From Clavaria fumosa (taxonomy: Eukaryota > Basidiomycota > Agaricomycetes > Agaricales > Clavariaceae), in the NCBI GenBank assembly GCA_951802425.1, contig OX637801.1, positions 1,240,001 to 1,304,000 on the forward strand: a stretch of 64,000 nt of DNA. Reading direction: 5' to 3'. Shown here piece by piece: positions 1 to 64,000 of the stretch; positions within the stretch are counted from its first letter, which is position 1, and each line of letters opens with the position of its first letter. The notes under the pieces were generated by a model, which saw nothing but the letters and a program-made list of their open reading frames with translations, made no database searches and was not told the DNA's origin. Made by a program: the position numbers and the translations under genes.

Positions 1-227
1 AGCCTACAACAACAGATGCAAGAGAATGTCAAAGCACGAGAGCTCGGAGACACGAAAATACAAAGTTTGCTAGAACTGCTTGATGATGTATGTGGTGTTG
101 TGTTGTTATGATGCAATTGACAGTTTTTCTCCAGGTGTATGATAAATGGAGTAAACTTCCTTGGGATGAGATTGAGCTGTGGGGTGTGCAGACAAGGGAC
201 AGCATCAAATCAACTTATCCATCATGA
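1..227 (+). CDS. 3' end of an unrecognised gene (5' part outside window)
   Basis: Two exons join in frame. Exon 1-87 reads from the window edge in frame 1. A GT-AG intron spans 88-134 (gtatgt ... ctccag), and exon 135-227 ends in TGA. The 60-odd visible residues are Gln/Glu/Leu rich at first (QQQMQENVKAREL, then a heptad-like LLELLDD), consistent with the end of a coiled coil, followed by a Trp-rich tail (DKWSKLPWDEIELWG). I do not recognise the family and claim no function. The clean splice and absence of stops up to a plausible C-terminus support a real gene; without the 5' part it could also be a fragment of a mobile element. Confidence 0.5.
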
Positions 228-422
228 ATACTTTGTTTTTGTAGTAATATTAGTTGTGAATTTTATGATAAGGTATACTTTTGATATATTTTGTGTTGAG
301 ATTTCACACATCATACCCTACCCATGATTACTGTACCCTTATCAGGGGGTTGATGCCAACTCAGGACTGAACCTAACATCACTTATGAGATGGAACAAGC
401 CATAGCAGCCAACAGATGTGCT

Positions 423-738
423 TAGTGATCAACATGGGTAACCTGCAGGTTTTCCATGGGCTTTGAGTAAACAGGATTGTAGCCCTTCATTTCTTGATGA
501 AAATTTAAAAAATTGCATTCAAAATGATCCAGAATTGACTGTGATATGGACAGTACAAGTTTTATGGCTGAAGCTTCAGTTTGGAAGCTTCAGCCATAAA
601 ACTTGTACTGTCCATATCACAGTCAATTCTGGATCATTTTGAATGCAATTTTTTAAATTTTCATCAAGAAATGAAGGGCTACAATCCTGTTTACTCAAAA
701 CCTGTGGACAACCTGCGGGTTACCCATGGTGATCACTA
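423..738. mobile_element. Foldback MITE, hAT-like, with 8-bp TSD
   Basis: This 316-bp element is almost one long inverted repeat: arms 423-577 and 584-738 around a 6-bp loop. Termini are TAGTGATC...GATCACTA, and the 8-bp direct repeat gatgtgct flanks both sides (415-422 and 739-746). An 8-bp TSD with TAGTG-type ends is the hAT hallmark. There is no coding capacity, so it is a non-autonomous MITE. The inner 116 bp or so of the arms match perfectly whereas the outer 40 bp differ at several positions. Confidence 0.8.
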
Positions 739-783
739 GATGTGCTTCCCTCACTTATTTTTTCTTTTCTCTTTGTTCTTAAC

Positions 784-1345
784 ATCTAACAGGCAACAAC
801 AATGGCAACTAGGAGCAATGACAGTGACTACTACAACCACAACCACAACAACAACAACAGGCAGCAACAGTGGCAGCTCCCTCCCCCTCTTCTTCCCCCC
901 AGCCATGACAATGTCAGTGGCTCTCTCTCCCCCTCCTCCTCTCCTCTCCTCCCAGCAATGAAGACAACAGCATCAATGGCAGCAGCACCTCCCCCTCCCT
1001 CTCTTCCCCTCCCCCAGCAACAACAACAATGGCAGTGGCAGCTAGGGGCCACCAGGTGTGCCCTTGCCCCATTTTTGCTTTCTATTGCCTCTCTGCCTCT
1101 CCTCTCCCCTCTGCCTGCCCTTCCCTCTGCCTCTTTCCCTCTCCTGTCTCTGCCTCTCTGCACCTCCTCTCCATGCTTCCCCTCCCTCCCTATCTCTCCA
1201 TATCCCTGTCCCCCTGTCCCCCTGAGACCCCCTCTCCCTCTCTGCCTCCCTTCTCCCCCTTCTAACCCTACTTCTTCCTCTCCTGCCTCTGCCTTTCCAC
1301 ACCTCTCCTCCTCCCACTTCCTGTCTCCTCCCTCTGTTGTCTTTT
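784..1345. repeat. Low-complexity CAA/ACC and CCCTCT-rich tract
   Basis: The plus strand begins with CAA/ACC-type triplets and degenerate repeats of a caacaacaatggcag unit, then becomes a long pyrimidine tract rich in CCCTCT and CCTCCC. Open frames exist on both strands, but only because the composition lacks stop codons; translations are Ser/Pro/Leu or Arg/Gly/Glu monotony. I see no gene here. The rest of 228-1912 holds two MITE-like elements and otherwise AT-rich unassigned DNA. Confidence 0.6.
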
Positions 1346-1461
1346 AGTTTTCTACTGCATGTTTAGTTAGAGATTGAATTATTACAGTAATAAAATAATT
1401 TTGTTAAACCAAATTATTTGTGCAATTTCAGGTTGAATAAGCTTGATAGTAGTGATATTCA

Positions 1462-1761
1462 CCTGAGGAACAGTGGGTGCAGTGAAAGGTAGTGAAAAGC
1501 ACCCAAGATTATGGCAGAGATGACCCAAAAACTAATGTGAAATTTACCTCAGTTCAAAAGGCACTGATAGAGTAAAATTCATATATTAGAGATCAGCTTA
1601 AAACACACTTGTACTGTAGCAACATTAAAAAAACAATGGGTGGATTCAGTCATACATGTGGCAAAAATGACCCATTTTGTGTACCAAAAAAGGCATGATT
1701 ATCAATTAGCACTGGTGATTTTTACCTAGGAAACTATTATTGCTATTCACTGCTTCTCAGG
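1462..1761. mobile_element. Possible MITE with 14-bp imperfect inverted ends
   Basis: CCTGAGGAACAGTG (1462-1475) is matched in inverted orientation by CACTGCTTCTCAGG (1748-1761), with 2 mismatches in 14. The 300-bp interval is non-coding. Similar agtgatatt/agtgatttt strings lie just outside both ends but do not form a clean target-site duplication, so the boundaries are uncertain. Confidence 0.35.
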
Positions 1762-1912
1762 GTAGTGATTTTCCCTAGGTTTGCATCTTGCAGTGATACA
1801 CTGCTACAACAGAGCAAGGTTTTTTTGAGACACTAGCCTAAGGCAGTGACAACCACAAGTTACACAACATGCATATTAGAGACCTTGCAGGAGCAAGGTG
1901 ATTTGTAAAAAA

Positions 1913-3820
1913 TCACCGGCTCCACTGTTCCTTGCCACTTCTAACCATTTTTTGTCTATCAGCACTTTTCTTGTAAACTTCCTTGTCAACCCTTTTCTTC
2001 CCAAGCGTCTCTGTCCTCCTCTCTTTGCCTTGAGGTCGCGGTATTGCTGCAGCTTCTTCCTCATACTCGCTTTCTTCCCCGCCTTCATGCCGTCTCTTCT
2101 GCCCGCCACCTTTTCCCGCACCGATATTGATGTTGACGCGGGGAGGCACCGCGAAACCGAATGCCTTGCCTACCTTGGCGAGATCCAAAGCGTTCACGTC
2201 GAATATCTTCTTCAGCGAGTACGATGCATATGATTGCAAATATGATCTAAATCCGTCTTTCGCAGACTGATGCAGAAAGTAATTCTTTTGCAGCAATTTC
2301 TCCAGCTGAGAGAAATCACATCAATGAACTGGACACTTCAGCGTAAGAAAAGAGTGGCCGCACCTGACTCTGTACGTTCGCCACCCTGTTGCCCGGGAAC
2401 GTGAATTCGTTCAGGGGAACCCTTGCCTCTTTCAAATATCTCAAAAAACCCAGCTCGCTTTCTAGCAGAAACAACAAGCTTTTGCCCACTTTACCAGCAC
2501 GAGCAGTCCTTCCAACTCGGTGGATATAGTCGCGGGGGTCATCCGGTGGATCGTACTGCACAATCCAATCCACACGTGGTATGTCCAGACCTCGCGCGGC
2601 AACATCAGTGCAGAGGAGAATTCCGGATTCAGCGTTGATGAACTCGAAAAAGGTATTTGTCCGTTTTTGTTGTTTTTGTTTGCCCTATTCTTTGTCAAAG
2701 CTGTGCGTGTATCAACTGCGCAGTGGGACTCACGTGTAGATCAAGGACTGGGACGTCAATGTAGTTTAATAATTCACCGTGATACTTCACAGAATTACAA
2801 CTCGAGAAGAAGACGATGATTTTTTTCTTGAGATTCTTCTTGAGGAATGTGAACAGCAGTAAAAATCGTCTGTCGGATGGGCAGACGACGTATCCTTGAG
2901 AGAGTGTCGACACAGTGCTTGTAGCTTCTGCTCTGTCGACATCGACGTGAATAGGACCTGGACGGAGAGATATACGGGCCAAATCGTTTACTTTGGTTGT
3001 TTGCGTCGCAGAGAATAGCATTGATTGCCTCTTTTCTATGCGAATGACTTGAATACGCTTCAACGTTGAGTGCATAGCAAACACTTACCATTAGGTAAAA
3101 TAGATATAATTCGCCTCATTTGTTCCTCAAAACCAATCTCAAGTATTCGATCGGCTTCGTCTATGACCAACGCCTTCAGGTTGCGAAACACAAAGCCCTT
3201 CGTGCCCTGACCGACGCGTAAGATTCCAATATCGCAGAGCCACTGATGGCTGATATACCTCTAAATGGTCCAACAGACGACCTGGAGTACTGACAAGCAG
3301 GTTGACGCCCTTCGCGAGCTTATCGGCCTCCGCTCTCCTGTTCGCTCCGCCCATGACAATCCCACAGGTCTGCGAATGATGGACCATGAGGTCCTTCGCC
3401 ACGCCAAATATCTGAAGAGCTAGTTCTCGCGTAGGCGAGACAACGATAACGCCAGTCCCTACATAATAGTCACTCAAAGCCACCACACTAAAACGAAAAA
3501 TATTTCTTACCATTCATAGGCTTGAACTTCAGTCGATGCAGCAGTTCCACAGCTGGGATTAGAAACGCGAGCGTCTTCCCCGAGCCAGTGCGCGCGGCGC
3601 CTAGAACATCTTTACCTGCGAGTAAAATTGGAATCGACTGGGCTTGAACAGGAGTCATCATGGAAAAGCCCATTTCTGATAGAGCTTGTGATGTTTGAGA
3701 GGAAAGAGAAAGGGTAGAGAAGGGAACACCATCTGAGGAGATTTCGGAGCTGGGTATGGAAGAAGCGGCGGTCATATTTGGTAGTGTTCCTCGGAATGCA
3801 AAGCAGGCTGCTGCAGGCAT
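1913..3820 (-). CDS. has1: ATP-dependent DEAD-box RNA helicase Has1 (DDX18 family)
   Basis: Nucleolar helicase that remodels pre-rRNA/snoRNA duplexes in ribosome biogenesis (family knowledge). Seen in order along the minus strand: Q-motif region with [10 protein letters not shown] and [12 protein letters not shown], Walker A in [38 protein letters not shown] in [13 protein letters not shown] in LFSATQT, and motif VI in [12 protein letters not shown]. The C-terminal region ([19 protein letters not shown] and an FGFAVPP stretch) is characteristic of Has1 rather than other DEAD proteins, and the tail is Lys/Arg rich as in nucleolar helicases. Several short introns interrupt it. The start could be the ATG at 3820 or an in-frame ATG 15 codons later (3775); the latter fits the short N-terminus better. 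Only about 60 bp separate it from the divergent pth2. Confidence 0.93.
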
Positions 3821-3880
3821 GGAGGCGCAGATCTTGCACGGCCAGTCACGTGCATCTAGGGCTGGGAGTCATTCGCGGCC
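3821..3880. promoter_or_regulatory. Shared divergent promoter, has1 / pth2
   Basis: Only 60 bp lie between the outermost ATG of has1 (minus) and the ATG of pth2 (plus at 3881). Both promoters and 5' UTRs must overlap each other or the neighbouring coding sequence. The spacer contains the palindromic E-box-like hexamer CACGTG. No TATA box is visible. Confidence 0.5.
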
Positions 3881-4887
3881 ATGTCCACAGGATTCTGGGA
3901 GCGTAAGTAAATCTCCCTCCTTGGCATTCGCCATTCCTAATAAAACAAACCCAGTCTCTTGGACAGCAGCCGCACTGACAGCTTTGTCGTTCATTATTGG
4001 CTACCAGCTCGGCACTCAGAAATCGTTACATTCCGCTCAGACGTCAGGACGTACTATTCGTACGCAGGAAGAAAATGCCGAGGTTCCTGAAGGAGAAGAT
4101 ATTGGGGACGGGGATCTCACGTCAATCTCTGCCGGTTTCCTGGAGCCGTGTAAACTTGTAGGTCGATTCACTGCGATTGTGCACGTTTTATCAGGTGTTT
4201 GACTGGTCAGGTATTAGTCGTTCGTACTGATCTCAAGATGACAACAGGGAAGACCTCTGCACAGTAAGTTGACATGAAAATTTATTGAGACATAGGGTCT
4301 TAAGCAGATCGCAGGTGCGGGTGAGTGGAGACCAGACGACACGAATCAACGATTGATCTAAATTACGAAGGCACGCGACGTTGGCATGCTACAAAGCGTT
4401 GGTCAAACAGAATCCCAAGGTAAATGAAGCTTCACGTCATTTTTCTCCTTTCGCTTGGTCTGACTAACATCTCTTCAGCTCGTGCAACATTGGGAACGAA
4501 CTGGGTGTGCACCGTCACGTTATAGATTATGTGGCTATCGTGCCGCTCACATTGTTGTTCTGCGTCCCAGCCAAGCAAAAATTGCGCTGAGAGCTGATTC
4601 TGAAGAACAACTCCTTGAGCTTGAGGCAATTGCGAAGAGCCTGAATTTGTGTGCGCGATCGATACAGGATGCGTAAGCTGTTGTCGTGTGTCATGCCAAC
4701 CTGATGCTGACACTGATTCGCGCTAGAGGACGGACCCAAATAGAGGCGGGATCGAGGACTGTTCTTGGTATTGGACCTGGTGAGACACGTCGCGCACTGA
4801 ATGTACTGAATGTCTGATAGCTTATGTCCTTGTACAGGCCCAGTCCAGCTAGTCAATCAGGTAACTGGACATCTGCGACTGTTGTAG
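3881..4887 (+). CDS. pth2: Peptidyl-tRNA hydrolase 2 (Pth2/Bit1 family)
   Basis: Hydrolyses peptidyl-tRNA released from stalled ribosomes (family knowledge). Nine exons close the frame: 3881-3902, 3955-4157, 4211-4263, 4315-4320, 4371-4419, 4479-4504, 4571-4672, 4727-4779 and 4838-4887, giving 187 residues, typical for the family. A hydrophobic segment WTAAALTALSFIIGYQLG lies near residues 9-27, as in membrane-anchored eukaryotic Pth2. The conserved core follows: LVVRTDLKMTTGKTSAQCGHA, then ALRADSEEQL, AGRTQIEAGSRTVLGIGPG and the LVNQVTGHL C-terminus. Exon 4 is a 6-nt microexon (gtgcgg) supplying the conserved Cys-Gly of the QCGHA motif, which makes it hard to dismiss. Confidence 0.93.
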
Positions 4888-5006
4888 TGAGGGGTGGGGT
4901 ACGATATATATATGATGTGAAAAAAGTGTGTGTCCGGCAGCAAGTCTGCGCACAACAATTTTTGCGCGAGATCAAAATCAAAAATCAAAATCTTGCCTTG
5001 CAACGA

Positions 5007-5063
5007 CTTGAGACTTGAGTAGCTTGAGTACTTGAGCGCTTGAGCACTTGAGTACTTGAGTGG
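5007..5063. repeat. Short tandem CTTGAG repeat
   Basis: Seven or eight CTTGAG units, mostly spaced 7-9 bp, lie downstream of pth2 and beside the 3' end of the tRNA-Leu. No function is evident. Otherwise 4888-5567 holds only the tRNA. Confidence 0.7.
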
Positions 5064-5114
5064 TTGGGCCACACAATTGCTGCCAGCCACACTCCAAATA
5101 AAGCAAAATGAAAG

Positions 5115-5222
5115 TGATGAGAGTGGGATTCGAACCCACGCCCCGGAGGACCAGATTACTGTTGCTCACCAAGTGAGCTGGTCTCCTTAGTCTGGCGCCT
5201 TAGACCGCTCGGCCATCTCACC
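5115..5222 (-). tRNA. tRNA-Leu (anticodon AAG) with intron
   Basis: Read on the minus strand, the gene starts GGTGAGATGGCCGAGCGG, the typical class II Leu 5' half, and ends with T-arm GGGTTCGAATCCC and acceptor TCTCATC plus discriminator A. The acceptor pairs with GGTGAGA (one G-T wobble). The anticodon stem CCAGA/TCTGG closes a loop with AAG at 34-36, and an intron of roughly 25-28 nt follows position 37. A variable arm CCTCCGGGGCG is present, as expected for Leu. Confidence 0.92.
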
Positions 5223-5567
5223 TGCAACAAGACAATTTGCTAAAACCTTCTAAGTGGGCCAAGAGGCCCGGTTCTTTTAACTCGCTGAAGGCTGCTGTAC
5301 AGGCTATCTCTCACAAGAAGCTTATTCTTGCAGCGGCCATACTTATAACAGATTTGCTGCCGTGCATCAACTCGTAAAAGGCCTTGTTGCTTGTGACTTG
5401 AGCTGCCTCAGGAGACTCTTGAGTCTTGACTCAGCCAAGTAGGAAGGACCCTCTAGCCTTTTCTGAGTCCGCCAAAATTTTTGCGGCAAGGGCTTTGCGG
5501 CTTGCGCACGCTCTTTTGGCACCCTTCTCCCTCGACCTCTGTCTACGACCATTGCTTCCGGTGTGCG

Positions 5568-8500
5568 ATGGATGTACGCTCTGAAACCAATCTTGTCTGT
5601 GTCGACCGATTCCAACATTTCTCCATGACTTTTATAGCCCAGTTATGTCTCCGCTCTCCACGACCTGTTGGTGCAAGCCACTTCAAATGATACGGCGCAG
5701 ATCAAATCGGTGAATTCAATGAGGACGTCCATGTCAACAACGCACTAATCGTAGAGTTTAGGCAACAACGCGTCTATACGCAGACTTTTTCAAAGCACCG
5801 CCCTGCATCTCTGCATTAGCAAGTATGATCGCGAGCGCGCCAGAGATCCCCGTGGGTGTCTTGATACCTTGTCCGAATCGAAAGTGAAACCCTTTCGGGA
5901 TAGGTTCGCCAACTGGCCGCTGTGGAATTGCGCAAGCGTATATCACACAACAGCGGTGATCTTTGGATAAACCTTCCGCAAAGTACTCGAGAGGAGATCA
6001 AGAGCCAACTGCCTAATATCATCCTTGCGGAGCCGAAGTAAGGCTTCACCGGCTCTTGATCGGATGCTACGATAGCTGACCGAAGGCTCAGCAAGCTCGT
6101 CCGTCATTCAGCTGCGCGGGTTGTGGCGGCGATCGCAGCGATCGAGGTGGCGATGGGCACTTGGAGCCAACTGTTACCATTTTTGCATCAAGCGTCCACG
6201 GCACAGCGAGTGGACCATCGCGAAGTCGGCGCATATATCCTGTACACGGTGCTTGAAACAATCATGGAAGCATTCCAAGAACATACACAAAACCTGTTCC
6301 AGCTGTTCGGGCAATTATTGCGTGATCCTGAGAGTCTCGAGGTTAGAATTACGACTGTTAGGTACGTCCGGGCGCAATGCCGTCTATACCATCCTACCAC
6401 GCTCGTACAGGTCTCTGGGCGTGGTTGCGCAATATATTGATTCAGATGAGAAGAAGGATATTGTAAGTGTTTCTACATGTCTGTCCTTTGTACATGCGGA
6501 TTGACCGTCACGTAGAAAAGCTTTCAGGCCTTGTTACCGACGATGCTCGAGGTCATCGGACAGTGCGTTGAGGCAGGAGACGAGTCGGGAGTGAAACAAT
6601 TGATGAATGTATTGGAAACGCTCTTCATACTCGTTAGCCGCTCTTTTTTTCCGCCGAAGGCTCAGTTCATAAGAGTTTGTTGTAGGAAACACCTCTCCTT
6701 GGGCCACACGTTCCTCTACTCGCGGAATTTTTGCTTAGGTGCGGCGGCAATCGCGCATACGGCGACGAAATTCGCGTCATGATTCTCAGCGCGTTAAACT
6801 GGACTATCCAATAGTGTGTTGTACCGTGTTCCACATTTTTTAGACGCGATTTGACGTTGCAATGCAGCAAAAAGTCAAAAATTCAAAGTCACGGACTTGC
6901 ACCGGCTATTCTCGAGGGCTTGATGCCTATTGCCTGCGAAGATGAACCCGAAGATATAGAGGATGATGCACCCTCCCGTGTAAGCTTGCTGTCCGCCAAA
7001 CCATTCAGGAACTAACTTCTTCTCCAGTCCGCTCTCCGCATCATCGACGGACTGTCGACAACCCTGCCTCCAGGTCAAGTTTTCCCGGCGCTTCGCACCC
7101 TGATTCAGCAATACTTCTCTTCCGAAAACCCCGACAACCGCCGTGGCGCTATGCTTGCATTAGGTATCTCCGTTGAAGGCTGCAGCGAATATATGACACC
7201 GCTTTTACCCCAAGTGTGGCCTCTCGTCGAAGCCGGTCTGCAGGATCTGGACGCATCGGTCAGGAAAGCTACCTGCGTGGCTGTCAGTTGCATGTGCGAG
7301 TGGTTGGAGGAACAATGTGTTGCCAAGCATGAGATCCTTGTTCCTGTGAGTCTCCTCTATGACGTCGTGTCTTTCTCAAGATAATGATATCCTCTAGGCT
7401 ATGATGAATCTGGTCGCTGATCCATTGACCCAACGTTCGGCTTGCACTGCTCTAGACGCGCTGCTTGAGATTCTCCATGACCATATTGACCAGTATCTTG
7501 ACCTCATCATGGCGCGTCTCTGGGGTCTTCTCGACTCGCCTTCGATTCCAATGAAGTCAGTGGTCGTTGGCGCGGTCGGTTCGGCAGCCCACGCGTCCAA
7601 GGAGAAGTTCCTGCCCTATTTCACGCGCTGTATGGCTCAGTTACAGAACTTCCTCCTGCTCACCGGTGAGGGAGAGGAGATTGAACTGCGGGGTATCACC
7701 ATGGACGCCATAGGCACGTTCGCAGAAGCAGTAGGACCGGATAATTTCAGGCCGTATTTTGCAAACATTATGGAGCAAGCGTTTCTGGGTCTTACCGCTG
7801 GCAGCGCAAGGTTAAGCGAGTGTAGCTTCCTGTTCTTCGGGGTTATGGCAAAGGTCTTCGGTGCCGATTTCGCCGTGTACCTGCCGAAGGTCTTGCCCCC
7901 TCTGCTAGCGAGCTGTAAACAGCCAGAACATGAGGGAGAGTTACTTAGTGCGCTTATGCTCTCGCACCACCACCGCGATACTAATCAAAGCGTCCGGCAG
8001 CCTTCAGCTCCGACTCCAAAGTAGTGGAGCCTTCTTCGCAGGCCATCCAGATTCACGACGCCGATAATGGCTCTTCCCCACGACAAGGTGTCCGGGATAT
8101 AGAAGACATCGACCTTGACAAGGCCATCGAGGTCAACAGCGCGGTCGCAGTGGAGAAGGAGATCGCTGCCGACACCATCGGCACCTTGTTTGTGGCGACT
8201 CGTGAACACTTCCTACCTTACGTTGAGCCATGCACACTGGAGCTAGTCTCCCTCTTGCCCCACTACTATGAGGGGATCAGGAAATCCGCCATAGAATCGC
8301 TTCTCGAAATCATCAAGACCTTCTATGAATTGGCCGAGCTGGAGAAATGGCAGCCTGGCCGCGGTGTGGTGAGTGGTGCCATTTGGGTGTTGTTTCCGCT
8401 ATAATCTATGTCCGATAGGTAATACCTCTGAGCCAGAACGTCCAAGAACTGATCAATCACACTATTCCGCCTATATTGGAAGTATACGAGAGCGAAGATG

Positions 8501-9696
8501 ATAAGTGAGTCCACTGTCTGAAGACAGGTTCGGGTTCATGATGAGAGACGTTATCAACTCAGCTCACTTCGACACCTCTCGGTGGATGAGACTCAGTTTC
8601 TTCCTTTCTGAATCTCTTGTCATAAGCAAACGTATGGCTGACAACCCATCTCTTCAGGAGCGTCGTCACCACCCTCTGTGTCAGTCTTGCTGAAGCTATC
8701 AATACAGTTGGGCCTGCTCTCATTGAACCTCGTGAGTTGCCAGAAGGTTTGATGTGATCCTATCCCGACACCATTTCCATTTGCAGACCTCGACACTTTG
8801 ACCAGTATGGCCGTTCAGCTGCTCGAACAGAAGGCTTTATGCCAACAAGACCCTGACCAAGACGAGGCATATGAAGCTCCTGAGGATCAAGCAGAGTTTG
8901 ATGCTGTGCTTATCTCGGCCGCGGCAGATCTCGTAGCCGCGTTGGCCAATGCCTTAGGCGCCGAGTTTTCCAAGGTGTTTGACTTGTTCTTTCCTCTCAT
9001 CTCCAAATACTATGTAAGTGTTTGCAAATGGCGCTACGGCTGATACTGAGCCCATTCCCTTCGTATCAGAAAAAAAGTCGGTCACTAGTGGAACGTTCAA
9101 TGGCAGTTGGCTGCCTTGGCGAGATCATCGGCGGTATGAAGAGTGCCATCACTCCGTCGACTCAGCCTCTCCTCGAACTCTTCTACCGTGCCTTGAGCGA
9201 TCCGGAATATGAGGTCCAGAGCAACGCCGCCTTCGCAGCAGGTGTTCTCGTCGCCCATTCTGAACAAGACCTGACTCCACAATATCACCCTCTCCTTGCT
9301 GCCCTCCGCCCTCTATTCAATGTGACGCCAGGCGATCCGACTCCCAAGTTAAATACACGAGATAACGCTGCTGGAGCGGTCGCACGGCTCATCATGCGCA
9401 ATGCCAGCGCTGTCCCGCTGGACCAAGTGCTTCCAGTCTTCATCGATTGTCTTCCCCTAAGAACCGACCTCCAAGAGAATCCACCAGCGTTTCGGGCCAT
9501 CTTCTATCTGTTTAGAACGAATCCTGCGTCATTGGAGCCTCACATGGACCTGCTAGCCCGGGCCTTCCAACAAACGCTAGACCCCAACCACCCAGCTTTA
9601 GTTGGAGAGGAAGTCAAAGCCGAGTTGATTGAGTTGATTCGGGCACTGCAGTCCGCCGGAGTACAGCAATTCGCCATGTTCCATCCAGGATCTTAA
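5568..9696 (+). CDS. kap123: Importin beta-family karyopherin Kap123 / importin-4
   Basis: Nuclear import receptor for ribosomal proteins and histones H3/H4 (family knowledge). Sixteen exons close the frame: 5568-5573, 5638-5709, 5762-5851, 5904-6037, 6086-6361, 6411-6462, 6516-6632, 6686-6813, 6868-6979, 7028-7345, 7398-7947, 8001-8368, 8419-8504, 8658-8731, 8787-9013 and 9070-9696. The product is 1078 residues, close to yeast Kap123 and human IPO4. Diagnostic stretches are YVSALHDLLVQAT at the N-terminus, VRQLAAVELRKRI, the RLVRHSAARVVAAIA-like HEAT helices, the acidic loop EDEPEDIEDDAP and the C-terminal HEAT repeats. The first coding exon is just ATGGAT (Met-Asp), chosen because it joins in phase to PSYVSALHDLL. 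It is oriented tandem with the Axl2-like gene 256 bp downstream. Confidence 0.93.
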
Positions 9697-9952
9697 AATG
9701 TAGTGCCATGACTGTCTAGCTCGTTAGATACAAGTTCACATTTTGTGTTCTCGGTTTCGTCGAGCGAACGTGTGATTTATGTGAGGTTGCGCGTGTCAGA
9801 TATGTTGGGACCGCGTTGTTGACGGTCGTTGTTCTGCAAGCAACTTTCCTCCTTGGCCAACTGGTGACCAGACTGCAGATCATTGCGAGCTCGCTGGACG
9901 GCTCTCGTCCCCTTCCCTCGTCTCACGATTGTGTCCGCCTTTACATATTTCT

Positions 9953-12544
9953 ATGCTCCTCGCTCTTTTGTTCGTTTTGGGCGCTGTTGCGTCCGTCATC
10001 TCCTCTCCAACCGTCTCTGTCGAGTTTCCTCTGGATGAGCAGCTTCCCCAAATCGCCAGGGTTGGGCAGCCGTACAACTGGTTCTTCTCCCGTCGCTCAT
10101 TCTCCTGCTCCAATGGTACCCTGGAATATTCCACCTCGTCGCTGCCAAGGTGGTTGACTTTCGATGCCTCAAATTTGACTTTTGCTGGTATGCCGTCCGC
10201 GGACGATGAAGAGAGCTCAACGATCACAGTGACTGCAACAGCGGATGAAACTGCCGCAGCTTCCTCATCGTTTATCTTGCATGTTACGTCTTCCTCTCCT
10301 CCGCAACTCCAGCTGCCCATCCTTGAGCAATTTCGCCCCGATAATCCGTCTCTCGCATCTGTGTTTTATCTCTCGCCCAACTCGGCAATCCATACAGACG
10401 ATCCTACTCTGCGTGTCCCTCCGGGTTGGTCTTTCAGCATCGGAATCATGGGTAAGACATTTAGCTCAGAGAACGACGTATATTATGAGGCTTCGCTAGC
10501 GGATGGATCGCCTCTTCCGTCTTGGCTCAAATTCGACTCCAATACGATCACGTTTGATGGCGTAGCCCCAGGAAACATGGCGAACCAACCTCCTGAACCC
10601 CTCGCGTTGTTACTTCACGCCTCGGATCAGAAGGGATACTCCTCGGTTGCGGTGCCTTTCAATCTGGTCGTCGCATCTCACGAGCTGAGCTCAAGCTCAT
10701 CTTTGCCAACGCTCAACATCACCGCATCCACTTCTTTCAATGTTAGTCTTTCGTCTCCAGCCGACTTTACTGGAGTGCTCGTCGACGGGAAAGCAATTCA
10801 CCCTGCCAATATCACCTCCCTGGTCATTGATACCTCGCCGTGCGACACATGGCTAAAATATGATATGGCTTCTCGGACGCTCAGTGGAGATCCTCCGCCG
10901 GACCTGCGGAGCGGCGTGCTACTCCCTGTCACAATTACCACGTTTTTCAATCAGTCGCTGCAGACGAATATGATGATCGCCATCGTCCCGTCGTTCTTTT
11001 CGCAGTCAACCTTGCCCCCAATCTCAGCCAAGGGCTCGATTTCGTTCAACCTGGCGCAATTCTACTCAAATGCGACTCCCAACGACGATGAGAAGCTCAG
11101 TGCAGTTGTTGAACCAAGCGATGCGGGCAGCTGGCTTATTTTCAATGCGGATACATCAACTCTGACCGGAAGCGTGCCGTCCAATGCATCGGTGCCGAGC
11201 GTCTCTGTGACGTTCACCGCCTATTCGCGTATCACTCATTCTACATCGCATGCCAGTCTTGCGATTGATCTATCGGCTTTAGAGTCCAGAAAGAGTGCGG
11301 CCCGCCATCACCCCAGTGGCCTTTCTGTGGTAGCTCGAAGGAAGTTGATCTTGGGATTGTCGGTTGTCTTTGGCATTGTTGGTGGCATGGTCTTCATCGG
11401 GCTATTCCTGGCTACACTCAGACGTTGTGCGCGGGTTCGTGATACAGCGGTCGATGGGGAGGAAGGCATGCGGGCTTGGTCAAGGAATGATAGGAAGTGG
11501 TACGGCATTGCAGATGAGGACCGAATAGGGCCCGAATACAGAGGTTCAGGCTACGGGCGGACAGAAAAGGCAGCCGAGGGTGGCGGCCATGACCTGGCAG
11601 CACCTCACTCCGCAAGACCTGATCCTCCTTTGATCTCTTCTCCTCTGAGGGTTTATGGAGATATCGGACTTCGTCGCGTGGCGACAAGAACCCCATCTAA
11701 TCCTAATACTCCTCTTCTCAGCCCTAGCACGGCACATGTCATGCGGAAGGGATCCTTCCTAGAGAAGATCAGGCAGAAAGTTCGGGACGCCAGTGACAAA
11801 TATACTCGGAATGTCTCGATACGCAAGCGGCCTGTGATTGGAAAACCGGCTCTAGTGTTTTCCACGCGTGCTAGTGGCAGCATAGACGCGCTCCCTTTCG
11901 AGGACAAAGAAAACAGACTGCTGCAGGACAGCCGGCCGACTGGATATCCTTTCACTGACGTTGACGTCGGGAGCTTCGCGGCTAGCGGTGCTACAACGTT
12001 GAGCGGGTCGCCCTCCTCCTCAACAGGTGGGGCCTCAATCCCGACCCGACGAGCGGACTTGCAGACGACGCCTCGGGAACCAGCGATGGTGCATTTCGCG
12101 GACGCGCAGACGCGGGGCGCGAGACCGGTCTCGACCCAGTCGTCGTCGACGGCGGCGTCGAACGCGTCGGTAGACACGCACGCCGCGGAGGCGGTGGTAT
12201 ACACAGCGTCGCGGGCGACGAGCGTGGAGAGTGGGCGCGTGCTGTCGAACCAGTCACTTTCGCCCGGGCGGAATGGGAGCGAAGCTGCAGGACCTGGCTT
12301 GCAGGCACGCATTATGCCGTTCACGAAGTCGAGCCGGGTGCCGGCGCCAGGCTCGGGCGTGAATGCGAGCAGCGAAAAGGTCTCGACACAGGTGAGGGTG
12401 GCGAGCCAGCGGGCGAAGGTGGTGACGACGCAGGGTAGAGATGGGGAAGGGGATGTAGACGATGATCTGGCTATGGGTGCACGGTATGTAAAGGAGTTGG
12501 GCGGGGATAGGAAAGAATCGTCTTCGAAAAGGCGAGGTGCTTAG
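9953..12544 (+). CDS. Axl2-like type I membrane protein with cadherin-like (CADG) domains
   Basis: One uninterrupted exon of 863 residues. The start at 9953 is the first in-frame ATG and begins a signal peptide (MLLALLFVLGAVASVIS). The ectodomain carries the dystroglycan/cadherin-like pattern seen in fungal Axl2: GQPYNWFF..., then SLPRWLTFD...LTFAGMP and later PLPSWLKFD...ITFDGVAPG, with many N-x-S/T sites. A transmembrane helix (LILGLSVVFGIVGGMVFIGLFLATL, about residues 464-488) is followed by RRCARVR and a long Ser-rich cytoplasmic tail. In yeast Axl2 marks axial bud sites and interacts with septins. A role in polarity or septation here is inference. The intronless structure is unusual beside its intron-rich neighbours. 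Confidence 0.82.
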   Translation: MLLALLFVLGAVASVISSPTVSVEFPLDEQLPQIARVGQPYNWFFSRRSFSCSNGTLEYSTSSLPRWLTFDASNLTFAGMPSADDEESSTITVTATADETAAASSSFILHVTSSSPPQLQLPILEQFRPDNPSLASVFYLSPNSAIHTDDPTLRVPPGWSFSIGIMGKTFSSENDVYYEASLADGSPLPSWLKFDSNTITFDGVAPGNMANQPPEPLALLLHASDQKGYSSVAVPFNLVVASHELSSSSSLPTLNITASTSFNVSLSSPADFTGVLVDGKAIHPANITSLVIDTSPCDTWLKYDMASRTLSGDPPPDLRSGVLLPVTITTFFNQSLQTNMMIAIVPSFFSQSTLPPISAKGSISFNLAQFYSNATPNDDEKLSAVVEPSDAGSWLIFNADTSTLTGSVPSNASVPSVSVTFTAYSRITHSTSHASLAIDLSALESRKSAARHHPSGLSVVARRKLILGLSVVFGIVGGMVFIGLFLATLRRCARVRDTAVDGEEGMRAWSRNDRKWYGIADEDRIGPEYRGSGYGRTEKAAEGGGHDLAAPHSARPDPPLISSPLRVYGDIGLRRVATRTPSNPNTPLLSPSTAHVMRKGSFLEKIRQKVRDASDKYTRNVSIRKRPVIGKPALVFSTRASGSIDALPFEDKENRLLQDSRPTGYPFTDVDVGSFAASGATTLSGSPSSSTGGASIPTRRADLQTTPREPAMVHFADAQTRGARPVSTQSSSTAASNASVDTHAAEAVVYTASRATSVESGRVLSNQSLSPGRNGSEAAGPGLQARIMPFTKSSRVPAPGSGVNASSEKVSTQVRVASQRAKVVTTQGRDGEGDVDDDLAMGARYVKELGGDRKESSSKRRGA

Positions 12545-12831
12545 CGAGCGTGGCATCATGGGTGTTCCACCAGGCCACGGACACATGAACTTGAAATGTA
12601 TCTGTATCAATATCCACATCTCATAGATTGTATTACGCGTATGATAGAGTGAACCATTTTTCACGGATGGAGTCCTTTCTGGAAAAGCAAAGCATGGGTG
12701 GCCTGCGCATACATGGAGGTAAAGGAGAAGGGATATGTAGGAACAACGTGTATGTACCCCCTCCCATGTTGACACTCTCTCTTTATCTATCTAATAGCAA
12801 GCGACTAAAGAAAATCCGATCTGGGTATCGT

Positions 12832-13224
12832 TTATGACTTCCAGATCAAAACGGCAAGAGAACCGACGTAAAAGTAAATAAAGTGTTTTGTTTCTGCAAG
12901 AATCAGCCTATAGAGAAAAGACGGATTAACGGGGAGCAACTCACCATGGGTCACGTAGGACCCGAAGTTCTTGCCCACGACGACGTGCCAGGTGGGGCCG
13001 TGTCGTCTATCGAGCTCCTTCTTGATCTGGGCCGCGATATCTTTCTCGATGTTAAATCTTTCGAGTGCGGTTGTGGCGATGTCCACGGTCTCCTGCTGCA
13101 TCTCCTCACTCATGTCGACATTTTTTATGATGGCCTTGGGTGAGACACCACCCAAGCGGGGGTCCGCGTTGGACCCGGCATCGGTGGAGGTGGTCAGTGC
13201 GCCGTCGAGCTTTTCAGGGGACAT
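12832..13224 (-). CDS. dyn2: Dynein light chain LC8 (Dyn2/DYNLL)
   Basis: Dimeric hub protein of cytoplasmic dynein and other complexes (family knowledge). Two exons, 13224-12945 and 12893-12832, encode 113 residues; the intron falls inside the Glu codon of YVTHETKHF. The LC8 core is unmistakable: [60 protein letters not shown] and LAVLIWKS. The protein has about 20 extra N-terminal residues (Ser/Thr/Gly rich) compared with the usual 85-95-residue LC8; a later start is not available before the conserved core. Confidence 0.95.
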
Positions 13225-13978
13225 GACGTCTGTGTGGTTGTTGGAAAAGTGGAGAGTGATTCTGTTCAGTGTGGAAAAAGGCTATATATGCTGTGTGGGA
13301 ACATACTCAATTGAACGTGAACGATGAGGAAGCAACGTGGTGTTCTTGCGGTGTTGGTTGAGTGGCACCCTTAACGTTGTGGCGTCGTTGGTCGTCGGGC
13401 TCTGCGATGAAGAAGCGGGCACTTCCACACGAAGTCGTGTGTTCTCCGCGGTGACTACATATACGAAATAACTAAACGGATTTACGGTCGTTGCGGCTAC
13501 CGCGGTAGTGGAGCTTGTCCAGTTAAGGAGGCGAACGCCATTATCAGTTCATTATCACCCAAAGTATCCCCGTGTGCGCCTTTCATGGTCGAGACCGCAT
13601 GCCTTTCAAATCACGCGCCGTACCAAACGCTTCCCGCACGCTTGGCGTGTGGTCGGTCTGCGCTGATAGATCTTGATTATTAAGTCCCCGTCTCCCGATT
13701 CGTACAGAGCCCCATGCTGTAGTATTCGCCACCATATCATCCATGTTCAGACATTATGGCCGCACGGTTGGGCAACATTAAAGTTTCCGATGGGGTGTGA
13801 ACAGCTTGCGATAAGCAATACAACAAATATGTGCATTGCATTTCAAACGTGGGACAAGTCTAACGCATGGGCACGGGGAATTCAACCAACGCACACGATG
13901 GAGTCGGCGCGACGCTCGGAAAGGTAGGCATTTTTTCTCTGCCGCTACAACAACACAGGAAAGGGTGGGGGAGGCGAA
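13225..13978. other. Intergenic: dyn2 promoter and rps3 3' flank
   Basis: No convincing gene. The part next to 13225 must hold the dyn2 promoter; the far end carries the 3' UTR of rps3. Short open frames on the plus strand overlap rps3 and have no recognisable product. Confidence 0.5.
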
Positions 13979-15007
13979 TCAGAACGCGCCCGGCTCGGTG
14001 TAGGGCTCTTGATGCTGCTGTGGGAACTGATCGGGCTGATATTGCGTCTCCTCCGCGACTGCAGCGACAGGCAAGAACGGTTCCTTCTGTTCTGATGACG
14101 GCAAGAGAATCGGTTTGTCCAGCGCCGGTTCCTGGATTGCGACTGAGTCCGGAAGCGGCCTTCGGGGACCCAGGTTGCCATCAGGGTCGTACCCTTTCAT
14201 TCTGCACCGCGTTATCAGAGCCGGCATTCAAAGTAAAAAAGAAGAAGGGGATAGCCATAGCCGGCTCGATGATAGAGGATACGCACATCTTGACTTTGAT
14301 ACCAAGAACGCCCTGCCTGAGCAGAACGTGTCGAACAGCATAGTCGACAAATTCCCTCGCAGGCTGGCCGGAGTGTATCATGAACCCATCGGTGAACTTC
14401 ATGGATTTCGCACGGGCGGCGCGCAGCTTGCCGGAAACGACGACTTCACAGCCTTTAGCGCCCGACTCCATCACAAAGCGGAGCACGCCGTAGCAAGCCC
14501 TAAGTCACAGAAGAATAATAAATGGCACGTGAGGAAGCGTACCAGCGAGGAGACTGGGAAATTGAAACCTTACCTGCGGACAGCGAGTCCGCCGAGGAGC
14601 TTGTATCGCAGACTCTCGCACTGAGCAATAGCGGAAAGGCCTCGGTAATTGACTTTCTCAGCGTACAGCTCAAGGGCATTTTCGGGGAACTTGAAGCGCT
14701 TCTGAACGAGCGCGGTCAGCTCGCGGATGCGGCGCCCTTTTTCGCCTAGCACTTCCTGCGTGTGTGTCGCGCGGATGATGATCTGCACAGGCAGGAGAAA
14801 GCACCGAAGCGAAATCGTCAACGCGCGTCCTGTGCACGACTTCTCTGTGAAGGGACGTCAACGAACCTCGGTGCGAGCGTGCGTCACGCGGACGTCGCAG
14901 CCAGAGTAGCCCTCCTCTGCAAGCTCGCGGGTGAAGAATTCGTCGAGCTCGGCGCGGAAGACGCCGTCTGCGACGATCTTGCGTTTCTTGCTGACTGGTG
15001 TAGACAT
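13979..15007 (-). CDS. rps3: 40S ribosomal protein uS3 (Rps3)
   Basis: Small-subunit protein at the mRNA entry channel (family knowledge). Four exons close the frame: 15007-14867, 14782-14574, 14499-14287 and 14201-13979, giving 261 residues. Signature stretches: [13 protein letters not shown] and ELNEFF-like [17 protein letters not shown] at the N-terminus, the KH domain [61 protein letters not shown], then [10 protein letters not shown] and GPRRPLPD. The Gln/Pro-rich tail is longer than in animals. Introns are short, and the last one splits the Ile codon of KVKIM. Confidence 0.96.
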
Positions 15008-15764
15008 TGAAGGTGATTTGTTCAGCGCTGCGAGCGAGTAATGGTGCTGTTCTACGCTCTACTCGCGTCAGCTCGAGAGCAATATAAGAGTCATCGCGAA
15101 GAGAAGAGGATCATCCATCGCAATGGACGCCATGCGGCCATTAGCAACCGAACGCAACTGCTAGCGTAGACGACGCCAATGCCGCCTCGATGTTTGTTGT
15201 AAAGAAACGGACCTTGTAAAGAAGAGGAGACGGACGAGGCCAACGGCGATGAGCGAAGCACAAGCGTTTGACGGTAGTGGCAGTGCAATTCAGCCCAGCT
15301 GCGATGACTCTCCATTCACGACCCTTCCTTGCTTCAGAATCTCAGTCAGGTGTGTGGTGACCGCAAAATATACACCGGATACTGCGAGGATAAACAGAAA
15401 ATCTAATCAGAATCACACTGGACGACTCAGTCTTAATTTCTTTGTTTAATATTTCTCCGACGATGATTAGGATTACGGGTTAGAAAAAGAAAAATGCAAA
15501 AGAAAGACAGAAAGTAGTCAATCTCAGAATGAGCTGAGGGTTGAAAAATTGGCAATGCGGCATTATAGCTGGTCACCCTACACGGAACTTCCTAGTAAAA
15601 GGCGAGGAAGTTATCGTGGTTGCAGGATGACCTGCCGCCATCAAGCAATAGCACACGCCACAGTTGGCTTATTGCACTTTTGAATTTAGTTCAGCCCACG
15701 GGTGGTTGGTCACCTGACCACTCAAATAGTGCATCATCGTCTGCAAGGCCATAGAACACAACTA
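15008..15764. other. Intergenic: rps3 promoter and coq6 3' flank
   Basis: No gene seen. The first 250 bp or so upstream of the rps3 ATG must contain its promoter and 5' UTR; no TATA box or known element was assigned. The remainder is AT-richer unassigned DNA. Confidence 0.5.
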
Positions 15765-17814
15765 CTACATACGCGCTCTCTCAGTTATAGCTCGGTATCC
15801 TGCGCCAGCCATTTCAAGCACGCCGTTCCCTAAGACCCGCATAGCCCCGAGTGCGCTCATAGTAGCAGAAATTCCATCCGCTCCCATCTTCGCCCATGTA
15901 GCGTTGTCTTGGCCGGTCCTCGCAGCGCCGCCGGCTTGCAGCACCATGGCTGCTTTCACAAAGTCGAGCTCGTTCAGCACTTCCGCGCCCACGCTGCGTG
16001 CCCACACGACGGGCGCGGACGTCACAGAGTACAACTTGTGTAGCTTATCCACCGCCGCCATTATCTTGTGGTTCTCGAAATAGCGCTCTCGCGCGTACGT
16101 CCGCAGTGCAGTTAGAGAGCCTGCGGTTAACGGCGAGTGAGTTAGGGTCCTTTAATGACAGCAGCTTCCGATGCCCCGCGGGACCAGAGATTGAGATAAA
16201 AATAGACGAAACATACCAACGTCACTTCCATGATTCACAGCATTGTGAATGCATCGCGCAAGCGCGTCAGCGTCCGCTAGGCCCAAATTCAGCCCTTGTC
16301 CTGCAAGCGGGTGGATAGTATGGGCAGCATCTCCGACGAGTACCGTCCTGCTCCCTGTCCCTTCGCCAATGTAAGATTCGGTGTGGCTGAATCGCAGTGG
16401 AAACGACGCGATCGTCCCTGCTTGTATGGACGTCACAAGAGGAGGGACCATCCCTGAATCGGATGGCGGGACGCCGTCCCTTGCTTCTCCTCGCAAGGAT
16501 GCGTATGCAGAATGGGGTGAAATCCCGTGTGATCGTTCACGAAAAGCCACCCACTCCATGACGCCCGCAGCCGTCAACTTGCTCCCAGACTGGGCCGCTT
16601 CCAGAAGCAGGTTGTGCAGGAATCTCACGGAGACTTCGGGCAGTCGGAAGGCCGCGTTTAGCAAGTACTTCAGCACCAGCGGCTCGGCGGCTGTCAGAGC
16701 GGATGCCAGCTGCGGTTTGGTGGACCACACTAACGATGACACCGTTGGCGAGAGTGGGAGAAATGCGATGGGGCCTGTCGGAAGGAAACGTTGGTACGCG
16801 GTCGTGTTCGGCGGTTCAAACGCCCCGCGAGGCAAATGGTTCAGGGTAGCCACGACACTGTGAGCGTCGTACGGCCAGCCAAAAGACGGTATGCCCGAGT
16901 ATACGCGTACGGGTGAATTGAATCCATCAGCGCCAACCTGGATCCAGAAGACAGGAGCAAAAAGCGTATCAACCAATGGAAGCGTGAGCCCAAGCAGAAG
17001 AGCTAACCCACCAGCAACCTCGCTCGGAGCACTCGACCGTCCGACAAATGAACCAGCGGCCAGCCCCCGCCGCCCTCCGTCTCTTCCTGCACAATCGCGC
17101 TCACCTTGACGTTGTCGCAGAGGTCGACGGCGTCTTGCAGGGCTCCTAGGCGGCGCATGAGCGCGCGCTGGAGGTTCATGTTCTCTGTCAGCCGTCCCAG
17201 CTGCCTTGGTGGCGTCGAGTCCATGCCCGGAGCATGCGACATTAGCTCTGAAGCGGCAAAAGAGACGCGTGCATCGGAGAGCCCATCCCATACTTGCATG
17301 TCCTCAATGGGCGCAGTGCGCGTCAGGTCGACATGCTCCAACGCGCCGATGGCTGTAGGTGTGCCGGCAGAGCAGTAGTAGGTAGAATGTCAGAGGTACA
17401 CAGGTCTGGAAAGGAAAGACGGAGTCACCCCACATTCCAAAAACGCCAGCGAGGCGTTCGTGAGCGAGCTGACTCTGTTTGAGAAGAGGGCGTCCTGCGC
17501 CATCCAGTCTCGGACGTGTGAAAGATCGCCAGCCTCGATTAGCGCGATGCGTAGAGACTTGCGGATGGCTTGGCGCGAGCCTAGACGAGGAGCCGTCAGA
17601 GTCCGCGCCGGAGTCGAATGGCATTTCTGGACTCACCCAGTGCGCTTGCGAGCGCCAGCCCGACGGGGCCCCCACCCACGATCACGACGTCCCGCTCTTC
17701 CCACCCCTGCGCGGAAGCTGAGGCATTCGAGAGAGCTCGTCTTGTTACCAGACGGTTCAGCGCCACGAGCTGGCGTTGACAACAGCGCTTCGCGACGGCC
17801 GTTGAGAAGAACAT
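15765..17814 (-). CDS. coq6: Ubiquinone biosynthesis FAD monooxygenase Coq6
   Basis: Flavin hydroxylase of the UbiH/Coq6 family that hydroxylates C5 of the benzoquinone ring in mitochondrial coenzyme Q synthesis (family knowledge). The N-terminus is Arg-rich with few acids (MFFSTAVAKRCCQRQ, RLVTRRAL), as in a mitochondrial presequence. It is followed by the FAD dinucleotide motif DVVIVGGGPVGLALASALG, the GADG region with IPSFGWPYDAHSVVATL, and the second FAD motif GDAAHTIHPLAGQG. The C-terminal helix region (NHKIMAAVDKLHKLYS) also matches Coq6. Several short introns interrupt the first third and the GLADADAL region. It is transcribed divergently from sec6. Confidence 0.92.
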
Positions 17815-17960
17815 GTTTGCCTAAGTTCTAGCCGTGGTCGCAATTTCGTGCGACGCACAGTGTCTTGTCTCCACGTGCGGCAATTGTGAGGGTACAGCAC
17901 CTTCATTAACTACGACCACGATCACGACCGCCACGACCACGTATTCTTTAAACGTAGGGC
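17815..17960. promoter_or_regulatory. Divergent promoter, coq6 / sec6
   Basis: The two start codons are 146 bp apart, so the promoters share this spacer. It carries a cluster of acgac/cgacc-type triplets (about 17909-17942). No TATA box is visible. Confidence 0.45.
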
Positions 17961-20394
17961 ATGGCGGCCGCTCCGATATCTGCTGCTCAAGCCATCGGTG
18001 AGTATTTGCAGTCACCAGATGACCTCGTCAAGGTATCTGCATTTCGGAAGAAGTTGGAGAAAGAGAAGGCCTCGATCGATGCACGTCTTAAAAGCGGGGT
18101 CAAAGAACAGATGGATGCGACCAGAGATGGTCTGCGGAAGCTCTTCAACACACGCATCCACGTCCAAGTTATCAAGGACGAATTGAGCGTCGCCGACAAG
18201 GAATGTCGTGATCCAGAAAACGTCGTGGAGACGTTCGACCAGATCAGCAGAGTGAGCCATTTGCCGCGTCCTCAACTTGTCCGTTTTCTTTCTGAACTGC
18301 AGCTGAAGCGGTCCCTTTGTCAAAGGTCTCAATGGTACACAGAAATTTCGAGCAAACTGAGGAGATGATCAACAACCTGCTTGATATGAACGAGAAACTT
18401 GATGTCTTGGAGGAAATGCTTGTCGCCGACAGCAACGACATCCTCGGTCCCGCCCCAAATTTTCTCTCGCTGCACCACCAACTGACCCAGCTGGAAGCAT
18501 TCCGCAACGAGACGCTCCACCAGGCGAAGCAGGCATCAGCGGACTCACGCACGATACTAGACCGCTGGTTCGAACGGCTAAACAACGTCATACTCGCGTT
18601 TGAGGACTATCTCCTCGAGCTTGCGCGGAACGTCCTACCCCTCGTGCGTGCAGGCCATCCGGAGGTCGTCGTCAAGCTGCTCAAGATTGCCGAGGTGGAG
18701 GGGAGGGAAGACGAGAAAGTGAAATTTCTTTCGTTTCACATGCTTTCAGTGCCTCTGAGAAACTTTATTCTTCAGGCAATGGCTATCCGTCTTGTGAAAA
18801 AGGCCGCTAATTTGGACGCCGCGTCCAAATTCAAGTCCTTGCAGGCGAACGCGCGCATCATCAAGCATTACCGCTCAAAGATCACTAAAGCTATTATGGA
18901 TTCGGTCAAAGATCGATTCGAGGAGGCATATCAACAAGATGCGCAAGACCCGGCCGGATTTCTCGAGAATCTCCAATGGATGTACCAGGATCTGCTGCGG
19001 ATACAAGACGACGTCGTACCGTGCTTCCCTCCATCCTACGACATATACACGCTTTACATTAGAGAGTATCACAAGAGTCTTGATGCCACTATCAGGAAGC
19101 TTCTCGACGCGGAACCAGACGCTAGTGTCTTACTCTCCCTTCACTCTTGGTTGAAGGAGTACAAGAAATGCATGAAGGAACTCGAAGTCCCTTCTGAACT
19201 CCTGGAACCACCCCTCCTTGATGGCAAAGAACAGAGCCTCATAGATGACTACCTGACGCTCATCGTCACGAAGCTCGATGAGTGGTCTGCGAACTTGATG
19301 AAGACGGAGATCCAGGAGTTCATCACCCGCGCGGAGCCTCCCGAGATTGACAGTGATGGGATTTATGGCACACAATGTGCCGTCATCCTTTTCCAGATGA
19401 TAAATCAGCAAGCTGACCTGGCGACCGAGAGCGGACAGGGCGCTATTCTCGCGCGCGTCATCACCGAGTCCAACCGTATCATGCGGGGCATCCAGGACCA
19501 GTGGTCCAAGGTCGTCGAGGCCGAATACAAGAAGCAGTGTGACAAGCCCGAGGAAGTCGCCGGAGGACTCGTGGAGTACATGATGGCGCTCGCCAATGAC
19601 CAAATCAAGTCTGCAGACTTCGCTGAGGCTTTGCTTGCTCGTCTTGAGCCCCTCGTGTCGGAGAAATACCGTGTCACTATCAACGAGCGACTAAACGATG
19701 CCATTGACGGGTACCTCGATGTTGCCAAGAAATGCGTCCAGATCCTCATCGACGTCATCTTCAACGACTTGAAGCCCGCGACGAAGCTGCTATTCCAAGC
19801 TGCGTGGTATGACGGGATTATGCGGCAGATTGTGGAGACCGTGCGGGACTATATGGTTGACTATCACACATTCCTCAATCCGTCCCTGCTCGATCTGCTC
19901 GTCGAGGACCTCCTTGATGCCTTTCTCGTGACCTATCTCACCGCACTCGCTAATTCGTCAAAGCTGAAAATGCCTGCAGCAACAGAGCGAATCAAAGATG
20001 ACGTTAGCGAGGTCTTTTCATTCTTCTCTTCTTATAAGCCAGCTCAAGAACTAGAGCGTTATTTCGACGTCGTTGATATGATATTATCTCTTTTGGAGGC
20101 CTCGAAAGGAATGGTGTTCTTGTCGTTCTGGTCGTTTGCAAAGGTGCACGGGCCAAATATCGCCTTCGTGGAGGGCTTGATGAAAGCTCGCGATGATCTG
20201 GACCGTTCTGCAGTCAACGAGGTTATGGAAAGTGTTAAGCGGAAAGTCAAAGATGAAGGGTTGGCTGATCGTAAGCTTAACGCGGTTCGCCTGACTTGAA
20301 GTTCCTAACTCACTCCCCAGCTCCCGATCCCACAATAATGAAGAAAATAACTATACAAAGCGCGTTCTCGCGCCTGTTAAATGTCCGAACGTAG
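17961..20394 (+). CDS. sec6: Exocyst complex subunit Sec6
   Basis: Core exocyst subunit that tethers secretory vesicles to the plasma membrane and binds SNAREs (family knowledge). Three exons close the frame: 17961-18251, 18326-20270 and 20321-20394, giving 769 residues, the usual length. The N-terminal coiled coil (FRKKLEKEKASIDARLKS) is followed by SMVHRNFEQTEEMINNLLDM, the helical-bundle region with LDRWFERLNNVILAFEDYLLE, and C-terminal ERYFDVVDMILSLLEASKGM. Reading through the last intron would give a spurious end at 20299. Splicing at 20270/20321 instead yields the typical Sec6 ending PTIMKKITIQSAFSRLL. Confidence 0.94.
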
Positions 20395-20486
20395 ATTCTG
20401 CAATTGTTCATCTGCTCATACAAACGATCCTATTCATTGTTGTCTGCACTGTATCTGTATCCTCCATCTCTAATTTATGCCTACCC

Positions 20487-23400
20487 TCAATCTATCTTAG
20501 GCCTCGAGATAATATTACCCGTTGTACGGTCCGGGAGGGCCGCCGCAACCTCGTCTATCTTTCTGAACTGCCATGGAAATCGCGATGGATACAGGAACGG
20601 TCGCAAATCAAATCCTGCAAAAATTACCAGTCAGCTGAAAACTTCGCCCCGGAGAGTTCTCACTGTTGTCATCAGGGCTGTACGATTCCTGGTCACTTTA
20701 GGTCAACAAATGACGGTAGACGGCTTAGGCACATGGCATACCGCATGATAAGAAGGAGTCAGAATCGTCATCTTGTGTCTGTTCCTTGCATGCTCAAAGA
20801 AGAAATGTTTTACTTTCTCCGCAATCTTTTGCCTTCTCGTCAGCAAACCAAGATTTCAGACACACCTCCCTTACCTGGATTGGGGATAGGAAAGAACCCC
20901 ATTGGTGGACGAGCTTGGTGAACATACTATATGGTCCACATTTCTCGATCTTCCTCAGACGGCCAAATACTGAGAGCTCGTCGTATGTCATTCCCATATC
21001 AGCCTAATGGAACAACTATCAGTGATCGCAGGGTATGACGCATGGCGTTGGAAACATTCCTCATCGGCTTGTGCGTATGTTTCGGTGATAGGCTCTAGCT
21101 CTGCCGTCGGAATGGCTTCAAGGAAGCTTCAACAAGAGAATGAAATTCGAAGCTGTGTTGAGAAGAAGGGCCCCACCTCGTGAGGATGGGAATTCCAAAG
21201 GCATCCCTCGCATATGCGATGAATCGCTTTAAATCCGTCTTACTGATTCCTCCAATAGGATTGAGATCCGCTTAGGAAAGAGAGGTTAAGCTGAGGTCCA
21301 AATCGATAGACATGAAGCGAAGTATTCATACACACCAGACGAGCAGTCATACTTGGTCAGATAACCTCGCAGGCTTCACGAATACGTCAAATAGGTAGGT
21401 GAGGATATTGTGAACCAGGTCACCTTTCGTCAACATTCGCGCTTCCCAGGACCAACAAACCGCCAGTTCTTCCCCTTGCCCAGGGTAGCAGCTGAGCAAA
21501 TAGATAGGAAAGTACCATTCTCAGTCTCGCCTGTCTCATGTCAACGTCCGAGGCCTCAAAATCGGGCAGGAAATACCATACCTGAATGTTCTGCAACGCC
21601 AAATTCTCCGTATGAGAGCCTCCATGTGCCCGAAACAGCGGCTTTATGCCCACAACAAGTTCAAACAGGTTGCGAACGGCTGTCACGACGGAGTCCATAT
21701 TAAAATCTGTGTGGTAGCTGGAAAGCTCACCCGTCAAGTTATCGAAATCAAAGAAGGTCTAGCACTCGCCTACCAATCGCAAGCGCAAGTTGTTTCGCCC
21801 TTCTTCTAGTCTCTGGACTAGAATTCTCGGTACCCATGTAACAAGTGTGGAAAATCCTGCCACAGAACTCCTTTGGATCGGACGGGATATAGCTTGAATC
21901 GTCAGGCTCTCCGGCGATTCGCCTCGCATCAGTAATAACCTGCTTGTCTGATCCACCACATAAATTATTTTATCACCAGGAGCAGAGAAGAAAGCAAGTG
22001 GTGTACCAGAACGACTGGCAGCCTCTGCTACTAATCGGCACATTGAATGCACTATAACCGCTGTGGCGCAGCTGTCAATACCCCCGCTGAGAGGAAGGAA
22101 GTATCCTTGTGTCCTTGAGCGCCTCAGGTAGTCCCAGAGCCAACATGCAGGGCCGAAGCTAATGAACTGTGACGAACATTTCTTTCGGGGGATATGTAAA
22201 GATGCACTCACGCAATTTCCTCTTCCGGTAGATGATACCTGACCTCTGTGCCAATTTCAGGCTTAATCAGCCCCTGGCCTATCTCAGCAAATTTCCCCTT
22301 CGTCAACGGAAAGTCAACTTCAATTCTATGATAGCTGTCCGCTAGGGATCCTTGCATGTTTCGGCTGCTTCTGCTGCGGTGAGCGCGGACGTCCTCAATG
22401 TCAATAGTGGCTGTAACCACTTCAACATCATTCAATGAGAACTGCGATCCCTGAGCGACGATACGGCCATTGAGAGCAATGAGAGCGCAGCCGTCGTAGT
22501 ATAGCCTATCTCCATCGCAGCCTTGTTGGTTGGAGTACAGATACACGCCCCCAAGCTAAGGTTAGGGGCAAATGCGATTATATAGTCTGATAAGTCGGTT
22601 GACAATCACAATTACCTTAAGAGTGGCTTCCTTGATGAGTTCTACCCGACGGTGCAGCTTACGAAGTTCATGATGGCTGCCGCTTGAATTTGTGAAAATC
22701 TCAACGCCATCCAAACCCATCGAAATGTGCGGACTGCCATAGACTTGATTCATTGAGTCGTGCACAAATATAAACGGCATACCTGGCAGGTGTAAACAAT
22801 TCTTCACATAACTCGACGCCGATACAAGTGTCAACTGTGCTAATCACGGCGTCCCCAAAAGGCACCTTGATCTACACGCAAAATACACCTGTCAACAAGA
22901 GTGTTGATCTTGAAGAGAGATATTTCACCTGTCCTGTGACAGCTTGGATAATTCGGGGCAGGTAATGATCTTCCCATTGCCGAGGCTTGGACCAAGGCGT
23001 AAAGTACCTGAGTTCGCGATAGTTGCCGTCGTTAGCGAGCCACAACTTGGGACGTATGAGAAGTATTTGTTTATTGTAGACAATGACACGACAATTATAG
23101 GTGATATTCTTGTGAACGACCGGCCTAAAAAGTTCAGTAATGTAAACAATTGCGGCAAACTCGGAAAGCTGGCGTACATGCCAATATCACACAAGATATT
23201 CGTGGCGACTTCCGAGGCCAAAATCTTTGCGAGAACTTCCCATGAATGAAGAATTGTATCACCTGTAAATAATGAGGTCGGAATATTCCAGACAATGGTA
23301 GAGAGAGACACCCACCTTCGAGAAAATGGTCGTAGCAACCGTAGCCACTCAATTACGTTCCATGCATCAGTATGAACACAACCCGGCTATCGAACGGGCT

Positions 23401-23701
23401 TACGGAATTTCAAGTTCTGGTCCAACTCTGAGGCTGGCACCCCGTTCCTTTGCGATGGCAATACTATTGAGAATGCGTTCGAGGTTGCCCTGTCGCTCTA
23501 TGACGCATGTATGAGATGCAAGTAACAGAAGATGTACCTGGAAGTCAAGAGCCCATTGATTGAGAGAGCTAGTTTCTGTCAGCGATATCCTGAAATACTA
23601 ACGTGCTGGTCTCACCAGCTACATCCAGGTTGTGTTTTAAGTTCAACACAGCGTACTATAGGTAAACGAACTCACGTAGCAAGTGTAATCAGATGGCCCA
23701 T
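20487..23701 (-). CDS. qns1: Glutamine-dependent NAD+ synthetase Qns1
   Basis: Last step of NAD+ synthesis: amidation of deamido-NAD+ using glutamine and ATP (family knowledge). The N-terminal glutaminase (nitrilase-fold) domain begins MGHLITLAT...[10 protein letters not shown] and includes [19 protein letters not shown] and [16 protein letters not shown]. The C-terminal synthetase domain has the pyrophosphate-binding loop in [19 protein letters not shown] (near 22080) and [11 protein letters not shown], and ends [17 protein letters not shown]. The gene is cut by many short introns; the start at 23701 gives the conserved MGHLITLAT with the first intron directly after it. The stop is TGA at 20487-20489. 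It lies tail to tail with sec6, 92 bp apart. Confidence 0.92.
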
Positions 23702-24054
23702 GATAGAGGAGTCTCTGACGTAGTAGCGGCAATCTGTGTTCGTGTTCGGATCTGGATGGTACATATATTTGCCGACTTTCGCTAAATAGGGTGAGGCATA
23801 AAAGACTTGCCTACCGATAGTAAGGTAGTAACTTCTCCTTGATGGAGAGAGTAATACGGATGCGACACCGTGACTGGCTGAGTATATTTATTTACAATAC
23901 GATTCGGACCTGATGGTCGCTCCGGCTACAACGGAGTTCTGATTTACAAAACACACATGACAATTCTATCAGCTTCTAGTGGGTGAATGGGTGTATGATG
24001 GGGGCCCTGTTATGTACAGATCAGTTAGTTTTCTGTGAGGGCCGTTACATATGA
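23702..24054. other. Intergenic: qns1 promoter and acc1 3' flank
   Basis: No gene. The part next to 23702 is the qns1 promoter region. The part next to 24054 may hold a small extra acc1 exon: a GT-AG intron could start inside the last codons of acc1 (near 24060) and splice to a short exon ending about 23978. Confidence 0.4.
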
Positions 24055-27000
24055 TTACTCACTGTTGAGAAGGGGTGGGCTCTGCAGCGCCGACCCCAGC
24101 ATCTCTCTCTCTTCTTCAGATAAACCGTCGACGAGCCTGAGCAAACTGTCTATAGTTGCTTTCCGGTCCAAGTTGGCCATCTCAAGCAACGAGCGGAGCA
24201 AATGATCGATCTTCAACTGCACCACTGTCTGCGAGAGATCCAGGGACTCCAGCGCCTCGGCGACGACACGGTTCTCAGAGCTCGGATCAACCGAAGCCAG
24301 ATTGCCAAGTAATTGCGAACGATATTCAGGTGTTGAGTGCGGACTAGCCTCAGCGAGCCTTGCCAGAGCCGAAGAACGAGCTATACGTGCCCGTACAGCC
24401 CAGTAAAACTGGCGTCGCGCCTCTTTCCAAACCATTGGTTTGGCACAGCCTTTGGCTTCCATGCGTCCAGTCCGACTGGGTGCGAGTCAACTTTGGAAAT
24501 GCAGAGGGCTAAAATCTGAGGCACTCACTCATGTAGATCAGCATAGAGAATAGCGATTTGCTTGTATATCGGCTTTAAGAGAGTTTCCCGCTTTGCCAGA
24601 GCTTCAGCCGCCTGAGTTCTATCTTCGGAACCCTTCGACTCGTCCTTGCTGTCGCGTTTCAAGGATGCATATGGACCGTCCAGCCGCTCCATCAATGACA
24701 ACATCTTCTCGCGTCTCATCTTGATTTCGACGATACCTTCTGGCTCTAGCACGCCAGCGCGAGCATCGACGTCAGCATACATTTCCATCTGCTCCTTGTT
24801 AATGGAGGGATCAAGTACGACCCAAGCTCCGCCTCGCAGCTCTCCGTTGGGAACGATGTAGACAAAGACAGGTTGCTTATACCGAGAAAGGCCATCAACG
24901 ATCTTTGATCCTTGTTTCAAAACCTCGTCGTACATGTCCTGTTGACCACCGGAAAATCCACGCCAGTTGGCAAAGATCATAAGCGGTAAGCCTTCCCTGT
25001 CGAAATCGAAGATCGCTTGTGCAGTTTTGTAGGCCGAATTGGGATACCAGACTTGACCGGCCTCCATAATCCTCTGTTCAAATGAGGCAGGGTTCGCAGG
25101 ATCAGCAGGAACAATGCGCTCAATCGTCCGTGTTTCTACCGCGATGACACCCATTGGAATGCCGCCTAATCGAGCACGGCCGACAACAACAGTTTGCGCC
25201 CACCCACCCAAAGTTTCGAAGAATGAACCTTTATCGAAGAAGCCTGGTAGCCATTCAGAGGTGCCCTCATCGACTTTCCCTTCAATAAGCCAGCGAGGAT
25301 CATAAGGGCTTTTTGGTGGAGTGTATCCGACATCACGGTCCCACGGGTCATTGCTCATGAGAATAGGAAGTTGGCCACCTTTAACTTCTGGTATGTACGA
25401 GAGCCACTCCAAGATTTGGGTTGACCCTTCTAGATCGCTGCTTGCCGTCAAGTGGGACACGCCATTCTTGTACATGATCTGAGTTCCACCGAGCTGAAGG
25501 TTGGATGTATAAACCTCGCGTCCGAGCACTTTGTTCAGGGCTGGGGCACCTGTCAGGATAATGGGTTGGCCTTCAACCTGGACCGCGCGCTCTCCCAGTC
25601 GGACGAGGTATGCGCCAATGCCAACCGAGCGGGCAGTCACCAAGGTGATGGTGAAAATATCATCATAAGCTCGCGAAGTCTCTCCGGCTATGAGACCGGA
25701 TCCCTTGAGACACTCGACCCCAATTCCATCTTGAAGTCCAATAACGTCCGTGATTTTGTGGCGCCGCTCGCCTTCATCCTCGATCTCGACGGTACGAACG
25801 GCACCAGCCTTCTCCCCAAGTTTGAGCCACGTCTCATGCGTAAGATAGAGGTATCTGAAACCCTTCTCCGGAGCCTCCTTGTCGTTCCATGCACATGAAA
25901 AGACGTTAAGTACCTCCTCTGCGAGACCAATGCGAGCACCAGAATTAGCGGACAAGTAGATGCGAGGCAGACCGAGTTCTCGTGCATATTGGGTGGCGAG
26001 GTAGAAGAATTGATCCTCCTGTGGACCGAAAGACCCAATTTTATGGGTTATATCATTGGCGATAACAACAACCTGACGACCGGATGGATATTCCGGCGTT
26101 GCGAGGCTGAAAATCCAGCCAACCATGCCAAATGTGTTGTTCCCTGGTGCTCTATCAACCTCCGTAACATGGTCATGTTCGTCGAGCACGAGCTCCTTTG
26201 ACTCTAAGAGCGTCTTTGGTGGCTCAAGGGAGGGATTGAGCATGCGAGCCTTGATCCACACATTGTGCAAGGCCCTGGAAAACAAATCGGGGAAATCGTA
26301 GACATAAGTTGTCCCGATGAGATGGGCCTGGTATCGTTTCGGTTGAAGAGACTCTTTCGTGGGATATGGATGGTGCACGGGTTGAAGATGCAGAGGTCCT
26401 TTCTCGCCAATCGATTTGAGAATGGTCGTGCCTTTATCGGTCGTGATCTCCTGGTATCCATGGTAATGCACTATGAAGCCAGAGACGTTCTCGATGACAC
26501 AGCGTATGGGCGTTATGTTGCCTTCGTCGTCTTCCAGGATGATCCTGATTTCCGAGCCGGTGACATGGAGGCGCCAGAGTCGTTTGCCGTGCCGCTCGAT
26601 GAATCCAGCTATGGCCTTGAGCACTTGATCGTACGTCACATTCAAGTTGTAAACGAAATTCATGAAGATGTGGTTGCAGTCTGCGGTCCGGTAGCCCACG
26701 CTAACAACCTCAAGCGCATCCAGAATGCTAGTCACCAGTCGGTCCGTTTCAGAAACAAGGTACTCTTCTGTGCTCATGCTGGCGCGGAGACGGCCAGGAC
26801 GGACTAGAGCACGGACGAAGAACCGATTGTCGAGTTGATTCTCTCTCGCGACGGCGTGATACATGTGTATCTGCTTCGTCTCAACGAACACGGGTTTCAG
26901 ATTATAGTTCGAGAGCCGGCTGAGCTCGAGCTGGAACGCGAGAGCGGGCTCGATATTGCGGATAGCTTGCTCTTCTCCCCAGGCGTCGTCGCGTTCCCTT

Positions 27001-30000
27001 AGAGTGAGATATATAGGGTACATAGCGCGGCGGCACAGCATGAAAGACACACGCCGCACCCCACGACGGGCAAGGGTGTCTCTGTTGGCGTTAACGAGGC
27101 TAGTGAGCCGCTGGAACCAATTGTCTTCAGACATGTCATCAGCCTTGTTGAACAGCCGAAGCGCGACGTTCATGACGTTTGGAGGCTCGCCATTCTTGCC
27201 ATATTTGTTGCGGAACTCTTGTGGTTCAAACAATGGGAGCATCGACGCAACCTTCGTGAAACCGTTTGTCAGGGCCTCGAGGTTGGAGAAAGACGCTATC
27301 GCGCCAATGCGGACGGGCTCGGACTGATGGTGATTGAGCACGTAGGATAGGTCGCTGACGGACGCCTGCCTCGCTTTCTCACTATGCGAAGCGTCAGCGA
27401 ATCTGCACCCGTGAAGGACAACGACATACCCAAACCGTGGGGTAGAAGGCGCCGAGTGGTCCTGTCCCAGTTTGAAACGCCACATTAATACACATGGCTC
27501 GATACCATCGCCCATGTCATCTCCTTCCTCGTAGTCTATCGAAAGCAGAGTGTAGGCTCGATATGCACGGCGTACGTAAACCTCGAAAGCAGCTATATCA
27601 AGGACATGAGCATTTCATAGAACATCTTAGACTGTAGATGAACTACCAAGGACCACCATTGGATCGGGGTGTTCGAAGAACGTGGGCAACACGTCATAGA
27701 CGGTGAATCGAGAATCACTGAGCTCTCTGAGAATCTCAGCTGAGGGTGTCCTGGTCAAGCTTGTCATTATTTATATTCTCTCTTTGCTCATGGCTGACGA
27801 CGAACCTCGGTCCGTACCCTGGTTCGCCGTATACACTGCTGGTGACTGAGCCCTTCAGGACCGCCACCATTTGAACAGACCGCTCCTCGTAGGAAGGCAT
27901 TTGTCCAAGGATGAGGACTTCGCGAGCTTTCAGGGTCACAGCCGTTGAAGACCTCCATTATATAGAGATGAGCGTTTAACAAACGACGAGCCGTGTAAAA
28001 ACAAAACGTACTTCGCTTCGAGCGCGGTGAGTGTAGTCAAGACCTTATACAATCTACTCTCCGTATTTGACACTGGCAGCCCGGTGGACTGGATATGATC
28101 GAGCAGGGCTAGAACCAGCTTGCCCTTGCTCTGCGCTTTGATGTGGCTCAGAACCAGCGCGACGACTTTGTCCAGGTCGTCCTTGTACTGCTCTCGCAGG
28201 GCGAGCACACGGGCCTCGATGCTCCCGCCGAACAGGGATTCTGTGGCACTGTACCGCTCGAGTAGATTCGCAATTGTGTTGAGCCCGTATCCCTTCAAAC
28301 CTCCCGAAAATCGCTCGAGTACGTCATTCAAAGCTCCAATTTGTGCTTTGAATGGGGTCCTGTCGGCAGGTAGCACATGGTCCGAAATATAATGCTCGAC
28401 AATCTTCTTGATCCGGACCGCAGGGAACTCATGGCCCACGCTCTTCGCTTTAGCGATCACGGTACGTACGGACTCTTCCAGTTTCTGTGGCATACGGCCG
28501 GAAAGCGTCGACAGAATCGCCAGAGTCTCGGTATACGGAAGGTCTTGATCATGCAATGTCTCAATCAACTCCTTGAGGGTCAAGGGCATGGTTGCTTGAT
28601 TATCGAATCCGTCCAGGACATCGTTGAGGACCCGCAAGCAGTGCGCCAGACGTTGATGAGGCTTGTTGCCAAGGACCCCGGGAGTTCCCATCGGGGGCAA
28701 AAGGCCTTCAAAGGGCTTAGCATGTTTCACGCGAGCGGGATCGTCTAGCGTCAATATGCCAAGAATGTCCCCCGGCTCGAGACTGATGCCAGGTTGTTTC
28801 ACAAATTGAACGATGCCATCTTCCGAAGCAACGAGAGGCATATACATCTTCATGACCTGATTGAAGACGGTTCGTGTAAGTGTATGCTTGTCAACAGCGC
28901 TCCATACTTGCCTCGATCTCTGCATACTGCTCGCCGGCGTTGATGTGGTCACCGCTGTCAACAAAAAATCGGATCAGCTTGCCAGGACTCGGGGACCTCA
29001 ACTGCGTCGGGTCGTTCTCCTGTTCAATAAGACATGTCTTCGAGTCGATCATCAATCTCAGGGCACCAACTTCCTCTTGCCAGTACAAGGAATGGCTTTT
29101 TGCATCCAAAGAGATCAAAAGACCGCCGTCAGCCAACGCTCGGGCGCCGACCATGGTTCTGCCACCGTTGAGATACAAGGTCCACATGTTTGCGGACGAC
29201 CGAGCAGCTGTGAATGAATAACGCATGTTGTCGTGGATGAAATCGATGCCGAACACTGTCTTCAGGACGTCGCGCGCGGGCACCTGGCCTTTGTCTAGGA
29301 CACGTTTATATTCAGTCCAACACGCTTCTGAGGCCAAATGTGCCTTGGTGACCGCGCCGCAGATCACCGCCAGAGTGGCATCTGGTCGCTCAGCGGTCAG
29401 CTTGCTACTAATCAAAGAGTCAAGCCAGCCCGTTGTAATAGTGTTCTCCTTGAAAGCTTCTAGCTCCAAGAGCTTGATGAGATACTCCACTGTTGTCCTG
29501 AAGTCACCACGGATGCTGAGCTCCTTGAGGGCAACAATCATGTTCTTCCGGCTCTCTCCGCGATCCTCGCCGTATGCAAATATGTGCCCGAATTGCGAAT
29601 CTGCGAATTCGTGCAAACCACCAGCAGTGCTGACGGAGAAATAGCCCCAGACATTTGTGCTTGAACGGAAGTTCAATTCCTGCAAAGAACCAGACGACGG
29701 CTTGAAACCTGCGTCGGGATTCTCCGCAGTAATCCGGACGGCTACGACGTGTCCCTTGGGCCTCGGTTTACGCTGGAGAGAATTGGATTGAGGATTGGCC
29801 ATCTCAAAATCGATTTCAGAGGTAGCATTCGATTCAACACCGTAAAGTTGGCGGATGTCCCGAATTCGATGCAAAGGGATTCCCATTGCAATTTGGAGTT
29901 GTGCAGCGGGCAAATTGACACCAGAGACCATTTCAGTGGTAGGGTGTTCGACTTGCAAACGAGGATTTAGTTCGAGGAAATAAAAAACGTCTTCGGCGTG

Positions 30001-31388
30001 ACTGTAGAGGTCTAGGCCAGATACTTTGTTAGCCAACTAGTATCAGAGAGATGAAGACACAATATCCACATTCTACTGTTCCTGCGCTAACGTAGCCGAC
30101 TAATTTGGCCAGTCGAACGGCGGCTCTCTCCATTTGCTCAAAAGTGTCATCTTTTGCAATCGTAACTGGGGCTTCTTCTATAATTTTCTGATGACGACGT
30201 TGCACAGAGCAATCACGGCCAAAGAGAGATATAGCATGCCCGTACTGGTCCGCAAGGAGCTGCACTTCCAGATGACGGGCCTGTCCAGCAAGCTTCATGA
30301 TAAAGATGGGCGAACCTATAAAACGCGTCAACGTGGGCTCAGAAGCTAGAGCGACGCAGCGACTCACCTGGTATCTCTCCCGTGACCGCATGATACGCGT
30401 TTTTGAATGCGTCAGGACGCTCGACTTTTCGTATTCCCTTTCCACCTCCCCCTTCGCTGGCCTTGATCATGACTGGCCAACCGATCTGGATGGCCTTCCG
30501 AAGACCTTCCTCGACACTCCTTACGCATGCGTCCTCGTACGCCTTGTCAGGCACCACGACGTAGCCCTGGTCCGATAGCATGGTATCGGTGATTCCCGAA
30601 CCAGACCAAGGCATGGTCGGCACTTCCGCGCTCTGCGCAACGATCGTGCTTGAAATTTTGTCCCCTAGGCTTCGCATGGCGCTGCCAGGGGGGCCGATGA
30701 ACACAATTTTGTGCCTGCTTGCCGAGAGGCTTTCCGGAAGGCGTGGGTTCTCCGAAGCGTGACCCCAGCCCGCCCACACCGCGTGTACGCCAGCACGTTC
30801 TGCGACGTCGACGATGAGGTCCACGTTCGCATAATTGTTGTTGTTAGAGCCCCCGGGTACTTCGATGTACCGGTCAGCCATGCGAATGTACTCAGCGTTG
30901 ACTTTGAGGTCTTCTGGCGTCGCCATTACAGTAAACTCGACCGCCCGTTCCGTTCCGAACGTCTCGTAGCTCCATTGCCGAATCGACCTGATCTCTTTCA
31001 CCGCGGCGATGCCTATATTGCGCATTTAGCTACGAGAAAGAGTAGGAACGCGGTTTGAACGAACCGTTATTGGCAATTAAGACCTTTACAAGAGATAAGT
31101 CGTTAGTTCATGCTCAAAGGTGACGTGCTGGGCTTGGACTTAGGCAAGATGCGTTCGTCACGTCCTTGCCCGACCACTCGACGTGCAGCTAGAGAAAAGA
31201 CACACTTTTGTGATGACGGTATGTCCACCGTGAGCCTTCACAAAGTCCCTGACACGACCGTCCGTGGCTTTTTCTATGGAGTTACCGCCTAGTTATGGTG
31301 TGGGGGTCAAGACGAGGCAGATACAACGGCACAGAAGGAGAATGTTACCAATAAAATGCGACACTCTGGAATGATCATAAACCGACAT
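24055..31388 (-). CDS. acc1: Cytosolic acetyl-CoA carboxylase Acc1 (multidomain)
   Basis: Makes malonyl-CoA for fatty-acid synthesis (family knowledge). The order along the minus strand is the eukaryotic one. The N-terminal exons encode [13 protein letters not shown] and [14 protein letters not shown], then VLIANN...[10 protein letters not shown]. The biotin carboxylase follows, with ATP-grasp loop [26 protein letters not shown] and [10 protein letters not shown]. The biotin attachment site V-M-K-M is near 28850, then comes the central domain and the carboxyltransferase ([50 protein letters not shown]). The start at 31388 is chosen because splicing from it gives the conserved N-terminus. Product about 2,200 residues. 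The last exon may be alternatively spliced near 24060. Confidence 0.96.
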
Positions 31389-32110
31389 GATGAGGGTGTG
31401 AAGGTGAGATGGATATCGATCAAAGTTGAGCCGAAGGGAGGCACAGTGTCATAGTATAGGATGGGGAGCTTCCTGAATCCCCAAAAACTGGTAGTGGCGA
31501 AAAAGGCAATATGGGTTTATGTTGGCTTATATAATACACTATGCCCTACTGTCACCTTAACCTTAACAAGAGACGGTGTGGGCATTCCTCGACCGGTACG
31601 GATCCGTTAGACCGGTGAAGGGTCTACGGATCCGTGTAGAGTAAAATACCGTTTTGCAAATTGGGCTTAATGTATACCCGCCGTGGAGGCACGAAGATCC
31701 GATAATTAAACCTACTGGTAAGAAAAATGGTAATGGTTACTGTCGATTAGAGACAGATTCTAAGTAGAAGCCTTTGAATTATTGTCTTTTGCTTCACCCG
31801 TTTCTTTGAGCATAGAATATAATATCTTCAATCACATCCAGAATGGTAAGCATAATTTCGGGTTAGGGTTCCTTCGCTCGATTAGCAATAGGCATCTCCA
31901 CCACCATCTGAATTTCACGCCTTGCGTCTCAAAAAATCAGGCCCAGGTACGACACAAAGCCAAAACGTGTGGGTGAATGGATCTATTGTACTCCACAGAG
32001 TCTACACCACGTACCACGTCAATCGAGCCGGCCCCCACAGCTACGCCTCGTTCGTCATTTGCGAGCACGCGGTAGAGGGACACGCACCCCAACCTCCCAG
32101 CACCGATTCT
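31389..32110. other. Intergenic: acc1 promoter and DHODH 3' flank
   Basis: No gene found. The left part is the acc1 promoter region. It contains a cluster of palindromes described separately at 31598-31635. Confidence 0.5.
31598..31635. promoter_or_regulatory. Paired ACGGATCCGT palindromes upstream of acc1
   Basis: The 10-bp palindrome ACGGATCCGT occurs at 31598-31607 and again at 31626-31635, and ACCGGT occurs twice beside them. Each palindrome is an inverted CGG pair with a 2-bp spacer, the general form of Zn2Cys6 binding sites. They lie 210-250 bp upstream of the acc1 ATG. Function is inference. Confidence 0.35.
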
Positions 32111-33726
32111 TTACGCCTGTCCTAAAGTAGACGGCTCTTTCAAACAGAGCTTCTGCACAGAACTCCTCACGACCTCTTCCCACGTCGTGCCTTCTTCAGC
32201 CAGGCGGCGCGCAAGCTCGTCCTTGATTCGACGACAAGTCCCCACGCCGTCGTACCCGAAACTCGTGTATACCTGCACGAACGACGCGCCCGCTCGCGCG
32301 TACTCCAGCGCGTCGTCACCTGTGCATATCCCACCGCAACCGATCAGTGGGAGACGCGCAGGCAAGTGAGCGCGCAGCGTTCGCAGTGCAAGCAGAGAGT
32401 ACTGCTTCAGTGGCGGACCAGAGAGTCCGCCTGTCTCGATCTTATTCTCTATAGCCGGCAGGAACGGGGCGTTGAAAACAAAGCTGTAAGAGAAATTGTG
32501 AAAAACCCACCGCCCAAAAGGCTAGGAGGCCGGCGCGTCGTCGTGTTGCCAACGATCACACCGTCGATGTCACACCCCCTGATGACGTCGGCTATGTCAA
32601 CTAGTTGCGACTCGTTAAGATCTGGTGCGACTTTGATGAGTATGCGTTGTTTGCAATGAGAGGACTTTGTCAGCTCGTCTCGAGCTTTCTTGACACCAGT
32701 CAGCAAATCCTCCAGCTGCTTCCTGTTCTGGAGATCTCTGCAACGCAAAGTGATGTTATACGGTCATACTGGACAAGAACAACAACAACCACAACAGACC
32801 GAAGGCCGGGGGTATTCGGGCTCGACACGTTGACGACCAAGACGTCGGTGTACGGCCCAAATATCTTCACTCCAGCTATGAAATCTTCAATAGAGTCAGC
32901 GGGCGAATCCTTGTTCTTGCCCAGGTTGATGGCTAGAAGCGATCCTGGGCGGCGGGAGGCATTCAACCCTGGTTCTTCATCAACAAGATCTGGGTTCCGC
33001 GCACGGAGGCGAGATAGGACGTAGGCATGACCCTTAGAGGGAAACCCATATCTATTTATCATCGCCGAATCGCGCATGAGATGGAAAACGCGTGGACGTG
33101 GATTGCCTGCCTTTGAAGAAGTCAAAGTGATAACACGGCGCTGACGTTTGACGAGACGCACCTGAGGTTGTGGAGTCACGCTGCCGATCTCCACCCAACT
33201 GAACCCAAGATTGAAGAGGCCTACAGGAGGGATTGCATGAGCTGCAGCTCATGGACTGAAGATGGGGAACTGTACCGTCAACAGCCTCGCCGTCCTTGTC
33301 GAAACCGGCAGCTAGACCAATCGGGTTTGATAGTTCTTGGTCCCACAACTGTAAAGCAGTCAGGTGAAGCGAGAGCAATGTATCCAGTATTTCTCTTGCC
33401 TTTGTTTTCAGCCTCTCGTTATCAGGGAGGAGGTCTCGCGGAGCGAGGCCGCTTTGGAGTACTCTCACGGCAACTTTGTGCCCTGTTTCCGCGTCCACAG
33501 CATGTCGCAGGACTGGTGTAATCAAGTACCTGTGTACCGCAGAACGCGCATCGAAATAGTAAACGAGAACCAGGCCAGCCGAGACTGTGAGCGCGGTTGC
33601 GTACACTGCGGTGCGCAAAGGACGAAGCGGCGAGGAAGCCTGTGAAACCCGCCTCGTCAGGAAGGGAGACGGTGGAGGTAGCTTGTGGCAGTCCAGCCGT
33701 CGCGTAGCCAGTCGGAGGGCTGCCAT
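32111..33726 (-). CDS. DHODH: Dihydroorotate dehydrogenase (class 2, mitochondrial)
   Basis: Oxidises dihydroorotate to orotate in pyrimidine synthesis and passes electrons to ubiquinone in the inner mitochondrial membrane (family knowledge). The N-terminus is Arg-rich (presequence), followed by a transmembrane helix ([20 protein letters not shown]), the mark of class 2 enzymes. Then come [22 protein letters not shown], the [10 protein letters not shown] and [10 protein letters not shown] segments, [11 protein letters not shown] with the class 2 catalytic Ser, [16 protein letters not shown] and the phosphate site LIGCGGI. Several short introns interrupt it. It shares ubiquinone dependence with coq6 elsewhere in the block, but no operon-like link is implied. 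A retroposed LINE tail sits about 90 bp upstream of the ATG. Confidence 0.94.
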
Positions 33727-33807
33727 TGAGAATTTGAGATGCTGAAAGACTGGATATAGTTGCCAGGGTGGAAATCCAAAAACTCGTGCGGACGGTCAGC
33801 TCACGTG

Positions 33808-33813
<6 letters not shown>

Positions 33814-33845
<32 letters not shown>

Positions 33846-34152
33846 AATCAGCATTTATATACCGCCACATGTGGCTAAGACAAAGACGCGGTTGTACATG
33901 AGGTACTTATTTTGGGTGATGTTCGGGGTGTGATGATTAAGGAGGTGGGTGGTGTATGTATTGTAGGTAGCTTTGCTGTGGTCTAGTGTGGGTCGGGTGG
34001 CTCCGTTGGTTGTGAAGCCGTGTCGAGTAAGTTTAGGCCGGGTAAATCAGGGGGGAGCGGGGGCTCGGGGGGTTTTCCGGTGGAGGTGAACGCTCCCGTT
34101 GCTCGTAGAAATTTTGCGATAGCAAGTAGTCCTTTAATGCCGCTTAGTAGTA
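33814..34152 (-). mobile_element. 5'-truncated non-LTR retroposon tail with poly(A) and 11-bp TSD
   Basis: A run of 31 T (33814-33844) is the poly(A) tail of a minus-strand insertion. The 11-bp direct repeat acgtggtatga flanks it exactly (33803-33813 and 34153-34163). The 339-bp body has no long ORF; just before the poly(A) it reads ttagccacatgtggcggtat, resembling the 3' end of basidiomycete Tad-type LINEs (family assignment is from memory of such ends, so uncertain). It could also be a SINE using LINE machinery. Confidence 0.8.
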
Positions 34153-34226
34153 ACGTGGTATGAATGTCAGCATTGGATCGACAACAACCATTGGATTGAC
34201 AACGACCATTGAATCAACGACAAACC

Positions 34227-34925
34227 ATGGTAAGAGTATTGCTCTCTCTCTTCTTGTCTTCAAATAACTTTCTATAGTCAAACCCTGAAACTATCAATGA
34301 TCCGGTGAGTGTTGCAATTTTATCTCAGACAATGCTAATGTTGTCCACAGGACACTCTAGAGCGAGTCATTGACCAGCTGTTAGCAGAATTGGAGCAGGG
34401 GGATGTGTGAGAGATATAAATTCTTTTCAAAAGTCTTACTCTATGCTGATTCATTTCAAGGCCCCTCATTGCAATCCGACAATTGGCTGGTGCTGAACGC
34501 CGGACTGAACTTATTCGTCTGGTCCGCCGTGTCTCTGGTATCACCGGCTATAGTGGCACCAATGTATTTCGGTGGATTTGGGATCTTGCTCGCCATGTTG
34601 AGCCTTCGGCTCGGGTTATTCATGCAAGTGAGGTGAGTTGTTCTTCAAGTTGTCCAGACCCATGCCCTCAAAGTTTTGATGCTTAATTTAAGCCTGATGC
34701 ATCATTGGGCCTAAGCCACCTAGTGGATCGTCTCCAGATCCACTAGATGTCCTTTGGGGTTCTAACCATTACCAGATTTCAGAGGAGTTGCACCCCATTC
34801 TCTGGATTAGGGCCAAGCACCCATTTAGGATTACTGGGAATTTATTATGCCCCCCAGGGGATCAAACTTGTGCATGCAAGTCTGAGCCAGTGACTTCAGG
34901 TTTTTACCCTTGGGCCTGTGGGTAG
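34227..34925 (+). CDS. Unrecognised five-exon gene model (135 aa)
   Basis: A frame-closed model with good splice sites: 34227-34229 (ATG only), 34278-34304, 34351-34406, 34461-34632 and 34776-34925 (TAG). The last intron has a classic branch-point (TTCTAACC) a dozen bases before its acceptor. The product starts MSNPETINDP, has a helical Leu/Arg-rich middle (AIRQLAGAERRTELIRLVRRV), then FRWIWDLARHVEPSARV and a Cys-containing tail (CPPGDQTCACKS). I recognise no domain. It lies between a retroposon and an old gypsy remnant, so it may be a captured fragment or part of an unrecognised element. Confidence 0.42.
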
Positions 34926-34999
34926 CTGTGCAATGATGTGGAGCCAATCTTCAGGAGGAAGTTGTGGAAGGATAGCTGATAGTTTCATTTCACTGCTCA

Positions 35000-36044
35000 G
35001 CCTCATAGTGAATGTGGAAATATCAGTATCACATGACTGTATGCTGGTGACCTCGTTGCTGAGGTCGCGGAGTCGGGCAGGGCTACTCTCAGTGCTTCTC
35101 TCAATCTCTCCTCTTGTCTATTCTGTTCCTGTGTATATAGCCTCGCGAAGTAGGGGGCTAACCTTCTCTCCTCTTTAATAATCCAAAGTTTGAATGGGCG
35201 TAGCTCTCACGGTCTCAGCACCGCAGTCTCAGTTTCAGAATAGTCCGATTCTGTTGGGGTGTCTGGGTAGAAGTTTGTTCTCACGCAGCTGTCAAAGTAT
35301 CTGCTCCAGTATTCGTCCTCTCCAAAGTCCAGTACGGTGGTAAGCCACTCATCTGTGATGTCTTCATTATGTGTTGGCCCGTTGGGTATGCCAGGATGAT
35401 TCTCTCATCATTCTGTCACACATGACGGGCAGGGGAATGAGAAAGAAGCTAGGCCGACCAGGATGGGCAGGGTCAAGGTAGCTGGGGTGGACACTGAAAT
35501 TGTGTCAGTCCAGGGTCATCACAGAAAGTGAGAGGGGAAATAACTTGATTTCAACATAAGGGACTGACACTACTACATGGGTACTATATATACTAGGGAA
35601 GGGGGCTGTGCAGCATGAGTGAGTCATGAGGATACAAGCGAGGCTATGCGCACTGAGTCATGAGGTGTAGGGGAGGTGGATTAGGGTAAATGAGATGCTA
35701 AAATGGGAAGGTGGCAGGCAGGCACAGATAGGGAGCACAGACAAGAGAAAAGCTTGGCATGGGCTTGGTTGTCTGAGGGGAGACCTCAGTTAAGCCCAAT
35801 TAGGATAGACTGATTGATGGGACCTGTCAGTTCCACTATTGCAGATCCACCTCCATCACAAATTCCAAAGTGTGGGAAAGTTCAAGAAACGTGGGCACGG
35901 GCATGTGACGGGCGCTTGTTGGGGGCTCTGTAGGCGCTGGTGCATGGTCGCAGGCGGTCATGTGACTCCATGTCCATGTCTCGTTGCTAGTTCCCAGTGC
36001 CCTCTGGAGTTCAATGGTGGTGGCTTACATAAGCGATCCTGACA
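35000..36044 (-). mobile_element. Old gypsy remnant: one LTR plus start of internal region
   Basis: 35504-36044 is a 541-bp LTR (TGTCAG...CTGACA) clearly homologous to the LTRs of element A but diverged by substitutions and indels. Directly to its left, about 35000-35503 matches the leader and first ORF region of element A (57210-57709), with frames broken. Orientation is therefore 5' LTR on the right, element on the minus strand, with everything downstream lost. Confidence 0.75.
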
Positions 36045-36094
36045 ATAGTATGGCATACCATACTAGACAAATGTATAATATACATGACTTTTTC

Positions 36095-36147
36095 ACATTA
36101 ACAAGCCATTTTGTGCAGGATCCTGCACTTTCCCTAAGGATCCCTCA
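36095..36147. repeat. Short ggatcctgcactttccct repeat, left flank of the nest
   Basis: Degenerate copies of a 19-20-bp unit (gatcctgcactttcccta) flank element A on both sides: here and at 60096-60150. The target of element A was thus a small tandem repeat. Confidence 0.6.
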
Positions 36148-36152
36148 CTTTC

Positions 36153-36734
36153 TGTCAGTCCGAGTCCCTCACAGAAGTGAGAAGGGGAAAGAAGCTTGAT
36201 TTCAATGTAGGGAAATACACACATTACAAGGGTACTATATATATTGGGGAAGGGGGGCTGTGTAGGGGATGAGTCATAGGAGGGGGAAGGAGGCTACACG
36301 CTCTGAGTCGTGTGGCATAGGGGAGGTAACATAAGGCAAAGGGGATACCGAGTATGGAAGGTAGCGGCGAGGCACGAATAAGGGGAGGATGACAGAAGGA
36401 ATGCTTGGCGCAGTCTTGGCTGCCCGAGGGGAGACCTCAATTAGTCTCGTTTAGGTTAGATTGATTGATGGGGGACGTCAGAGGCATTATTGCTGATCCA
36501 CCTCCATCACGAATTGCAAAGCATGGGAAGTCGCAAGGAATGTGGGTGTGGGGCACGTGATGGGCGCTTATCGCTGGCCTGTAGGCACCTGGGGGAGTCG
36601 TGAAAGTGGGGTTAGGGTCGCGGACGGGCGCCTAAGGTCGCAGTCAATCACGTGACTCTGTGCCCATTCCTCATCGCGAGTTCCTAGCACGCTATGGGGT
36701 TCAGTGAGGGTGGCTTATGTAATGGATCCTGACA
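36153..36734 (-). repeat. Element A 3' LTR
   Basis: 582 bp, TGTCAG...CTGACA on the plus strand. A TATATATA box (36236-36245, read on minus) lies about 28 bp upstream of ACATTGAAAT (36199-36208), the likely RNA 5' end, which is complementary to the element's primer-binding site. It differs from the 5' LTR mostly by transitions. Confidence 0.9.
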
Positions 36735-36745
36735 TGGCCCCCTCC

Positions 36746-38488
36746 TCAAGGCTGGGTGTCTCGACTGGCTAGTTGCACTTTGTCTGGGTGTTTGAGGAAA
36801 AAGTTGCGGAGAAGGATTGTGACATTGGTAAGGTTCTGACGGGGTTCCCAGGTGTTCTCTTCGATGGGGTAGCCTAGCCATTTCACCAAGTACTTCACTC
36901 CCCTTCCTACTTTCTTCACGTCTAAAATCTCTTCAACCTCATATTCCAAGTGGTCATCATCGATGGTCGGAGGAGGTGGGGGAGGTCGGGCTTGGGAGGC
37001 GAAGGAAGGGGGGATGAACAGGGCAAGGAGGGACTTGTTGAACATGTCGTGGATGCGCCAGGCTGGGGGCAGTTTGAGACGGTATCCAGCGGGTCCCACC
37101 TTTTCCACAATAGCAAAAGGCCTGGCGCATTTGTTGTCGAGTTTCTTGTTCGGGCGGTCCATCTTCAGGTTACGCGTGTCTAACCATACAAGGTTGCCCT
37201 TCTCATACTCGCGGCTGGGTTGCTTTCGGCTGTCATAGCTCCTCTTCATTGCTAGCGCAGCTTTTTCCATGGCTTCTTTGGCAGCTCGCCGCGACTCCTC
37301 TAACTTCGCCATCCACTCATCAGCAGCTGGGTTCACCTCCATCTGCAGGTGTATACCTCCATTCCAGGGATGTTGGCCATAGTCCAGGAAGAAGGGTGTG
37401 TAGCCTGTCGCAGAATGCTCCCGGTTGTTCAACACAAATTCCGCAGTGCTTAACCACTCCGCCCAATCGTCCTGGAGATGGTCGACATATTCCTGCAGGT
37501 AGGTCTCGATCTCCTGATTCACCCGTTCTGTTTGTCCGTCAGTTTGGGGATGGAAGGCAGTGCTCGGATTAGCCTTTATCCCAATCATCCGGTAGAACTC
37601 CTTCATGAATCAAGAGACGAACTGCAGGCCACGATTGCTGACGACCTTCTGGGGGATTCCATGGTTCTGGAATACTCGGTCGCGGAGGATTCTTGCTGCT
37701 CCCAGACTCGTCAAGTCGAAACCGATTGCTTCGATGAGTGTGCGCTTGGTGAATTTGTCGACGATCACAAGGATGGAGTCGAACCCGTGAGATTGCGGTA
37801 GCGGGCCTACTATGTCCCAACTGATCGCCCACCATGGACCGTCTGGGACTGGATGTGGGTGTAGGGGCGCGGCATGTTTGGTTCGATCAGGCTTGGTCCT
37901 CTGGCAGCCTTCGCATCCGGACACGTACTTTTCCACATCTTTCACCATCTCGGGCCACCAGTAGGCTTTGGACATTGCGGCCTTCATTTTCTTAATTCCG
38001 GGGTGTCCCGTGATGGGAAGATCGTGTTCATAATTGAGCACCACCTTGCGGACAGTTGGGGGTATCCACACTGTGTTTCTTCTCCACCACAGTCCAAGAC
38101 GGTCTCGTGTCCAGCTGTCGTCGATCTCCTCGGGTTTCGTGACGTGTTCTGCACTCTTTTTCTGGAGTAGCATCTCCATTTCAGACGTGAAGCTGGTGCG
38201 TACCTCCATGTCAGGGGGGAGCATCTGGATGGGAGCATCTTCTTCGGCTGCCTCTCCATAGTCAGGCCTTCACGAGAGGGTATTGGCTTTGGTGTTGCTC
38301 TTACTGGTCCGATACTTGATCGCGAAGTCGAAACTCTGGAGTTCTCTGTACCAGCGTATTTGCCGTGGCTTCAGTTTTTGGGGCTTTCTGAAGTATTGCA
38401 AGTTCGCATGGTTGGTCCATATCTTGAAGGTTTCATCCACTCCTATGAGATATGCTCTCCACTCTCTCAATGCTCTGATAACTGCAAG
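36746..38488 (-). pseudogene. Element A pol, C-terminal part: RNase H end, integrase, chromodomain (broken)
   Basis: Homology runs continuously on the minus strand from the point where element B split RNase H (LREWRAYLIG) through NLQYFRKPQKLKPRQIRW, the integrase zinc domain (GHPGIKKMKAAMSKAYWWPEM...CEGCQRTKP), the catalytic core (ISWDIVGPLP, VVSNRGLQF, FHPQTDGQTERVNQE) and a chromodomain (YEVEEILDVK...YLVKWLGYP...NTWEP). TGA stops at 38270-38272 and 37610-37612 break the frame where element B has Arg codons. The second Asp of the core is Asn here (SNRG; SDRG in B). Confidence 0.88.
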
Positions 38489-38493
38489 GAGCT

Positions 38494-38784
38494 TATCAGA
38501 CTGGGTCTCACACAACTTAAGCATAAGGTCATGACGACAATACTAAGATAAGGGGAAAAGAGTACAAAAAAGGAAAAGTGAAAGTACTTATAGCAAATGC
38601 TTTGGCACTTGCTGACTTTCCCACGCTCGGACCCTCAGATCACGTAATGCGCCCAGGCTCCAGGTCATGTGATCTTACATGATTACATAATCCGACCCAG
38701 CCACAGGTCATGTGACCTTCCAACAACCCTCCCCAGTTTCTCCACAACTGCACTTTGGGATGGCTTACATAAGTGATCCTAACA
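38494..38784 (-). repeat. Element B 3' LTR
   Basis: 291 bp, near-identical to 53713-54003. It contains aatactaagat (38539-38549), the reverse complement of the primer-binding site, and a TATAAG box about 40 bp upstream in the element's sense. Confidence 0.9.
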
Positions 38785-41229
38785 TCACCCCCCTCTTAAG
38801 GCTGGGCGTCCCGACCAGCTAGCTTGGCCTTGTCGGGGTGAGCAAGGAAGAAGTCCCGGAGAAGCAGTGCCACATTGGTGAGGTTCCGTCATGGCTCCCA
38901 AGTGTTCTCCTCTACAGGGTATCCCAACCACTTCACCAGGTATCTCACTCCACGCCCCACCTTCTTCACGTCAAGGATCGCCTCCACATCATACTCCAGG
39001 TGGTCATCATCAATCGTAGGGGGCGGAGGGGGAGGCAGGTTCTGAGAAGGGAAGGAAGGGGGGTGGTATGGTGTCAACAGCAACTCATTGAAGACCCGAT
39101 GGATGCGCCAGGCCCGAGGGAGCTTGAGGCAATACCCAGCAGGTCCCACCTTCTCCTCAACTGCAAAGGGGCCTGCTCTCTTGTTGTCAAGCTTTTTACA
39201 GGGCCGGTCCATCTTCAAGTTTCTAGTATCCAGCCAGACCAGATCTCCCTCAGAGTACTCCTGACTTGGGCATTTCCCCTTATTGTAGCTCTTCTTCATT
39301 GCTGCCACCGCTTTCTCCATTGCCTCCTTGGCTGCTCTTCGGGACTCCATGAGCTTAGCCATCCACTCATCTGCTGCCGGGTTCACCTCAGAAGGTGGCC
39401 GGAGCCCCCCATTCCATGGGTGTCATCCATAATCAAGGAAGAAAGGTGTCTGTCCTGTCACTGAGTGCTCACGATTATTAAGAGCAAACTCCGCAGTGGA
39501 CAACCATTCAGCCCAGTCATCCTGGAGATGGTCCACGTAAGCCTGGAGATAGATCTCCATCTCCTGGTTCGCCCATTCCGTCTGTCCATCAGTCTGCGGA
39601 TGAAAGGCAGTACTTGGATTTGCCTTTACCCGGATCATGGAGTAGAACTCCTTCATGAAGCGGGACATGAACTGGGACCCCCGGTCACTCACAACCTTGT
39701 GAGGGACTCCATGGTCACGAAACACTCGATCCCGGAGGAGACGCACCGCTCCAAGTCCTGTGAGGTCGAGCCCGATCGCTTCGAGCAGTGTCCATTTCGT
39801 GAATTTGTCAACAATAACAAGGATGGCATTATGTCCACGGGAGAGGGGGAGGGGACCGACTATGTCCCATGAGATCACCGACCAGGGACCATCGGGCACC
39901 AGATGGGGGTGCAGTGGGGCAGCACGCTTGGTACGGTTGGGCTTTGTCCGCTGGCATGTCTCACACCCCTGGGCATACCGATCCGCATCTTTTACCATGT
40001 CCGGCCACCAATAACCCTTCACTAGTGCTGCTCTCAACTTCCGGGGCCCAGGGTGTCCAGCAGCGGGGAGGTCATGCTCAAACTCGAGAACGGCCTCACG
40101 AGCTCCTAGGGGGACCCAAGTGACTATCCCCTTTCGCCAGAGTCCAGCACGATCTCATGTCCACTCATCATCAAGCTCCTCTGGCTTCTGTATGTGTACC
40201 GCGCTATTTTTCTGGAGTAGCATCTCCATTTCCGATGTGAATGACACACGGACTTCCGTTTCTGGGAAAACCTGCACCAGTGCATCCTCCTCCACCATCT
40301 CTCCATAGTCCGGTCTCCGGGAGAGTGCATCTGCCTTTGTATTCGACTTGCCAGTGCAATACTTTATCTCAAAGTCAAAGCACTGGAGCTCTCCAACCCA
40401 ACGAACCTGCCTCGGCTTCAACTTCTGGGGCTTCCGGAAGTACTGGAGGTTTGCATGGTCCATCCAGATCTCGATCGTCTCCTCTGCTCCAATGAGGTAT
40501 GCTCGCCACTCACGAAGTGCCCGAATCACAGCCAAGAACTCCTTGTCGTACACATCGTAGTTCTTCTCAGCTGCAGTGAGGGCCTTGGAGATATAGTCAA
40601 CAACTCTCCAGGTTCCATCCGTCTGCTGCTGCGAGAGCACTCCACCAGTTGCCAGGTTGCTTGCATCTGTCTCTACCTTCCATCTCCCTTTGTCCTGAGG
40701 CAGAGCCAAGACTGGGGCTGATACGAGTGCCTGGCGGAGATCTCGGAAGGCTGCTTCCTCCTCCTCCTCCCATTTCCATGGAACATTCCCAGTCAGCCGG
40801 AAGAGTGGCTTTGCCTGGGCAGAAAGATTCAGGATGTGCCGGCGGAGGTAGTTCAGCATCCCATTGAACCTCTGGACATCCTTCACATTCTTAGGACGTG
40901 GCCAATCTCGGACTGCCGCACCCTTGGCCAGATCATGCTCTAGTCTGTTGTGGGAGATCTTCATCCCCAGGAAGATGATCTCACTCTTCTCAAACTTGCA
41001 TTTACTGAGTTTGAGACACAACCCATTCTCTCCAAACTTCCTCAAGACCCGATCCATCCAGTACCGGTGTGTAGCCAAGTCCTCTGCAAACACAATGACA
41101 TCATCCACATAGGCCCTCACATGTCCTCCTGCAATCTCCTCCCTCAACACATGATTCATGAAGCGTTGGAAGGTAGCAGGGGCATTCTGCAGTCCAAACC
41201 ACATGACAGCTGGTTCGAAGAGTCCACGG
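38785..41229 (-). pseudogene. Element B pol, downstream part: RT end, RNase H, integrase, chromodomain (stops)
   Basis: From the element C junction the minus strand resumes within RT at GLFEPAVMWFGLQNAPATFQ, followed by YVDDVIVFAEDL (catalytic YVDD), the thumb/connection and RNase H (KVETDASNLATGGVLSQQQ, YDKEFLAVIRALREW). Then come the integrase (CETCQRTKP, ISWDIVGPLP, VVSDRGSQF, FHPQTDGQTEWANQE) and a chromodomain (YDVEAILDVK, YLVKWLGYP). In-frame TGA codons at 40155-40157, 39423-39425 and 38889-38891 interrupt it; sister copy A has Arg, Gln and Arg there. Confidence 0.9.
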
Positions 41230-42147
41230 TGTAAGGACCATATGCGATCTAAACACGGAAACATGACAGATACCGACTATCCGGATGTTTTGCGATCCAA
41301 AGAAATTACGTGCGATACGAACCGATAACGATCCGACACCGTCCGATAACGACCGATAGTATCCGATACATGTCCGATGTCGGACACTTCGGTCTTCAAT
41401 CCCCCGTGACGATCACAGCCCACCGCTCTCACACACCGCCCACGCCTCTCTATTTCACCTCTCCAGCACGGTCAGCGCTCGACATACACACTATTCCATT
41501 CCCATTCCTTTATTTCATATACCATGCTGTAAATTTCATATTATGATCCCTTTCAACCATTCAATCGTTTAAACGTTTCAAACCCTTTGCAGTACCTTGT
41601 CCATTGTTCTTAGTACCCCTTTGCTGTACCAGCCCCACTTTCCTTCAGTTTATGAGCGGTCCGGACATTTGCTAGTTATCGGACATTTCATTCCTCCGAG
41701 CTACTCATTTCCCTTGTGATATAACTCCTTCATGTAACCCTTCACGCGACATGGCGCTGTTCCATGTGTTTTCCGGACATTTCCGTACATTCCAATTTGC
41801 TGTACTTACAGAACTGTACTTAAGTACACTCCGGACCTCTCTGAAATACAGCTTTCTGAACCCCTTCTCTCTGTTAGAAACCTCACCTAAGCTCACCCGT
41901 CGTCGCAACCTTCGATCCGCTGGCCTCCGTCGTTGCCGGCCCTTCGTCTTATCGCACCATCCTTATCGGATTTTATCGGACACATAGCAGAATATCCCGG
42001 ACACCGTATATTTCTATTTCTCACATATTTTGAATTCATACTCCACATCCTCAAGGGTGTTTGGTGAATCTCTAACGCCTTACAGGAACCCCTGAAGGAC
42101 TTGACTGTAATCAAGCAGTTGCAGCAAGAACCGTAATACCCACTACA
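41230..42147 (+). repeat. Element C 5' LTR with phased CCGAYR array
   Basis: 918 bp. Six hexamers CCGAYR start at 41322, 41333, 41343, 41353, 41363 and 41374, i.e. every 10-11 bp, followed at once by a CGGACA. Further TCCGGA/TCGGAC motifs recur through the LTR. A regulatory role is inference. Confidence 0.93.
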
Positions 42148-42536
42148 ATTCTGGAGCCCACCGCGAGGGGTTCAACAAGACGTCTTCACTACCACCCTCA
42201 AGGATTCCCAGAGGCTCATCCGCTCCTCAGCCTCGACGCTCCGAACGCCTGAGAAGTCGAAACCCGAATCCGATCACAGAACCACCGCCCTCCGAACCCC
42301 CCGGAGAAGTAATTGAAACTTCCCACCTTCTTCCATCGGACATTCCCAGTATCTCATCCATTGTCTACTCCCACACGAGTTTCACCACTCCGGATCCCTC
42401 ACTACCACAGACCTTCGAACAACCACACTCACCGCTTACACCACTTCCCCTTGAACCAGACATCCTTCATTTCCCGCCCGAAACACCTCAGAATTCACCA
42501 GACGAAGTTCACTCACTGCCCCACGCACCAATACAA

Positions 42537-44534
42537 ATGGCCAACCAACCGAGATATCCGCTCCGTGGCGCCCACGGGGCCCCTGCCTTTGACGGAGTAC
42601 CGACACACCTCAACCGGTACTTCGAGGACATCGACATCGTGCTCACCGGCGTCAACCCGGACGTTCCAGAACCCGATTTAATTCGGTACGCCAAGCACTA
42701 TCTCGACACCGATACGTGTCTCCTCTGGGAGACTCTTTCACCTGACCCGGACCCGGTATGGACGTGGGATACCTTCAAAGCGGCCGTCCGACGACTTTAT
42801 CCAGGATCTGATGGAGGTCGCTTATTTTCCGTCGCCGACCTGGACCGTTTCATATCGGACTCGGCCCAAAAGGGAGTTTACACGCGCGCAGAACACGGAG
42901 AATACTATCGGGACTTTCTCCGGATCACCTCGCACTTGATCACATCACAGCGTATGTCCACAAATGACAGGAACCGACTTTACATCCTCGGATTTGGGGA
43001 TCATACAAGGCGTCGGATCGAAAGCCGACTCGCTATCATACTACCAAACCACCATCCGGAGGATCCTTACCCCATGAATGAAGTACATGGTGCAGCTGAA
43101 TTTCTTCTCTCCTCGACGTCCCCCCACTCTGCGACAACCGATCAACTTTCCGGACCCGTCCGTCTCGCATCTTCAGCCCCCGGGAGAGAAACGAAACCGG
43201 TAGTCAAGAAGGAAGAATTTGATATGTCCGCAGCCTGGGCAACATTCGCTTCCACAATGGCTCGCCTGGAATCGATTTTGACAGCCCAATCTCTCGAACC
43301 GGCAAGACACTCCGCTCCCCGGACAACGAACTCTCCCGCAGGCCGGACGTGTAATTTCTGTTCGGAAATAGGTCATTTTGTTAGTGCCTGTCCGAAGGCC
43401 CTCGAATACATTAAGTCCGGCAAATGTATACGGAACACAGAAGGCAGGATTTGTCTCCCCTCCGGACGATATTTGCCAGGCACTATCTCAGGGAACAACC
43501 TATCCGAGCGCTTCGACAAGTACTACGCTACATACCAATCCCAGAACACGCAACCGGCGACAACCGCGGTATTTGAAGCACAGCCGATCGGACAATCCGC
43601 TCACCCCCGGGACATGGAAGACGATTCGGATGAGGAAGATGACGAGAATACCGTGTTGGAAAACATGGTCCGCACCTTTGCAAACGATGTCGCGAAGAAA
43701 GTAGACAAGGGCAAAAGGAAAGCACCCACACCCAGGAATACCGATCCTCAGCCATCTAGGTTACCGCCCCCACCCGCCGTTGTTATTACGCCGCCTCAGG
43801 TCACTCGTCCATCAAAGCCGGAGAAAATCGAACGACCCGACGTCCAGTACCATTACCAAGCTCCGATCGAAAATCCGGTAACCGTTCAACAAGTATTCGA
43901 TCGCGCACTCGACATGCCAGTCCGCGTCACACCTCGCGAACTACTCGCCATTTCCGGAGACATCCGCAAAAAGATGAAGGATGTGGTTACCGCTCGTCGC
44001 GTTCCGGTCACCGCGTCCGTCGTACAGGATACGCTCTATACAAACATTACGGTCCCGGACACCTCCGATCTTGTTGTCGCCGTCGACGCTGCTCCGCTCC
44101 GCATCGTAGAAGGGATATTGGACAACCGGATCGCCGCAGAGTGCCTGCTCGACCAAGGCAGCTCAATCGTGGCAATGGGAAGAGACGTTTGGGAGAAACT
44201 CGGCAACCCACTACACTCCGAGAACGTTATTCACATGGAATCCTCTCATGGCACCATCGCTCCGACCCTCGGACTCATCAAGAATTTCCCCCTACAGATC
44301 GGTCCGTGCACATTCCATGTTCAAATGCAAGTAGCAGACACGTTGCCCTGCGAGGTTCTTGTCGGACGACCGTTTTTCATGTTAACCGGTTCCCAAACGA
44401 TTGACCATCCCCACGGGGCCCAGGACCTTATTCTCAACGATCCAAACACCGGAGAAAGAATCATAGTGCCAACGAAGGAGCGAATCCCGATCCGCAAATC
44501 CTTGAAGAACAAGAAACCGCATCCGGATTTTTGA
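42537..44534 (+). CDS. Element C Gag-protease polyprotein
   Basis: 665 residues from ATG 42537. The N-terminal part (HLNRYFEDIDIVL, TFKAAVRRLYPG, YYRDFLRITSHLI) has the helical look of gypsy Gag capsid. A CCHC zinc knuckle follows (C-x2-C-x4-H-x4-C in CNFCSEIGHFVSAC). The C-terminal aspartic-protease-like domain has AECLLDQGSSIVAMG, where D-Q-G-S replaces the usual D-[ST]-G-[AS], and a later LPCEVLVGRPFF that matches the retropepsin flap/second-half pattern. The stop TGA (44532-44534) overlaps the beginning of pol by 4 bases in the -1 frame. The 5' UTR from the LTR is about 390 nt. Confidence 0.9.
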   Translation: MANQPRYPLRGAHGAPAFDGVPTHLNRYFEDIDIVLTGVNPDVPEPDLIRYAKHYLDTDTCLLWETLSPDPDPVWTWDTFKAAVRRLYPGSDGGRLFSVADLDRFISDSAQKGVYTRAEHGEYYRDFLRITSHLITSQRMSTNDRNRLYILGFGDHTRRRIESRLAIILPNHHPEDPYPMNEVHGAAEFLLSSTSPHSATTDQLSGPVRLASSAPGRETKPVVKKEEFDMSAAWATFASTMARLESILTAQSLEPARHSAPRTTNSPAGRTCNFCSEIGHFVSACPKALEYIKSGKCIRNTEGRICLPSGRYLPGTISGNNLSERFDKYYATYQSQNTQPATTAVFEAQPIGQSAHPRDMEDDSDEEDDENTVLENMVRTFANDVAKKVDKGKRKAPTPRNTDPQPSRLPPPPAVVITPPQVTRPSKPEKIERPDVQYHYQAPIENPVTVQQVFDRALDMPVRVTPRELLAISGDIRKKMKDVVTARRVPVTASVVQDTLYTNITVPDTSDLVVAVDAAPLRIVEGILDNRIAAECLLDQGSSIVAMGRDVWEKLGNPLHSENVIHMESSHGTIAPTLGLIKNFPLQIGPCTFHVQMQVADTLPCEVLVGRPFFMLTGSQTIDHPHGAQDLILNDPNTGERIIVPTKERIPIRKSLKNKKPHPDF

Positions 44535-47500
44535 GAGCTGGAGCCTCGAATGTCCGCAAACCAATGGACTTACCTCCGATCAATGCGGACACGGAAGCTA
44601 TACCCAGATACGAGACTCCAGCCATTTTTCCTACTTCCGTTCACGTTCCCTTATCGTTTTCCCTTATAAACCCAGTCTCTCTCGACCCCTTCCCCTGTAT
44701 CAGTATCTCGGACGTTTCTCTCGATTCCGCTGATTCCCCAGTCGCTATCGGAAGTGAACCGTCGCGTCCAAATGTTGCAACCCCCTTGTACAACAAAACC
44801 CCCGAAATAAATTCCCTGTCTACGGACGCCGTTCTTCCAGTTTACTTGGGAAAGAAATATAAGAAAGTCGCGAATCGCGTCAATCCGATCAAAGCGACAG
44901 TACCCAAAGAATTCCGGATTGTCCGACGCCGACACCCGGACCCCCTAGCCGATATGCCAACTCTTCCGACCCATCCCCCCGATTTCACCCCCGGTCTTCG
45001 ATACACTCAAAACCGGAAAGACACGCACAACGCCAACCCCACCGGATTCTTATGGCCGGAGGAAGAAAAACTCGTTCACCATCTTATTAAAGCCCAGGAA
45101 GACGCCTTCGCTTGGAAAGAGACCGAAAAAGGACGATTCGACGCAAAATACTTCGATCCGATTATTATCCCGACAGTCGAACATATCCCTTGGATCTTCA
45201 AAAATATACCGATTCCCCCCGGTATTTACGACGAAGTTCTCAAAGTAATCCGGGAAAAGATCGCAGCCGGCGTTTATGAAGAATCCAACTCTTCTTATCG
45301 GTCCCAGTGGTTTTGCGTGTTAAAGAAAGACGGAAAGTCTCTCCGACTCGTGCACAACCTCCAGCCGCTTAACAAAATCACTATCGGCGATTCCGCGGTC
45401 CCCCCGATAATGGAGGTTTTTGCGGAATCATTCGCCGGACGCGGATGTTACGGATCACTCGACCTTTTCGTCTCCTTCGATCAGCGGTCTCTGGACGAAC
45501 GAAGCCGAGACCTCACCACGTTTCAAACCCCTCTCGGAGCAAAACGGCTCACCTGCGTCCCCATGGGATACACCAACGCGACGCAGATTATGCATGGAGA
45601 CGTCACGCATGTTCTACAAGATGAAATTCCGCACGTAACCATCCCATTCGTAGACGATGTAGCGATCAAGGGCCCGGAAACCCGATACGAGCTTCCGGAC
45701 GGCACCTACGAGACGATCCCTGAGAATCCGCAAATACGACGATTTGTTTGGGAGCATTTAAATAACGTCAACCGGGTGCTCCAACGAATCAAGAAAGTCG
45801 GAGGAACCTTTAACGGCAAGAAAACGACAATTTGCGTTCCCGAAGCAGTCGTTACCGGACATACGTGCACATACGAAGGACGAGTTCCGGATGCCTCCAA
45901 CGTTCAGCGTATCCGGGACTGGCCTCCTTGCAAAACCCTGACCGATGTCCGATCATTTTTAGGGGTTTGCGGACTACTCCGGATATTCATTAAAAACTAC
46001 GCCGTACTTGCCCGACCTCTTGTCAGTCTAACTCGCAAGGACGTGCCATTCAGATTCGAAAAAGAAGAACAAAACTCGATGGACCGACTCAAACACGCGA
46101 TTCTGAACTCATCCGCCATCCGACCAATCGACTACCGCTACGGACAACCCGTAATCCTCGCCGTCGACTCATCAAATATCGCCGTTGGTTTCGCACTCTT
46201 CCAAATTGGAGAAGATGGAATACGATATCCCTCCCGCTTTGGCTCCATTACCTGGAACGAACGCGAGGCCCGATACTCACAAGCAAAAATCGAATTATAC
46301 GGACTCTTCCGTGCACTTCGGTCGTACCGGATTTACCTTATAGGCCTTCCGAAATTTACTGTCGAAATGGACGCGAAGTTCATTAAGGGTATGCTAAACA
46401 ATCCGGACATTCAACCCAACGCTGCCATGAATCGATGGATTGCCGGTATACTACTCTTCGATTTCGATCTTGTTCATATTCCCGCAGATAAGCACACCGG
46501 AGCCGACGGACTATCACGCCGACGTGCCGCAGATGGTGAAGAAGATACCGAGTCTGAAGATCACGAAGAATGGATCGATCGGAGCTACGTATTCGCCATG
46601 GAACACATGAATCGAGCACCGGACGCTTCCTACACATCCGAGACACGACTCGCCGGCATCACCCATACTCGCTTCAAAGTTTACACAGGATCGACGCTAC
46701 TCAATTCGACGGTACCACCCGAGGAATCACCGACCCCGAACGAATCTTCCGCCGTCCTTATACCCCGATCCGATGCAGCAAACAAAAGAGAAGAACAGAT
46801 TCGCAAAATTGAATCTTTCCTTCGAAACCCGATCCGTCCCTCCGGCATTGACGCAAACCAGTTCCGACGACTGGTCCGCTCCGCATCCGAGTTCTTCATC
46901 CTAGATGACAAATTATGGCGTCGCCGACCTAACGGATACCACCAAGTAGTACCTCCGGACCACAAACGTCTCGCAATTATCACAGAGGCACACGATTCAC
47001 TCGGCCACAAAGGCGTTTACGTTATCCGGACACGTATTCTAAATCGGTTCTGGTGGCCGGTGCTGGATCAAGACGTAAAATGGTTTGTCAAAACTTGTCA
47101 CCAATGCCAAACTCGGCAAATCCGGAAGATCTTCATTCCACCGACGGTCGCTACACCGGCCGGTCTTTTCCGTCGAGCGCACATTGATACTATGTTCCTA
47201 CCAAGAGCCCGCGGTTTCCGACTTCTCGTCCACGCCCGATGCTCGTTATCCGCATATCCGGAAGCAAGACCGCTACGAAACGAGACCGCCCGACTTCTCG
47301 GAACCTTCATATTCGAAGATATACTATGCCGATGGGGAGCAGTAGAAGAGATTATCACGGATAACGGAGCCCCATTTATCAAAGCCCTCGATTTCCTTAA
47401 GAAACGGTACGGAATCCATCACATCCGTATATCCGGATACAACTCCCGCGCTAACGGCGTCATCGAACGTGCCCATCGATCGGTCCGTGAGTCGTTAATC

Positions 47501-48268
47501 AAAGCAGCAGATGGAGACGAATCGAAATGGCCGGACGTTTTACCCTCAGTCATTTGGGCAGAACGAACCACGATCCAACGGTCCACCGGCCACTCCCCAT
47601 TTTACATCGCACATGGCGTCGAACCGCTTTTCCCCTTCGACATATCCGAAGCAACATATTTAATTCCGACCGCCGACGCCCCGATGACCACTCCGGAACT
47701 GATAGCCCTTCGTGCCCGCCAACTGCAAAAACGAGAAGAAGATCTAGCAACAATCGCCGATAAAGTGCTCGCTGCCCGCAAACAATCCGTCAAGCAGTTC
47801 ATCGACGCACACCGGAAGTCTATTATCGACTACGACTTCCAACCCGGATCGTTGGTATTGATCCGCAATTCGGCCGTTGAAATGGAATTAAATCGAAAAA
47901 CAAAACCGCGATTCTTCGGACCGATGATCGTCGTTCGCCGAACACAATATGGCGCCTATATTCTCTCGGAACTCGACGGCGCCGTTTCCAAAATCCACTA
48001 CGCAGCTTTCCGCATCATTCCCTACTATCCGAGGTCGCAAACATCGATTCCGGTCACTTCTATCATCGACCAAACGACGGAGATAAACGAGGACATCTCT
48101 CCCTATCAAATACACGAGGCGTCACCCAACTCTATCGACAGAGAAGATGAGCAAAACCAAGCGGCTGACCTATCCGATGAATCCGATAATGAAACCACCG
48201 ACGACGACACTGCAGAAACTCGTCCGCAACGCTCCGGAGCAACCCGGAACCTTTGGCCTCGCCATTAA
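44531..48268 (+). CDS. Element C Pol: reverse transcriptase, RNase H, integrase
   Basis: 1,245-codon frame in -1 relation to gag, open from TTG at 44531 (not an ATG, so frameshifting is likely). The RT palm contains FCVLKKDGKSLRLVHNLQPLN, GSLDLFVSFDQ, TPLGAKRLTCVPMG and the catalytic box FVDD (usually YVDD). RNase H follows (VILAVDSSNIAVGFALFQ, YSQAKIELYGL, HIPADKHTGADGLSRR). The integrase zinc finger HHCC is seen in HDSLGHKG...CHQCQTR, and the core residues in HIDTMF, IITDNGAPF and NGVIERAHRS. A long acidic tail (DESDNETTDDDTAE) ends the protein. It is distinct from A and B, with no chromodomain. Confidence 0.92.
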   Translation: MRAGASNVRKPMDLPPINADTEAIPRYETPAIFPTSVHVPLSFSLINPVSLDPFPCISISDVSLDSADSPVAIGSEPSRPNVATPLYNKTPEINSLSTDAVLPVYLGKKYKKVANRVNPIKATVPKEFRIVRRRHPDPLADMPTLPTHPPDFTPGLRYTQNRKDTHNANPTGFLWPEEEKLVHHLIKAQEDAFAWKETEKGRFDAKYFDPIIIPTVEHIPWIFKNIPIPPGIYDEVLKVIREKIAAGVYEESNSSYRSQWFCVLKKDGKSLRLVHNLQPLNKITIGDSAVPPIMEVFAESFAGRGCYGSLDLFVSFDQRSLDERSRDLTTFQTPLGAKRLTCVPMGYTNATQIMHGDVTHVLQDEIPHVTIPFVDDVAIKGPETRYELPDGTYETIPENPQIRRFVWEHLNNVNRVLQRIKKVGGTFNGKKTTICVPEAVVTGHTCTYEGRVPDASNVQRIRDWPPCKTLTDVRSFLGVCGLLRIFIKNYAVLARPLVSLTRKDVPFRFEKEEQNSMDRLKHAILNSSAIRPIDYRYGQPVILAVDSSNIAVGFALFQIGEDGIRYPSRFGSITWNEREARYSQAKIELYGLFRALRSYRIYLIGLPKFTVEMDAKFIKGMLNNPDIQPNAAMNRWIAGILLFDFDLVHIPADKHTGADGLSRRRAADGEEDTESEDHEEWIDRSYVFAMEHMNRAPDASYTSETRLAGITHTRFKVYTGSTLLNSTVPPEESPTPNESSAVLIPRSDAANKREEQIRKIESFLRNPIRPSGIDANQFRRLVRSASEFFILDDKLWRRRPNGYHQVVPPDHKRLAIITEAHDSLGHKGVYVIRTRILNRFWWPVLDQDVKWFVKTCHQCQTRQIRKIFIPPTVATPAGLFRRAHIDTMFLPRARGFRLLVHARCSLSAYPEARPLRNETARLLGTFIFEDILCRWGAVEEIITDNGAPFIKALDFLKKRYGIHHIRISGYNSRANGVIERAHRSVRESLIKAADGDESKWPDVLPSVIWAERTTIQRSTGHSPFYIAHGVEPLFPFDISEATYLIPTADAPMTTPELIALRARQLQKREEDLATIADKVLAARKQSVKQFIDAHRKSIIDYDFQPGSLVLIRNSAVEMELNRKTKPRFFGPMIVVRRTQYGAYILSELDGAVSKIHYAAFRIIPYYPRSQTSIPVTSIIDQTTEINEDISPYQIHEASPNSIDREDEQNQAADLSDESDNETTDDDTAETRPQRSGATRNLWPRH

Positions 48269-48325
48269 GTATTTTTTCTCCATCATATCCTTCATTTTTC
48301 TATACTTCACATTGATTCACACCTT

Positions 48326-48326
<1 letters not shown>

Positions 48327-48365
<39 letters not shown>
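48327..48365. repeat. A39 homopolymer between pol and antisense gene
   Basis: 39 consecutive A residues, 58 bp after the pol stop. It might act as a 3'-end signal for either converging transcript, or be a relic of an insertion; nothing decides. Confidence 0.85.
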
Positions 48366-48367
<2 letters not shown>

Positions 48368-48507
48368 GAAATTTCGGACAAGTCCAAACTTTATACCCGA
48401 CGTTCTTTCAACCATTTTCTCACATTCTCACATTCCTCACTTATCCCACACGACATACCATACCAAATAGAAAAAGAAAAACATATATAAAAACAAAAAC
48501 AAAATAT

Positions 48508-50044
48508 TTACTTAGAGGACGACTCGCCAAGGAGGAGCATCCGGAGCAGCTCCGCTCCGGCCTTCACCTGGTCCGCCCCCCTCTCCATCATCTCCAGCGC
48601 CCTATCGAGCGCCTCCCTCCCGGACACCCCTCGCGCCACCTCCCGCTCCTTACCCTTCCGACTTGGTCCCGCCTCCGCCTTCTTCTTCTTTGCCGGCGGC
48701 TCCTCCACCAGCTCCACACTGGTATCCTCCTCAATCTCGTCCTCCTCCTCCGGCGTCGTCTCCTCGCGAACCGGTACCCGCGTCGCACCTCGCCTCGGCC
48801 TCTTACTTCCGCTCGCTCCCGCCGCCTTCGGACCTGTTCCGATACGTTAGCAAATGCGGACCCGATACCTTCTCGACATACCTTCCGTTCCGGACACCGC
48901 CGCTCTCTCTGTTTTCGCTCCTGAAACACACCTATCATTTGTCTCATCATGAAAAATAAAAAGAATACCACTTACCTCGCACAGCCGACAGACTGCACGA
49001 TACCTTATACGTCCGGCACCACCGGCACGCTATCCCCTCCACTCCGTAGCACGCCCGCCACTTCCGGGTGCACTCCTTGCACCCCGGAACGTGCTCCTAA
49101 TCATTATATCAGACGTCGAAAAAGCCTCACATATCTTAATTAACCACTCACCTTATCTCCAGGCTGCCGCGCAGCCCGGGACTCTATGTCGCTCTTCGCC
49201 CCGCCTCTCCTCCCTCGCCCTCGCTCCGCTGCCTTCCGCCTCGCGATCTCCACCCACACCGGAGTCGCCATCATCCGCGCACCGTCCCGGTGCACGAACA
49301 TCGGCTCCTCCACCGACTGCTCGCCTCCCCCGGCCACCGCACTCACCGCCGCCGCCTCGATAACACTGACGGGCGTCACCCCGTCGGTTCCCCACACGGT
49401 CCGATGACCGTCCGGATCCTCCCCTGCCGCCACCTCGTCCACACGCAGCTCTCCGGCGTCCGGTGATATCGTCGTCGTTGTTACCGCCGCTGCACCGGAC
49501 TCCGCCGCTCCCGTCGTCGTCGTTGTTGCCGCCGCCGCCGCCTCGCCCTCGTCGTCGCTGTCACTTACGACAATTAAGCGCGCCCGGGCAAGGCGCGCCC
49601 TCTTCTCGGCAGCCCGCCTCTCCTCCGCCTCCGCCTCTGCTGCGGCCCGCTCAGTAGCCGCCCTCTCCTCGCTCGTGCGCTGTTTCTCGGCCTCGACCTC
49701 CTCCCGCCTTCTCGTCCGCTCAGCGGACCACTCGTCCCCGCGGAGCTTCCGCCACTTCTTGAGCCTTCGCGCGACCCGGACGAGTCCCTCGTCCACCTCC
49801 ACGTCGTCGTCGATCGCTGCCACATATCCGGCAAGAAAATCGTCCTAAAAACGTTGTCAGTGCGATACAAAAAAAGCACGAAAGATTCTCGTTCACGCAC
49901 CGCGTCACCCGCATACGTCCCCACCCACTCCGCGCACTCTCCATCCTGCCCCCGATCCGGCAACTCCTCGCCCGGCGCCATGGCCTGCGCCTCGGTCATC
50001 GCCTGGACTGCGTTTCGAAAGATTGAAGAATCGAAGTTTTCCAT
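48508..50044 (-). CDS. Element C antisense accessory protein with Zn2Cys6-like motif
   Basis: Minus-strand gene within element C, opposite to gag-pol. Five exons close the frame: 50044-49901, 49844-49152, 49096-48976, 48920-48882 and 48833-48508, 1,323 nt or 440 residues, all GT-AG. Exon 2 encodes a long Arg/Glu/Ala helix (VARRLKKWRKLRGDEW, then EER/AAE repeats), probably coiled coil, then a Thr/Ala-rich stretch. Exon 3 holds all six cysteines of C-x2-C-x6-C-x7-C-x2-C-x6-C, the Zn(II)2Cys6 spacing. Exon 5 is acidic, then Lys-rich (PPAKKKKAEAGPSRKGKE, possible nuclear signal), and ends in an amphipathic helix. I know of no named family. DNA binding is inference, as is expression; composition is GC-rich, so the frame alone is weak evidence, but five exons closing is not. 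Confidence 0.7.
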
Positions 50045-50201
50045 TGTCGGAGAGTTGACGTGTTGCTGTCGCTGGAGAAAACACAAGGGTGTGTTTGGAC
50101 CTATGTGCACCCACACGACGCGTACTTCACGATCAACAAACCGTTATTTGGCCTTGTTTGGTTGCAACCGAGGGCGGTTGCATTTTCAGCCCCCGGGAGA
50201 A

Positions 50202-51119
50202 TGTAAGGACCATATGCGATCTAAACACGGAAACATGACAGATACCGACTATCCGGATGTTTTGCGATCCAAAGAAATTACGTGCGATACGAACCGATAA
50301 CGATCCGACACCGTCCGATAACGACCGATAGTATCCGATACATGTCCGATGTCGGACACTTCGGTCTTCAATCCCCCGTGACGATCACAGCCCACCGCTC
50401 TCACACACCGCCCACGCCTCTCTATTTCACCTCTCCAGCACGGTCAGCGCTCGACATACACACTATTCCATTCCCATTCCTTTATTTCATATACCATGCT
50501 GTAAATTTCATATTATGATCCCTTTCAACCATTCAATCGTTTAAACGTTTCAAACCCTTTGCAGTACCTTGTCCATTGTTCTTAGTACCCCTTTGCTGTA
50601 CCAGCCCCACTTTCCTTCAGTTTATGAGCGGTCCGGACATTTGCTAGTTATCGGACATTTCATTCCTCCGAGCTACTCATTTCCCTTGTGATATAACTCC
50701 TTCATGTAACCCTTCACGCGACATGGCGCTGTTCCATGTGTTTTCCGGACATTTCCGTACATTCCAATTTGCTGTACTTACAGAACTGTACTTAAGTACA
50801 CTCCGGACCTCTCTGAAATACAGCTTTCTGAACCCCTTCTCTCTGTTAGAAACCTCACCTAAGCTCACCCGTCGTCGCAACCTTCGATCCGCTGGCCTCC
50901 GTCGTTGCCGGCCCTTCGTCTTATCGCACCATCCTTATCGGATTTTATCGGACACATAGCAGAATATCCCGGACACCGTATATTTCTATTTCTCACATAT
51001 TTTGAATTCATACTCCACATCCTCAAGGGTGTTTGGTGAATCTCTAACGCCTTACAGGAACCCCTGAAGGACTTGACTGTAATCAAGCAGTTGCAGCAAG
51101 AACCGTAATACCCACTACA
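50202..51119 (+). repeat. Element C 3' LTR
   Basis: 918 bp, identical to 41230-42147 wherever compared, which implies very recent insertion. The phased CCGAYR array is at 50294, 50305, 50315, 50325, 50335 and 50346. Confidence 0.95.
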
Positions 51120-53141
51120 ACGGGGTGTCAGGAAGGCGCAGCGGTGCTGGTGCTTGGGCCAGACCTGCATAGATGGGAAACCTCCCTTTGCATCAATCTT
51201 AGAGTAGATCGACGCTCCTTTAAGCACATCCACTGTGTCTCGGATGCGGGGGAGGGGGTACTTGTCCTTGATCAGGTGTGCATTCAGCCTCGAGTAGTTG
51301 ATGATTGGCCACAGTTTGTCCTTCTCATGTTTGAAGAAGAAGGGGCTGGCATACGGGGATTTTGAGGGCCGGATTCGTCCAGAAGCAAGCTGCTCATCCA
51401 CCCAACAGTTCATCTCCACCATCTCCTGCCGTGTCAAAGAATACAGCTTGGAGGAGAGGTGCTCAGGGTCCTTTTTGAACTCGATCTTAATATCGAAGTC
51501 TGGTTGGGAGCGGGGAAGTTCATCCCACTTTGCTTCACTAAACACCAAAGGGTAGCGGCTGGGCCAATCGGGGGTAGGGCCAGAGTTGGGAAAACGGGTG
51601 TCCAGAATACTTGTGGATGCAAGGGTACTCATTTTCAGGGGTGCAGAGGCTCGAGGGGATGGGGAACACTGTGGGGGGCAGCAGGTAAGGCTCAGCTCTG
51701 CCTTCTGCCAGTCAATATCCGGGTTATGCCGCTTGAGCCAGTCATGCCCAAGGATGACCTTGTGGGACTGGGTCTTTCCCAGCAGAAAGTGGATCCGCTC
51801 CTGGTGGTCACCAACTCTCACCAGCACCTCTATCCCATACCGGACCTTTCCATTCCTGTTCTGTGTCCCATCCACATTATACATGGTGATTGGGTTCAGC
51901 AGGAGAGATGGCTCCAGTCCCACTCCTTTTGCCCACTCCAAATCCATGAAGCAGTTGGTGCACCCTGAGTCGACAAGGGCCTTCATTGTGGTCCCTTTGC
52001 CAGTGCTGAAAGCCTCCAAGTGCACCTGGATGGCTAGCTCTCGTGGCACATGTTTCCGCACTTCTGGCCGCACTCTGGTTAGGTGCTCTGCCAGTCTCAC
52101 TTCCTCCTTCACCTCAGCCCCAATTCGGGTATGTCTCTGCTGCAAGATAGTATATCGGGGTATACTTGCAGCAGGCACAGGGATGGAAAGGGGGCTGGCA
52201 CACTTCTTCTCCCCAGTGGGAGTCCTCCTCTCTCTCTCACACAGCTCTATGCAGGCTCGGAGCCATGCAATCTCTTTCTCATATCCCTCCGCCATTTGGG
52301 GGGCACATGGTGCTGCCCGGGTTTGGGCCCTTGGGACCTGCAGACGCGTATCAGGCAGGGGGCAGAAATGGACAGCATGGCCAGTCTGGTGGCATCGGAA
52401 ACAACATCTCTCATCAGCAGGGGCCCATCCTCGGGCCATGGCCACATCTGGAGTACACAGCAGAGGGGTCACAAGAGGTCGCGAAACGGTCACGGCAGGT
52501 CGCGGTAGGGTTGTGGTGGGTCGCACGGGGGTCACAGTGGGTCGCGGTGTCCGTTCCGTGAGTATCCCATCCAGTCGCCTTTGCTGGGCATCAAGCCTCT
52601 CAGCCAGCACCCTCCATTCTCCATATGTCTCTGGCATCGGGGAGACACCATAGATTCTCTCCACCAACCTCCTACTCAGGTTCAACTCCAGCCAATGGAC
52701 TAGGATTCCTGAGTCCTTCTCTGCACTCAACTTCGCCCGTTGGAACAGCGTCTCGAATTTTGTGAAGAACTCTGGTGCTGTCATGGCACCCTGTTTCAGC
52801 CCTGCAACATCGGCAAGGGCAGTCGCATGGTCATTCGGGTCATCGAATGCGTGCTTCATCTCCTCCACAAACTCTGCCCAGGTTCTGGCCTCGCCACTAC
52901 CCAGGATCTCTTCCGCCTTCATATTCGCCCACTCCGCAGCAAATCCTTCTCCAGTAATTTTGCTCAGAGCAAGAAGGACCTTCACCAGGTCCACAGCATA
53001 GACAGTCGGGTTCGCCATAAACAGGAGGCGAAGGGATCGGAGGAATGTACGGAAGTTCCTTTTCTGCCCATCAAAGGGGGCAACAGATAGGTCAAGCCTC
53101 ATAGGTTGGGCTACAGGCGGGGTGACATGGTCTGCCATCAC
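51120..53141 (-). pseudogene. Element B gag-protease-RT (5' part, cut by element C)
   Basis: One open frame from ATG near 53138 to the element C junction. Gag begins MADHVTPPVAQPMRLDL, with capsid-like helices (FRTFLRSLRLLFMANP, EGFAAEWANM, FFTKFETLFQRA), then a CCHC knuckle (CFRCHQTGHAVHFC). The protease has LVDSGCTNCFMD (D-S-G) and VILGHDWL. The RT begins with KLYSLTRQEMVEMNCWVDEQLASGRIRPSKSPYASP and IYSKIDAKGGF, and stops at AFLTP, where element C entered. The reading frame carries no stop of its own, but the protein is truncated by the insertion and its 3' half has stops. Confidence 0.9.
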
Positions 53142-53712
53142 AGGCCCTGGATGCTGTAAATAAAGTTCCAGGCCTTGGGCACTCAGGATTTCTTCGATCT
53201 CTTAACAGTCCTGTCCTCTTAGGCTGCTCTTCTGTGTACTTATGTACCTATAGAACTCTTATTCTATGAAACTTTTGTTAACGTGGGGCCCAAATGGTGT
53301 CCCAGGTGGTCGCTCCACAACTCCTAATGAGTTGCCCGTGCGCCCTTCTGACAATGGTCACAGAGCAAGGGCCCTGTCCACTGGACCAGGAAACTACAGA
53401 AAGACTATGTAGGGGCCTTTCCTTGCCCTGTACACTACACGATTCACTGGTACGTAGCTGTAAAACAAAGTTCCAGGCCTTGGGCACTCGGTATCACTTG
53501 GGGAGGGTCACAGTTGACTTCCTCCTGGTCTGGTCATGTGTATCTACACACAGTAAAAATTTCGCGTGGTTCTGTTACACACCGCGGGCAGGGTAAAGGA
53601 GAAGAGGATGATAGGGGCTGAGCTGTGACAACGTGTCACAGTTTGAAATTAAGGGTCCAGGCTAGCTGGGTTAGGACACGGGGCTAGGGCGGACAGGCGG
53701 ATCTTAGTATTA
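53142..53712 (-). other. Element B leader with a 33-bp direct repeat and primer site
   Basis: Between gag and the 5' LTR. A near-identical 32-33-bp string (gctgtaaa...ccttgggcactc) occurs at 53153-53184 and 53457-53489, about 300 bp apart, perhaps a small internal insertion or duplication. The primer-binding site adjoins the LTR (53701-53712). No ORF of note. Confidence 0.6.
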
Positions 53713-54003
53713 TATCAGACTGGGTCTCACACAACTTAAGCATAAGGTCATGACGACAATACTAAGATAAGGGGGAAAGAGTACAAAAAAGGAAAAGCGA
53801 AAGTACTTATAGCGAATGCTTCGGCACTTGCCGACTTTCCCACGCTCGGACCCTCGGATCACGTGATGCGCCCAGGCTCCAGGTCATGTGATCTTACATG
53901 ATTACATAATCCGACCCAGCCACAGGTCATGTGACCTTCCAACAACCCTCCCCAGTTTCTCCACAACTGCACTTTGGGATGGCTTACATAAGTGATCCTA
54001 ACA
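53713..54003 (-). repeat. Element B 5' LTR
   Basis: 291 bp, matching 38494-38784 in length and nearly in sequence. aatactaagat at 53758-53768 is the complement of the adjacent primer site. Confidence 0.9.
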
Positions 54004-55809
54004 GAGCTCCTTGTCATAGACGTCGTAGTTCTTTTTGGCTGCCGTGAGGGCCTCGGAGATGTAGTCGACCGGTCTCCAGGTCCCGTCGGGCTGCTGCTGG
54101 GAAAGAACTCCACCTGTCGCGAGGTTATTTGCGTCTGTTTCTACCTTCCACCTACCCGTATCCTGGGGTAGAGCGAGGACCGGGGCTGAAACGAGCGCTC
54201 CTTTCACATCCAGGAAAGCCGTGACCTGTTTGCTCTGCCAGCACCAGGGGACATTACTGGTGAGCTTAAACAGGGGCTTGGCTCGCGAGGACAGGTTAGG
54301 GATAAACCTCTGCAGGTGGTTGACCATTCCCAGGAAACATTGGAGTTCCTTGACATTTCGGGGCTCTGGCCAGTTTCGGATTGCTTCCGCCTTGGCTGGG
54401 TCATGCTCGAGTTGATTGTGCGAGAGCCTGAGCCCAAGGTAGAATACCTCAGCCTTCTCGAACTCACACTTGCTCAGTCGGAGGCACAGTCCATTGTCGC
54501 AGAACCTCTGCAGGACTCAGTCCATCCAGTAACGGTGGGTCACGAGGTCGTCCGCGAAGATAATGACGTCATCGATATATGCGAGTATGTGTCTGCCGGC
54601 GATTTCTTCTCTCAGAATATGGTTCATAAATCTCTGAAAGGTCGTGGGAGCATTCTGGAGCCCAAACCACATTACCGTGGGTTCGAACAGACCTCGCAAT
54701 GTCAAGAAGGTGCATCTCTCCTGGTGTCCTTCCCACAACCTCATCAATGGAAACCCTCCCTTCACGTCAATCTTGGAAAAGATCCTGGCTCCACGCAGTC
54801 TGTCTACACAGTTGCGGATGCGTGGCAATGGGAACTTGTCTTTAATCAAAAACGAGTTGAGGCGTGAGTAATCGATGATGGGCCGGAGCTTGTCCTTTTC
54901 TTGCTTGAAAAAGAACAGGCTGGTGTAGGGGGATTTGGAGGGCCTTATCCTTCCTGAAGCCAGCTGCTCGTCGATCCACCTGTTCATTTCTGCCATTTCC
55001 TCCCTGGTCAATGAGTACAGCTTGGAGGATAAGTGCCCTGGGTCCTTGCGGAACTCGATCTTGATGTCAAAATTGGGTCGCAGTTTGGGCAACTCATCCC
55101 ACTTCGCCTCACTAAAGACTGTTGGTTATAGCGACAGCCAGTCGGGCATATTTCCAGAGTCTGAAAAGCGAATGTCTATAGTCGTTTGTAGCACATTGTC
55201 CCATATACTGCCTTTAGGATAGGCCCAAGGACTTGCAAGGTGTGGGTCAAAGTGACAACTTGCAGGGCAGCGCTTGAAGGAGACCTTGCCTAGTGGCCAA
55301 TCGATCTCGGGGTTGTGTTTGGACAGCCAGTCATGCCCCAAGATGATCTTGTGTGACTTGGCTGTTCCAAGTAAGAAGTGTATCCACTCTTGGTGGTCTC
55401 CTGTTGTTAACAGGAGGTCGATGCCATAGCGGATGGGTCCACTCTTGTTTGCTGATCCATCCACGTTGTACACTTTGATCAGGTTCTGCAGTGGGACAGG
55501 TTCCAGTCCCAGTTCCTTGCACCAGGCCAGGTCCATGAAGCAATTAGTACACCCTGAATCAATCAGGACCTTAACACCTCCCCATTCAGCCGTGGTCAGA
55601 GTCTCAAAGTGTGCTGGTAGGGTCAACTCTCTCTTCTGTCTCTTTGGTTTCTCCTCTGTGACTTTTGCTGTTCTGTTGTCCTCAAGTTCGTTCGCGCTCC
55701 AAGCATGTCTCTGTTGCAAGATCGTGTATTTGGGTATACTTGCTACGGATACAGGGGCGGGGGCGGGAATGTTGCTTGTACTATTACAGAGACGCGAGCT
55801 CGGACTCAC
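54004..55809 (-). pseudogene. Element A protease-RT-RNase H part (broken)
   Basis: Minus-strand homology to element B: protease with VLIDSGCTNCFMDLAW and IILGHDWLSKHNPEIDW (55809-55126), a TAA at 55126-55128, RT from FDIKIEFRKDPGHLSSKLYSLT through YIDDVIIFADDL (55092-54517), a TGA at 54517-54519 opposite Arg in B, a further frame change, then the connection domain and the start of RNase H (KVETDANNLATGGVLSQQQ, YDVYDKEL), ending at the element B insertion (54008). Confidence 0.88.
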
Positions 55810-56876
55810 TGCGTCTCTTCTCCAAAACCCTGCTCCTGGGTAGGAGCCATTGGAGGCTGTTGTTGTTGTTGCTGGGTCTGCGGGGCACCAGCCATCTGTC
55901 TCTCTCTTTCGTAAATCGCGAGCCTGTTGCGGAGTAGGGCCAGTTCATTCTCGTATTCTTCCACCTCCACCGGGCCAGGCACCATTGCGCGAACCTGCGG
56001 CCTCAGGACATAGGGTCGTGTGTCCGGGAGGTGGCAGTTATGAGTGATGTGTCCTACCTGGCCACAGCGGAAGCATTGACGCTCGGCAGCAGGAGCTCGC
56101 GTCTGGTCCACGATCATCCTGTCACCGGCACCAGCGGGACGAGGGATGATCTGCGGAGCAGGGGCGCGTTGCTGCTGCTGTGGAGTGGAGGGGAAGCGAG
56201 GTGCAGGCTGCGGAGGGTTCGGATTTGGATAGCGCAGGGGAGTCGGGAGTGGTCGCAACTGTTGGAATTGGGGCAGGGCGGGGTGGCTGGCGTTCTGTTC
56301 GTGGATGATCACGTCCAGCCTTCTCTGCTGGGCATCCAGCGTTTCCACCAGTCCTTTCCACTGGGCGTAGGTGGTTGGCATTGGGTTTACGTTGTAGACC
56401 TGCATGGTCAGTCTCCAGTTGAGGTTTGACTCCAGCCAATGGATGAGCACATCAGAGTCATCGACTGGGTCCAGCTCCACCTTGCGCATCAGGGTCTCGA
56501 ACAATGCGAAGAACTCCGCGGCTTCTAGCGTGCCCTGCTTTAGCTTGGTGATGTCGTTTAGGGCGGTTGCGGTGATGTTAGGGTCATCGAAGGCCCTTCG
56601 CAGGTCCACGACAAAGTCTTCCCAAGTCCCGGCCACTCCAGCATTCAAGATCTCGTCACCCCACATGTTCGCCCATTCCGCTGCGAACCCTTCTCTGGTA
56701 ATCTTACTCAGCACAAACAGAATCTTGTTCAAATCATTGGCATAGAGCCCCTGGTTTCTCAGGAACTGTAGTCAGAGGGACCTAAGGAAGGTCTGGAAAC
56801 TCTTCTTATTTCCATCAAAGGATGGAATGGCTAGGTCCAGCCTCGGCATTGGGGCTGCAGGGACGGTGTCTGCCAT
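55806..56876 (-). pseudogene. Element A gag (one in-frame TGA)
   Basis: From ATG 56876 (MADTVPAAPMPRLDL, aligned with the start of gag in B) to TGA at 55806. It has capsid helices (ITREGFAAEWANMWGDEI, FFALFETLMRKVEL), a Pro/Gln-rich linker and a CCHC knuckle (CFRCGQVGHITHNC). A TGA at 56772-56774 falls where B has CGC (Arg in FLRSLRLLF). The protease frame begins in overlap with the gag stop, shifted by one base. Confidence 0.85.
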
Positions 56877-57627
56877 TTCGGGTACAGGCAAGGGCTGCGG
56901 TGAGGGTTCTGGCGGCGATGGACTCACGGGTTGGGGTCGCGGTTCCGGCTCTGGAGTCGCAGGTGACTGTGGTGGTGGTGGTGGCGATGGTGCTTGCCGG
57001 GCTAGGCACTCGTCTAAACTCGCGAAGTCTACGGGGGGCTCGGTATGAACTGGTGGTGCTGGGGGGGATGGGGTTGATAGGACGGGGGATGAAAATGAGG
57101 GGTCTGTATTCGTGGACAATGAACTGCTCAACTCTGAGGAGGGTAAGTTTGGTCTGGATCTCCATGGAAATGTATGTGGGTTTGTTCGTCGACTTGTCGT
57201 TGTCACTGTTTACATAGTCCTTGAGGTCGTCGAGGTTAATGTCGATGGTACTGTGTGCAGGCGATCTCGTGCCTGAGGTCACGGAATCCAGTAGGGCGGC
57301 TCTCAGTGCCTCTCTCAATCTCTCTTCTCGTTGGCTTTGTTCCTGCGTGTACAACCTTGCGAAATAAGGAGCAAGTCGTCTCTCCTCCTCAATAATCCAC
57401 AGTTCGAAAGGGCGCAGCTCTTGCGGTCTCAGTACCACAGTTTCCATCTCCGACATGTCGGATTCCGTCGGGGTGTCCAGGTAGAATTCTGTTCTTAAGC
57501 GGGTGTCAAAGTATCGGGCCCAATATTCATCCTCACCAAAATCTAGGACTGTGGTGAGCCACTCGTCCGTTATGTCTTCGTTACACGTCGGATATGCCAG
57601 GGTGTTTCTCTCGTCATTCTGTTGCAC
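56815..57627 (-). CDS. Element A upstream ORF of unknown function
   Basis: 270-codon frame between the 5' LTR and gag, overlapping the start of gag in another frame. Its first half looks protein-like: DEWLTTVLDFGEDEYWARYFDTRLRTEF and then ELWIIEEERRLAPYFARLYTQEQSQREERLREALRA (described here only in pieces of a longer acidic helical stretch) with Ser/Thr-rich continuation. The end, which overlaps gag, is low complexity. The old remnant at 35000-35503 retains the homologous DNA in broken form. I recognise no domain; it could be a Gag N-terminal extension joined by frameshifting rather than a separate gene. Confidence 0.5.
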   Translation of the reverse strand: MQQNDERNTLAYPTCNEDITDEWLTTVLDFGEDEYWARYFDTRLRTEFYLDTPTESDMSEMETVVLRPQELRPFELWIIEEERRLAPYFARLYTQEQSQREERLREALRAALLDSVTSGTRSPAHSTIDINLDDLKDYVNSDNDKSTNKPTYISMEIQTKLTLLRVEQFIVHEYRPLIFIPRPINPIPPSTTSSYRAPRRLREFRRVPSPASTIATTTTTVTCDSRAGTATPTRESIAARTLTAALACTRNGRHRPCSPNAEAGPSHSIL

Positions 57628-57697
57628 ATGACGGGCAAGGGGGAAAGAAAGAAGCTAGGTCAACCGGGGTTGACAGGGTCAAGGTAGCAAGGGGTGG

Positions 57698-57709
57698 ACA
57701 TTGAAATTG
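57698..57709 (-). promoter_or_regulatory. Element A primer-binding site (self-priming type)
   Basis: Immediately next to the 5' LTR. On the minus strand it reads CAATTTCAATGT, complementary over 9-10 bases to ACATTGAAAT/TTGAAATTG in the LTRs just downstream of the TATA box. Confidence 0.7.
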
Positions 57710-58622
57710 TGTCAGTCCGAGTCCCTCACAGAAGCGAGAAGGGGAAAGAAGCTCAATTTCAACATAGGGAAATACACACATTACAAGGGTACTGTCGGGC
57801 TTGTGACAGCAAAACCCCTTTGGTGTGCAAGGGTAGAGCGAAGGGTCTGTTCAGTTTCTAATGCTAGTCGATAGTCCTGGCGGACTTGTCTCTCGATATG
57901 CAGGGAATACTCCTGCAGTAGTCGAAGCGTCTGGTAATAAGTCTGGGGATTGGCTCGGAGTAATTGGTCCTTTATCCAAGTCCTTGTATACCTTTGGTAA
58001 TACTCGAACCGATAGAGGTTCTGCTCAATCGATGGGTGGCTGGTGAAACTCTCAGGAGGGATGACTTGCGACCTTAAAGGTGGGAAGACGAATCCTTCCA
58101 GTGCGAAGTTCTCAGCAGCGACGTTTGCTGTCAGACTTAGTTGAGGTCTCTCAAGTAAGTGTATAGATGAAAAGATCGAAGCTAGGGTACATGTGGGTCG
58201 GTCCCAGGTCTTATATACTCTAGCTATGGGCTGTGTATGATGTATGAGTCATTGATTAAATATCGGAATCTGATAGATGATCGGGAAAGCTGCGTGCTTG
58301 CACTGGAATGATGAGTCTGAGCAGTGTCAATCTTTGTGGGGATCTTGTGATGATGATGTCATCCGCGATCAGATAGGGTCCCCGCTTCGATGCATTACAT
58401 CACGTCGGCTGCAACTGATCTTGTTGGGGATATGATCGGAGGATCAGATGATCTGTGATCGAGCTATTCTGAGTCGTGATTACTTGATCGATCGGTGTGA
58501 TGCAGTGATCGAGTGAAACTGATCTCTGATCAGAGATCTTCTTTAGGGGTGATTGTGTCTGGTGGATAGGGGTTTGCCCAATCGAGGTCGAGATCAGCCT
58601 GTGGCGGTTATTGGATAAAAGG

Positions 58623-58964
58623 ATGGTCTTCCTCCTTTCGCCGTCTCTTCAGAGTCTGCCTGCTATGTGTTTCCAAGGTCACCACCTTGTCGAGTTCTTC
58701 CACAGCTCTTCCCTCTTCGCTCCCCGCACTGGGATCAAGCTCTCCTGCGACACCTTCCACTGGTGGGTTCAACTCGTCCCTGCCGATGCGGACCTCTACT
58801 GGGTCCTCGACCGATGCTTTGCCTGTGGGGATCCCTCCCACCTTGTCAAGGATTGCTCCTTGACTCAAGGTCCTTACCGACGTATTTGTGACCTTCTCGA
58901 GGACCCTCATGGTGAGTTAGCCGAGCTGCTTCTCTCTGTCTCCAGTAAGTCTGATTCTTTATAG
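58623..58964 (+). CDS. Small zinc-knuckle (CCHC) protein in element D
   Basis: From ATG 58623 to TAG 58964, 113 residues. The centre has FHWWVQLVPADADLYWVLDR followed by CFACGDPSHLVKDC, an exact C-x2-C-x4-H-x4-C knuckle as in retroelement Gag proteins. The C-terminal portion may be spliced to later exons: GT-AG pairs exist, and a Pro/Trp-rich or Ser/Glu-rich frame (59137-59451, containing PPAYSP and ending SWLSFV) lies downstream. I could not settle the joins. Confidence 0.5.
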   Translation: MVFLLSPSLQSLPAMCFQGHHLVEFFHSSSLFAPRTGIKLSCDTFHWWVQLVPADADLYWVLDRCFACGDPSHLVKDCSLTQGPYRRICDLLEDPHGELAELLLSVSSKSDSL

Positions 58965-59136
58965 ATTGGGACTGGGCTCCTCCCCATCCTCCCTCGCCGA
59001 CTGTCTGGGCCACCACCCCTTGGGGTGACCAAGGTACTTGGTACCAAGGTGGGCAGGATTGGGCTGAGATTGGTTCTGGTCCTGTACATCCGGCTTACCG
59101 TCCCCAGGTCCAGATCCCCAACCTCTGGATACCCCG

Positions 59137-59451
59137 TTGGTGGCGCCTCCTCCGTCGCCCTCCCTTCCTACCGTTGACCTCCCCCCCGCCTATTCCCCCC
59201 TCCCATCTCCTACTCTGGACGACGGAGGTTCTCTCGGCGCTGTGCGAGATCTGCGAGAGGCTGCCCTGGAGGCGGGAATCTGGGATGGTCAGTTTGCCTC
59301 CCATCCCTTGAGGGTAGCTCTCGGGTTCATGGGTGAGTCTGACTTCTCAGACTCTTCAGATGAGTCGTGGGAAGAGGAGTCTTGGGGGTCTGAGTACGGC
59401 ACCTCGGGCTCCTCCCTTGATGAAGAGGGGTCTTGGCTTTCTTTCGTGTAG
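59137..59451 (+). CDS. Possible downstream exon/ORF of element D (Pro/Ser/Glu-rich)
   Basis: Open frame to TAG at 59449-59451 coding for a Pro-rich start with PPAY and an acidic Ser-rich end (SDFSDSSDESWEEESWGSE). It is probably joined to the zinc-knuckle ORF by splicing, but the reading frame differs and the junction is not resolved. Confidence 0.3.
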   Translation: MVAPPPSPSLPTVDLPPAYSPLPSPTLDDGGSLGAVRDLREAALEAGIWDGQFASHPLRVALGFMGESDFSDSSDESWEEESWGSEYGTSGSSLDEEGSWLSFV

Positions 59452-60095
59452 ATAAGTATTGTACTTATCTTGCAATAAAATATATAGTTGGGGTTTAGCC
59501 CCTTGTTCGCCTGATTTGCATGGTGTTCCTTAAGTTAAAGGATTGAAATTTGCTGGCCTGGTAGTACGGACGACGCTTTCATGACAGGTACTATATATAT
59601 TGGGGAAGGGGGGCTGTGTAGGGGATGAGTCATAGGAGGGGGAAGGAGGCTACGCACTCTGAGTCATGTGGCATAGGGGAGGTAACATAAGGCAAAGGGG
59701 ATACCAAGTATGGAAGGTAGCGGCGAGGCACAAATAAGGGGAGGATGACAGAAGGAATGCTTGGCGCGGTCTTGGCTGCCTGAGGGGAGACCTCAATTAG
59801 TCTCGTTTAGGTTAGATTGATTGATGGGGGACATCAGAGGCATTATTGCTGATCTGCCTCCATCACGAATTGCAAAGCGTGGGAAGTCGCAAGGAACATG
59901 GGTGTGGGGCACGTGATGGGCGCTTATCGCTGGCCTGTAGGCACCTGGGGGAGTCGTGAAAGTGGGGTTAGGGTCGCAGATGGGCGCCTAAGGTCGTGGT
60001 TGATCACATGACTCCGTGCCCGTTCCTCGTCGTGAGTTCCTAGCGTGCTATGGGGTTCAGTGAGGGTGGCTTACGTAATGGATCCTGACACTTTC

Positions 60096-60150
60096 CCTAG
60101 GGATCCTGCACTTTCCCTAGGGATCCTGCACTTCCCACACTTCCCACACT
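60096..60150. repeat. Tandem ggatcctgcactttccctag repeat, right flank of the nest
   Basis: About two full units of a 20-bp repeat (gggatcctgcactttcccta), then degenerate cacttcc copies. It matches the left flank at 36095-36147. Confidence 0.7.
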
Positions 60151-60377
60151 TCCTGCACTTCATACAAATCAATGCCTATATTCTTACATTTCTACATTCT
60201 TACCTTCTTTCCTTATCACACACCTTCATTCATCAAGGCTACAAGCCCTATGACAGAGATGGATTTCATTTTGTAAACAATTGTAAACAACTGGGCACAG
60301 GTCAGATCATGTGATGTACAGTGCGGGAAAGTCGTTTGAATGAAGTCCATCATGGCAGAACTCCCCCACAACCCAAT

Positions 60378-60740
60378 ATGCAAGTAATCACCGACTCTAC
60401 ACGCACCTTATTAGAAGAGATACCTAAGCTCGCGAATATTCCTGCAATCCAAGGGCCGGAGGCCATTCTGAATGCGATCAATACACTTACCAACCGTTTA
60501 GTGGCCTCGTGTGTCCAATGTGCTCATGGCCGTCAGTTTTTACTTACTACATTTTACAGTGACACCAACTTGTTTGCAAGGACATGCAACTCTTTGTGTC
60601 AGTACCCCAACGACGAACTCACGCCACTTGTACATGCCACCACCAATCAAGTAATTGCCAACTTCCCTGACACGGTTGCTGCCGTGAACGCTCTCTCAGG
60701 CATGTCCACTTTTCTCGACCACCTAACAACTCCCTCATAG
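60378..60740 (+). CDS. Small hypothetical protein, probably lineage-specific
   Basis: Open frame of 120 residues from the first in-frame ATG. It starts MQVITDSTRTLLEEIPKLAN and continues IPAIQGPEAILNAINTLTNRL, then TNLFARTCNSL and VIANFPDTVAAVNALSG. The helical LLEEIPKLANIPAI/INTLTNRL pattern resembles small agaricomycete proteins of unknown function that I cannot name. A short intron may interrupt the middle (around 60530-60558), but the candidate is only 28 bp, too short to trust. Confidence 0.45.
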   Translation: MQVITDSTRTLLEEIPKLANIPAIQGPEAILNAINTLTNRLVASCVQCAHGRQFLLTTFYSDTNLFARTCNSLCQYPNDELTPLVHATTNQVIANFPDTVAAVNALSGMSTFLDHLTTPS

Positions 60741-61017
60741 CTTCTTTCAGGTGCAGATACAAATGCAATCCTCGTTGCTCTTAGCCGTCCTATCAATGGG
60801 ACTGTCCACCAGAGGCGTGGCCGACTTCTTCTCAGTATCGGGATCACAAAGCAGGCTGTTCTTAGGTAGTCATTGATATGTGTACTGGGGCATAACTTTA
60901 CCAGCGAATAGACATAAGCCTCAACATTTATGTGACTGATGTTGCTATTCATGATGTGCTTACCTTCCTTAGGGTCATCTCATCACATGTCATTAGACTG
61001 ACTTGTGAACTGCAACG

Positions 61018-62211
61018 ATGGACCGGCAATGGCTCGACAAAGCCATATCTACACAAGATCACTTGGCAAATGTAGCCCACCATCTCACCATCAGAGAACA
61101 CCTCCGTCATCGCGCGCGTGTCACCCCCGCACTCGCTCCAAAAGCTCATGCGGACCACTACTCTGTCACAGTCGGTGCCACGCCCTCCAACGCTTCAAAA
61201 AACCGCTGGGCCGGCGTACACCCCTACGACCGCACCCGCGTCATCCCCCCCAACCCAAACACTTCCAAAATCACCAACCACGACGACGAGAGCAACAACG
61301 ACGATGCCGGGGACCGCCCTTATCTGAACGCCAGCTGGGTGCGCGAGCGCGTCGGCGGCACCTGGTGGATCGCTTCCCAAGCGCCCCTCCCAAACACCGC
61401 GCACGCCTTCCTCTCGCTCCTCCTCGCGCCCGTAGCGAACCCGCACGCCCCACCCGCCGCCGCCGCACCCCAACCCGTTCGCACCGTCGTCCAGCTCACG
61501 CCCCTCAAAGAGGGCCGCGAGCGCAAGGCCGACCCGTACTTCCCCACCACCGTCGGCGAGTCCCTCGTCGTGCCCGCTCCGGACGGCCGCGGCCCCGCGC
61601 TAAGCGCCACGCTCCTCAGCGCCGAGACGCGCCCAGACGCGTGCTGCGTCCACAGCAGAGTCGCCGTCCTCCCCCTCCCCCCTACACCCGCCAGCGCCTC
61701 GTCCTCCTCGTCGTCGCCGTCAGCGCCGGCGCCCCAGCCCATCGTCTTCGACCACCTCTTCTTCGTCTCGTGGCCCGACCACGGCGCGCCCCGCGTAGAC
61801 GAGCGCCCCAAGCTGCTCGCGTTCATGCGTCTCGCCGAGCGCACCAACAAAGCGGCGGCGGCGGCGGCGTCCCGCGCGGACGGGCCCGCCAGCAGGGACG
61901 CCCCCTGCGCGGCGGACCCGCCCATCGTCGTGGGGTGCTCGGGGGGCGTGGGGCGCACGGGCTCGTACATCGCGCTCGCGTCGCTCCTGCGCGCCTACGG
62001 GCTGCTTTCGGACGCCCCGCCACCCCCAGCAGCGTCAGCGCCGCTGCCCGAGAGCCCGCTTGGCCCGCTGCCCGACGCGATCAGCGCGGACCTCGTCGCG
62101 CAGGAGGTGGACGCGCTGCGCGAGCAGCGCCCTGGCATGGTGGGAGGCCTCCAACAGCTGTCCCTGATCTACGGTGTGCTTGTGCTCGCGCTGACGGAGC
62201 GCGGGGGGTAA
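61018..62211 (+). CDS. Protein tyrosine phosphatase (classical PTP fold, variant P-loop)
   Basis: Single exon of 397 residues. Seen in order: KNRWAGVHPYDRTRV (the substrate-recognition region, usually KNRY), YLNASWV, ASQAPLPNT (usually TQGP/ATQGP), a WPD loop in FVSWPDHGAP, the P-loop VVGCSGGVGRTGS and a C-terminal Q-loop-like region (GMVGGLQQLSLIY). The catalytic Cys and Arg of CX5R are kept, but the invariant His before Cys is Gly, and Gln of the Q-loop is plausible at LQQ. Pro/Ala/Ser-rich insertions separate the blocks. GC content is high. Substrates cannot be inferred. Confidence 0.85.
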   Translation: MDRQWLDKAISTQDHLANVAHHLTIREHLRHRARVTPALAPKAHADHYSVTVGATPSNASKNRWAGVHPYDRTRVIPPNPNTSKITNHDDESNNDDAGDRPYLNASWVRERVGGTWWIASQAPLPNTAHAFLSLLLAPVANPHAPPAAAAPQPVRTVVQLTPLKEGRERKADPYFPTTVGESLVVPAPDGRGPALSATLLSAETRPDACCVHSRVAVLPLPPTPASASSSSSSPSAPAPQPIVFDHLFFVSWPDHGAPRVDERPKLLAFMRLAERTNKAAAAAASRADGPASRDAPCAADPPIVVGCSGGVGRTGSYIALASLLRAYGLLSDAPPPPAASAPLPESPLGPLPDAISADLVAQEVDALREQRPGMVGGLQQLSLIYGVLVLALTERGG

Positions 62212-63545
62212 ATTGTCTTTTGGGGAATGATTTATTTCTCCGGTGTCATTGAAGACGGTGGTGACATATACCGTATTTATCCACGAGCTTTTTACAACAA
62301 CTGTAACATTGTCCCAGGTACGTCAGCGACGACCTCGTTACTACGCCTGCAGTTTGACAGACAATTATGCACCGCCCTTGTAGTGACTGGTGATGACCAT
62401 GAATATTGCATACGATGACTGTCGGCAGGGCCCTTTCCCACCATTTATGACGAGCCGTGAGTCTCTAATCCCCATACGTTCCGTTGTATACACCCGTCGC
62501 TCGTTTTCGCTGGTTTCTTGTCTTGTCTTGACCCTGTTGAACATTCAGAACCTCAACCACAGAACAGATTCCTTTGATTTTTTACAGAGGCATTCTCCTT
62601 TTCCAAAGGACTTGTCTTGTCTGAGCGAGACACTGACTGCAACGCACAACGCCGGCGATGAAAGGCAGCCCGCACCCATTCTTTTTCGCACGACAGGTCG
62701 TCGTACGCGATCATCTCGCGCCGTCGCAGGTGCATCGGTTGTCCACGTCGTCGCCCTCCAGGTCGCCCCTGGTGCCCGCGTCGGCAGCAGCCGCCCCGCC
62801 TGACAGCGAGCCTGCATGAACAGGTGCAAACATGAGTGGGGTGCGCGGGCGCGCGACGGGCATCCCAGAGCCTTCGAGTTGGCCGGGGACTGGCCACTCC
62901 GGCGCATTGATGCCCGGCACACCTACGCCGTCACCACCACCAGTAGCCGTCGTGGGTATGGGCGGCCGCCCCGTCATCCCGCCCCGACCGCCTCTGTTGT
63001 ACAGCAGCGACGCGTGTGCGGAGGGGGCGGGCACGGACTTGGAATGCGTCTCGCCAGCCGACCCGTTGCTACCAGCAACGCGTGTGCGGAGGGGGCGGGC
63101 ACGGACGTGTGGAACGTGGCGCGCCAGCCGACCCGTTGCTACCAGCGCCGCCGCCTGCGGCCGCGTTCGTCGATCCCGCCCGGCCCTGGCGGGATGGACA
63201 CTGACAGGTTGGATGGCCGCGCCGGGGGCACCCTTTTTCTTGGAAGGGCTGTCCACAGAACCGGTCAGCAGGCTCCCGTACTCGCCTCTCCGGCGCCACC
63301 CCGCCTGCAGGCATGTAGCTCGTCGATACTACAATTTACAGTAACGCAGATCACATGGTATAAACGACAAACCTGCACATGGTTATCCACTTTCATCACA
63401 CCTCGGCGGGCAAGCGCAGCGAGGGTGGGAGGATCCAAATAATACGCATAGCATAGCACAGGTCAACCACAACTGTAGCGTAGTACAGGTTAACTGCAAT
63501 TACAAAATAGTATTTACATCTACCGCAAATTCTACGCCTACCTTC
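62212..63545. other. Intergenic region with GC-rich, low-complexity part
   Basis: No gene could be settled. 62832-63344 on the plus strand is open with Pro/Gly/Ser-rich translation (PTPSPPPVAVVGMGG), and the minus strand is open too, so the frames reflect composition. It contains an imperfect two-copy tandem repeat (63010-63146). Confidence 0.4.
63010..63146. repeat. Two-copy tandem repeat, 68-69 bp unit
   Basis: acgcgtgtgcggagggggcg...gttgctaccagc occurs at 63010-63077 and 63078-63146 with a few substitutions and a short length difference that shifts the reading frame. Confidence 0.7.
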
Positions 63546-64000
63546 CTATTCGACATGTACGCCATTGGCCCTGTTCCGCATCATCTGTGCGAGCATTTCC
63601 ACGCTGATCATCCTCAGCCCCCATTTGTCAGCGAATGCGCGACAGTCGTCGCGTCGCGCCATTGTCCCCTCCACATCGTCGTTGACGATCTCGCATAATA
63701 GGCCCGCTAAAGGTAGGTTCGTAAGCCTGCAGAGATCGACCGCGCTCTCAGTGTGCCCTCTGCGTTTGAGCACGCCTCCGTTGCACGACCGGAGCGGGAC
63801 CATGTGGCCCGGTCTGGTGAAGTCCGATGGTGAAGAAGTGGAGGATGCGAGGGAACGTGCTGTCAGCGCCCGGTCATGGGCTGATATCCCAGTTGTTGTA
63901 CCTGTTCATAGAGCATAAATCACATGGGGATCGGTATTCACGGGGTAGATCCGTACCATGCTTGTAATCAACTGTCACCGCATAGGCCGTCCGATGGCGA
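63546..64000 (-). CDS. rib3: 3,4-dihydroxy-2-butanone 4-phosphate synthase Rib3 (partial)
   Basis: Riboflavin pathway enzyme converting ribulose 5-phosphate to the four-carbon unit of the xylene ring (family knowledge). Two exons are visible: 63901-63546 and one running off the window from 63957. They encode [11 protein letters not shown]...[64 protein letters not shown] and a C-terminus with [11 protein letters not shown]. The intron 63902-63956 splits the Gly codon of KHGT. The acidic metal- and substrate-binding N-terminal motif is outside the window. Confidence 0.93.

Follow-up and report, generated by a model that had tools for sequence, protein, structure and literature searches.

A retrotransposon of the fungus Clavaria fumosa, here called element C, carries on the strand opposite to gag and pol a gene that is almost certainly real and under selection, and a regularly phased TCGG array lies in its LTRs. 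The pairing of such an array with an antisense gene occurs in two lineages and is new here. The antisense protein is predicted to be Zn2Cys6-like and probably acts on the LTRs of its own element. Element C lies in the window, that is, the whole stretch of 64,000 nucleotides that was analysed (G000:C8:1240001-1304000); the genome searched comprised 48.76 Mb in 17 contigs.

Element C and the structure of its antisense gene

Element C has the features of a Ty3/gypsy retrotransposon, namely an LTR pair with TG...CA ends, a target site duplication (TSD), gag, and pol with the order RT-RH-IN (Table 1), and its class rests on these features and the domain order. The RNase H and integrase zinc-binding domains of pol scored above the Pfam cut-off, and RT was slightly under it (27.9 bits against 29.6). 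The protease motif in the frame at 42111-44534 is DQGSS; that of retroelements is usually DTG or DSG. A comparison of pol with viral contigs and an Rfam scan of element C gave no match. Elsewhere in the window, Rfam identified a U5 spliceosomal RNA (15521-15639, minus strand) and a tRNA gene (5115-5222, minus strand). Further, a 291-bp direct repeat (38494-38784 and 53713-54003, 98% identical) flanks element C and its surroundings, and the pair looks like an older short-LTR element into which element C jumped.

The minus strand holds a gene (50044-48508) in the interval from the pol end (48268, plus strand) to the 3' LTR start (50202); its five exons form 440 codons followed by TAA. Its four introns (56, 55, 55 and 48 nt) are all GT-AG, and the exon-intron structure is predicted from conserved splice sites. 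An earlier note on this DNA had placed a spliced gene at this antisense position, and its coordinates, strand, exons and 440-codon frame were reproduced. Across all six frames, the window has a single stop-free instance of the six-Cys motif of this gene, and such a motif was found in 1 of 60 dinucleotide-shuffled windows.

Table 1. Features of element C and its antisense gene (positions in the window), with the genomic positions of ten further matches to the zinc exon
Feature	Position	Strand	Remark
TSD, left	41226..41229	.	ACGG, 4 bp
5' LTR	41230..42147	+	918 bp, TG...CA, identical in sequence to the 3' LTR
Phased CCGA/TCGG array, 5' LTR	41322..41377	.	upstream of gag; six units spaced 11-10-10-10-11 bp
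gag-protease frame, stop to stop	42111..44534	+	matches to CCHC knuckle and aspartyl protease, each under the Pfam cut-off
pol frame, stop to stop	44405..48268	+	RT, RNase H, integrase; frame differs from that of gag and overlaps the gag end
Antisense exon 5	48508..48833	-	SKRPRR and AKKKK patches, acidic stretch, conserved C-terminal segment
Intron 4	48834..48881	-	48 nt, branch-like CTAAC
Antisense exon 4	48882..48920	-	
Intron 3	48921..48975	-	55 nt
Antisense exon 3	48976..49096	-	six-Cys zinc-cluster-like segment
Intron 2	49097..49151	-	55 nt
Antisense exon 2	49152..49844	-	long charged helix, then low-complexity linker
Intron 1	49845..49900	-	56 nt, branch-like CTGAC
Antisense exon 1	49901..50044	-	contains ATG
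Presumed 5' leader of antisense transcript	50045..50201	-	similar among the relatives compared
3' LTR	50202..51119	+	918 bp; on the minus strand upstream of the antisense gene; presumed promoter
Phased TCGG array, 3' LTR	50294..50349	-	253-305 bp upstream of the antisense ATG
TSD, right	51120..51123	.	ACGG, 4 bp
Ten equal-score zinc-exon matches	C1:186728, C4:137839, C4:4408518, C5:135860, C7:42704, C10:3296159, C11:2608881, C12:153677, C13:1879792, C14:51024		

Conservation of the gene in copies and relatives

A DNA search of the genome, in which 40 of 160 candidates were scored, returned at least 42 matching pieces, which represent the window and 39 further near-identical loci. All eight splice dinucleotides were kept in each of these 39 loci, and a frame of 440 or 445 codons was kept in 31, the gene being broken or shortened in the other eight. 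One of these 31 loci, L018, has lost the six-Cys pattern. With the protein as query, 172 matches were obtained, and at least 54 diverged loci were tallied among the matches listed. Forty of these were examined and 39 aligned as DNA; L063, in which the gene has an insert of more than 1 kb, was excluded from the alignment, and the decayed L077 from the counts of codon positions and Cys.

Every splice dinucleotide was kept in 37 of the 39 diverged relatives, the exceptions being L074, without the last acceptor in the alignment, and L077. The letters around donors and acceptors differed mostly within forms compatible with splicing, for example GTGAGT and GTAAGT. Exons 1 (144 nt) and 4 (39 nt) had the same lengths in all 39 relatives and exon 3 (121 nt) in 38; exon 2 varied from 699 to 765 nt and was a multiple of three in 31, with other lengths in eight. 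The introns were also near-constant in length (commonest values 51, 54, 54 and 48 nt), so that introns and exons are not separable by length alone; substitution does separate them.

The six Cys were kept in 38 diverged relatives, and thus in 39 of 39 rows including the window, an outcome that had been named beforehand as a test of the gene. K291, Y296, V298, E299, G300, W305, Y309, K310 and V311 of the zinc exon were likewise invariant in the 39 rows. The frame ran without a stop before codon 424 in 14 of the 39 diverged relatives and was broken earlier by stops or frameshifts in 25, and four had AAG at the start codon; broken frames and AAG starts are expected of old insertions. Random stops or indels in other copies had been put forward as evidence against the gene. 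They do occur (25 of 39 diverged and 8 of 39 near-identical loci), but they are absent from the young majority and their rate is below that expected without selection. Since a conserved antisense ORF lies between pol and the 3' LTR in most copies, the gene belongs to the aORF-3R class; the end of pol was found in all 12 relatives tested for it. In older copies (L048-L087), CG has decayed to TG or CA, turning Arg into Gln, Trp, Cys or stop, a pattern suggestive of methylated cytosine in CpG or of a RIP-like process.

Exon 2 was also matched by four predicted metagenome proteins (54-67% identity over 12-51% of the query). These read ...GDK-VSR or VSC across the donor, where three of them stop and P0003 continues for 12 residues; the exon border is therefore conserved there too.

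Selection on the antisense gene

Substitution at third codon positions was about two to three times that at first and second positions in exons 1, 2, 3 and 5; the rates in exon 2 were 0.316 (third) against 0.137 and 0.154 (first and second). The shortest exon, exon 4, was less clear (0.409 against 0.160 and 0.277). We calculated dN/dS between the window and 16 relatives picked, from 39, as intact or nearly so, and the antisense gene gave 0.22-0.31 in all 16. The end of pol gave 0.09-0.32 in each of the 12 of these relatives compared. Thus, the antisense protein is somewhat less constrained than pol, within the same range. The earlier note had asked for dN/dS across copies, and the values indicate purifying selection on the antisense gene.

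Intron 1 had a length divisible by three, mostly 51 or 54 nt, in 35 of 39 relatives. No in-frame stop was present in 26 of the 27 rows with 51 nt; all eight rows with 54 nt had in-frame stops. Intron 1 differed from the window at a rate of 0.389, the highest of the four introns (0.175-0.264 in the others), and its position effect was weak (0.19, 0.26 and 0.28, compared with 0.09, 0.12 and 0.25 for exon 1 in the same rows). Intron 1 was rejected as coding sequence because it changes fastest, shows a weak position effect and contains stops in every 54-nt row. It could still be retained in some relatives with the 51-nt form.

The zinc-cluster-like protein

The Zn2Cys6 cluster binds two zinc ions and CGG-type DNA, and its spacing consensus is CX2CX6CX5-12CX2CX6-8C. 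The antisense protein has the spacing CX2CX6CX7CX2CX6C (residues 285, 288, 295, 303, 306 and 313), which lies within this consensus. The basic residues noticed earlier between the second and third Cys are shared by the relatives, K291 by all 39 rows and R290, R292 and R293 by 30, 27 and 29 rows, respectively. When exon 3 of the window was searched alone, PF00172 (Zn_clus) was the best Pfam match (E 0.41; 11.2 bits against a cut-off of 21). Among 12 zinc-exon members, PF00172 was listed for 11 at E up to 10 (best E 0.001) and zinc_ribbon_6 matched six (best E 0.0028). PF00172 stayed below the cut-off wherever its score was shown, both for zinc-exon members and for the homologues of the second family described below, and the whole antisense protein gave no PF00172 match and no bZIP match in Pfam. 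The proposed fit to Zn(II)2Cys6 therefore stands for spacing and basic residues but not for full family membership, and because the Zn_clus cut-off was missed we call the protein Zn2Cys6-like and do not file it as a member. The host genome, searched in six frames, has 23 Zn_clus matches above the cut-off.

In an AlphaFold2 model of exon 2 with four relatives, the long charged helix described in the earlier note appeared as a single helix at about residues 67-141 (exon-2 residues 19-93). Block means were 73-93 pLDDT over exon residues 21-90 in a model that was poor overall (54). The helix precedes the zinc segment; in Zn2Cys6 proteins a long helix usually follows it. The six-Cys segment itself (exon 3, single sequence) was modelled poorly by AlphaFold2, with a mean pLDDT of 62. 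A PDB sequence search with the whole antisense protein gave no match, and the best match to the exon-3 profile was Zygote arrest protein 1 (E 0.26). The Lys-rich patch also proposed for the protein corresponds to the Lys/Arg-rich patches SKRPRR and AKKKK of exon 5. Basic patches resembling nuclear signals are kept among the relatives, and an acidic stretch lies at about residues 358-378.

The phased TCGG array in the LTRs

CGG triplets are a common half-site of Zn2Cys6 proteins. The densest TCGG/CCGA stretch of the window falls in the LTR, where six TCGG follow one another on one strand at a pitch of 10-11 bp, about one helical turn. Among 2000 dinucleotide shuffles of the LTR, a chain of three arose in two and a chain of four in none, and the longest TCGG chain in the window outside the LTR is two. 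In the sense direction, a TATA-like stretch near 41505-41521 follows the array at a distance of approximately 130-190 bp. A scan of the LTR for bacterial-type promoters, a model unsuited to a fungus, gave no match.

An array of three to nine units at the same pitch was present in 41 of 41 rows of relatives when products of CpG transition were allowed; a chain of three arose in 21 of 2050 mononucleotide shuffles. Strict TCGG chains among the relatives have one to six units. A form close to the array gave 84+77 matches in the genome, compared with 8+18 for the reversed control, and most of the 100 matches listed were sequence of the family of element C (family 1). Four TCGG at an exact 10-bp pitch were found 150 times (69+81), against seven (5+2) for the control. 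The 100 of these 150 that were listed comprised 65 in family 1, 32 in a second family (family 2) and three in neither list; two of these three bracket a family-2 gene (C6:854413-855538), one 573 bp upstream and one 7.4 kb away on the other side. The array belonged to one of two sequence types in all 39 rows with letters shown.

Distances to the array were taken from 37 of the 42 family-1 gene rows, partial rows being excluded. In all 37 full-length rows an array lay 150-400 bp upstream of the gene, and 35 had a second array beyond the opposite end of the gene, at a distance of 6-9.5 kb. At L089 (G000:C4:3241700-3244700), the pol of another element adjoins what looks like a stray LTR, whose TCGG array has decayed; the 3 kb of this locus held neither a six-Cys frame nor a sequence matching the antisense protein.

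The same pairing in a second lineage

Family 2 was discovered through its array: four odd array matches, all of one kind, led to L088, a locus of another lineage. The pol of L088 has a terminal chromodomain, and the integrase ends of L088 and element C share 23% identity. In L088, a frame with CxxCx6Cx10CxxCx6C runs antisense between pol and the end that bears the array; this copy has a TGA between the first two Cys and is also shifted in frame upstream. Its array has a chain of four TCGG, a length reached by 0 of 300 shuffles.

The family-2 peptide had 161 matches in the genome, some loci being in pieces and many without stops. Among proteins from other sources it had 12 matches in a first search and 33 with a profile. 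Five of these outside homologues were uninterrupted over 305-315 residues, that is, without introns. The six Cys were complete in seven of eight aligned family-2 proteins, and three of nine homologues scanned had no Zn_clus match at E up to 1. BLASTP aligned the family-1 and family-2 antisense proteins with the six Cys in register, the match being weak (21.6 bits, E 0.031 in one comparison); a common origin of the two proteins is possible from this alignment.

The family-2 array (TCGGAGTNNN x3) had 196+167 matches in the genome and its control 0+0. Distances were available for the 100 arrays listed of these 363 and were compared with 36 of 42 close gene rows (partial rows excluded) and 29 picked diverged rows. 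The array was upstream on the gene strand at 578-704 bp in at least 20 of the 36 close copies and at 917-1114 bp in at least 6 of the 29 diverged copies. The pairing of array and gene amounts to at most two independent cases, one per lineage, since copies within a family are not independent.

Ten matches to the zinc exon (Table 1) share the same score and 78% identity, several of them within 50 kb of a contig end. Each lies about 9.3 kb from a family-2 match, and these too are of nearly equal score. The ten pairs probably represent a duplicated segment that carries both antisense gene families and is perhaps subtelomeric.

Proposed function and alternatives

We consider it probable, judging from the sequence, that the antisense protein binds and regulates the LTRs of its own element, working in the manner of HBZ of HTLV-1. 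The 3' LTR would drive antisense transcription and the transcript would be spliced. Its translation would yield a zinc-cluster-like protein that binds zinc and DNA and enters the nucleus. There it may occupy one helix face of the phased CGG array in its own LTRs and thereby regulate both gag-pol transcription in the sense direction and the expression of its own gene, in the two directions of the LTR. One array could serve both directions because it is upstream of the sense TATA-like stretch and of the antisense ATG. Activation is slightly favoured over repression in view of the acidic stretch. The genomic RNA is the opposite strand, on which the introns would read CT...AC; they would therefore pass through retrotransposition intact, and this would account for the persistence of a spliced gene in an element copied through RNA. 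The earlier proposal that the element carries its own regulator gains from the phased array and from a second lineage with the same pairing; binding and the sign of control remain the presumed parts of it. More tentatively, two Gypsy lineages may each possess an antisense zinc-cluster regulator matched to their own CGG array (TATCGGATNN-type and TCGGAGTNNN-type), and closed circuits of the HBZ type may have arisen in, or been kept by, fungal retrotransposons in both.

The protein could instead be a nuclear accessory factor that acts after transcription, in binding of cDNA or LTR ends, nuclear entry or integration, the array being a docking site or unrelated. The conserved patches resembling nuclear signals would suit such a factor, as would the array on both sides of the gene in 35 of 37 copies, and the nuclear protein of Grande and TRP28 of Retand are antisense accessory proteins whose role is unknown according to the available text (PMC7264820, PMC11963269). 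We nevertheless regard this as unlikely, since the array is away from the LTR ends, at an internal position of the kind expected for an upstream activating site.

Less likely still, the antisense protein is under selection for some other role and the array is read by a Zn2Cys6 factor of the host. Host factors above the Pfam cut-off are available (23 matches), CGG is the half-site of the whole class and tandem repeats are common in LTRs. A host factor alone, however, would not predict that both array-bearing lineages found have antisense zinc-cluster-like genes.

Antisense RNA might be the main effector, through dsRNA or interference with sense transcription, with coding secondary. Transcripts antisense to LTR elements can themselves function as RNA (PMC7264820), and the decay of relatives by CpG transition suggests methylation. 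This is nonetheless very improbable, because a protein product is indicated by dN/dS values close to those of pol, by exon-2 indels in multiples of three and by six invariant Cys; noncoding antisense RNA as the sole role was rejected on the dN/dS values.

The low Pfam score alone would suit a frame open by chance whose splice sites are fortuitous, or the recent capture of a host gene by a single copy; these are practically eliminated, the former by the conservation of splice sites and Cys, dN/dS, the shuffles and the copies, and the latter by the presence of the gene in the window, 39 near-identical and at least 54 diverged loci.

Comparison with known systems

The antisense protein of element C shares with fungal Zn2Cys6 regulators (PF00172) the Cys spacing, the basic residues between Cys 2 and 3 and the best match, below threshold. 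It differs from them in that the cluster is in the second half of the protein, the helix comes before the cluster and the protein is encoded by a mobile element. In genome annotation, genes of this kind may be mistaken for host genes and entered as "Zn2Cys6-like" or hypothetical proteins.

The fungal antisense gene brtn was reportedly described originally by Zhao (2011). It is an additional antisense gene of Boty-like Gypsy elements in Botrytis cinerea and Sclerotinia (PMC7264820, PMC4227169, PMC8365987). Like the gene of element C, brtn runs antisense in a fungal LTR element and is located in the interval that separates pol from the 3' LTR; a zinc cluster, five exons and an LTR array, present in element C, are not mentioned for brtn in the available portions of these papers. 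The earlier statement that no fungal retrotransposon with such an arrangement had been described was therefore too strong (PMC7264820), and its mention of antisense ORFs in plant elements was correct: those of Grande, RIRE2, Retand and PvRetro13, as well as that of fungal Boty, are between pol and the 3' LTR (PMC7264820). No Zn2Cys6 antisense protein of an LTR retrotransposon was found in a search of mainly openly accessible literature, which leaves its absence unproven.

Maize Grande gene23 is antisense and encodes a nuclear protein (PMC7264820), and the antisense TRP28 protein of Retand has predicted DNA binding (PMC11963269). Both elements resemble element C in having a family-wide antisense ORF located between pol and the 3' LTR for which a regulatory role is proposed. 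They have other protein domains and plant hosts, and a six-Cys cluster is not reported for them in the text available. Reviews, in their available portions, call the function of antisense accessory genes of LTR elements unknown. In element C, the type of protein predicts a triplet that is present as a phased array in the same element, so that the idea of a regulator and its operator is directly testable.

HBZ of HTLV-1, with its relatives APH-2, APH-3 and APH-4, is the best understood antisense regulator in the available text of PMC10186651: it is transcribed antisense from the 3' LTR, has a spliced form, is nuclear and acts on expression from the 5' LTR. Element C is likened to it in antisense expression from the 3' LTR and a transcription-factor-like product, expression and splicing being predicted for element C. 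The likeness concerns the way of working, and no homology is claimed. HBZ belongs to the bZIP proteins and works through partners such as CREB-2 (PMC10186651), whereas the protein of element C is Zn2Cys6-like and would use a presumed site array of its own. If the proposed regulation of its own LTRs is correct, element C would represent an HBZ-like circuit of self-control in fungi, provide a natural source of zinc-cluster DNA binders whose candidate sites are already mapped and offer a simple reason for introns persisting in a retrotransposon.
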